A stretch of 41,987 nucleotides of DNA, taken from Candidatus Microbacterium stercoravium (GTDB lineage: Bacteria; Actinomycetota; Actinomycetes; Actinomycetales; Microbacteriaceae). A model generated the notes under the pieces. It searched no databases, was not told the origin of the DNA, and saw nothing but the letters and a program-made list of their open reading frames with translations. Numbering within the stretch: position 1 is the first letter of the stretch; every line of letters starts with the position of its first letter. Below, piece after piece: positions 1 through 41,987 of the stretch. The DNA lies in NCBI GenBank assembly GCA_019117025.1, contig DXAM01000082.1:1-41987 (forward strand). The letters are read 5' to 3'. The translations under genes and the position numbers were made by a program.

Positions 1-540
1 GTGCTCACGGGCGGTGAGACGTTCGACCTCGGCGCGGGCCGCGTCATCGAGGTGCTCGCCGCTCCGGGGCATTCGCCGGGTCACCTCGCCCTGTGGGACG
101 CGACGAACGATGCGCTCGCGATCTCCGACGCGGTGCTCGGCGAGACCGTGCCGACCGCGCAGGGCGATCCCGCCTTTCCTCCGACCTACCGCGACACGAT
201 CGCGTACGTCGACACGATCGCCCGTCTGCGCGCATTCGGCGCATCGCTGCTGCTGACCGCGCACTATCCGGTCTACGAGGGCGACGAGGCCACCGGATTC
301 TTCGATGCGTCCACCGCATACACCGACCGGATCGACCGCGCGATCGAACGGCATCTCACCGCCGAGATGACATCGCTCGAGCTGATCCGCGCCGCGGCCG
401 CCGACCTCGGCCCCTGGCCGGCCGCTGCGGCCGAGTACCTGATCTTTCCGATGACCGGAAACCTCGAGCGCCTCGCGAGATCGGGGCGCATCGTCGAGGG
501 CTTCCGAGACGGCATCCGCACGTGGAAGTGGGCCTCATGA
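1..540 (+). CDS. MBL-fold metallo-hydrolase, C-terminal part (5' end outside window)
   Basis: Open from base 1; APGHSPGHLALWD and LLLTAHYPVYEG are metallo-beta-lactamase-fold motifs; stop overlaps next start (ATGA). Confidence 0.8.
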   Translation: MLTGGETFDLGAGRVIEVLAAPGHSPGHLALWDATNDALAISDAVLGETVPTAQGDPAFPPTYRDTIAYVDTIARLRAFGASLLLTAHYPVYEGDEATGFFDASTAYTDRIDRAIERHLTAEMTSLELIRAAAADLGPWPAAAAEYLIFPMTGNLERLARSGRIVEGFRDGIRTWKWAS

Positions 541-1589
541 GCGAGAGCAGGGTGCGCCTCGGCGCCATCGGTGCGGGGTGGTGGGCGACGAGCAATCACT
601 TCCCGCTGATGAAGGACCATCCGGACGTCGACCTGGTCGGCGTCTGCGGCATCGGCGACGACCTCGACAGGGTCCGCGAGAAGTTCGGGTTCGAATTCGC
701 GACCGAAGACGCCGACGAGCTCCTCGATGCCGACATCGATGCCGTCATCATCGCGACGCCGCACGACCTGCACCACGATCTCGCGTCGCGCGCGCTGGAA
801 CGGGGCCTGCACGTCCTGTGCGAGAAGCCGATGACGCTGAACGCGGGCGATGCATGGGACCTCGCACGGCGCGCAGAAGAGGCCGGCACCGTGTTCCTCG
901 TGCCGTATGGGTGGAACTACAAGCCCTTCACGATCGAGGCCAAGCGCATCCTCGACTCCGGAGCGATCGGCGACATCCAGTTCGTCTCGTGCAACATGGC
1001 CTCGCCGACCCGCGGCCTGTTCGGCAGCGACCCGAGCTACATGCTCGAGCTCTGGAACTCCGAGACCGCGCCGAACCCGACGACGTGGTCGAGCCCCGAG
1101 CACGGCGGTGGCTACGCGCACGGTCAGGTGACGCATTCGTCGGCGCTGCTGTTCTGGCTGACGGGACTGCGCGCATCCTCGGTCGCCGGTCGTGTGTCGA
1201 CGGCCGGCGCGCCCGTCGACCTGTTCGACGCGGGCGTCGTGCACTTCGAGGGCGGCGCCCTCGGATCCGTCTCCGGTGCCGCGACCCTCGCTGACGGAGC
1301 TCGCTACCAGATCGATATCCGCCTCTTCGGTACGGAGGGCACCCTCATGATCGATGTCGAGAGGGAGCGCGTGAGTCTGAACCGATACGACGGCACGCGC
1401 GAGGAGATCGAGATCCCGCCGGGCGAGGGCGACTACGAATGCCTCATTCCGCCCGTGAGGTTCATCGACCTCATCACGGGGCGCGCGACCGACAACAACT
1501 CCGACGTCACCGTCGCGGCGCGCTCCGTCGAACTGATCGATGCGCTGCTCCGCTCATCCGCGGCCGGCGGCGCGGAAACCACCGTCTGA
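537..1589 (+). CDS. Gfo/Idh/MocA family oxidoreductase
   Basis: N-terminal GAIGAGWWATSNHFPLMKDHPDVDLVGVC Rossmann motif and HVLCEKPMTLNAGDAWDL; ATG at 537 overlaps upstream stop. Confidence 0.9.
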   Translation: MSESRVRLGAIGAGWWATSNHFPLMKDHPDVDLVGVCGIGDDLDRVREKFGFEFATEDADELLDADIDAVIIATPHDLHHDLASRALERGLHVLCEKPMTLNAGDAWDLARRAEEAGTVFLVPYGWNYKPFTIEAKRILDSGAIGDIQFVSCNMASPTRGLFGSDPSYMLELWNSETAPNPTTWSSPEHGGGYAHGQVTHSSALLFWLTGLRASSVAGRVSTAGAPVDLFDAGVVHFEGGALGSVSGAATLADGARYQIDIRLFGTEGTLMIDVERERVSLNRYDGTREEIEIPPGEGDYECLIPPVRFIDLITGRATDNNSDVTVAARSVELIDALLRSSAAGGAETTV

Positions 1590-1601
1590 CAGAAAAGGCA
1601 C

Positions 1602-2819
1602 GTGAACATGACTGATTCCCGCACCCGCGGCGTCCTCGAGGGATACCGCGTCATCGACTGCTCGATCGCCATGGCCGGACCCTTCGCCGCCCAGCGGCTC
1701 GGCGACCTCGGCGCAGACGTTGTGAAGGTCGAGCCGACCGCGGGAGAATGGCAGCGGTTCGCCGCCGCGGGAGGCGCGAAGGGCAACGAGATCAACGTGT
1801 CGTTCCTCGCGCTCAACCGCAACAAGCGGTCGCTGGCCGTCGATCTCAAGAGCGAAGACGGCAAGAACGTCGTGCGTGAGCTCATCGCCGGCGCCGACGT
1901 CTTCCTGCAGAACTACCGCCCGGGCGTCGCCGCACGCCTCGGTCTCGATTACGAGACCCTGCGACAGATCAACCCGTCGCTGGTGTACGTGTCGATCTCG
2001 GGATACGGCGAAGACGGCCCGTACCGCGACCGTCCGGGGCAGGACATGCTGCTGCAGGCGATGACGGGATCCATGCTCTCGGGCGGCCGCGACGGCGAGC
2101 CGCCGCGCGCGGCGGGGCTCTTCCTCGCCGACGCGGTCACGGCGTCGACGGCGTTCGAGGGCGTGCTCGCCGCGCTGCTGCACCGCGAGCGCACGGGGGA
2201 GGGCCAGCTCGTGACCGTCAACATGCTCGACGCCCTCACGACCCTGCAGATGCAGGAGCTGAGCGTCTACACGGTCGGCGGCGTGCCGCAGAAGCGCGGA
2301 TCCGAGCCCAACGCGCACGTGTACATCCGCGCGCCCTACGGCGTCTTCGCGACGAGCGACGGCTTCCTGGCGCTCGCTTTCGCCGACCTCGAGACGCTTG
2401 GCCGCGTCTTCGACGAGCCCGAGCTGCTCGGTCTCGACCCCGAAGAGCACGGCTGGACGCATCGAGACGAGCTGTTCGCGCTGGTGTCGACCCATCTCGC
2501 CACGGGCACGACGCAGCACTGGCTCGACACGCTGCTGCCCGAGGGCGTGTGGGTCGGCCCGGTGTACGGCTATGACGAGCTCGTCGACGACCCGCAGATC
2601 GCGCACAACGGCACCTTCGTCGAGTACGACCACCCGACGGAAGGGAAGGTGAAGACGCCCGGCTTCCCCTACCGCTTCGGCAGGACGCCTGCGCGCATCG
2701 ACCGGGGCGCACCGCTCGTCGGGCAGCACACCAGCGAGATCCTCGCCGAGCTCGGCGTCGATCGGGACCGCGTGCAGTCGTTGCTCTCGTCGGGCGCCGT
2801 CGCCGAGACGCGCATATGA
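1602..2819 (+). CDS. CaiB/BaiF CoA-transferase family protein (start 1602 GTG or 1608 ATG)
   Basis: GYRVIDCSIAMAGPFAAQRLGDLGADVVKVEP, NRNKRSLAVDLKSEDGK and YVSISGYGEDGPYRDRPGQDMLLQAMTG are family III CoA-transferase signatures. Confidence 0.92.
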   Translation: MNMTDSRTRGVLEGYRVIDCSIAMAGPFAAQRLGDLGADVVKVEPTAGEWQRFAAAGGAKGNEINVSFLALNRNKRSLAVDLKSEDGKNVVRELIAGADVFLQNYRPGVAARLGLDYETLRQINPSLVYVSISGYGEDGPYRDRPGQDMLLQAMTGSMLSGGRDGEPPRAAGLFLADAVTASTAFEGVLAALLHRERTGEGQLVTVNMLDALTTLQMQELSVYTVGGVPQKRGSEPNAHVYIRAPYGVFATSDGFLALAFADLETLGRVFDEPELLGLDPEEHGWTHRDELFALVSTHLATGTTQHWLDTLLPEGVWVGPVYGYDELVDDPQIAHNGTFVEYDHPTEGKVKTPGFPYRFGRTPARIDRGAPLVGQHTSEILAELGVDRDRVQSLLSSGAVAETRI

Positions 2820-3916
2820 CCGACTTCGTCGGCCTCACGTGGGATCACCCGCGGGGCCGGGTCGCGCTCGAAACCGCTGCGGGCGACATCGGCGGGGGAG
2901 ACACGATCCGGTGGGAGGCGCAGCCGCTCGAGGGGTTCGAATCCGCGCCGATCGACGAGCTCGCCGCCCGCTACGACCTGATCGTGCTCGACCACCCGCA
3001 CCTGGGCGACGCGATCTCCTCGTCGAGCCTGCACCCGCTCGACGAGCTCTTCTCCGCAGAACAGGTCGCCGCGTGGCGCGACGCCGCGGTCGGGCCGTCG
3101 ATCGCGTCCTATACGATCGACGATCGGCTGTGGGCGCTTCCGCTGGACGCCGCGACGCAGGTGTCCGCGCGCCGCGTCGCGGCGCTGCCGCAGGCCCCGG
3201 CCACCTGGCCGGAGCTCGTCGAAGCGTCGACGCAGCACGCGGTCGCGCTGAGCCTCGCCGGCCCGCACGCGTTCCTCACGCTGTGCTCGGTCGCCGTCTC
3301 GCTCGGCGACGATCCCGCGTCAGGAGACCGGTGCTTCGCCCGTGGCACGGCGCTGGGCGCGCTCGAGATCATGGCGGAGATCGTCTCGCGCGCGCCGGCC
3401 GGCTCCGGCGCACTCAATCCGATCGGCCTGCTCGACCGCATGCACGACGAGCGCGACATCGACCTCGTCCCCCTCATCTACGGGTACGTCAACTACAGCT
3501 CGGACGAGATCCGCTTCTCGGCCCCGCCCGGGCGCGGGCGGATCGGATCCACGATCGGCGGAACGGGCATCGCCCTGTCGCGGCGCGCCCATCCGAGCCC
3601 CGCACTCCTCGCGCACCTCGCGTGGCTGATGGGCGAGGAGGCGCAGCGCGGATTCATCCCCCGCCATCAGGGGCAGCCCGCACGGCGGTCGGCCTGGCGC
3701 GATCCCGGCGTCGACGCAGCCGCGCACGGCTTCTATTCGGCCACCCTCGACACCATCGAGCACGCGTGGGTGCGCCCCCGCTTTCCCGGCTACATTCCGT
3801 TCCAGTCCGCGGCCTCCGCGCTCGTGCGCGCCGCTGTGGGCGGGGAACTCGCCGCCTCCCGCGCACTCGATCAGATCGACAGTGCATTCGCCACCGCCCT
3901 GAAGGAGCAGTCATGA
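2816..3916 (+). CDS. Extracellular-solute-binding-protein-like protein without a recognisable signal peptide
   Basis: LTWDHPRG...YDLIVLDHPHLGDA...LHPLDELF and IDDRLWALPLDAATQV resemble family 1 sugar-binding SBPs; N-terminus MTDFVGLTWDHP has no hydrophobic segment or lipobox; ATGA overlaps on both sides. Confidence 0.65.
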   Translation: MTDFVGLTWDHPRGRVALETAAGDIGGGDTIRWEAQPLEGFESAPIDELAARYDLIVLDHPHLGDAISSSSLHPLDELFSAEQVAAWRDAAVGPSIASYTIDDRLWALPLDAATQVSARRVAALPQAPATWPELVEASTQHAVALSLAGPHAFLTLCSVAVSLGDDPASGDRCFARGTALGALEIMAEIVSRAPAGSGALNPIGLLDRMHDERDIDLVPLIYGYVNYSSDEIRFSAPPGRGRIGSTIGGTGIALSRRAHPSPALLAHLAWLMGEEAQRGFIPRHQGQPARRSAWRDPGVDAAAHGFYSATLDTIEHAWVRPRFPGYIPFQSAASALVRAAVGGELAASRALDQIDSAFATALKEQS

Positions 3917-4683
3917 CCACCGATCTCGTTCTCGTCGAGCGGTCCGGCCCCGTCGCCACCGTACGGCTCAACCGTCCGCAGAAGCTCAACGCCGTGACAC
4001 AGCAGATGAGCGACGAGCTCGTGCGCATCGTGCGCGACCTCAACGACGACCCCGAGATCCGGGCGGTCGTCTACACGGGCACGGGCCGCGCGTTCAGCGC
4101 GGGCAGCGACATCTCGACGCTCGACCTGTACCCGACGCCCTGGAGCTTCCGCAATCGTCGGGACTACTGCGACGCGCTGCGCGAGCTGCGCAAACCCGTC
4201 GTGGCGGCTGTCAACGGGTTCGCCTTCGGCGGCGGCCTCGAAGCCTCGCTCACCTGTGACATCCGCGTCGCGGCGGACACCGCGACGTTCGCCGCGCCCG
4301 AGGTCAGACTGGGCTGGGTCGGCGGCGGGGGCATGTCTGCGCTGCTGGCGAACTCGATCGGCGCGTCGAACGCCGCCCTGATGCTGATGACGGGAGATCC
4401 GATCGATGCCCAGCGCGCGCTGGCGTGGGGCCTCGTCAGCGAGGTCGTGCCCGCAGACGAGGTCGTCGCCCGTGCCCAGGCCATCGCCGAGGCGATCGCT
4501 CAGCGCCCGCCGATCGCTGCCGAATCGGCGAAGGCGAATCTGCGCGCGGCGTGGAACCTGCCGCAGGACCAGGCGATGGCGTACGAGCGCGAGATGCAGT
4601 CGATCGCCTTCGCCACGGACGATGCGGCGGAGGGCCGCGCCGCATTCGCCGAGAAGCGCGACGGCGTCTTCCTCGGCCGCTGA
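3913..4683 (+). CDS. Enoyl-CoA hydratase/isomerase family protein
   Basis: VATVRLNRPQKLNAVTQQM, GTGRAFSAGSDIS and NGFAFGGGLEASLTCDIRVAADTATFAAPEVRLGWVGGGG crotonase motifs. Confidence 0.93.
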   Translation: MTTDLVLVERSGPVATVRLNRPQKLNAVTQQMSDELVRIVRDLNDDPEIRAVVYTGTGRAFSAGSDISTLDLYPTPWSFRNRRDYCDALRELRKPVVAAVNGFAFGGGLEASLTCDIRVAADTATFAAPEVRLGWVGGGGMSALLANSIGASNAALMLMTGDPIDAQRALAWGLVSEVVPADEVVARAQAIAEAIAQRPPIAAESAKANLRAAWNLPQDQAMAYEREMQSIAFATDDAAEGRAAFAEKRDGVFLGR

Positions 4684-4711
4684 CGGTGAACAACGACACG
4701 GAGGAGCACCC

Positions 4712-5887
4712 ATGACGACCTGGATTCCCGACGCCGCGAGCGTCCTGCCCGATGATGCCGATCGCGCGATGCTGGTGGGACGCGCGCAGACCCCCGACGG
4801 ACCGAGCGTCGTCGTGCTGCGCGGCGGCGAACTCGTCGACATCTCGCGCACGTTCCCGACGATGCGCGATCTCACCGAGCGCGCGGATCCGGCCGTCGCC
4901 GCGGCATCCGCAGGGGGCATCGCGATCGGTTCCTTCGCCGACGTCTGGGCGAACACGGATCCCGATGCGCGCGACGCGTCTCGGCCGTACCTGCTCTCGC
5001 CGATCGACCTGCAGGTCGTGAAGGCATCGGGCGTGACGTTCCCCGTGTCGATGCTGGAGCGCATGATCGAGGAGCGAGCGCGCGGCGAGGCGGCGTCGGC
5101 CGAGGGGATCCGCGATACCGTGCTCGGCGCGATCGGCGGGGACCTCGCCGATCTCGTTCCCGGTTCCCCCGAGGCGATGCGCCTCAAGCAGGTGCTGGTC
5201 GAACAGGGCATGTGGAGCCAGTACCTCGAGGTCGGCATCGGACCCGACGCCGAGATCTTCTCGAAGGCGCCGGTGCTCGCGAGCGTCGGATCGGGCGTCG
5301 ACGTCGGCGTCCTCGCCGAGTCCGAGTGGAACAACCCCGAGCCCGAGGTCGTGATCGTCGTCGCCAGCGATGGCCGCATCGTCGGCGCGACGCTCGGCAA
5401 CGACGTCAACCTGCGCGACATCGAGGGGCGCAGCGCCCTGCTCCTCGGGCGCGCGAAGGACAACAACGCCTCGGCATCGGTCGGCCCGCTCATCCGTCTG
5501 TTCGACGAGGGCTTCTCGCTCGACGACGTGCGCCGCGAGACGGTGGCGCTGTCGGTGTCGGGCGACGACGGATTCCGCATGTCGGCTGAATCGCACATGG
5601 AGCAGATCAGCCGCGACCCAGCCGATCTCGCGGCGCAGGCGTCGGGGGCGCACCACCAGTATCCCGACGGCTTCGTGCTCTATCTCGGCACCATGTTCGC
5701 GCCGACCGACGACCGCGGAGAAGCGGGCCGCGGGTTCACCCACCAGGTGGGCGACGTGGTGACGATCGCCTCGCCGCGGCTCGGCGCGCTCGTGAACCGC
5801 GTGCAGCACGCGGAGTCCCTCGCCCCGTGGTCCTTCGGCATCGCCGATCTGATGACGAACCTCGCCCGCCGCGGGCTGCTCGCGTGA
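4712..5887 (+). CDS. Fumarylacetoacetate hydrolase (FAH) family protein, XylX/2-keto-3-deoxypentonate dehydratase-like
   Basis: EWNNPEPEVVIVV, GATLGNDVNLRDIEGRSALLLGRAKDNNASASVGPLIRLFD and HHQYPDGFVLYLGTMFAPTDDR resemble the XylX-type FAH subfamily. Confidence 0.8.
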   Translation: MTTWIPDAASVLPDDADRAMLVGRAQTPDGPSVVVLRGGELVDISRTFPTMRDLTERADPAVAAASAGGIAIGSFADVWANTDPDARDASRPYLLSPIDLQVVKASGVTFPVSMLERMIEERARGEAASAEGIRDTVLGAIGGDLADLVPGSPEAMRLKQVLVEQGMWSQYLEVGIGPDAEIFSKAPVLASVGSGVDVGVLAESEWNNPEPEVVIVVASDGRIVGATLGNDVNLRDIEGRSALLLGRAKDNNASASVGPLIRLFDEGFSLDDVRRETVALSVSGDDGFRMSAESHMEQISRDPADLAAQASGAHHQYPDGFVLYLGTMFAPTDDRGEAGRGFTHQVGDVVTIASPRLGALVNRVQHAESLAPWSFGIADLMTNLARRGLLA

Positions 5888-5888
5888 G

Positions 5889-6539
5889 TCAGCGGCCGAC
5901 GAGCCCCGATTCGTAGGCGAGGATCACGAGCTGCACGCGGTCGCGCGCGCCGAGCTTCTGCAGCAGGCGCGAGATGTGGGTCTTGACCGTCGAGATCGAC
6001 AGGAAGAAGTGCACCGCGAGCTCGTCGTTGGTCATGCCCTCGCCGATCGCGACGAGGATCTCGCGCTCGCGCGGCGTGAGCACCTTGAGCCTCGTCTCGT
6101 CGGCCGGGGCGGGCGCCTCGACGAACTGCTCGATCATGCGGGCCGTCACGCGCGGGGCGAGCGCGGCGTCGCCGGAATGCACCGCGCGGATCGCGCCGAG
6201 CAGCTCCGGCGGCCGGGCGTCCTTCAGCAGGAACCCGCTCGCGCCCGCGCGAAGAGCGGCGAACGCATACTCGTCGAGGTCGAAGGTCGTGAGCACGAGG
6301 ATCCGAGGGGCGTCGTCGTGCGCCGCGATCTGCTCGGTCGCGGCGATGCCGTCGAGCCCGGGCATCCGCACGTCCATGAGGATGACGTCGATGTCGCCCG
6401 CAGCGGCGATCCGGAGGGCCTCGTGCCCGTCGGAGGCCTCGGCCACGACCTCGATGTCGGGCTGTGCATCGAGCATCATGCGCAGCCCCATGCGCACGAG
6501 CTCCTGATCGTCGACGATCGCGACGCGGATGTCGGTCAT
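5889..6539 (-). CDS. Response regulator, NarL/FixJ (LuxR HTH) family
   Basis: VAIVDDQELVRMGLRMML, DVILMDVRMPGLDG and C-terminal LTPREREILVAIGEGMTNDELAVHFFLSISTVKTHISRLLQKLGARDR. Confidence 0.95.
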   Translation of the reverse strand: MTDIRVAIVDDQELVRMGLRMMLDAQPDIEVVAEASDGHEALRIAAAGDIDVILMDVRMPGLDGIAATEQIAAHDDAPRILVLTTFDLDEYAFAALRAGASGFLLKDARPPELLGAIRAVHSGDAALAPRVTARMIEQFVEAPAPADETRLKVLTPREREILVAIGEGMTNDELAVHFFLSISTVKTHISRLLQKLGARDRVQLVILAYESGLVGR

Positions 6540-7807
6540 GATTCTCCTACAATGTCGAGGACGGCTGTGACGCGCCAGCGTCCGTCCGGACGCGGGCCCG
6601 CGTCGAGGCTCCCGCCGGTGAGGGCCGCACGTTCGCGCATGCCGACGAGCCCGCGGCCCGAGCCGTCCGAGGGCGCGGGGTCGTGCGTGGTGTCGTTGTC
6701 GATCGTGAGGGTGATGACGCCATCGGCGTTGCGGCTGACGACATCGACGCGGCGCGTGCCCGGCGCGTGCCGCAGCACGTTGGTCAGCGACTCCTGCACG
6801 ATGCGGTACGCGGCGAGCGAGACGCTGCCGGGCGGGATGGGCTCGCCCTCGCCGCGCCACGTGACCGGCATGCCCGCGTCACGGAACTGCGCGATCAGGG
6901 ATCCGATGCCGTCGGCACCCGGTTGCGGGGCGAGCTCCGCGGCGGATCCGGGCGTGCGCAGCACCCCGAGCAGACGCCGCATCTCGGCGAGCGATTCGCG
7001 CCCCGTCTCCGCGACGCGGCGCATGGCGTCGGGCGCCAGGTCGGATCCCGTCTCCGCCTGGGCCGCCGCGCCCTCCGAGAGGGTGATCATGACGGTCAGG
7101 CTGTGCGAGACGATGTCGTGCATCTCCCGCGCAATGCGGGTGCGCTCCTCGCCGACCGCCAACCGCGCGCGCTGATCTCGTTCGCGGGCGAGGTCCTCCG
7201 CACGGGCGATGAGCGCGCGCTCGTAACGGCGGCGTCCGCCGACCCACAGGCCGATGAGCGTCGGCACGAGCATGACGATCGACGCCTGCACCAGATATCC
7301 GAGCAGCTGCAGCCAGCCGATGCCCGTGAGCACGGCGTCGCTCGTCATGAGCGCGACGCGGCCGTCGAGGGTGAAGATGCCGAACCAGAGCACGGTCGCA
7401 ATGCCGAAGCCGATCCACGCCTGCCGCGCCGAGCGGAACACGGCGATCGAATACAGCGCGACCCAGGTCGAGATCATGCCGAGGCCCATGCCGCTCGTGG
7501 GGAGGTAGGCGATCAGACCGGCGGCGGCGAGCAGCAGAAAGGGAACGCGGCGGCGGAACAGGGTTCCGACGAACAGGGCGGCCGATCCGACCCCGACGAC
7601 GATCGCGGCCAGCGTCTCGCCCGTGACGAGGAGCACAGGGGAGAGCAGCGCCGGAACGCCGGCCGTGAACACCGCGATGAGCGTGTCGACCGTGCGCGGG
7701 TGGCGGTCGATCCAGCGCCGGAACAGACCGGGTGGGCGCGGCAGCTCGAGCGCCGCCGAGCCCGGACCCTCGGGGGATCCGGGCTCAGCGGCGTCTGTCG
7801 TGGTCAT
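6536..7807 (-). CDS. Sensor histidine kinase (HisKA_3/NarX-type)
   Basis: EERTRIAREMHDIVSHSLTVMI H-box; C-terminal GRGLVGMRERAALTGGSLDAG; N-terminal TM segments; overlaps the regulator gene. Confidence 0.93.
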   Translation of the reverse strand: MTTTDAAEPGSPEGPGSAALELPRPPGLFRRWIDRHPRTVDTLIAVFTAGVPALLSPVLLVTGETLAAIVVGVGSAALFVGTLFRRRVPFLLLAAAGLIAYLPTSGMGLGMISTWVALYSIAVFRSARQAWIGFGIATVLWFGIFTLDGRVALMTSDAVLTGIGWLQLLGYLVQASIVMLVPTLIGLWVGGRRRYERALIARAEDLARERDQRARLAVGEERTRIAREMHDIVSHSLTVMITLSEGAAAQAETGSDLAPDAMRRVAETGRESLAEMRRLLGVLRTPGSAAELAPQPGADGIGSLIAQFRDAGMPVTWRGEGEPIPPGSVSLAAYRIVQESLTNVLRHAPGTRRVDVVSRNADGVITLTIDNDTTHDPAPSDGSGRGLVGMRERAALTGGSLDAGPRPDGRWRVTAVLDIVGES

Positions 7808-7818
7808 CGCCACTGAAT

Positions 7819-8667
7819 CTACGCGTCGCGCCGCTTCATCACAGCCGCACCGCCGAAGAAGGCCACGGCGCCCCACGCGATCGTCAGCACGAGGTCGACG
7901 ACCAGTTCGCCGGTGATGGCGGGGTGCGCGACGACGAGGTTCTGGCCCGTCGTGCCGAGCAGCACGTCGGAGACCTCTGCGCCCCACGTCCAGGGCAGGG
8001 TCGCGAGGATCATCGGGAGGATGAACACGAAGACCAGCGCCGAGGTGACGGCCCACGTCTCCGAGCGCAGCATCGCTGCGACGCCGAGCGTGAACACGGC
8101 GGTCGCCGCCGCGAAGATGCCTGCGCCGACGATCGGCATGATCGCGCCGAGCACCGCGTCGTCGATGCCGGTGGGCAGTCCGAACGCCCCACCCACGAAC
8201 CACGCCGCGGCGAACGCGAGTGCGAAGGCGACCAGCGTCGCGACGAATGTCGCGGTCGCGACGACGAGCGCCTTGGCCGAGATCACCCCGAAGCGCTTCG
8301 GGGCGGCGCTGAGAACGGTGCGGAGGGAGCCCGTCGTGTGCTCCTTCGCGAAGGCAGCGGATCCGATCACGACGGCCATCGCGATCGCGAAGAAGAAGCC
8401 GTTCATCGAGATGTCGCCGACGCTCGGCAGCCACTCGAGCATCGCGGGGTCCTGGCCCGAGTCGGTGTACTGCGCGCCGTAGACAGCGGCGAACGCGCCC
8501 GCGGGGAGGATCACGAGCACGGTGCCGATGATCCAGGAGAAGAGGGTGCTGCGCAGGCTCGTCAGCGAGATCCACTCGGCCCGCACGAGCGAGCCGAACG
8601 TGACGCGGCCGGGCGCCGTGCGCCGGGCGGCAGCGGTGGGCACGGGGGTTGCGGTTGCAGAAGTCAT
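7819..8667 (-). CDS. ABC transporter permease (ABC-2 type)
   Basis: Six-TM-like pattern; VRAEWISLTSLRSTLFSWIIG start; between the ATPase and the kinase on the same strand. Confidence 0.85.
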   Translation of the reverse strand: MTSATATPVPTAAARRTAPGRVTFGSLVRAEWISLTSLRSTLFSWIIGTVLVILPAGAFAAVYGAQYTDSGQDPAMLEWLPSVGDISMNGFFFAIAMAVVIGSAAFAKEHTTGSLRTVLSAAPKRFGVISAKALVVATATFVATLVAFALAFAAAWFVGGAFGLPTGIDDAVLGAIMPIVGAGIFAAATAVFTLGVAAMLRSETWAVTSALVFVFILPMILATLPWTWGAEVSDVLLGTTGQNLVVAHPAITGELVVDLVLTIAWGAVAFFGGAAVMKRRDA

Positions 8668-8695
8668 GGTCGTTGTCCTCACGTGAGCAGGCGGA

Positions 8696-9616
8696 TCAGG
8701 CGGCGACGGCCGCGGCGTCACTGCGGTACTCGGTGGCGTCGTCGGTCAGGGCGAGGTAGGCGTCCTCGAGCGAGGCGTTCACGGGGGTCAGCTCGTGCAG
8801 CTCGAGACCCTCGAGAGCGGCGGCGCGCGCGACGAGGTGCGCGGGCAGCCCCGTCACCTCGAGCGCATCGGATCCGGTCTGGGTGACCGTGACGCCGTCG
8901 GCGGCGATCAGGGAGCCGAGCACGGTCGCGTCGGAGACGCGCACCCGCGTGGTGGGCTGCTCCGCACTGCGCAGGAACTCCCGCAGCGGGGCGTCGGCCA
9001 GCACTCGTCCCTTGCCGAGCACGATGATGTGGTCGGCGGTCTGCGCCATCTCGCTCATCAGGTGCGATGAGATGAACACCGTGCGGCCCTCCGCCGCCCG
9101 GGCCTTCGCGAACCCGCGCACCCAGTGCACGCCCTCGGGGTCGAGTCCGTTGACGGGCTCGTCGAAGATGAGCACCTGCGGGTCTCCGAGCATCGTCGCG
9201 GCGATGCCGAGACGCTGGTGCATGCCGAGCGAGAATCCGCCGATGCGGCGTCCGGCGACCGACGAGATGCCGGTGAGGTCCATGACCTCATCGACGCGCC
9301 GCGCGCCGATCCCGTTCGTCGCGGCGAGCATGCGCAGATGGTCCACCGCGCGCCGGCCCGGGTGCGCGGCCTTCGCATCGAGCAGCGCGCCCGCCTGGCT
9401 CATCGGGTCGATGTGCTCGGCGAAGGGGCGTCCGTTGACGGTGGCGGATCCCGCGCTGGGGCGGTCGAGCCCCATGATCATGCGCATCGTGGTCGATTTT
9501 CCTGCGCCGTTCGGGCCGAGGAACCCGGTCACCTGACCGGGCTTGACGACGAACGAGACGTCGTCGACCGCGGTGTGTGCCCCGAAGCGCTTGGTGAGGT
9601 TCTCTGTGGTGATCAT
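8696..9616 (-). CDS. ABC transporter ATP-binding protein
   Basis: Walker A GPNGAGKST, GFSLGMHQRLGIA, Walker B VLIFDEPVNGLDPEG; start MITTENLTKRFG. Confidence 0.95.
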   Translation of the reverse strand: MITTENLTKRFGAHTAVDDVSFVVKPGQVTGFLGPNGAGKSTTMRMIMGLDRPSAGSATVNGRPFAEHIDPMSQAGALLDAKAAHPGRRAVDHLRMLAATNGIGARRVDEVMDLTGISSVAGRRIGGFSLGMHQRLGIAATMLGDPQVLIFDEPVNGLDPEGVHWVRGFAKARAAEGRTVFISSHLMSEMAQTADHIIVLGKGRVLADAPLREFLRSAEQPTTRVRVSDATVLGSLIAADGVTVTQTGSDALEVTGLPAHLVARAAALEGLELHELTPVNASLEDAYLALTDDATEYRSDAAAVAA

Positions 9617-9719
9617 GCTTCCATCCTTCAGCGGCGGTGCTCTCTGCACATCGGAGACCGGGCGGATCCTTTCCCGTGCGGTGTCATACCAGGGGATGAC
9701 GCTCTCGTAGACTCGAGGC

Positions 9720-10571
9720 ATGCCCGAGATCCCCTTCACAAAAGGCCATGGCACCGGCAATGACTTCGTGATCGTGCCCGACCCCGACGGCGCGCTCGAT
9801 CTGTCCGCCGCGCAGGTCGCCGCGCTGTGCGATCGGCACTTCGGCATCGGCGCCGACGGACTCCTGCGCGTGGTGCGATCGGCGGCGGGCGGTTTCGCAT
9901 CCGACGCCGAGTGGTTCATGGACTACCGCAACGCCGACGGATCGGTCGCCGAGATGTGCGGCAATGGCGTACGGGTGTTCGCGCGATACCTCGCAGACAC
10001 CGGTCTCGCCTCGCTCGACGCGCCGCTCCCGATCGGCACGCGTGCGGGCACGAAGATCGTCACGCGCAGCGACGACGGATTCTGCGTGGACCTCGGCGGC
10101 TGGCGCACCGATGGCGTCGATCCGCTGGTGCGGGCGAAGGGGCTCGATGTCGCGCGCCCCGGAATGAACGTCGACCTGGGCAACCCGCATATCGTGGTGG
10201 CGCTCGCGAGCGACGCCGAGCTCGACGGCCTCGATCTCTCCGTGATCCCCCACATCGATCCGGTTCCCGAGCACGGCGCGAACGTCGAGTTCGTGGTGCC
10301 CGAGGATCCCCTGGTGGCGGGCGGCGTGGGGCGCATCCGCATGCGGGTGTTCGAACGCGGCGTGGGGGAGACGCTCTCCTGCGGCACCGGCACGGTCGCC
10401 GCCGCGCTCGCGGTGCGCAGCTGGGCCGGCGGCGCGCCGAACGCCTGGCGCGTCGAGGTCGCCGGCGGAGTGCTCGGCGTGACCATGTCCGACGCTGATG
10501 CGGACGGCGAGCACGTCGCCCTCTCGGGCCCGGCGACGCTCGTCTACTCGGGAACCGTCACGCTGGCGTAG
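9720..10571 (+). CDS. dapF: Diaminopimelate epimerase
   Basis: [25 protein letters not shown] and [20 protein letters not shown] motifs. Confidence 0.97.
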
Positions 10572-10610
10572 GCACGGCCGGTTCCGCCGACCAGCGGATT
10601 CCTCGAGACC

Positions 10611-11495
10611 TCACGCACCGAGATCCGCCCGCGCGTGCGCGACGACCGATGCCCGGATCGCGTTCAGCGCCGCGGAGTCGATGCTCCACTGCTGCCAGTA
10701 CAGCGGCTCGGCGAGATCGGGGCCGCCGATGCGCGTGAGCGTGCCGATCTCGAGAGAGGGCTGGGCCTGCGCGGGCGGCAGCATGCCCCATCCCATGCTG
10801 AGGCGCACCGCAGAGGCGTAGTCCTCGGACGCCGGCACATAGTGGCGCGGCGGCGCCTCGGGATCCACACCGAGCGCGCGCAGCCAATCGGACTGCACGT
10901 CATCGGAGCGGTCGAACTCGATCGTCGGGGCACCCGCGAGAGCATCCGGGGTGGTGCCGTGCGGAAACCAGCGCGCGACGAACGCGGGCGTCGCGACGGC
11001 GACGTACTCGGTGGATCCGAGGCTCGTGACGGTGCAGCCGGCGATCGGCCGACGCTGCGAGGTGATCGCCGCGAGAGCCGATCCGGTCTCGAGCAGCTTC
11101 GCCGTGCGGTCCTCGTCTTCGCGCAGCAGCTCGAACGTGACGTCGTGGGCATCGGTCACGGCCGCGAGGGCGGGGAGCAGCCACGTGGCAAGAGAATCGG
11201 CGTTGACGGCGATCGGCACGTGCATGCGCTCCTGCCGTTCGAGCCCGAGCGACACGGATGCCTCGTGCTCGATCGCCGCGTACTGCCGGGCCAGGCGCAC
11301 CACGGTCGCACCGTCGTCCGTGGTGCGGATCGGCCGAGAACGGATGATCAGCACGCGCCCGAGCTGCGACTCGAGGGTGCGCAGCCGCTGGCTCACCGCC
11401 GAGGGCGAGATCCGCAGGATCCGCGCCGCTTGTTCGAACGACCCCTCATCGACGATCGCCGCTACCGTCTCGGCGAGCTCCGGAGAAATCCACAT
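10611..11495 (-). CDS. lysG: LysR-family regulator, ArgP/LysG type
   Basis: LysR HTH ETVAAIVDEGSFEQAARILRISPSAVSQRLRTLESQLGRVL; divergent from a LysE exporter. Confidence 0.85.
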   Translation of the reverse strand: MWISPELAETVAAIVDEGSFEQAARILRISPSAVSQRLRTLESQLGRVLIIRSRPIRTTDDGATVVRLARQYAAIEHEASVSLGLERQERMHVPIAVNADSLATWLLPALAAVTDAHDVTFELLREDEDRTAKLLETGSALAAITSQRRPIAGCTVTSLGSTEYVAVATPAFVARWFPHGTTPDALAGAPTIEFDRSDDVQSDWLRALGVDPEAPPRHYVPASEDYASAVRLSMGWGMLPPAQAQPSLEIGTLTRIGGPDLAEPLYWQQWSIDSAALNAIRASVVAHARADLGA

Positions 11496-11561
11496 AAGCG
11501 CTGCTTCACCATCTTTCGTTCGTCCTCATCTGCTTTTGATTCTTGCACGGGCGCGCACACC

Positions 11562-12272
11562 ATGGGGAGCGTGCTCATCGCGTTCTTCGCCGGCCTCGGG
11601 CTGTGCCTGTCGATCATCGCCGCGCCCGGCGCGCAGAACGTCTTTCTGCTGCGCGAAGGGATCCGCCGCGCCGGCTCCCACCGCCGTCACGCGATCGCGC
11701 TCGCCGCCGTGTGCCTCGCGAGCGACGTAGTGCTCATCGCGGTCGGCGTCGCCGGCTTCGGCATCGTCGTCGAACAGGTGCCGTGGCTGTTCGACGCCGC
11801 ACGATGGGCGGGCGTGGTGTTCCTCGGCGGGTATGGGCTGCTCGCCGCCCTGCGCGCGTACCGCGGCGGGGCGACGATCGACGCCGCGGCGCCGGCGTCA
11901 GCCGAGCCCGTCCCCGTTCCCTCGGGCTCCGCCGGCGCGGGCACGGCGACGATCACGGCCGCGCCCGAGCGGATCCGCACGCGCGCGGCCATGCTGCCGG
12001 CGATCCTCACCTGCCTCGCGATCACGTGGCTGAACCCGCACACCTATCTCGACACCGTGATGCTGCTCGGGTCGATCTCGACGACCTACGGCGAAGCCCG
12101 ATGGGTGTTCGCGGCCGGAGCGATCGCGGGAAGCGCCGTCTGGTTCGCCCTGCTCACGTTCGCCGCGCGGTTCGCGGCGCGCTGGCTGCGCTCACCGCGC
12201 TCGTGGCGCGTGCTCGACATCGGCGTCGCGGTCATGATGCTCGGCCTCGCGACCGCGCTCGCGCTCGCCTGA
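11562..12272 (+). CDS. lysE: LysE/ArgO family basic amino acid exporter
   Basis: FFAGLGLCLSIIAAPGAQNVFLLREGIRR and TWLNPHTYLDTVMLLGSIS LysE/ArgO motifs; divergent from lysG. Confidence 0.92.
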   Translation: MGSVLIAFFAGLGLCLSIIAAPGAQNVFLLREGIRRAGSHRRHAIALAAVCLASDVVLIAVGVAGFGIVVEQVPWLFDAARWAGVVFLGGYGLLAALRAYRGGATIDAAAPASAEPVPVPSGSAGAGTATITAAPERIRTRAAMLPAILTCLAITWLNPHTYLDTVMLLGSISTTYGEARWVFAAGAIAGSAVWFALLTFAARFAARWLRSPRSWRVLDIGVAVMMLGLATALALA

Positions 12273-12285
12273 CGCGTCGTCGGCG

Positions 12286-12921
12286 TCACTGCGTCGCGAT
12301 CGGCCCCGTCGTCGTCGACCGGTGGCGCACCTTCAGAACGCGGAAGCCCTTGGCCATCGCATGGCGGTGCACCGCGAAGTCGTCGGGAAGCGTCTGCTCC
12401 ATCCACCGCTGCAGCGAATCGCTGCCGAGGTTCTTCTGCACGACGAGGAACGCGTCGCTCGCGGTATCGAGCCGGGGGAGCCAGGTCTCGAGCAGTTCGT
12501 GCAGTGCGGGCTTGCCGATGCGGATCGGCGGATTCGAGCGGATCGTGCGGAATCGCACGTCGGGCGGGATCTCGTCGGCCGTCACGGCCCGGATATTGTC
12601 GAGCCCGAGCGACGCGGCGGTGCGGCGCACGAGGTCGAGCGCGCGCTCGTTGACGTCGAGCGCCCAGACGCGCGCGTGCGGCGATTGCAGGGCGAGGGAG
12701 AGCGAGATCGCCCCCCAGCCGCAGCCGATGTCGAGGAAGTCCCCGCCCGGCGGAGCATCGGGAGAGTTCGCCAGAAGAACCTCGGTGCCCTTGTCGAGCC
12801 GATCGGGACTGAACACGCCGCTCGCCGTCGTGGCGGTGATCTCACGGCCAGCGAGGGTCACGCGGAGCGAGCGGAGTTCCTCCGGGCTCGAGGGCTGCGC
12901 ACTGAAATAGTGATCCCCCAT
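12286..12921 (-). CDS. Class I SAM-dependent methyltransferase (RsmC-like)
   Basis: FLDIGCGWGAISLSLA motif I, IRSNPPIRIGK (NPP(F/I)-like motif), GDHYFSAQPSSP start. Confidence 0.85.
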   Translation of the reverse strand: MGDHYFSAQPSSPEELRSLRVTLAGREITATTASGVFSPDRLDKGTEVLLANSPDAPPGGDFLDIGCGWGAISLSLALQSPHARVWALDVNERALDLVRRTAASLGLDNIRAVTADEIPPDVRFRTIRSNPPIRIGKPALHELLETWLPRLDTASDAFLVVQKNLGSDSLQRWMEQTLPDDFAVHRHAMAKGFRVLKVRHRSTTTGPIATQ

Positions 12922-12998
12922 GGACATCGACACTACCGGAGGCCCGCGGAGCGTGAGAAGCGGATAAAATTGAGAACGACTACCACGAAAGGCATCAC

Positions 12999-14495
12999 TT
13001 GGCCGAAACGACAGGCACCGACGACGTCGTCGACCGCATCCTCGCTCGCGACGAGTCGCGCAGCACGTCCCGCATCTTCGGCGCTGCGCAGGCGCTGCAG
13101 CCCGAGGCCGCATCGCACCATTCAGACGACGGGCACCAGTGGGATCTCGAAGACCGCCACGCGCTGCGCCGGGTCTCCGGTCTGTCGACCGAGCTCGATG
13201 ACGTCAGCGAGGTCGAGTACCGCCAGGTGCGCATGGAGAACGTCGTGCTCATCGGCGTCTACCCGTCCGGCGCGCAGGCCGACGCCGAGAACTCCCTGCA
13301 GGAGCTCGCGGCGCTCGCCGAGACGGCAGGATCCGTCGTCCTCGACGGCGTGCTCCAGCGCCGGCCCTACCCCGACGCGGCGACCTACGTCGGCCGCGGC
13401 AAGGCCGAGGAGCTGCGCGACCTCGTGGCTTCGGTCGGCGCCGATACGGTCATCGCCGATGCCGAGCTCGCGCCCAGCCAGCGCCGCGCGCTGGAAGACG
13501 TGATCAAGGTCAAGGTCATCGACCGCACGGCCGTGATCCTCGACATCTTCGCTCAGCACGCCAAGACGCGCGAGGGCAAGGCGCAGGTCGAGCTCGCGCA
13601 GCTCGAGTACCTGCTCCCGCGCCTGCGCGGTTGGGGCGAGTCGATGAGCCGGCAGGCCGGCGGCCAGGTGGGCGCGGCCGGAGCGGGAATGGGATCCCGC
13701 GGCCCCGGTGAGACGAAGATCGAGCTGGATCGCCGCCGCATACGCACGCGCATGGCGATCCTGCGCAAGCAGATCCGCGGGTTCGAGCCGGCGCGTGAGG
13801 CCAAGCGCGCCGAGCGGGGGCGCCATGCGGTGCCCTCGGTCGCGATCGCGGGGTACACGAACGCGGGCAAGTCGAGCCTGCTCAACCGCCTGACGCAGGC
13901 GGGCGTGCTCGTCGAGAACGCCCTGTTCGCCACCCTCGACGCGACGGTCCGCCGCACCGAGACAGCTGACGGGCGGGTGTTCACGCTCGCCGACACCGTC
14001 GGATTCGTGCGCAACCTGCCGCACCAGCTCGTGGAGGCGTTCCGCTCGACGCTCGAAGAGGTCGCCCAGGCCGACGTCATCGTGCACGTGGTCGACGGCA
14101 GTCACCCCGATCCCGCGGGGCAGCTGCAGACCGTGCGCGACGTGCTCGGCGAGGTCGGCGCGCGCGACCTGCCGGAAGTCGTCGTCTTCAACAAGATGGA
14201 TCTCGTGGGGGAGTCCGAGCGGCTCGTGCTGGCGGGGCTCGCGCGCGATGCAGTGTTCGTCTCGTCCCGCACGGGCGAGGGCATCGATGAGCTGCGCCGC
14301 GTCGTGGAGGAGGCCCTCCCGGTGCCCGCGGTCGAGATCCGCGCGCTGGTGCCGTACGACCGCGGCGATCTGCTCTCGCAGATCCACGAGACCGGACAGT
14401 TCCTCGCGCAGACGCACGAGGAGACGGGCACCCTGATCCACGCCCGAGTCGCGCCGCGCCTCGCCGCCGATCTGGGGCCGTTCCTCGCCGCTTAG
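12999..14495 (+). CDS. hflX: GTPase HflX
   Basis: GAAGAGMGSRGPGETKIELDRRRIRTR, GYTNAGKSSLLNRLTQAGV, ATLDATVRR, DTVGFVRNLPHQLVEAFRSTLEE, NKMD. Confidence 0.97.
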   Translation: MAETTGTDDVVDRILARDESRSTSRIFGAAQALQPEAASHHSDDGHQWDLEDRHALRRVSGLSTELDDVSEVEYRQVRMENVVLIGVYPSGAQADAENSLQELAALAETAGSVVLDGVLQRRPYPDAATYVGRGKAEELRDLVASVGADTVIADAELAPSQRRALEDVIKVKVIDRTAVILDIFAQHAKTREGKAQVELAQLEYLLPRLRGWGESMSRQAGGQVGAAGAGMGSRGPGETKIELDRRRIRTRMAILRKQIRGFEPAREAKRAERGRHAVPSVAIAGYTNAGKSSLLNRLTQAGVLVENALFATLDATVRRTETADGRVFTLADTVGFVRNLPHQLVEAFRSTLEEVAQADVIVHVVDGSHPDPAGQLQTVRDVLGEVGARDLPEVVVFNKMDLVGESERLVLAGLARDAVFVSSRTGEGIDELRRVVEEALPVPAVEIRALVPYDRGDLLSQIHETGQFLAQTHEETGTLIHARVAPRLAADLGPFLAA

Positions 14496-16474
14496 CTGAG
14501 TGCGACGGGTTCGACGCCGGGGGTGTCGAACCCGAGCACCTGTCCGAGGAAGGCGAGCTCGTTCGAGAAGCACGCGATGATCGTCTCCGCGCGCCGGAAG
14601 CCGTGGCTCTCGCCGTCGAACGTGAGGTATGCGTGCGGCACCGCGTTGGCCGCGAGCGCATCGCGCAGAGCCTCTGACTGCGACGGCGGCACCACGGGAT
14701 CCTCGGTGCCCTGCAGGATGAGCAGGGGGGTGCGCAGCTTCTCGGGGTGGGTGAGCGGCGACCGCTCGATGTAGTCGGCCTCCGCCTCGGGCATCGGCCC
14801 GACGAGGCCGTCGAGGTATCGCGCCTCGAAGTCGTGCGTCTCCGCGAGCAGCATGCGCAGGTCGGCGACGCCGTAGCGGCTGATTCCCGCCGAGAACACG
14901 TCTGTGTCGGCGAGCGCGCAGAGCACGGTCCAGCCGCCGGCGGATCCGCCCTTGATCGCGAGCCGCTCCGGGTCGGCGAGGCCCTTCGCGACGAGGCCCT
15001 GCGCAGCCGCGGCGACGTCCTGCACGTCGACGAGCCCCCATGCGCCGTTCAGCCGCTCGCGGTAAGCGCGACCGTACCCGGATGATCCGCCGTAGTTGAC
15101 GTCGAGCACGCCGATGCCGCGGCTGGTGAAGAACGACGAGGCCTGCGACAGGTCACCCGTGACGTGTCCCGTCGGACCGCCGTGCACGAGCACGAGCACG
15201 GGCGGAAGTTCGCCCTCCAGCCCCCGGAGATCCCCGTTCGTCGGCGCGTAGTAGAAGGTGTGCACGGGACCGAGCGGACCCGGGAAGGTCATCGGCTCGG
15301 CCACGGAGTGCACGCCCGACGACAGGTCGACCTCGCCGCCGCGCAGCGGGCGGAGCGACCGCGCCGACACGTCGAGCTCCCACAGGCCGCCCGGGACCTC
15401 GGCGCCCGCGCCCGTGAGCAGAGCGCGCCTGCCGCGCACCGCCTGTACGTGCACATCGCCCGTGAGCGGCGTCTCCAGTTCGGCGACGCTGCCCGAGACC
15501 GGATCGATGAGCACGAGCCTCGAGCGGCCCTCGGTGACCACTGCGATGATGTTCCCGTCATCGAGCGAGCCGTACCAGCGCGCACCGAGGCTCCACAGCG
15601 GGCCGCCGGTGTCGCCGTCGACGGCGTAGATCGGCTCGGGCGCAGCATGCGCGAGACCGTCGTCGAAGCGCACCCGGAAGAGGTTCCATCGCTGCGTCCA
15701 AGTGCGGTCGGCGCGCGCGGCCGTGGTCGGCGGATCCTGCGAGAACAGCAGCTCGTCCTCACCGGTCCACTCGGGCTGCAGCGCCGACACGTTCTCGCCG
15801 TGGCTCGCGCCGCGGCCTCCCGCGAGGCGCGTCCACTCGGTGACGCGCCCGTTCTCGAGGGTGCCGACGCGCAGCTCCGCGGCATCCCACGGCATGTCGG
15901 GGTGGTCCCACGCGATCCACGCGATCCGTCCGTCGCGGGGCGCGGGATAAGCGAGGAAATCGGAGCCGGAGACGACCGAGATGACGGCGCTCGGATCGTG
16001 CGCGCCCGACCCGTCGAGCGGGATCCGGACGATGTCGCGCGCGGGCGTCTCGCGCAGCGCTCCGTGGGTCTCGCGCACGGCCCAGAGCGCGCCGTCGGCC
16101 CACACCAGGTCGCCGTGCGCGTAGTGCGCGTCAGCGGGCGTCAGGGGCGACGGATCCGAATCGGGCTGCGCGAGGTACACGCGCTGGTCCGACTGCTCGA
16201 CGAATGCGAACCTCTCGCCGTCGAGCAGCGTCCATGCGCCGCCGCCGTACTCGTGCACGCGCGAGCGCGCGCTCCACGGTGCGCGGAGCACGGGATCCGA
16301 CCCGGCCGCGCGGAGGATCGCCGTGCGCCCGTTCTCGGAGGGCACCGACTCGGCCCACCACACGTCGTCTCCGACGTAGCGTGCGCGATCGAGGCGCAGC
16401 GAGCCCGCGGGCATGTCTTCGGGGCGGATGGATGATGGCCAGGAGCCGAAGGCGCGACGGTCATTGGTACCCAT
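14492..16474 (-). CDS. S9-family prolyl-oligopeptidase-like peptidase
   Basis: LVLVHGGPTGH, IKGGSAGGWTVLCAL (nucleophile Ser context), GTEDPVVPPSQSE, ESHGFRR (catalytic His). Confidence 0.9.
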   Translation of the reverse strand: MGTNDRRAFGSWPSSIRPEDMPAGSLRLDRARYVGDDVWWAESVPSENGRTAILRAAGSDPVLRAPWSARSRVHEYGGGAWTLLDGERFAFVEQSDQRVYLAQPDSDPSPLTPADAHYAHGDLVWADGALWAVRETHGALRETPARDIVRIPLDGSGAHDPSAVISVVSGSDFLAYPAPRDGRIAWIAWDHPDMPWDAAELRVGTLENGRVTEWTRLAGGRGASHGENVSALQPEWTGEDELLFSQDPPTTAARADRTWTQRWNLFRVRFDDGLAHAAPEPIYAVDGDTGGPLWSLGARWYGSLDDGNIIAVVTEGRSRLVLIDPVSGSVAELETPLTGDVHVQAVRGRRALLTGAGAEVPGGLWELDVSARSLRPLRGGEVDLSSGVHSVAEPMTFPGPLGPVHTFYYAPTNGDLRGLEGELPPVLVLVHGGPTGHVTGDLSQASSFFTSRGIGVLDVNYGGSSGYGRAYRERLNGAWGLVDVQDVAAAAQGLVAKGLADPERLAIKGGSAGGWTVLCALADTDVFSAGISRYGVADLRMLLAETHDFEARYLDGLVGPMPEAEADYIERSPLTHPEKLRTPLLILQGTEDPVVPPSQSEALRDALAANAVPHAYLTFDGESHGFRRAETIIACFSNELAFLGQVLGFDTPGVEPVALS

Positions 16475-16526
16475 ACGCCCACGCTAGCCGCACCGTATCG
16501 GTCGTGCGACGTGACCGGCGCGTCGG

Positions 16527-17210
16527 TCAGACGGCGCGCATCACCGCGACGACGCGGCCGAGCACGACCGCCTCGTCGCCGAGGATGGGCTCGAAGGCCG
16601 TGTTGCGGGGGAGCAGCCACACGTGCCCGTCGCGCTTGCGGAAGGTCTTCACCGTGGCCTCACCGTCGAGCATCGCGGCGACGATCTCGCCGTTCTCGGC
16701 GGTGTTCTGCGTGCGAACGACGACCCAGTCGCCATCGCAGATCGCGGCGTCGATCATCGAATCGCCCGACACCTTGAGCATGAACAGCTCGCCGTTGCCG
16801 ACCAGCTGACGGGGCAGCGGGAAGATCTCCTCGACATGCTGCTGCGCCGTGATGGGCGTGCCCGCAGCGATGCGGCCGACGAGCGGGACCATGGCGGCGT
16901 CGCCCACCGACGGGGCGGAGTCCGCCGGGTTCTCGGTCGACGTGCCGGGCAGGTCGACGAGCACCTCCATAGCGCGGGTCTTGCCCGGATCGCGGCGCAG
17001 ATAGCCGCTCAGTTCGAGCTGCCCGAGCTGATGGGTCACGCTCGACAGCGACTTGAGGCCGACGGCATCGCCGATCTCGCGCATGCTCGGCGGATAGCCG
17101 TTGACCTGGATCGAATGCTGGATGACCTCGAGGATCGCGAGCTGCTTCTCGCTCAGGCTCTTGCGGCGGCGCCCCTTCGGGCGGGTCTGCGGGGTGATGT
17201 CGGCGCTCAT
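16527..17210 (-). CDS. lexA: SOS repressor LexA
   Basis: [61 protein letters not shown] with Ala-Gly cleavage context; [22 protein letters not shown] catalytic Ser region. Confidence 0.97.
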
Positions 17211-17221
17211 CCGCTCGCTCC

Positions 17222-17383
17222 TCTTCGAATGTCAGTGGTTCCTGCTGAGGTGGGACCCATCGAGAGGAACGCTACCGGAAACGGCGCGATCTTCGGGAGA
17301 TTTGTTCGAGTGTGTCGCCGAACACGGCGACGGATCTTCGAATTCAGCCTTGACGGATTCGAACATTCGAAGATAGATTCGGA
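17222..17383. promoter_or_regulatory. Candidate SOS operator/promoter region between lexA and the LysM gene
   Basis: TTCGAA at 17224, 17337, 17358 and 17366 plus TTCGGA at 17378; TTGACG (17350) N18 TAGATT (17374) brackets the paired TTCGAA sites. Confidence 0.6.
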
Positions 17384-17409
17384 ACATCACTACGAGAGAA
17401 GGGCATCTG

Positions 17410-17781
17410 ATGAGCACGGTCACCCTCACGGCACCCGCACCGCACATCGCGCAGTCCCGCACCCGCTTGCGCCTGACGGCCCGCGGTCGGCGGGTCCTCG
17501 CCGCCCTCGCGGCGCTCCCCGTGGTCGGCGCGGTCGCCGTCGCGACGTTCGCGGGCGGTGCAGCGCTCGGCTCGAACGACACCGGCGCCCCGGCCGGCAC
17601 CTTCCGGTCCGTCACGGTCATGCCCGGCGATTCCCTCTGGGGCATCGCCGAGCGGGTCGCGCCGCACGCCGACCCGCGCGACGTGGTCAACGAGATCATC
17701 TCGCTCAACGTGCTGCCGAACGCCGCGGTCGACGCGGGGGAGCGCATCGCGATCCCCGCCGAGTACGCGAACGGTCGCTGA
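17410..17781 (+). CDS. LysM-domain membrane-anchored protein, candidate SOS cell-division regulator
   Basis: One TM segment (VLAALAALPVVGAVAVATFAGGAALG) then LysM FRSVTVMPGDSLWGIAERVAPHADPRDVVNEIISLNVL; divergent from lexA as for Rv2719c in M. tuberculosis. Confidence 0.85.
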   Translation: MSTVTLTAPAPHIAQSRTRLRLTARGRRVLAALAALPVVGAVAVATFAGGAALGSNDTGAPAGTFRSVTVMPGDSLWGIAERVAPHADPRDVVNEIISLNVLPNAAVDAGERIAIPAEYANGR

Positions 17782-17806
17782 TCCCGCGGGCTCTAGAATC
17801 GAGGGT

Positions 17807-18889
17807 GTGACGGTGACACTCGAAGACCTGCCCCTCAGAGACGACCTGCGCGGTCGCAAGCCCTACGGTGCTCCGCAGGAGCCCCTTGCCGTGGCGTTGA
17901 ACGTCAACGAGAACACGCATCCGGTGCCGGCAGACGTCGCCGACGACATTGCGGAGTCCGTTGCCAAATCGATCTCCGGGCTGAACCGCTACCCCGATCG
18001 CGAGTTCGTCGAGCTGCGCGAGGCGTTCGCCGACTACCTCGGCCACGGAATCTCGCCCGAGCAGGTGTGGGCGGCGAACGGATCGAACGAGGTTCTGCAG
18101 CACATTCTGCAGGCGTTCGCGGGCCCCGGCCGCACGGCGATGGGGTTCTCGCCGACCTACTCGATGTATCCGCTGCTCGTGCGCGGCGTCGGGTCCGAAT
18201 GGGTCGACGGCGCGCGCGGCCCGCGCTTCGAGATCGACGCGTCAGACGCGGCCCGGCAGGTGCGCGAGGCCGACCCCGATGTCGTCTTCCTCTGCACCCC
18301 CAACAACCCGACCGGCACGCCGCTGTCGCTCGATGTGGTCGAGGCGGTCTACGAAGCCAGCCGTGGCATCGTGATCGTCGACGAGGCGTATGTCGAGTTC
18401 TCGGCTGACGACGGAGCATCGGCGCTGACGCTGCTGCCGGGCCGCGAGCGCCTCGTGGTCTCGCGCACGATGAGCAAGGCGTTCGCGTTCGCAGGCGCCC
18501 GCGTCGGCTACCTGGCGGCAGATCCCGCCGTGATCGATGCGCTGCGCCTGGTGCGCCTGCCGTACCACCTGAGTGCGATCACGCAGGCGGCGGCGACGGC
18601 GGCGCTGCGGCACAGCGACGAGATGCTGCGTACGGTCGACGAGATCGTCGTGCAGCGCGATCGCATCTCGGCCACCCTCGAGGCGCTCGGCTACGACCCG
18701 TATCCGTCGGGCAGCAACTTCGTGCTGTTCGGCGGCGTCGACGACCCTCACGAGACCTGGCAGCGCCTGTACGAGCGCGGTGTTCTCGTGCGCGATGTCG
18801 GCATCCCGGGGCACCTGCGCGTCTCGGCCGGCACCGAAGACGAGACGAGCGCATTCCTCGACGCGCTCGCGAGCATCCGCGACGAATAG
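17807..18889 (+). CDS. hisC: Histidinol-phosphate aminotransferase
   Basis: NVNENTHPVP, NGSNEVLQHILQAF, CTPNNPTGTPL, RTMSKAFAFAGARVGYL; followed by hisB; GTG start. Confidence 0.95.
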   Translation: MTVTLEDLPLRDDLRGRKPYGAPQEPLAVALNVNENTHPVPADVADDIAESVAKSISGLNRYPDREFVELREAFADYLGHGISPEQVWAANGSNEVLQHILQAFAGPGRTAMGFSPTYSMYPLLVRGVGSEWVDGARGPRFEIDASDAARQVREADPDVVFLCTPNNPTGTPLSLDVVEAVYEASRGIVIVDEAYVEFSADDGASALTLLPGRERLVVSRTMSKAFAFAGARVGYLAADPAVIDALRLVRLPYHLSAITQAAATAALRHSDEMLRTVDEIVVQRDRISATLEALGYDPYPSGSNFVLFGGVDDPHETWQRLYERGVLVRDVGIPGHLRVSAGTEDETSAFLDALASIRDE

Positions 18890-18898
18890 GATCGAGCC

Positions 18899-19504
18899 AT
18901 GACCAACGTTCGCACCGCGTCCCGCACCCGCACCACGAGCGAATCGTCGATCGAGCTCGAGCTCGACCTCGACGGCACCGGCTCGAGCACCATCGACACC
19001 TCGGTGCCGTTCTTCGACCACATGCTCACGGCGTTCGCGAAGCACTCGCTCACCGACCTGCGCGTGAAGGCGACGGGCGACACTCACATCGACGTGCACC
19101 ACACGGTCGAAGACACGGCGATCGTTCTCGGGCAGGCCATCCGCGAGGCGCTCGGCGACAAGACCGGCATCTCGAGGTACGGCGATGCCCTCGTTCCCCT
19201 TGATGAGGCGCTCGCGCAGGCCGTGGTCGACATCTCGGGCCGGCCGTACCTGGTGCACACCGGCGAGCCCGCCGGCTTCGAGATGCACCTCATCGGCGGC
19301 CACTTCACGGGGTCGATGGTGCGGCACGCATTCGAGGCGATTTCGTTCCACGCGGGCCTGACGGTCCACGTGAACGTGCTCGGCGGACGCGACCCGCACC
19401 ACATCGCCGAGGCCGAGTTCAAGGCGTTCGCACGCGCGTTCCGTCAGGCGAAGTCCCTCGACCCGCTGGTCGACGGCGTACCGTCGACCAAGGGCGCGCT
19501 CTGA
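18899..19504 (+). CDS. hisB: Imidazoleglycerol-phosphate dehydratase
   Basis: [55 protein letters not shown]. Confidence 0.97.
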
Positions 19505-20148
19505 TGGCATCCGAGCGGCCTCTGGTCGCTGTGCTCGACTACGGTTCGGGCAACGTGCACTCGGCGGTCAAGGCCCTCGAGAAGGCAGGAGCCGACGTGC
19601 GCCTGACGCGCGACCGGGCGCTCGTCGCGGAGGCCGATGGCCTGCTCGTGCCGGGCGTCGGGGCGTTCAGCGCCGTGATGCAGCAGCTCGAATCGATCCG
19701 CGGCAGCGAGCTGATCGAGCGCCGCCTCGCGGGCGGTCGCCCGGTGATGGGCATCTGCGTCGGCATGCAGGTGATGTTCGAGAGCGGCATCGAGCGGGGC
19801 ACCGACACCGAGGGCCTCGGCGAATGGCCGGGCGTCGTACGACGGCTCGACGCGCCCGTCGTGCCCCACATGGGGTGGAGCGCTGTCGAGGTCGGCGAAG
19901 GATCCCGTCTGTTCGCGGGCCTGGAGTCCGAGCGGTTCTACTTCGTGCATTCCTACGCCGCGCAGGAATGGACTCTCGATGTGATGCCGCCGTTCCCCGT
20001 CCCCTCGGTCACCTGGGCCACCCACGGGGCGCCCTTCATCGCGGCGGTCGAGAACGGACCGCTCACGGCCACCCAGTTCCACCCCGAGAAGTCCGGCGCG
20101 GCCGGCATCGGCGTGCTGCGCAACTGGCTTCGGAGCCTTTCGGAGTGA
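19504..20148 (+). CDS. hisH: Imidazole glycerol phosphate synthase subunit HisH
   Basis: [41 protein letters not shown] (nucleophile Cys), TQFHPEKSG. Confidence 0.97.
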
Positions 20149-20230
20149 CCGAGTTGGGCGGAACGCGCCCAGACGGCTAGCGTGGTCGATTGTGAGGTGT
20201 GCGGGAGGTGCCCGCAGCCGATTTGGAGAC

Positions 20231-20977
20231 ATGAACGACTTCGCTTCGACCCCCAAACTGACCCTGCTGCCCGCCGTCGACGTGGCTGATGGCCAGGCCG
20301 TGCGCCTCACGCAGGGCGAGGCCGGCTCCGAGACGAGCTACGGCGACCCGATCGAGGCCGCCGAGCAGTGGCGCGACCAGGGCGGCGAGTGGCTGCACCT
20401 CGTCGATCTCGACGCGGCGTTCGGCCGCGGCAGCAACACGGCGATCCTGCGCAAGGTCGTCAAGCACATGAAGGGCGTGAGCGTTGAGATCTCCGGCGGC
20501 ATCCGTGACGATGCCTCGCTCGAGGCGGCTCTCGCATCGGGTGCCGAGCGCGTGAACCTCGGCACCGCGGCCCTCGAGAACCCCGACTGGACGGCGTCGG
20601 TCATCGCCCGCTACGGCGAGGCGATCGCAGTCGGACTCGACGTGCGGGGCACGACCCTCGCCGCGCGCGGCTGGACCAAGGAGGGCGGCGACCTCTGGGA
20701 GGTGCTCGAGCGCTTGGAGGACGCGGGGTGCGCCCGCTACGTCGTCACCGACGTGACGAAGGACGGCACGCTCAAGGGGCCGAACCTCGAACTGCTGCGC
20801 CAGATGACGGAGCACACCGACCGCCCGGTGGTCGCTTCGGGCGGCATCTCGAGCCTCGACGACATCGCCGCTCTGCGCGAACTCGTACCGCACGGCGTCG
20901 AGGGTGCGATCGTCGGCAAGGCGCTCTACGCGGGTGCGTTCACCCTCGCTGAGGCGCTGGATGTCGCCGCACAGTGA
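20231..20977 (+). CDS. hisA: HisA-type phosphoribosyl isomerase (actinobacterial HisA/PriA)
   Basis: [69 protein letters not shown]. Confidence 0.93.
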
Positions 20978-21776
20978 CCCCGCGGGCGAGGAGGGCGCGC
21001 CACCGCGCCTTCCCGCCCACCTCGCCGGCAACATCGCCGACTCAGCCGGCCAGGCATGGGAGGGTCGCACCTTCCAGCAGAATCCGGCGGCGGGTGACGA
21101 CGGATCCGCGGATCCCGCGCTGCTCGCGGCCCTCACCGACTTCCGAGAGGGGCGGGCCGGTCATGGAGACGTCGTCGACGCGCTCCGACGCGCGCGTGTG
21201 CTCGTCCCCCTCGTCGCGGAGAAGGGCGACGAGGGGATTGGCCCGACGGGGCTGACGGTCGACAAGACGCAGGAGCTGTCGATCGTCACGGTCGCGGCGC
21301 CCGATGGCCGCAAGGTGCTTCCGGCGTTCACGAGCGTCGATACGATGCGCGCATGGAATCCGCTGGCGCGCCCCATCCCGGTCGCAGGAACCCGTGCGGC
21401 ACTCGCGGCCGCGGGCGAGGACACCGATCTCATCGTGCTGGATCCGACGAGCCCGAGCGAGTTCGTCGTGCGCCGTCCGGCGATCTGGGCGATCGCTCAG
21501 GAGCAGCCGTGGACCCCATCGTGGCTCAGCACCGAGGTGGCCGATGCGTTCCACGCGTCGATCGGATCCGAGCTGGCGGTGCAGGACATCGCGATCCGTC
21601 CGGGAGATCCGGAGGCGCGCCTGCGCGGTCCCGAGCTCACGGTCGGGCTGACGATCATGGCCGGACTCGAGCGCGCCGAGCTCGACACGATCCTCGGTCG
21701 GCTCGCCAAGCGGTGGGCCGCCGACGATCGCATCGCGGTGCTCGTCGACTCGATGCAGGTGCGCATCACGTCGTGA
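20961..21776 (+). CDS. SseB-family protein
   Basis: [53 protein letters not shown]; start overlaps hisA end. Confidence 0.8.
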
Positions 21777-21791
21777 TGGCACCCGCGCCGG

Positions 21792-22205
21792 TCAGTTGAC
21801 CGGTCCGGTGAACTTCTCGCCGGGGCCCTGTCCGATCGCATCGGGGATGGGCGAGATCTCGCGGAAGCGCAGTTGCAGCGAGCGGAGTCCGTCACGGATC
21901 GGGCGCGCGTGCATGTCGCTGATCTCCGGCGCCGCGGCCGTGACGAGGCCGGCGAGCGCGTTGATCAGCTTGCGCGCTTCGTCGAGGTCGGTCCACTCGT
22001 CGGCCTGGCCCTCTTCGCCGAGGCCGAGCTTGACGGCGGCCGCGCTCATGAGGTGAACGCAGCTCGACGCGATCACCTCGACGGCGCTGACGTCAGCGAT
22101 GTCGCGCGCGGCGTCGGTGGCCGCCGCGGCCTGTGCGCTCTCCTCCCACTTCGCCAGGCGTTCGGGGTCGAAGGAGAAGGCGTGATCGCCGGTGGTGGTG
22201 CTCAT
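21792..22205 (-). CDS. DUF1844 domain-containing protein
   Basis: SAVEVIASSCVHLMSAAAVKLGL and DLDEARKLINALAGLVTAA; divergent from infC, a familiar actinobacterial arrangement. Confidence 0.85.
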   Translation of the reverse strand: MSTTTGDHAFSFDPERLAKWEESAQAAAATDAARDIADVSAVEVIASSCVHLMSAAAVKLGLGEEGQADEWTDLDEARKLINALAGLVTAAAPEISDMHARPIRDGLRSLQLRFREISPIPDAIGQGPGEKFTGPVN

Positions 22206-22230
22206 GAATGTCTTTCTGTTAGACTGCTTC

Positions 22231-22476
22231 GGGCTCCGGAAGTGATTCCGGACGAAAGAGGATCTTCATCCCACCCGCGCTTGCCGTTCAAGGCTACCGG
22301 GTCACGTAACACTCCGCTCGCCGAACGGCGAGTTGGGGCGAGCGAATCGCTCGCCCTCGGGTGGTGCGCGCGCGAACCTGCGTCTCGCACGGGTGGATGG
22401 TGATGATTTCTCCCGCCCGTGGCGCGATCTTCGCGCGGCGGTGGCTCATCGACTATCGCACCATTAGGAGTACCGC
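22231..22476 (+). promoter_or_regulatory. Structured infC leader with several perfect hairpins and alternative pairings
   Basis: TCCGGAA-GTGA-TTCCGGA (22235-22252); CTCGCCG-AA-CGGCGAG (22317-22332); GGGCGAGCG-AAT-CGCTCGCCC (22336-22356); CCACCCG (22271-22277) with CGGGTGG (22358-22364 or 22390-22396); GCGCGA-TCT-TCGCGC (22422-22436). Confidence 0.65.
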
Positions 22477-23082
22477 ATCAGCGATCCCCGTATTAACGAG
22501 CGCATTCGCGTGCCTGAAGTCCGACTCATCGGCCCGGGCGGCGAACAGATCGGCGTCGTCCGCAGTGAGGTGGCGCTTCGTCTCGCACAGGAAGCAGATC
22601 TCGACCTCGTCGAGGTGGCTCCTGATTCGCGTCCCCCCGTGGCCAAGATCATGGACTACGGAAAGTTCAAGTACGAGGCCGCTCAGAAGGCTAAGGAAGC
22701 ACGTCGCAACCAGGCCAACACGGTGCTCAAGGAAGTCCGCTTCCGGCTGAAGATCGATCAGCACGACTACGACACGAAGCGCAAGCGTGCGGAGGGCTTC
22801 CTCCAGGCGGGCGACAAGGTCAAGGCCATGATCCTGTTCCGCGGCCGTGAGCAGCAGCGCCCCGAGATGGGCGTGCGTCTGCTGATGAAGTTCGCCGAGG
22901 AGGTCGCTGAGCTCGGCACTGTCGAGTCGCGTCCGAAGATCGACGGCCGCAACATGGTCATGATCATCGCTCCGGTGAAGAACAAGTCCGAGGCCAAGGC
23001 CGAGCAGAACGCCAAGCGCGCCGTCAACAAGCAGGCCGCGCGCGAGGCGAAGCACACGCCGAGGCACTCCGACAGCGAGTAG
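22477..23082 (+). CDS. infC: Translation initiation factor IF-3, apparent ATC start codon
   Basis: Conserved [27 protein letters not shown] begins upstream of the first GTG (22510); in-frame TAG at 22465-22467; AGGAG at 22466-22470 lies 6 nt before ATC (22477). Confidence 0.88.
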
Positions 23083-23098
23083 TCACCCCATAAGTCTT

Positions 23099-23141
23099 CC
23101 CGCCGTGAGGCGGGTCGCCCACACGTCGCCCCTGCGGGGCG
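23099..23141 (+). promoter_or_regulatory. Twin hairpins in the infC-rpmI spacer
   Basis: CCCGCC-GTGA-GGCGGG (23099-23114) and CGCCCC-TGC-GGGGCG (23127-23141), the second flanked by direct repeats CACACGTC. Confidence 0.55.
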
Positions 23142-23160
23142 CACACGTCAAGGAAAGAAA

Positions 23161-23355
23161 ATGCCGAAGCAGAAGACCCACTCGGGCGCCAAGAAGCGCT
23201 TCAAGATCACCGGCACCGGCAAGCTCAAGAAGCAGCAGGCAGGTATGCGCCACAACCTTGAGCACAAGTCGAGCCGCCGGACCCGTCGTCTGAACCAGGA
23301 CCAGATCGTGTCCGGCAACGACGTGAAGGCCATCAAGAAGCTCCTCGGCCGCTGA
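23161..23355 (+). CDS. rpmI: 50S ribosomal protein L35
   Basis: [37 protein letters not shown]. Confidence 0.98.
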
Positions 23356-23393
23356 GCCGCTCGAATCTCGTAACGCGTTAAGGAATATAAGTC

Positions 23394-23777
23394 ATGGCAA
23401 GAGTAAAGCGCGCAGTCAACGCGCATAAGAAGCGTCGCGTCATCCTCGAGCGTGCCTCGGGCTACCGTGGTCAGCGTTCGCGCCTGTACCGCAAGGCGAA
23501 GGAGCAGGTCACCCACTCCCTCGTCTACGCGTACCGCGACCGCCGCAAGCGCAAGGGCGACTTCCGTCGTCTGTGGATCCAGCGCATCAACGCGGGCGCC
23601 CGTGCGAACGGCCTCACGTACAACCGCTTCATCCAGGGCCTGAACCTGGCCGGCGTCGAGGTCGACCGCCGCATGCTCTCCGAGCTCGCGACGAACGAGC
23701 CCGCCACGTTCGCCAAGCTCGTCGAGGTCGCGAAGGGCGCGCTGCCCTCCGACGTCAACGCGCCGAAGGCCGCGTAA
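23394..23777 (+). CDS. rplT: 50S ribosomal protein L20
   Basis: [38 protein letters not shown]. Confidence 0.98.
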
Positions 23778-23793
23778 GCGAGTTCTGCATCAT

Positions 23794-23823
23794 GAAGGGG
23801 CGTCCCGGAAGGGGCGCCCCTTC
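23794..23823 (+). terminator. Terminator-like hairpin after rplT
   Basis: GAAGGGGCG...CGCCCCTTC, 9-bp stem, followed by GTCGTTT. Confidence 0.7.
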
Positions 23824-23911
23824 GTCGTTTCCCGGGGTGGGGATGGCCCTACCGGCGCGCCGCGGGATCGCCGCATTGCGCGGCGGGCGCTTCTCGCGGT
23901 GAACTAGAGTC

Positions 23912-24682
23912 ATGCCCGTTCCTCCGCCGTCGCGAACCGACGGCCGTCCGTCCGTCTCGGTCGTGATCCCCGCGCACAACGAGTCCCGCATCATCGCCCG
24001 CTGTCTGCGGGCCGTGCTGGATCAGACGGATCCGGTCGACGAGATCATCGTCGTCGATAACGGCAGCGATGATGCGACCGCACAGATCGCACGTGGATTC
24101 GCGGGCGTGCGCGTGATCCACGAACCGCGCGCCGGCGTGACGTATGCGCGCACGGCGGGCTTCAACGCCGCCGGATCCGACGTGATCGCGCGCATCGATG
24201 CGGACTCGCTGGTTCGGCGGGATTGGGCAGCGTGCGTGCGCCGCGCCTTCGCGCGAGGAGACGTCGATGCGGTCGGCGGCGGCGCCGGCATCGCCGAGCT
24301 CTCGCCCGGGGGATGGTGCTGGTTCGGATGGTGGTACCGCGGCTTCCGCCTCTGGCATCAGCGCAGCATCGGCGTGCGCCCCATGCTGTACGGCTTCAAC
24401 TCGGCGATGCGGCGCGCGGCCTGGAACGACGCGCGGCATCTCGTCGCCGAGGGCGACGAAGCGGTCAGCGATGACGTCGATGTGACGATCGCGCTGCTGC
24501 GCACGGGGCACCGGCTGAGCTTCGACCCCCGCATCGGCGTGCGCGCCCGCCTCTTCCGCTCGATCGATCGCGAGAAGCTCGAGCGCTACTACCGCACCGA
24601 TGGGATCACGCTCGCGCGCCACGAGTTCGGCCGTCGCAGTCGCTGGGTCGCAGAGCAGCCCCGCGTCGGGTCGCTCGGGTGA
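23912..24682 (+). CDS. Glycosyltransferase family 2 protein
   Basis: VSVVIPAHNESRIIARCLRAVLDQTDPVDEIIVVDNGSDD and ARTAGFNAAGSDVIARIDADS. Confidence 0.92.
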   Translation: MPVPPPSRTDGRPSVSVVIPAHNESRIIARCLRAVLDQTDPVDEIIVVDNGSDDATAQIARGFAGVRVIHEPRAGVTYARTAGFNAAGSDVIARIDADSLVRRDWAACVRRAFARGDVDAVGGGAGIAELSPGGWCWFGWWYRGFRLWHQRSIGVRPMLYGFNSAMRRAAWNDARHLVAEGDEAVSDDVDVTIALLRTGHRLSFDPRIGVRARLFRSIDREKLERYYRTDGITLARHEFGRRSRWVAEQPRVGSLG

Positions 24683-25770
24683 CGGCGGCAGAGGCCCGGA
24701 GGAGGGGTCCGTCGTTCCGCACATGGGTGAGCCTGATCACCGGCTTGCTCGTCGCCGTCATCATCTGGCAGGCCTGGCCGAGCGTCGTCGACGCGTGGCA
24801 CAGCCTGCATCAGGTCGACCTCGTCGTGTTCGCGCTGCTCGTGCCGATCCAGCTCGCCAGCTTCGCCGCCACCGGTGAGGTGCTGTTCTCCTTCCTGCGT
24901 GCACGCGGCGAGCTGCGCGGCATGCACCCGCTGTCGGCCATGCGCATGTCCCTGGAGTTCAACTTCGCGAACCACATGCTCCCGTCCGGCGGCGCAGCGG
25001 GAATCGCCTACACATCGTGGAAGCTCACGACGCTGCGCGTGCCCGCGAGCCGCGCGACCCTCGGGCAGTTCGCGAAGTTCGCGGTCACGTTCGTCTCGTT
25101 CAGCATCATGCTCGCGGCCTCGGGCACGTGGCTGATCCTCTCGGGAGAGGGGCGTCCGAGCGTGCTCTGGGCCGCAGCGGGCATCGGCGTGCTCGCGGTC
25201 GGCGGCACGGCGCTCGGCGTGTGGGCGCTGCGCCGCCGCCGCATGCTTCACCGCCTGGCCGGCGCGGCCGTGCGCGCAGCGCGCTGGGCGCTGCGGGTCG
25301 TGCGCATCCGGCGCGACATCGACCCCGTGCCGCTCGTGCGCTTCGTCGACGGACTGCATATCGAGGTGCGCAGCGTGCTCGCGAGCCCGCGCACGCTCGT
25401 CGTGCCGTTCTGCTGGTCGTTCCTCGTCAACGCCCTCGATGCGAGCCTGTTCTGGATCGCCCTCGCGGCCTTCGGCGTCTTCCCCGATCCGGCGCTCGTG
25501 TTCGTCGCGTACGGCGTCGCGACGGTCGCCAGCATGATCATCGTCACGCCGAACGGCGTCGGCGCTTACGAGGTCGTGATGGTCGGCATCTTCGTCGCCG
25601 GCGGGCTCGATCCGTCGATCACGATCGCGGCGATCGTGCTCGCCCGCGCGGTGTTGCTGCTCGGCACGATCGTCTTCGGCTGGGGCTTCTACCAGCACAG
25701 CGTCGCGACAGCGCACGCACCGCGGATCAGCACGCGCGCTCGGGCGCACCGTCAGGAGCCTCCCCGGTAA
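24679..25770 (+). CDS. Flippase-like/LPG-synthase-TM (UPF0104-like) membrane protein
   Basis: Multiple TM segments; EFNFANHMLPSGGAAGIAYTSWKL and TPNGVGAYEVVMVGIFVAGGL; GTGA overlap with the GT2 gene. Confidence 0.8.
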   Translation: MTAAEARRRGPSFRTWVSLITGLLVAVIIWQAWPSVVDAWHSLHQVDLVVFALLVPIQLASFAATGEVLFSFLRARGELRGMHPLSAMRMSLEFNFANHMLPSGGAAGIAYTSWKLTTLRVPASRATLGQFAKFAVTFVSFSIMLAASGTWLILSGEGRPSVLWAAAGIGVLAVGGTALGVWALRRRRMLHRLAGAAVRAARWALRVVRIRRDIDPVPLVRFVDGLHIEVRSVLASPRTLVVPFCWSFLVNALDASLFWIALAAFGVFPDPALVFVAYGVATVASMIIVTPNGVGAYEVVMVGIFVAGGLDPSITIAAIVLARAVLLLGTIVFGWGFYQHSVATAHAPRISTRARAHRQEPPR

Positions 25771-25779
25771 CCTGGGACC

Positions 25780-26598
25780 ATGCTCGAGAACCCCCGCGCC
25801 GCGCGCGTCCGCACCATCCGCAAGCTCTCCCAGCGCAACGAGCGCCGCGAGACGGGGCGCTTCCTCCTCGAGGGGCCGCAGGCGGTGCGCGAGGCCCTGA
25901 CATATCGTCCCGACCTGGTCGAGCAGCTCTTCGCCACGCCGACGGCTCTCGAGAGGCACGGCGACATCCGCACGCTCATCGACGACGCGCAGGGGGCCAA
26001 CCCCGACTTCGAGTGGGAGTACGCCGATGAGGCGGTCATCGACACGATGAGCGACACGGTCACACCGCAGGGCTTCGTAGCGGTCGCGCGTCAGAACCCG
26101 ACGGCGCTGAAGGACATCTTCGCGGCCGAGCCGAAGCTCATCGTGATCTGCGAGGAGGTCCGCGACCCGGGCAATCTCGGCACGATCGTCCGTGCGGCCG
26201 ACGCCGCCGGCGCCGATGCGCTGGTTCTCACCGGGCGCACGGTCGATCCGTTCAACCCGAAGGTCGTGCGCTCGACGACCGGGTCGCTGTTCCACGTGCC
26301 GTTCGCCGTCGAGGCCGACCTCGCCGATGTCACCGGCCGCGCACGCGGGGCCGGCCTGCAGGTGCTCGCAGCCGATGTCAAGGGCGACGACCTGCTGGGC
26401 GTGCGCAGCGAGGGCGCGCTCGAGAACCCCACGGCCTGGGTGTTCGGCAACGAGGCGCGCGGCCTGACCGATGACGCCCTGGCGCTCTGCGACAGGGCGC
26501 TGCGCCTGCCGATCTACGGGGCCGCCGAGTCGCTCAACCTCGCGACCGCGGCCAGTGTGTGCCTCTACGAGACCGCTTTCGCGCAGCGCTCGATGTAA
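25780..26598 (+). CDS. TrmH/SpoU-family RNA methyltransferase
   Basis: RRETGRFLLEGPQAVREAL, EEVRDPGNLGTIVRAADAAGADALVLTG, WVFGNEARGL, IYGAAESLNLATAASVCLYE. Confidence 0.95.
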   Translation: MLENPRAARVRTIRKLSQRNERRETGRFLLEGPQAVREALTYRPDLVEQLFATPTALERHGDIRTLIDDAQGANPDFEWEYADEAVIDTMSDTVTPQGFVAVARQNPTALKDIFAAEPKLIVICEEVRDPGNLGTIVRAADAAGADALVLTGRTVDPFNPKVVRSTTGSLFHVPFAVEADLADVTGRARGAGLQVLAADVKGDDLLGVRSEGALENPTAWVFGNEARGLTDDALALCDRALRLPIYGAAESLNLATAASVCLYETAFAQRSM

Positions 26599-26672
26599 GC
26601 GTTATGTAACGGCTGGAACTCGTCGGCGCGCGCTCTGGCGGCGTCGGCATCTGTGTGGATAAGCTGACCGGC

Positions 26673-27413
26673 ATGGCAGAGCCTCTTGTAGTGATCGACC
26701 ACGTGCAGAAGCACTATGGTGAGTTTCACGCACTGAAAGACATCAATCTGACCGTCTCCCGCGGTGAAGTCGTCGTGGTGATCGGCCCGTCGGGATCGGG
26801 CAAGTCGACCCTGTGCCGTACCATCAACCGGCTCGAGACGATCACGAGCGGAACGATCTCGATCGACGGCAAGGAACTGCCGAAGGAGGGGCGAGAGCTC
26901 GCAACGCTGCGCGCTGAGGTCGGCATGGTGTTCCAGTCGTTCAACCTGTTCAGCCACCTGACGATCCTCGAGAACGTCACGCTCGGGCCGATCAAGGTCT
27001 TGAAGCGCAGCAAGGCAGACGCCGAGAAGGAGGCGCGCCAGCTGCTCGATCGGGTGGGAATCGGCCACCAGGCGAGCAAACTGCCGGCACAGCTCTCGGG
27101 CGGCCAGCAGCAGCGCGTCGCCATCGCCCGCTCGCTCGCGATGCACCCCAAGGTCATGCTCTTCGACGAGCCCACCTCGGCGCTCGACCCCGAGATGATC
27201 AACGAGGTGCTCGACGTGATGGTCGATCTCGCGAAGGAGGGCATGACGATGGTCGTCGTGACCCACGAGATGGGCTTCGCCCGCAAGGCCGCCGACCGCG
27301 TCGTCTTCATGGCCGACGGCGAGATCGTCGAAGAGGCCGATCCCGAGACCTTCTTCACGAATCCGCAGTCGAACCGCGCCAAGGACTTCCTCTCGAAGCT
27401 TCTCACCAAGTAG
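26673..27413 (+). CDS. gluA: Polar amino acid (glutamate-type) ABC transporter ATP-binding protein
   Basis: [53 protein letters not shown]; followed by binding protein and two permeases. Confidence 0.9.
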
Positions 27414-27473
27414 GTCCCCACGGCGCGTCCTTGCAGCAGAGGGCACGCCTCCATCCCCAGCAGGAGGAAAAAC

Positions 27474-28373
27474 ATGCGTAAGTTCCGGAACTTCGCCGTC
27501 GCAGGGCTCGCCGCAGGCGCGCTCTTCGCGCTCACGGCGTGCAACAGCGGCTCGCCGACCGACCCCGCGGGCGGCGGAGACGCCCCCGAGCAGGAGGTCG
27601 CAGACGACGTCGCGCTCGAAGGCAGCGACACCTACGACCGCATGGTCGACAACGGCGGCCCGACGGTCGGCGTCAAGGAGGACCAGCCCGGTCTCGGCTA
27701 CCTCGACGTCACGACCGGTGAGCGCAGCGGTTTCGACATCGAGATCGCGCGTTGGATCGCCGCCTCGCTCGGGTTCGAGGAGGGCGACATCACCTACGAG
27801 CCGATCGCTTCCGCGAACCGCGAGCAGGCGCTCGTCAACGGCGACATCGACTACTACGTCGGCACCTACTCGATCACCGACCAGCGCAAGGAGCAGATCG
27901 ACTTCGCCGGTCCGTACTTCGAGACCGGTCAGGGATTCCTCGTCTCGGCCGACAGCGACATGACCGAGGTCACCGACGTCTCCGACTTCAACGGCATGAA
28001 GGTGTGCTCTGCGACCGGCTCGACGCCGATCCAGAACATCAAGGAGAACTTCCCTGAGATCGACACGAGCGAGTATGACATCTACTCGCAGTGCGTCGAA
28101 GACGTGCTGAGCGGAAAGGTCGACGCGGTCACCACCGACGCGGCGATCCTCATCGGCTACGCCGCGCAGGACCCGGACAACCTCAAGGTCCTCGACGGCC
28201 TGTTCACCGAGGAGCGCTACGGCGTCGGCATCCCCAAGGGCGACACCGCGCTGCAGGAGCACATCAACACGATGCTGACCGAGGGCGGCGACAAGTGGCA
28301 GGAGATCTTCGACGCGACGCTCGGACAGTCGGGCATCGAGATCGAGCAGCCTGAGGTCGACCCGGCCGGCTGA
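27474..28373 (+). CDS. gluB: Glutamate-type ABC transporter substrate-binding lipoprotein
   Basis: Lipobox LTAC in MRKFRNFAVAGLAAGALFALTACNSGS; SGFDIEIARWIAASLG and SITDQRKEQIDFAGPYFETGQGFLV. Confidence 0.9.
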   Translation: MRKFRNFAVAGLAAGALFALTACNSGSPTDPAGGGDAPEQEVADDVALEGSDTYDRMVDNGGPTVGVKEDQPGLGYLDVTTGERSGFDIEIARWIAASLGFEEGDITYEPIASANREQALVNGDIDYYVGTYSITDQRKEQIDFAGPYFETGQGFLVSADSDMTEVTDVSDFNGMKVCSATGSTPIQNIKENFPEIDTSEYDIYSQCVEDVLSGKVDAVTTDAAILIGYAAQDPDNLKVLDGLFTEERYGVGIPKGDTALQEHINTMLTEGGDKWQEIFDATLGQSGIEIEQPEVDPAG

Positions 28374-28381
28374 TCGCCTGT

Positions 28382-28413
28382 GGTGAGGGGCGGCGGGAAA
28401 GCCGCCCCTCACC
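28382..28413 (+). terminator. Perfect 13-bp intercistronic hairpin between gluB and gluC (attenuator/stabiliser, no U-tract)
   Basis: GGTGAGGGGCGGC-GGGAAA-GCCGCCCCTCACC. Confidence 0.7.
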
Positions 28414-28438
28414 GATCTATTCAGAAAGAGGAGGACGC

Positions 28439-29095
28439 GTGGACGTCATCTTCGAGAACCTCGACCTCTGGCGAGAGGGCATCGGCTTCACGCTGCTCGT
28501 GTTCTTCTTCGGCGGACTGATCGCCCTCGTGCTCGGCACCATCGTGGGCGCGATGCGCGTCTCGCCGGTGCCGATCGCGCGGGCGGTCGGCACGCTGTAC
28601 GTGAACCTGGTCCGCAACACGCCCCTGACGCTCGTGTTCTTCTTCTTCGTCTTCGGGTACAGCGCCCTTGCGCTTCCGAACCTCTCGAACACCGTGCTCG
28701 GCATCCTCGCGATCGGCGTGTACACGGCGACGTACGTGGCGGAAACGCTGCGCGCGGGCATCAACACCGTGCCCGTCGGCCAGGCCGAGGCGGCTCGCGC
28801 GATCGGCCTGCCGTTCGGACAGGTCATGTCGGTCGTCGTGCTCCCGCAGGCGTTCCGTTCGGTCGTGCCCCCGCTCATGAGCGTCATCATCGCGCTGCTG
28901 AAGAACACGACGGTCGCGGCGGGCTTCGGCATCTCGGTGCTGCCGCTGCTGCAGTCGACGATCTCCAACTCGCACACGCGTCCGGGCACGCCGATGGAGG
29001 TGCTGCTCTGGGTGGCGGCGATCTTCATCGCGCTCGTCATGCTGCTGACGTGGCTGCAGCGAACGCTCGAGAATCGATGGAGGATCGCACGATGA
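28439..29095 (+). CDS. gluC: Amino acid ABC transporter permease
   Basis: YVNLVRNTPLTLVFFFFVFGYS, YVAETLRAGINTVPVGQAEAARAIGLPFGQVM (EAA loop). Confidence 0.92.
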   Translation: MDVIFENLDLWREGIGFTLLVFFFGGLIALVLGTIVGAMRVSPVPIARAVGTLYVNLVRNTPLTLVFFFFVFGYSALALPNLSNTVLGILAIGVYTATYVAETLRAGINTVPVGQAEAARAIGLPFGQVMSVVVLPQAFRSVVPPLMSVIIALLKNTTVAAGFGISVLPLLQSTISNSHTRPGTPMEVLLWVAAIFIALVMLLTWLQRTLENRWRIAR

Positions 29096-29991
29096 GCTCC
29101 GTTCTCTATGACGTGCCGGGGCCCCGTGCCCAGCGGCGCAACACGATCCTCGCGGTCATCACGACCGTGGTGGTCGTCGCGATCGTGGCGTTCGTGATCT
29201 GGCGCTTCACGCTCAGCGGCCAGTTCGAGGCGTCGAAGTGGAACGTGTTCACCTACACGACGGTGTGGGTGCAGATCGGCTCGATGCTGCTCAACACGCT
29301 CAAGGCGTTCGCCGCCGCGGCCGTGCTGAGCCTGGCGGTGGGGTTCATCCTCGCGATCGGTCGGCTGTCCGAGCACAAGTGGGTGCGCATGCCCGTCGCC
29401 GTCATCACCGAGGCCTTCCGTGCGATCCCGGTGCTCGTGCTGATGATGATCCTGTACTACGGGCTTCCGACGCTCGGCGTCAAGATGGAGCCGTACTGGG
29501 CGGTCGTGCTCGCGCTCATGATCTACAACGGCGCGGTCCTCGCGGAGGCGATGCGCGCGGGGGTCGAATCCCTCCCTCGCGGCCAGAAGGAAGCCGGCTA
29601 CGCGATCGGCCTGCGCAAGAGCGGCGTGATGATGCTGATCCTGCTGCCGCAGGCCGTGCGCGCCATGCTGCCCGTGATCATCGCGCAGCTCGTCGTGACG
29701 ATGAAGGATACGGCGCTCGGATTCCTCATCACCTATCACGAGCTGCTCTACTACGCGAAGCTCCTCAGCACGCAGCCGGGGCGTCCGATCCTCCAGGCGG
29801 CGTTCATCATCGGTGGCATCTACATCGTGATGTGCCTGCTGCTGTCATGGTTCGCGAACTGGCTGGAGAAGCGCACGCACCGGTCGCCGAAGAACCCGCA
29901 CGCGGCGCAGAACGACCCTGCTGCCGACGACGAGGCCACGATGACGTCGGTCATCGCGGCTCAGGACATCGGCCGCGGACTCAAGCCGTAG
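29092..29991 (+). CDS. gluD: Amino acid ABC transporter permease
   Basis: TEAFRAIPVLVLMMILYYGLP, AEAMRAGVESLPRGQKEAGYAIGL (EAA loop); ATGA overlap with gluC. Confidence 0.92.
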   Translation: MSSVLYDVPGPRAQRRNTILAVITTVVVVAIVAFVIWRFTLSGQFEASKWNVFTYTTVWVQIGSMLLNTLKAFAAAAVLSLAVGFILAIGRLSEHKWVRMPVAVITEAFRAIPVLVLMMILYYGLPTLGVKMEPYWAVVLALMIYNGAVLAEAMRAGVESLPRGQKEAGYAIGLRKSGVMMLILLPQAVRAMLPVIIAQLVVTMKDTALGFLITYHELLYYAKLLSTQPGRPILQAAFIIGGIYIVMCLLLSWFANWLEKRTHRSPKNPHAAQNDPAADDEATMTSVIAAQDIGRGLKP

Positions 29992-30004
29992 CGGTGCGGC
30001 ACGG

Positions 30005-30037
30005 GCGGGGCGAGCGCGATTGATGCGCTCGCCCCGC
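30005..30037 (+). terminator. Terminator-like hairpin after gluD
   Basis: GCGGGGCGAGCGC-GATTGAT-GCGCTCGCCCCGC, 13-bp perfect stem. Confidence 0.8.
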
Positions 30038-30055
30038 TTCCGTCATACTGGAGGC

Positions 30056-31465
30056 ATGCGTTCTCTTCCGCGTACGTCGACGTCTCTCCGCGCGCGGCTC
30101 CTCGTCGCCGTCGCCGCCGCTGCCATGCTCGCGAGCGTGTTCGTCCCGCAGGCCGCGACGGCCGATGCCGCGGCCGACGAGGCTCCGATATCCGCTACGG
30201 ATATTCCGACGCCCGATGCCGGCGACTACGAGGGGTCGACGGGGGAGGACGAAGCGAATCCCGGCAGCTATGCCGAGACGCAGGAAGCACTGCTGCAGGC
30301 CGACACGCTCAAGGGATTCGACCCGGGCAATCTCATCAGCGACCAGAAGATGTACACGTCGGGCACCATGTCGACGGCGCAGATCCAGCGCTTCCTCGAT
30401 GGCAAGGTTACGACATGCCAGTCCGGGTACACGTGCCTGAAGGACTTCACCCAGACCACGAGGACGAAGGCGGCGAACTCGTACTGCTCCGGCACCTACC
30501 AGGGGGCATCGCGGGAGTCGGCCGCCGCCATCATCTCCAAGGCATCGAAGGCCTGCGGCGTCAGCGAGAAGGTGCTGCTCGTGATGCTCCAGAAGGAGCA
30601 GGGCCTCGTCACGCACGTCTGGCCGAGCGACTGGCGGTACCGCATCGCGATGGGCTACGGCTGCCCCGACGGCGCAGCCTGCGACGCGCAGTACTTCGGC
30701 TTCCAGAACCAGGTGTACATGGCGGCGAAGCAGCTTAGGCGGTACACGCTCGACGATGCCTTCAACTGGTACCCGGTCGGCAGGACGTCTCAGGTGCGCT
30801 GGCACCCGAACGCCTCGTGCGGTTCCGGACCCGTGACGATCCGAAACAATGCCACCGCGGCGCTGTACTACTACACGCCCTATCAGCCGAACCGCGCCGC
30901 GCTCGCGGCCGGCTACGGAGCTGCGAACGATGCCTGCGCGTCGTACGGCAACCGCAACTTCGTGAACTACTACACCGATTGGTTCGGCGGTTCGGGCGGC
31001 GGTTCCGCCGGCAGCGGGCAGCCGGCGGCGACCAGCGTGCACCGCTTCTGGTCGTCGACGTTCGACAACGCGCACTTCTACACCGCGAACGCCCAGGAGG
31101 CGCAGAAGCTGCGCTCGAGCGACCGCAATTGGGTGTATGAGGGCACCGACTTCCGCGTATGGCCCGCATCGAACGGATCCTGCCGCGAGGGCTCGGTCGC
31201 GGTCCACCGGTTCTGGTCGTCGCCGTTCGAATCGCACTTCTTCACCGCGAACTCGGCCGAGGCACAGCACGTGCGCGCGTCGGATCGCAACTGGACGTAC
31301 GAGGGCCTCGCGTTCTGCACCGCGAAGTCGGGCACGCCGGTGTATCGGTTCTGGAGCGAGAAGTTCGATAAGCACTTCTACACGGCGAACCAGTCCGAGG
31401 CGAACTCGCTGAGGCGCACCGACCCGAACTGGACGTTCGAGGGCACCGCGTTCTACGCGCCGTGA
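30056..31465 (+). CDS. Secreted protein: actinobacterial Cys-containing domain plus three C-terminal DUF5648-like repeats
   Basis: Sec-like signal (SLRARLLVAVAAAAMLASVFVPQAATADA); VSEKVLLVMLQKEQGLVTHVWPSDWRYRIAMGYGCPDGAACDAQYFGFQNQVY; three (H/Y)RFW...HF(Y/F)TAN...E...R..D.NW.(Y/F)EG..F repeats. Confidence 0.8.
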   Translation: MRSLPRTSTSLRARLLVAVAAAAMLASVFVPQAATADAAADEAPISATDIPTPDAGDYEGSTGEDEANPGSYAETQEALLQADTLKGFDPGNLISDQKMYTSGTMSTAQIQRFLDGKVTTCQSGYTCLKDFTQTTRTKAANSYCSGTYQGASRESAAAIISKASKACGVSEKVLLVMLQKEQGLVTHVWPSDWRYRIAMGYGCPDGAACDAQYFGFQNQVYMAAKQLRRYTLDDAFNWYPVGRTSQVRWHPNASCGSGPVTIRNNATAALYYYTPYQPNRAALAAGYGAANDACASYGNRNFVNYYTDWFGGSGGGSAGSGQPAATSVHRFWSSTFDNAHFYTANAQEAQKLRSSDRNWVYEGTDFRVWPASNGSCREGSVAVHRFWSSPFESHFFTANSAEAQHVRASDRNWTYEGLAFCTAKSGTPVYRFWSEKFDKHFYTANQSEANSLRRTDPNWTFEGTAFYAP

Positions 31466-31496
31466 CCGTCAGGCGCGGCCGGTAGACTCGCTTCTC

Positions 31497-32537
31497 GTGT
31501 CTGACGTACCCGAGATCACTCCCGAAGCGGTGGAGACCGCCGTCGCCGATGCGCTCGCAGCCGTCGCCGATGCCCCCGATACCGCGGCGCTGAAACAGGC
31601 CCGATCCGCGCACCAGGGCGAGGGCAGCCCGCTCGCGGCCCTCAACGCCCAGATGCGCCACGTGGCGAAGGAGCACAAGGCCGAAGCCGGCAAGCTCGTC
31701 GGCCAGGCCCGCGGCCGCGTGAACCAGGCGTTCGCGGCGCGCGAGGAGGAGCTCAAGGCCGTGGAGGATGCCGCGCGGCTCGAGGCGGAGCGCCTCGACA
31801 TCACGGCGATTCCGAGCCGCACTCGTGCCGGCGCCCGCCACCCCGTCGCGCTCATGCAGGAGACGATCAGCGACCTGTTCGTGGGAATGGGATGGGAGAT
31901 CGCCGAGGGGCCCGAGCTCGAGCACGAGTGGTTCAACTTCGACTCGCTGAACCTCGACGAGGATCACCCCGCGCGCCAGGAGCAGGACACCTTCTTCGTC
32001 GATCCGGTGGAGCGACACCTGGTGATGCGCACGCAGACGAGCCCCGTGCAGATGCGCACCATGCTCGAGCGCGACGTGCCGATCTACGTGCTCTCGCCCG
32101 GCAAGGTCGCGCGCACCGACGAGTTCGACGCGACGCACCTGCCCGTGTTCACGCAGGCCGAAGGCCTCGTCGTCGACAAGGGCATCACGATGGCGCACCT
32201 CAAGGGCACGCTCGACCACGTCGCCAAGCAGCTCTTCGGCGAGCAGGCCGAGACCCGTCTGCGCACGAACCACTTCCCGTTCACCGAGCCGAGCGCGGAG
32301 TTCGATCTGTGGCACCCGACCTTCACGGGCGGCGCTCGCTGGATCGAATGGGGCGGCTGCGGCATGGTCAACCCGAACGTGCTGCGCGCGGCCGGGATCG
32401 ACCCGGAGGCGTACAGCGGTTTCGCCTTCGGAATCGGCATCGAGCGGGCGCTGATGTTCCGCAGCGACGTACAGGACATGCGCGACATGGCAGAGGGCGA
32501 TGTGCGCTTCAGCGAGCAGTTCGGGATGGTGATCTGA
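31497..32537 (+). CDS. pheS: Phenylalanine-tRNA ligase alpha subunit
   Basis: RHPVALMQETISDLFVGMGWEIAEGPELEHEWFNFDSLNLDEDHPARQEQDTFF and GFAFGIGIERALMFR. Confidence 0.97.
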   Translation: MSDVPEITPEAVETAVADALAAVADAPDTAALKQARSAHQGEGSPLAALNAQMRHVAKEHKAEAGKLVGQARGRVNQAFAAREEELKAVEDAARLEAERLDITAIPSRTRAGARHPVALMQETISDLFVGMGWEIAEGPELEHEWFNFDSLNLDEDHPARQEQDTFFVDPVERHLVMRTQTSPVQMRTMLERDVPIYVLSPGKVARTDEFDATHLPVFTQAEGLVVDKGITMAHLKGTLDHVAKQLFGEQAETRLRTNHFPFTEPSAEFDLWHPTFTGGARWIEWGGCGMVNPNVLRAAGIDPEAYSGFAFGIGIERALMFRSDVQDMRDMAEGDVRFSEQFGMVI

Positions 32538-35041
32538 TGCGCGTTCCGCTCTCATGGCTGCGCGAGAACGTCGAGATGGCGGACGGTACGACGCCCGACG
32601 ATGTGTTCGCATCGCTCGTATCGGTCGGCTTCGAAGAGGAAGAGGCCATCGGCTTCGATGTGACCGGACCGGTCGTCGTCGGCCAGGTGATCTCGTTCGA
32701 GGTCGAGCCGCAGAAGAACGGCAAGCTCATCCGCTGGTGCCAGGTCGACGTCGGCGAGGCGCACGGCGGCGTGCGGGGGATCATCTGCGGCGCTCAGAAC
32801 TTCGAGCCGGGCGACAAGATCGTGGCGACGCTTCCGGGAGCGGTGCTCCCGGGCCCGTTCCCGATCGCCGCGCGGAAGACGTACGGACACACCTCCGACG
32901 GCATGATCGCGTCGGCCAAGGAGCTCGGCCTCGGCGACGATCATGACGGCATCATCCGGCTGACCGAGTGGGGCCTCGATCCCGACGTCGGCACCGATGC
33001 GATCGCGCTCCTCGGCCTCGACGACGTGGCCGTCGACGTCAACGTCACCCCCGATCGCGGCTATGCGCTGTCGGTCCGCGGTCTTGCCCGCGAGTACGCG
33101 CTCGCGACGGACACCCCGTTCGAGGATCCGGCAGACCGCCCGGCGGCTGAGCTCGCGGTGGGCGACGGGTTCTCCCTGACGATCGACGACCGGCGTCCGG
33201 TGCGTGGCAGCACCGGTGTCAAGCAGTTCGTCGTGCGCACGGTCGACGGCGTCGACGCATCGCGCCCGACGCCGCCGTGGATGCGTTCGCGCCTGCTGCT
33301 CGCGGGGATCCGCCCGCTCGGGCTGCTCATCGACATCACGAACTACGTGATGATCGAGCTCGGCAACCCCATCCACGGCTACGACGCCGACCGGCTGTCG
33401 GGCGGCATCACGGTGCGCCGCGCAGAGCAGGGCGAGAAGCTCACGACCCTCGACGGGACCGAGCGCTCGCTCAGCGACGAAGACCTGCTGATCACCGACG
33501 AGTCGGGCCCCATCGGCCTGGCGGGCGTGATGGGCGGCCGGACGACCGAGCTGAACGACGACACGACGAACGTCGTCGTCGAGGCGGCGGCCTTCGACCA
33601 GGTGTCCATCGCGCGCACCGCGCGGCGGCACAAGCTGCCCAGCGAGGCGTCCAAGCGCTTCGAGCGCGGCGTGGACCCGCTCGTCGCGCACGCTGCGGCC
33701 CAGCGGGTCGTCGAGCTGATGGTGGAGCTCGCGGGCGGCACGGCGGGAACGATCGGCACCGACCTCGTCTACGCGCACGAAGACGTGACGATCGATCTGC
33801 CCGAACGATTCGCCGGCGACCTCGTAGGGGTCGATTATGCGGCGGAGCGCCAGCAGCAGATCCTCGAACAGATCGGCTGCGCTGTCGTGCGCACGCGCGA
33901 CGGGTTCGCCGTCACGGCACCGACCTGGCGCCCCGACCTCACCGACAAGTGGACGCTGGTCGAGGAGATCGCGCGCGTGGACGGGCTCGAGCGCATCCCG
34001 TCGATCCTGCCGACCCCGCCTTCGGGTCGCGGCTACACCCGCGCGCAGAGCGCGAGGCGCCGCGTCGCCGATGCGCTCGCGGCGACGGGGCTCGTCGAGG
34101 CGATCGCGTTCCCGTTCGTGAGCGAGAACGACAACGAGCTGTTCGGATCGGCCTCGGGCGAGCCGGCGCCGGCCATGCGGCTCGCGAACGCGCTCGACCA
34201 GACGGCGCCCTTCCTGCGCCGGTCGCTCGTTCCGGGACTCGTCTCGATCGCGCACCGCAACCTCGCACGCGGCGTGCACGACCTGTCGCTGTTCGAGATC
34301 GGCAGCGTCTTCCTGCCGGAGCCGGGCGTGACGTACGGCACCGACTTCAACCTGCCGCGGGCCGTGCGGCCGACACACGCGCAGCTGGCCGCGATCCAGG
34401 CGTCGATCCCCCCGCAGCCGCGCTGCGCTGCGCTGCTGTTCGCGGGCGACATCTCCGCCAAGCAGCCCGGCCGCCCGGCCGAGGCCGCCGGGCTGTCGTC
34501 GGCGCTCGACGCCGTGCGCACCATCGGCGAGGCCGTCGGCGCGGTCATCGAGGTCGTGCAGACCGAGCGCGCGGCGCTGCACCCGGGCCGTGCGGGTGCG
34601 CTCGTCGTCGCGGGAGAGCACGTCGGCTATGTCGGCGAGCTGCACCCCGATGTGGCGAAGGATGCCGATCTGGCGGGGCGCGTCACGATCGCCGAGCTCG
34701 ACCTCGACCGTGTGATCGCGCTCGCGTGCGACCGCGTCACTGCCTCCGGGCTGTCGACGTACACCGCTGCGACGCAGGACGTCTCGCTCGTGGTGCCGGC
34801 CGAGACCCCCGCGGCCGCGGTGCGGGCCGCGCTCGTCGAGGGCGCGGGCGAGCTCCTCGAGAGCACACGCCTGGTCGACGACTACCGGGGCCAGGGCGTC
34901 GCAGACGGCGAGAAGTCCCTCACCTTCGCGCTGCTGTTCCGGGCATCGGATCGCACGCTGACGGCCGCAGAGGCCTCGGAAGCGAAGATGGCCGGTGTCG
35001 CGGTCGCGGAAGAGCGCTTCGGCGCGAAGATCCGCGACTGA
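32537..35041 (+). CDS. pheT: Phenylalanine-tRNA ligase beta subunit
   Basis: MRVPLSWLRENVEM, ICGAQNFEPGDKIVATLPGAVLPGPFPI, ITNYVMIELGNPIHGYDADRL, C-terminal YRGQGVADGEKSLTFALLFRASDRTLT. Confidence 0.97.
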   Translation: MRVPLSWLRENVEMADGTTPDDVFASLVSVGFEEEEAIGFDVTGPVVVGQVISFEVEPQKNGKLIRWCQVDVGEAHGGVRGIICGAQNFEPGDKIVATLPGAVLPGPFPIAARKTYGHTSDGMIASAKELGLGDDHDGIIRLTEWGLDPDVGTDAIALLGLDDVAVDVNVTPDRGYALSVRGLAREYALATDTPFEDPADRPAAELAVGDGFSLTIDDRRPVRGSTGVKQFVVRTVDGVDASRPTPPWMRSRLLLAGIRPLGLLIDITNYVMIELGNPIHGYDADRLSGGITVRRAEQGEKLTTLDGTERSLSDEDLLITDESGPIGLAGVMGGRTTELNDDTTNVVVEAAAFDQVSIARTARRHKLPSEASKRFERGVDPLVAHAAAQRVVELMVELAGGTAGTIGTDLVYAHEDVTIDLPERFAGDLVGVDYAAERQQQILEQIGCAVVRTRDGFAVTAPTWRPDLTDKWTLVEEIARVDGLERIPSILPTPPSGRGYTRAQSARRRVADALAATGLVEAIAFPFVSENDNELFGSASGEPAPAMRLANALDQTAPFLRRSLVPGLVSIAHRNLARGVHDLSLFEIGSVFLPEPGVTYGTDFNLPRAVRPTHAQLAAIQASIPPQPRCAALLFAGDISAKQPGRPAEAAGLSSALDAVRTIGEAVGAVIEVVQTERAALHPGRAGALVVAGEHVGYVGELHPDVAKDADLAGRVTIAELDLDRVIALACDRVTASGLSTYTAATQDVSLVVPAETPAAAVRAALVEGAGELLESTRLVDDYRGQGVADGEKSLTFALLFRASDRTLTAAEASEAKMAGVAVAEERFGAKIRD

Positions 35042-35051
35042 TGCTCGGATG

Positions 35052-35086
35052 AAGGGCGAGGGATCCGCGGATCCCTCGCCCTTTTT
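35052..35086 (+). terminator. Intrinsic terminator after pheT
   Basis: 32-nt perfect palindrome AAGGGCGAGGGATCCG|CGGATCCCTCGCCCTT followed by TTT. Confidence 0.92.
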
Positions 35087-35165
35087 CGCGCGCCGTGCGC
35101 ACCGCGGATCCACGCCGCATCTGACCGAACTCATGGCGTTCTCCGAGCACGGCGTCAGGAGTTTG

Positions 35166-35357
35166 ATAGCGTCGTGTGGTGCCCGCGCGATTGCGCGGGG
35201 GTGAGGGTAGAGCGCTGTGAGCGCTCCCGCACCGCGATCGCCGTGACACAGACGCGCGCGTCGTCGCGATTCCGTTTCCGGCTGTTCTGCGCGCCAGCGC
35301 GCGCGGCGGCCGGACCATTTACGAGAGGAGGAGCACCCCGGGTCATTCGCTCCTCTT
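35166..35357 (+). promoter_or_regulatory. Structured leader upstream of the SSS symporter
   Basis: TAGCGT (35166) -10-like; hairpins CCCGCGC-GATT-GCGCGGG (35182-35199), GAGCGCT-GTG-AGCGCTC (35210-35226), AGGAGGAGC/GCTCCTCTT (35326-35357) occluding AGGAGG. Confidence 0.5.
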
Positions 35358-35442
35358 GTGACGGCAGCAGTGGCCCAGGTTCGTATTCGTCAATCGCGCG
35401 CGGCCGTTCGTGCTGCGCGGCAAGAGAAAGGGACACGCCTCC

Positions 35443-37110
35443 GTGGGCGACCTCCAACAGATCGCATGGCCCGTCGTGGTCATCCTCATGCTCGTCTTCT
35501 TCGGCGGCAGCTTCTACATGTCGGTCCGCATCTCCCGTAAGAAGGAGAACGCCGATGGCTATATGACCGGAGGCGGCAAGATCGGCTTCGGAATCTCGGC
35601 CGCATCGATGACCGCCACCTGGATCTGGGCTTCGTCGATGTACGCATCGGCGACATCCGGCTACCAGTTCGGCATCTCCGGCCCCATCCACTACGGGCTG
35701 TGGGGCGCGCTGATGATCCTGCTCATCTACCCGTTCGGGAAGCGGATCCGTGCGGTCGCGCCCAATGCGCACACGATCGCCGAGGTGATGTTCGCGCGCC
35801 ACGGCCGCTCCAGCCAGCTGATGCTCGCGGGCTCCAACGTGCTCGGCAGTCTCATCAGCCTCACGTCGAACCTCATCGCGGGCGGCGCGCTCATCTCGCT
35901 GCTGTCGCCGTTCACGTTCACGCAGGGCATCCTCGCCATCGGCGCGGGCGTACTGCTCTACACGCTGTGGTCGGGCTTCCGCTCGTCCGTGCTGACCGAT
36001 TTCGCGCAGGTCATCGCGATGCTCGGTGCGGTCGTCGTGATCGTTCCTGTCGTGTTCTTCGCCGCCGGCGGCCCGGACCTGTTCGAGCAGGGGGCGTCGA
36101 ACCTCACGGCTGAGCAGGCGAACTTCTTCTCCTCGAAGGCGTTCTTCGAGCAGGGCGCGCCCTACATCGCCGCCGTGCTCGCCTATGCGATCGGCAACCA
36201 GACGATCGCGCAGCGGCTGTTCGCGGTGCGCGAGGATCTCATCAAGAAGACGTTCGTGACCGCGACGGTTGGCTACGGCGCGACGATCATCGGCGTCGGA
36301 ATGCTCGGCGTCATCGCGCTCTACGCAGGGATCGTTCCGCTCGAGGGAGACGTCAACAACCTCATCCCGCAGATGGCGGCGACCTATCTCGGCCCGGTGC
36401 TCATCTGCCTGTTCTTCGTGATGATCATCGGCTCCCTCTCGTCGACGGCCGACTCCGACCTGACGGCGCTGTCGTCGATCATCATGGCCGACGTGTACGG
36501 GCAGAATGTGGCCGGCAAGCGCAACGCGGATCCGAAGACGATGCTGCTCGTCGGTCGCGTCACGATGATCGTCGCGGTCGTCGCCGCGCTGTGCTTCGCG
36601 TCGATCCAGTTCAGCATCCTCGACCTCCTGGTCTTCGTGGGTGCGCTGTGGGGTGCGCTCGTGTTCCCGGTGATCTCGAGCTTCTATTGGAACCGCGTGA
36701 CGAACACGGCGTTCACGGTGTCGGTTCTCGTCGCGTTGGCCGCGTTCCTGCCGGTGCGCTTCGAGTGGATCGAACTCTCCGGCGGCGTCGGCATCGTCAG
36801 CGACGTCTTCTCGACGATCGGCATCGGCGTGGTCCTGGGGCTCATGGCGTTCGGGTTCTTCGGCCTTCGAACCGGCCTCGTGATCGGGATCGTGGCGACA
36901 CTCGCGTCGGCCCCGTTCGCGATCGGCTTCCTGCACACCTATCCCGTGCTGTCGGGGTCGCTGATCGCCTACGGCGTCAGCACCATCGTGTGCGTGGCGA
37001 TCACCCTCGCAAGCCGGGTGAAGCGGTTCGACTTCGACCTCATCAAGGAGCGCACGGGATCATTCGATCCGGAAGCGCCGGCCGTCGAAACGGAAGGAGT
37101 CGTGCGATGA
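35443..37110 (+). CDS. Sodium:solute symporter (SSS) family protein (GTG 35443 preferred over 35410)
   Basis: Many TM segments; SVRISRKKENADGYMTGGGKIGFGISAASMTATWIWASSMYASATSGYQFG and IGSLSSTADSDLTALSSIIMADVY. Confidence 0.88.
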   Translation: MGDLQQIAWPVVVILMLVFFGGSFYMSVRISRKKENADGYMTGGGKIGFGISAASMTATWIWASSMYASATSGYQFGISGPIHYGLWGALMILLIYPFGKRIRAVAPNAHTIAEVMFARHGRSSQLMLAGSNVLGSLISLTSNLIAGGALISLLSPFTFTQGILAIGAGVLLYTLWSGFRSSVLTDFAQVIAMLGAVVVIVPVVFFAAGGPDLFEQGASNLTAEQANFFSSKAFFEQGAPYIAAVLAYAIGNQTIAQRLFAVREDLIKKTFVTATVGYGATIIGVGMLGVIALYAGIVPLEGDVNNLIPQMAATYLGPVLICLFFVMIIGSLSSTADSDLTALSSIIMADVYGQNVAGKRNADPKTMLLVGRVTMIVAVVAALCFASIQFSILDLLVFVGALWGALVFPVISSFYWNRVTNTAFTVSVLVALAAFLPVRFEWIELSGGVGIVSDVFSTIGIGVVLGLMAFGFFGLRTGLVIGIVATLASAPFAIGFLHTYPVLSGSLIAYGVSTIVCVAITLASRVKRFDFDLIKERTGSFDPEAPAVETEGVVR

Positions 37111-37235
37111 CCCTCGCATTGACGCTGTATGTGCTGATCTGGCCCGTGATCGTCGCGGGCACCCTCGCCGTCCTGATCCGCGCGTTCGTCAAGGACGCGC
37201 GGGAAGCGAAGAGCAAGGGCGAGCAGATCATCTGA
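37107..37235 (+). CDS. 42-aa single-TM protein, putative symporter small subunit
   Basis: MTLALTLYVLIWPVIVAGTLAVLIRAFVKDAREAKSKGEQII; ATGA overlap with symporter stop; below the ORF-track size cutoff. Confidence 0.75.
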   Translation: MTLALTLYVLIWPVIVAGTLAVLIRAFVKDAREAKSKGEQII

Positions 37236-37248
37236 TCGCCGGTCATCG

Positions 37249-37285
37249 GGCTCCCACCGCGTTCTCCGCGGATCCGGTGGGAGCC
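37249..37285 (+). terminator. Terminator-like hairpin between symporter unit and arg operon
   Basis: GGCTCCCACCG (37249-37259) / CGGTGGGAGCC (37275-37285), 11-bp perfect stem. Confidence 0.75.
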
Positions 37286-37303
37286 TGGTGCTACCCTGGC
37301 CGC

Positions 37304-37372
37304 ATGCCTTGTCTGCTCCTGCGCCGTCGCGACCGCCGAATCTCGGCGGGTCGCCGGCCAGCGTGCGCGTAA
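37304..37372 (+). CDS. Candidate Arg-rich leader peptide upstream of argC (22 aa)
   Basis: MPCLLLRRRDRRISAGRRPACA, 7 Arg of 22; TACCCT (37292-37297) followed by 6 nt and ATG suggests a leaderless transcript. Confidence 0.5.
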   Translation: MPCLLLRRRDRRISAGRRPACA

Positions 37373-37435
37373 TCCGCGTCGCGTGAGCGGCCCGCCGTCA
37401 CGGTCAACCGCCCATCGCGCAATAAGGTAGAAGTC

Positions 37436-38479
37436 ATGACGTATTCGGTCGCCGTCTCCGGCGCCTCCGGCTATGCGGGCGGCGAGATCCTTCGCCTGCT
37501 CGCGAACCATCCCGATGTCGAGATCACCACGGTCACGGCGCACTCGAGCGCGGGCGACCCGCTCGTCGCGCATCAGCCGCACCTGCGGAGCCTGCGCCAC
37601 CTCGAGCTGCAGCCCACGACCCCTGAGATCCTCGCGGGCCACGACATCGTGTTCCTCGCTCTTCCGCACGGCCAGTCGGGCCAGTACACCGACGCGCTGG
37701 GCGACGCGGGCCTCGTGATCGACGCGGGCGCCGACCACCGGCTCACGAGTCGCGACGCGTGGGATCAGTTCTACGGCGGTGAGTTCCACACGCCGTGGGC
37801 CTACGGGGTTCCCGAACTGCTCGTCGACGGTGCGAAGCAGCGCGAGAACCTGGTCGGCGCGTCCCGCATCGCGGCCCCCGGCTGCAATGCCTCGACGGTC
37901 TCGCTGAGCCTCGTGCCGGGCGTGTCCGCAGGAGTGATCGAGTCGCACGACATCGTCTCGGTGCTCGCCGTCGGCCCCTCGGGCGCCGGCAAGTCGCTCA
38001 AGCCGCATCTGCTCGGCGCCGAGCTGCTCGGCACCGCGAACCCCTACGCCGTCGGCGGCACGCACCGGCACATCCCCGAGATCCAGCAGGCGCTGCGCGC
38101 CGCCGGCGCGACGGATCCGCGGGTGTCCTTCACTCCCGTGCTCGTGCCGATGGCGCGGGGCATCCTGGCGACGACCACCGCGCGCATCGCGAACGATGCC
38201 ACCGACGCGCAGATCCGCGCCGCGTGGGAAGACGCGTACGGCGATGAGGTCTTCGTGCAGCTGCTCCCCGAGGGGCAGCAGCCGCGCACGGCCGACGTGA
38301 CGGGGGCGAACACGGCGCTCATGAGCGTCACGATCGACCGCGCCGCCGACCGCGTCGTGATCGTCGCGGCGGTGGACAACCTTGCCAAGGGCACGGCCGG
38401 CGCTGCGATCCAATCGATGAACATCGCGCTGGGCCTCGATGAGACGACGGCGCTGACGACGAACGGAGTCGCACCGTGA
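37436..38479 (+). CDS. argC: N-acetyl-gamma-glutamyl-phosphate reductase
   Basis: [79 protein letters not shown]. Confidence 0.97.
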
Positions 38480-39633
38480 GCGTCACCGCAGCCGAAGGAT
38501 TCGAAGCGGCAGGCGTCGCAGCCGGGCTCAAATCGTCGGGCGGCCCCGACGTCGCGCTCGTCGTCAACCGCGGTCCGCAGAAGACGGCGGCGGCGGTGTT
38601 CACATCGAATCGTGCGAAGGCGAACCCGATCATGTGGTCGCAGGAAGCGATCAGAGACGGCCGGGCCGAGGCCGTCGTCCTGAACTCGGGCGGCGCCAAC
38701 TGCTTCACCGGCTCGTTCGGGTTCCAGACCTCGCACCAGACCGCCGAGAAGGCCGCCGACCTGCTCGGCGTCGGTGCGATCGACGTGATCGTCTGCTCGA
38801 CCGGTCTCATCGGTACGGGCGACGAGGTCTTCCGGCAGAAGGTGCTCGAGGGCACGACCGCGGCCGCCGGCCGGCTCAGCGCCGACGGCGGGGAGAGCGC
38901 CGCGCGCGCGATCATGACGACCGATACCGTTCCCAAGCAGGCGACGCGGACGCGCGACGGCTGGACGATCGGCGGCATGGCGAAGGGCGCGGGAATGCTC
39001 GCCCCCGGTCTCGCCACCATGCTCGTCGTGATCACCACCGACGCGGTGCTCACCCCGCAGCAGGCGGATCAGCACCTGCGCTCCGCGACGCGCACCACGT
39101 TCGATCGCCTCGATTCCGATGGCGCGATGTCGACGAACGACCAGGTCACGCTGCTCGCGAGCGGTGCCTCGGGCATCGAGCCCGACGCCGTTGCGTTCCG
39201 CGACGCGCTGACGGATCTGTGCCTCGACCTCGCGACTCAGCTGATGGCGGATGCGGAGGGTGCGAGCCACGAGATCCACATCCGCGTGACGGGCGCCGTG
39301 ACGGAGCAGGACGCGGTCACGGTCGGCCGCTCGGTCGCCCGGAACAACCTCTTCAAGACGGCCATCTTCGGAAACGACCCCAACTGGGGCCGCGTGCTCG
39401 CGGCGATCGGAACGACGAACGCGCAGTTCGACCCCTACGACACGGATGTGACGATCAACGGCGTGCGCGTGTGCACGAAGGGCGGTCCCGATCGGCCTCG
39501 CGAAGAGGTCGATCTCACCCCGCGCCGCACGACGGTCGACATCGACCTGCGCGTCGGCGACGAGGCGGCGACGATCATGACCAACGACCTGACGCACGCC
39601 TACGTCCACGAGAACAGCGCATACTCCTCATGA
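38476..39633 (+). CDS. argJ: Bifunctional glutamate N-acetyltransferase/ornithine acetyltransferase
   Basis: [58 protein letters not shown] (KGxGMxxPx-ATML cleavage region). Confidence 0.97.
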
Positions 39634-40535
39634 CACCGATCGATCTCCAGCAGACGAGTCCCGAAGAAGCCGAGTTCAAAGCATCGACCCTGATCGAGTC
39701 GCTGCCGTGGCTCAAGCAGTACCGCGACGAGATCGTCGTGGTGAAGTACGGCGGCAACGCGATGATCTCGGAGGAGCTGCAGGAAGCCTTCGCCGAAGAC
39801 ATCGCCTACCTGCGCTACGTCGGCATCAAGCCGGTCGTGGTGCACGGCGGCGGCCCGCAGATCTCGAACATGCTCGACCGTCTGGCGATCCCGAGCGAGT
39901 TCAAGGGCGGCTACCGCGTGACCTCGACGGAGGCGATCAGCGTCGTGCGCATGGTGCTCACCGGTCAGATCAATCCGCAGCTCGTCGCGAAGATCAACTC
40001 GCACGGCCCGTTCGCCGTGGGCATCTCGGGCGAAGATGCGGCGCTGTTCGGCGGACGCCGGCGCGGTGTGATGATCGACGGCGTGGAGGAGAGCCTCGGC
40101 CGCGTCGGCAACGTCGAGACGGTCGACCCGACCCCCGTGCTCGATCACCTGCGCGCCGACCGGATCCCCGTGGTCGCGGGCGTCGCGCCCGACCTCGACC
40201 ACCCCGGGCACACGCTCAACATCAACGCCGACGCGGCGGCGTCCGCGCTCGCGCAGGCGCTCGGCGCGAAGAAGCTCGTGATCCTCACGGATGTGCCCGG
40301 CCTCTACGCCGACTGGCCCAACCGCGATTCGCTCGTGTCGCACCTCACGGCGTCCGAGCTCACGAACCTCATGCCCAAGCTCGAATCGGGCATGATCCCG
40401 AAGATGCAGGCCTGCCTCGATGCCGTGACCAACGGCGTGCAGAAGGCCTCCATCATCGATGGGCGGGTGCCGCACTCGGTGCTCGTCGAACTCTTCACCA
40501 GCAACGGAATCGGAACGGAGGTCTCGGCATCATGA
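39630..40535 (+). CDS. argB: Acetylglutamate kinase
   Basis: [72 protein letters not shown]. Confidence 0.97.
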
Positions 40536-41734
40536 CGCAGAACTGGAAGGACGAGGCCGGCCGCGACCTCATGAGCCTCGGAGGCCGCCTCGCGAACCTC
40601 GAGCGCGGCAAGGGCTCGCACGTGTGGGACACGGAGGGCACGCGATTCCTGGACTTCCTCGGCGGAATCGCGGTCAACTGCCTCGGGCATGCCCACCCGG
40701 TCGTCGTCGACGCCGTCTCGCAGCAGGCGGCGCGTCTCGTGCACGTCTCCAACTACTTCGCGACGCCGCAGCAGCTCGAACTCGCGGCGCGGCTCAAGCG
40801 CCTCGCGCGCACCGGCGACGAGGGGCGCGTGTTCCTCGCGAACGCGGGCACGGAGGCGAACGAGACGGCCATCAAGCTGGCGCGACTGCATGGGAACGCG
40901 ACCGGCAAGAGCACCATCCTGTGCCTGAACGGTGCCTTCCACGGACGCACGACGGGCGCGCTCGCGCTCACGCCGAAGCCGGCCTACCAGGATCCCTTCT
41001 CCCCGCTGATGCCGGGCGTCCGGGCGATCGACCCGACGATCGACGCGCTCGAAGAGGCGTTCCAGGCGGGCGACGTCGCGGCGATCTTCGCCGAACCGAT
41101 TCAGGGCGAGGCCGGCGTCGTGCCGCTCCCGGACGGCTTCCTGCAGCGCGCCCGTGAGCTCGCCACGGCGCACGACGCGCTGCTGATCCTCGACGAGGTG
41201 CAGACCGGATCCGGTCGAACGGGAGAATGGTTCGCGCACCAGCAGCTCGGCATCGCGCCCGATGCGGTGACGGTCGCGAAATCGGTCGCGGCAGGCTTCC
41301 CGCTGGGCGCGCTCATCACGTTCGGCGCGGCGAGCGATCTGTTCTACCCCGGCACGCACAACTCGACGTTCGGCGGCAACCCGCTCGCGAGCGCGGTCGC
41401 CAACGCCGTGCTCGAGCACATCGAGAACGAGAACCTGCTCGAAAACGTCTCCGCGCGCGGCGCCGAGCTGCGCGAGAAGGTCGCCGACCTCCCGCTCGTG
41501 GCGTCCACCCGCGGTGCCGGCCTGCTGATCGGCATCGTGCTCGATGCGCCCGTGGCGGCCGAGGTCGCGAGCGCGGCGCTGTCGCGCGGGCTCATCATCA
41601 ACGCGCCGGCCGCAGACGTCATCCGTCTCGCGCCCGCCTACACGATCGGCGACAGCGAGATCGCCGAGTTCCTCGATATCTTCACGGCATCGCTCACCGC
41701 GGTCGCCGCCCAGCACCAGGAGAACGCCCGATGA
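40532..41734 (+). CDS. argD: Acetylornithine aminotransferase
   Basis: [83 protein letters not shown] (PLP Lys). Confidence 0.96.
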
Positions 41735-41987
41735 CTCGTCACTTCCTCCGCGACGACTCGATCACGCCCGCCGAGCAGTCGGAGATCCTCGATCTCGCCG
41801 CCGTGCTCAAGCAGGACCGGTTCGCAGAGAAGCCCCTCGATGGCCCGCAGACCGTGGCGGTCATCTTCGACAAGTCATCGACCCGCACGCGCGTGTCGTT
41901 CGCGGTGGGCATCGCCGACCTCGGCGGATCCCCGCTCATCATCACGACGGCATCGAGCCAGCTCGGCGGCAAGGAGACGCCCGCCGA
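41731..41987 (+). CDS. argF: Ornithine carbamoyltransferase, N-terminal part (truncated by window end)
   Basis: [31 protein letters not shown]...[21 protein letters not shown] (carbamoyl-phosphate-binding STRTR motif). Confidence 0.95.

Follow-up and report, generated by a model that had tools for sequence, protein, structure and literature searches.

The DNA analyzed here, hereafter the window, is a 41,987-nucleotide stretch of contig DXAM01000082.1 from Candidatus Microbacterium stercoravium. It contains a 246-nt region (22231-22476, plus strand) between a divergent gene and infC, and the question raised by this locus is whether the region forms a regulatory leader and what such a leader would respond to. 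The genes infC, rpmI, and rplT lie directly downstream in operon order, so the leader precedes the operon that encodes ribosomal protein L20. We consider it likely that the leader is an autoregulatory RNA switch of the L20-leader type, built on its own scaffold ahead of infC-rpmI-rplT, with L20 binding predicted from sequence comparison. The locus is organized as follows:

21792-22205, minus strand: divergent gene, named DUF1844 in the initial annotation of this DNA.
22219-22225, plus strand: -10-like box TTAGACT, kept as TCTGYTAGACT in almost all aligned Microbacterium leaders.
22231-22476, plus strand: infC leader RNA (5' UTR), from the promoter-like box to the AUC start, supported also by its fold and the covariation of helices P4-P6 given below.
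22466-22470, plus strand: Shine-Dalgarno sequence AGGAG of infC, kept in relatives.
22477-23082, plus strand: infC (IF3), with start codon AUC.
23161-23355, plus strand: rpmI (L35), an ORF identified from its sequence and operon order.
23394-23777, plus strand: rplT (L20), the proposed ligand, identified in the same way.

Judging from the -10-like box, transcription would be expected to start near 22231-22233. We placed the start of infC at AUC 22477, and not at the GTG at 22510 given by ORF finders, because the conserved N-terminal residues need the AUC, an in-frame TAG stands shortly before it, and AUC or AUU occupies this position in 105 of 105 aligned loci. The same holds for 87 of 88 more distant loci, and an AUC or AUU start of infC appears near universal in Actinomycetes. 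ORF callers restricted to ATG, GTG, and TTG shorten IF3 by 11 residues here. In E. coli, infC starts with AUU, and this codon gives rise to IF3 feedback. The AUC of the window belongs to the set of non-canonical start codons (AUU, AUC, or AUA) that marks this type of IF3 autoregulation. By analogy, it likely adds a separate IF3 feedback on infC, of which the codon itself is what we observe in this locus. One contig labelled Stenotrophomonas maltophilia P13 also holds a Microbacterium infC locus, probably as a result of assembly contamination.

The structure of the leader is beyond chance, because region 22231-22500 folds at -128.3 kcal/mol versus -108.7 ± 5.1 kcal/mol for dinucleotide shuffles (z -3.8), and 0 of 200 shuffles were as low. 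Helices P4-P6 covary in 36 Microbacterium leaders. Outside the conserved core described below, the leader carries the following elements:

22235-22252, plus strand: 5' hairpin UCCGGAA/UUCCGGA, conserved, with stem letters changed in relatives.
22310-22363, plus strand: helix CACUC (22310-22314)/GGGUG (22359-22363), which bears the variable arms and pairs in 31-36 of 36 Microbacterium sequences per column.
22317-22332, plus strand: variable arm CTCGCCG (22317)-AA-CGGCGAG (22326), the first hairpin of the initial annotation, present but not conserved.
22336-22356, plus strand: variable arm GGGCGAGCG (22336)-AAT-CGCTCGCCC (22348), its second hairpin, likewise present but not conserved.
22390-22419, plus strand: helix P5, CGGGUGG (22390-22396)/CCGCCCG (22413-22419), paired in 28-36 of 36 sequences per column, mostly GC with U-G, U-A, and C-G exchanges.
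22420-22438, plus strand: hairpin P6, which includes the hairpin at 22422-22436 and has a covarying stem (CG/UA/UG and GC/AU/GU/CG/UA pairs).

The initial annotation had described this region as a set of competing hairpins. All of the repeats and helices it listed are where it placed them, including the hairpin GCGCG-ATCTT-CGCGC at 22422-22436 and the CCACCCG at 22271 with CGGGTGG partners at both 22358 and 22390. In the minimum-energy fold of the window, CCACCCG is sequestered by 22358-22364 and the core is not formed; the same pairing dominates the predicted ensemble, and most Microbacterium leaders have a GGGUG that could pair with CACCC. The idea that the GGCGAG-core hairpins (22317-22356) compete as a switch fared less well. 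These hairpins occupy a hypervariable part that is not common even to the genus, where they form arms on the CACUC/GGGUG helix.

Conservation is concentrated upstream of these arms, in an element of which the initial annotation had touched the CCACCCG part and missed the rest:

22255-22302, plus strand: conserved core AAAGAGGAU-CUUC-AUCCCACCCG...CGGGU, proposed to mimic the 23S H40/H41 junction and to bind L20.
22260-22271, plus strand: core helix GGAU/AUCC (GGAG/CUCC in most relatives), whose last pair in the alignment changes from GC to UA on both sides in 3 sequences and is no standard pair in 10.
22273-22302, plus strand: core helix ACCCG (22273-22277)/CGGGU (22298-22302), with A-U, C-G, and C-G invariant in 34 of 34 sequences and the next pair C-G or U-G.

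The core is 48 nt long and has the Micrococcales consensus (C/A/G)AAG-N-GGA(G/U)-loop-(C/A)UCCCACC(C/U)G ... CGGGU, in which AAG, GGA, UCCCACC, and CGGGU are unchanged across 34 non-redundant Micrococcales sequences. Its helices are nearly invariant, so classical covariation is weak and the pairs are too conserved for proof by covariation. A regular expression for the first half of the core matched 179 of 192 infC leaders, with 0.00 matches expected from dinucleotide shuffles. We also trained a covariance model, R1, on the core of Micrococcales alone. In the window, R1 matched 22255-22304 (51.8 bits, E 2.3e-10), which was its single match in the genome. Elsewhere it matched 73 of 81 infC loci in a set drawn from additional Actinomycetes lineages, with a few relatives from Micrococcales included, and 1 of 18 infC loci of other actinobacterial classes; because of this distribution, the core looks like a trait of class Actinomycetes that extends little beyond it. 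A phylum-wide genome scan with R1 gave 14 of 298, a figure limited by a prefilter that left 18 candidates scored per genome, and was superseded by infC-anchored retrieval. In one Actinomycetes family (f101, L199-L202), neither pattern nor model found the core upstream of infC, reflecting loss or divergence.

Core-like elements may also occur upstream of infC in two genomes outside Actinomycetes, one at 381-452 of its locus (L268; R1 E 0.003) and the other by the loose pattern only (L269). In other families (L169, L178, L048, L057), the GACCG at the 5' end of the leader can pair with a conserved GGUC after the core, a closing helix that is drawn in Rfam family RF02830 and seemingly missing in Microbacteriaceae. 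Two further pairings of the core were considered and rejected. A long-range pairing of its 3' strand GGCUACCG (22292-22299) with CGGUGGCC (22439-22446), proposed by RNAalifold for Microbacterium, was negative in a native-versus-swapped test across families. Pairing of the core loop with the Shine-Dalgarno/start region in the Microbacterium consensus involved columns that are all invariant for other reasons, with no covariation.

The core resembles the site at which L20 contacts 23S rRNA. The pattern AAG-N, a helix of at least 5 bp, and CACC within 300 nt is found once in 23S rRNA from a Microbacterium relative, CCCUAAGC(GCGUGCU ... AGCACGC)CACCGAAG, whereas shuffled 23S sequences are expected to hold 0.33 such matches anywhere for stems of at least 5 bp and 0.05 for stems of at least 7. 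The flanks are equivalent to positions 1008-1012 and 1149-1156 of E. coli 23S rRNA, which established 23S secondary structure places at the junction of helices 40 and 41. This junction is where the C-terminal domain of L20 binds (PMC6962249), and known L20 leaders have in common an AA dimer together with two successive G-C pairs (PMC7247131). The leader has counterparts of both, AAG and ACC/GGU, and both are invariant. The scaffold is permuted, as the GGU/GGC strand lies 5' of AAG in 23S rRNA while GGU lies 3' of ACC in the leader. In other orders, the rRNA has CGCC in place of the CACC of Microbacterium and E. coli, making the match less exact, and a mimicry motif this short could be convergent. 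From this likeness we infer that the core mimics the rRNA junction and that L20 is most likely its ligand. The source draft genome contains no 23S rRNA match, as is usual for metagenome-assembled genomes.

Alternative pairing of the core was examined in 82 leaders, all less than 72% similar to one another, by comparing the complementarity of 12-nt windows around the core to their own downstream regions and to those of other species. A leader's own downstream region was the better complement only at offsets -4 to +13, which overlap AAGNGGAG, with a mean z of about -0.6 (SE 0.11, n = 82, about 6 SE); the remaining offsets were within two standard errors of zero. The effect at the best offset was similar outside (-0.60, SE 0.12) and inside (-0.56, SE 0.19) Microbacteriaceae. 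The partner segment of AAGNGGAG is upstream of the start codon, at a median distance of 79 nt. Hairpins followed by a U-tract were present in 47 of 78 non-Microbacteriaceae leaders, compared with 14 by shuffle, and in 39 of these 47 the partner overlaps the 5' arm of the terminator (12.1 expected for random leader segments). Examples include GCCCGCAAGUGGAGGCUCC with UGGAGCCCCGCCUGCG... before CGGGGCAUUUUU in a leader of Streptomyces type and GUUUCAAGCGGAGCUGAG with UUCAGCCUCCGUUUGAAAG in Rothia. Because the partner sits on the terminator 5' arm in such a large share of these leaders, the AAGNGGAG strand is their predicted antiterminator. The arrangement is that of an attenuator: folding of the binding site and pairing of the antiterminator would be mutually exclusive.

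Microbacteriaceae mostly have no U-tract (11 of 41 have one, 4.7 expected). Their partner segment is instead complementary to the Shine-Dalgarno sequence of infC (z -0.86, SE 0.16), compared with -0.14 (SE 0.11) elsewhere, as exemplified by GAAAGAGGAGUUCC with the UACUCCUCUUUC segment in one relative (L106). In several species of the family, the Shine-Dalgarno context repeats the core strand (CGAAAGAGGA). These patterns suggest that output was probably switched to translation control in Microbacteriaceae. The corresponding place in the window is:

22402-22413, plus strand: GAUGAUUUCUCC, the place of the pyrimidine-rich partner segment (putative antiterminator or anti-Shine-Dalgarno segment in relatives), strong in L013, L019, and L106 and weak in the window (z -0.3 for Shine-Dalgarno against site).

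Both the antiterminator and Shine-Dalgarno pairings of the window are weaker than in relatives, and its best antiterminator duplex (-12.1 kcal/mol) is at a different place. The sensing core is intact. The window has no canonical U-tract terminator, and for this reason its output is more likely translational or dependent on a non-canonical terminator. The initial annotation had called the leader an attenuator-like actinobacterial counterpart of the L20 leader. At the level of the family this is well supported by the conserved core, the likeness to the L20 site, the overlap of antiterminator and terminator, and the known terminated leader of Streptomyces; for the window itself, the lack of a canonical terminator counts against it.

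Taken together, these observations make the following mechanism likely. The hairpin GGA(G/U)/(C/A)UCC, flanked by AAG-N on its 5' side and CACC on its 3' side, with ACC paired to the downstream GGU, would bind L20 by virtue of the mimicry. Alternatively, the 5' strand of the core (AAGNGGAG and its neighbors) would find its partner in a segment some 60-80 nt ahead of infC. In most Actinomycetes this segment would be the 5' arm of an intrinsic terminator, such that folding of the core with L20 bound would allow the terminator to form and transcription to stop, and opening of the core would lead to antitermination. Statistics show the complementarity in this scheme, and the ligand-favored state and direction of control are those that we presume. 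In Microbacteriaceae, with the U-tract mostly lost and the segment complementary to the Shine-Dalgarno sequence, the output would probably be translational. Actinomycetes would thus probably adjust the amounts of L20, L35, and IF3 through the leader. We give about even chances to the fullest version of this proposal: an L20 leader common to the class Actinomycetes, which binds L20 through a circularly permuted copy of the 23S H40/H41 junction, whose aptamer strand acts as antiterminator in most orders and as Shine-Dalgarno competitor (a Shine-Dalgarno-like decoy) in Microbacteriaceae, and whose terminated product is Scr1601.

An attenuator could also operate independently of L20, with the choice set by IF3, NusA/NusG, RNA polymerase speed, or another ribosomal protein and the rRNA likeness incidental. 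The mimicry motif is short (7-8 letters), and infC is the first gene and has an AUC start that already implies IF3 feedback, both of which fit such a reading. However, the flank pattern falls exactly on the L20 site of 23S rRNA, the invariant letters AAG and ACC/GGU are those expected of an L20 contact (PMC7247131), and the operon encodes L20, which makes this explanation unlikely. We find it improbable that the regulatory choice in the source species is the one initially annotated, made by competition between the GGCGAG-core hairpins and by CCACCCG having two partners (22358 or 22390). The two hairpins are not conserved, and the partners at 22358 and 22390 correspond to strands of the conserved helices P3 and P5, where they pair elsewhere, even though the pairings exist, the one with 22358-22364 prevails in the window's predicted ensemble, and its equivalent is available to most Microbacterium leaders.

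The element might instead be the gene of a trans-acting small RNA of the Scr1601 type that lies upstream of infC by chance, given that RF02830 is filed as an sRNA and that scr1601 is among the S. coelicolor non-coding RNAs with confirmed expression (PMC8388888). However, the element always shares the strand of infC and precedes the gene by 115-304 nt, its conserved antiterminator specifically opposes the terminator, and Microbacteriaceae keep the core without a terminator. Moreover, transcriptomics in S. ambofaciens placed scr1601 in a UTR (PMC8388888), and we judge this possibility very improbable. Finally, high GC content readily gives stable folds, but plain intergenic structure with no regulatory role is hardly credible, being contradicted by comparative data in the form of class-wide conservation and site-specific complementarity, in addition to the fold z-score. 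The preferred reading remains a leader of the L20 type.

How does this leader relate to systems already described? The initial annotation had proposed an Rfam search as a check and considered the element possibly undescribed. The window matches neither RF00558 (L20_leader), even at E ≤ 10, nor RF02830 (Scr1601; threshold 100 bits or more), and the other Actinomycetes leaders scanned gave no RF02830 match outside Streptomyces. RF00558 had no covariance-model match of at least 58.7 bits in 20 genomes including the window's own, while controls (B. subtilis and others) matched. Streptomyces infC leaders score 102-184 bits with RF02830, whose 3' end falls in the terminator U-tract, 85-90 nt short of infC. 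The window leader is homologous to Scr1601 by position and core, albeit outside the RF02830 model. Novelty is reduced in two respects: the Streptomyces version is in Rfam as an sRNA, and a 2011 study likened the M. tuberculosis infC 5' UTR to the L20 system of B. subtilis (PMC3207917). That study reports a 326-nt 5' UTR with a UTR/CDS ratio of 2.6-4.9, a long leader more abundant than the coding part, and its passages on this UTR describe no motif, structure model, or antiterminator for it. In the available portions of the literature on Corynebacterium, Mycobacterium, and Streptomyces transcripts, we did not find the element described as a leader, although it may be among the 30 ribosomal-leader candidates of PMC11109978. 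Hence, parts have been seen before, whereas the class-wide element, the L20-site mimicry, and the antiterminator were not found described in those portions.

Scr1601 is an orthologous RNA with the same core, covering the infC leader of Streptomyces between the 5' end and the U-tract of the terminator. It differs in being filed as a Streptomyces-only sRNA with an Rfam type that gives no cis-regulatory role. RF02830 appears to be the terminated Streptomyces infC leader (L169, L170, L178, L184, L185) and could be re-filed as cis-regulatory. The B. subtilis L20 leader shares the operon, the position upstream of infC, L20-site mimicry, and the choice between antiterminator and terminator, with L20 favoring the terminator (PMC6097659, PMC10931766). 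In contrast, the leader here uses an AAG-N hairpin CACC scaffold with GGU placed 3', and Microbacteriaceae seemingly use Shine-Dalgarno pairing. The E. coli rpmI-rplT translational operator, a pseudoknot and hairpin bound by L20, has in common the ligand (here proposed), rRNA mimicry, and operon feedback (PMC10931766), but it lies inside the operon and leaves infC uncontrolled, whereas the element here is upstream of infC. The Deltaproteobacteria L20 leader likewise combines two G-C pairs and an AA dimer with a helix between (PMC7247131), in another phylum and with another gene downstream, a likeness drawn from the general description of that leader. The best reading is a variant of the L20-type autoregulatory leader that we did not find described before, with L20 binding predicted. 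If correct, an annotated sRNA would gain a function, the abundant M. tuberculosis infC leader would gain a testable model, and a single protein-binding RNA would seemingly have exchanged transcription termination for translation control as its output within one class. It would also fill a gap, since L20 feedback has been known from Gammaproteobacteria and Firmicutes and suggested for Deltaproteobacteria, whereas none was known from Actinomycetes such as Streptomyces, Mycobacterium, Arthrobacter, and Microbacterium.
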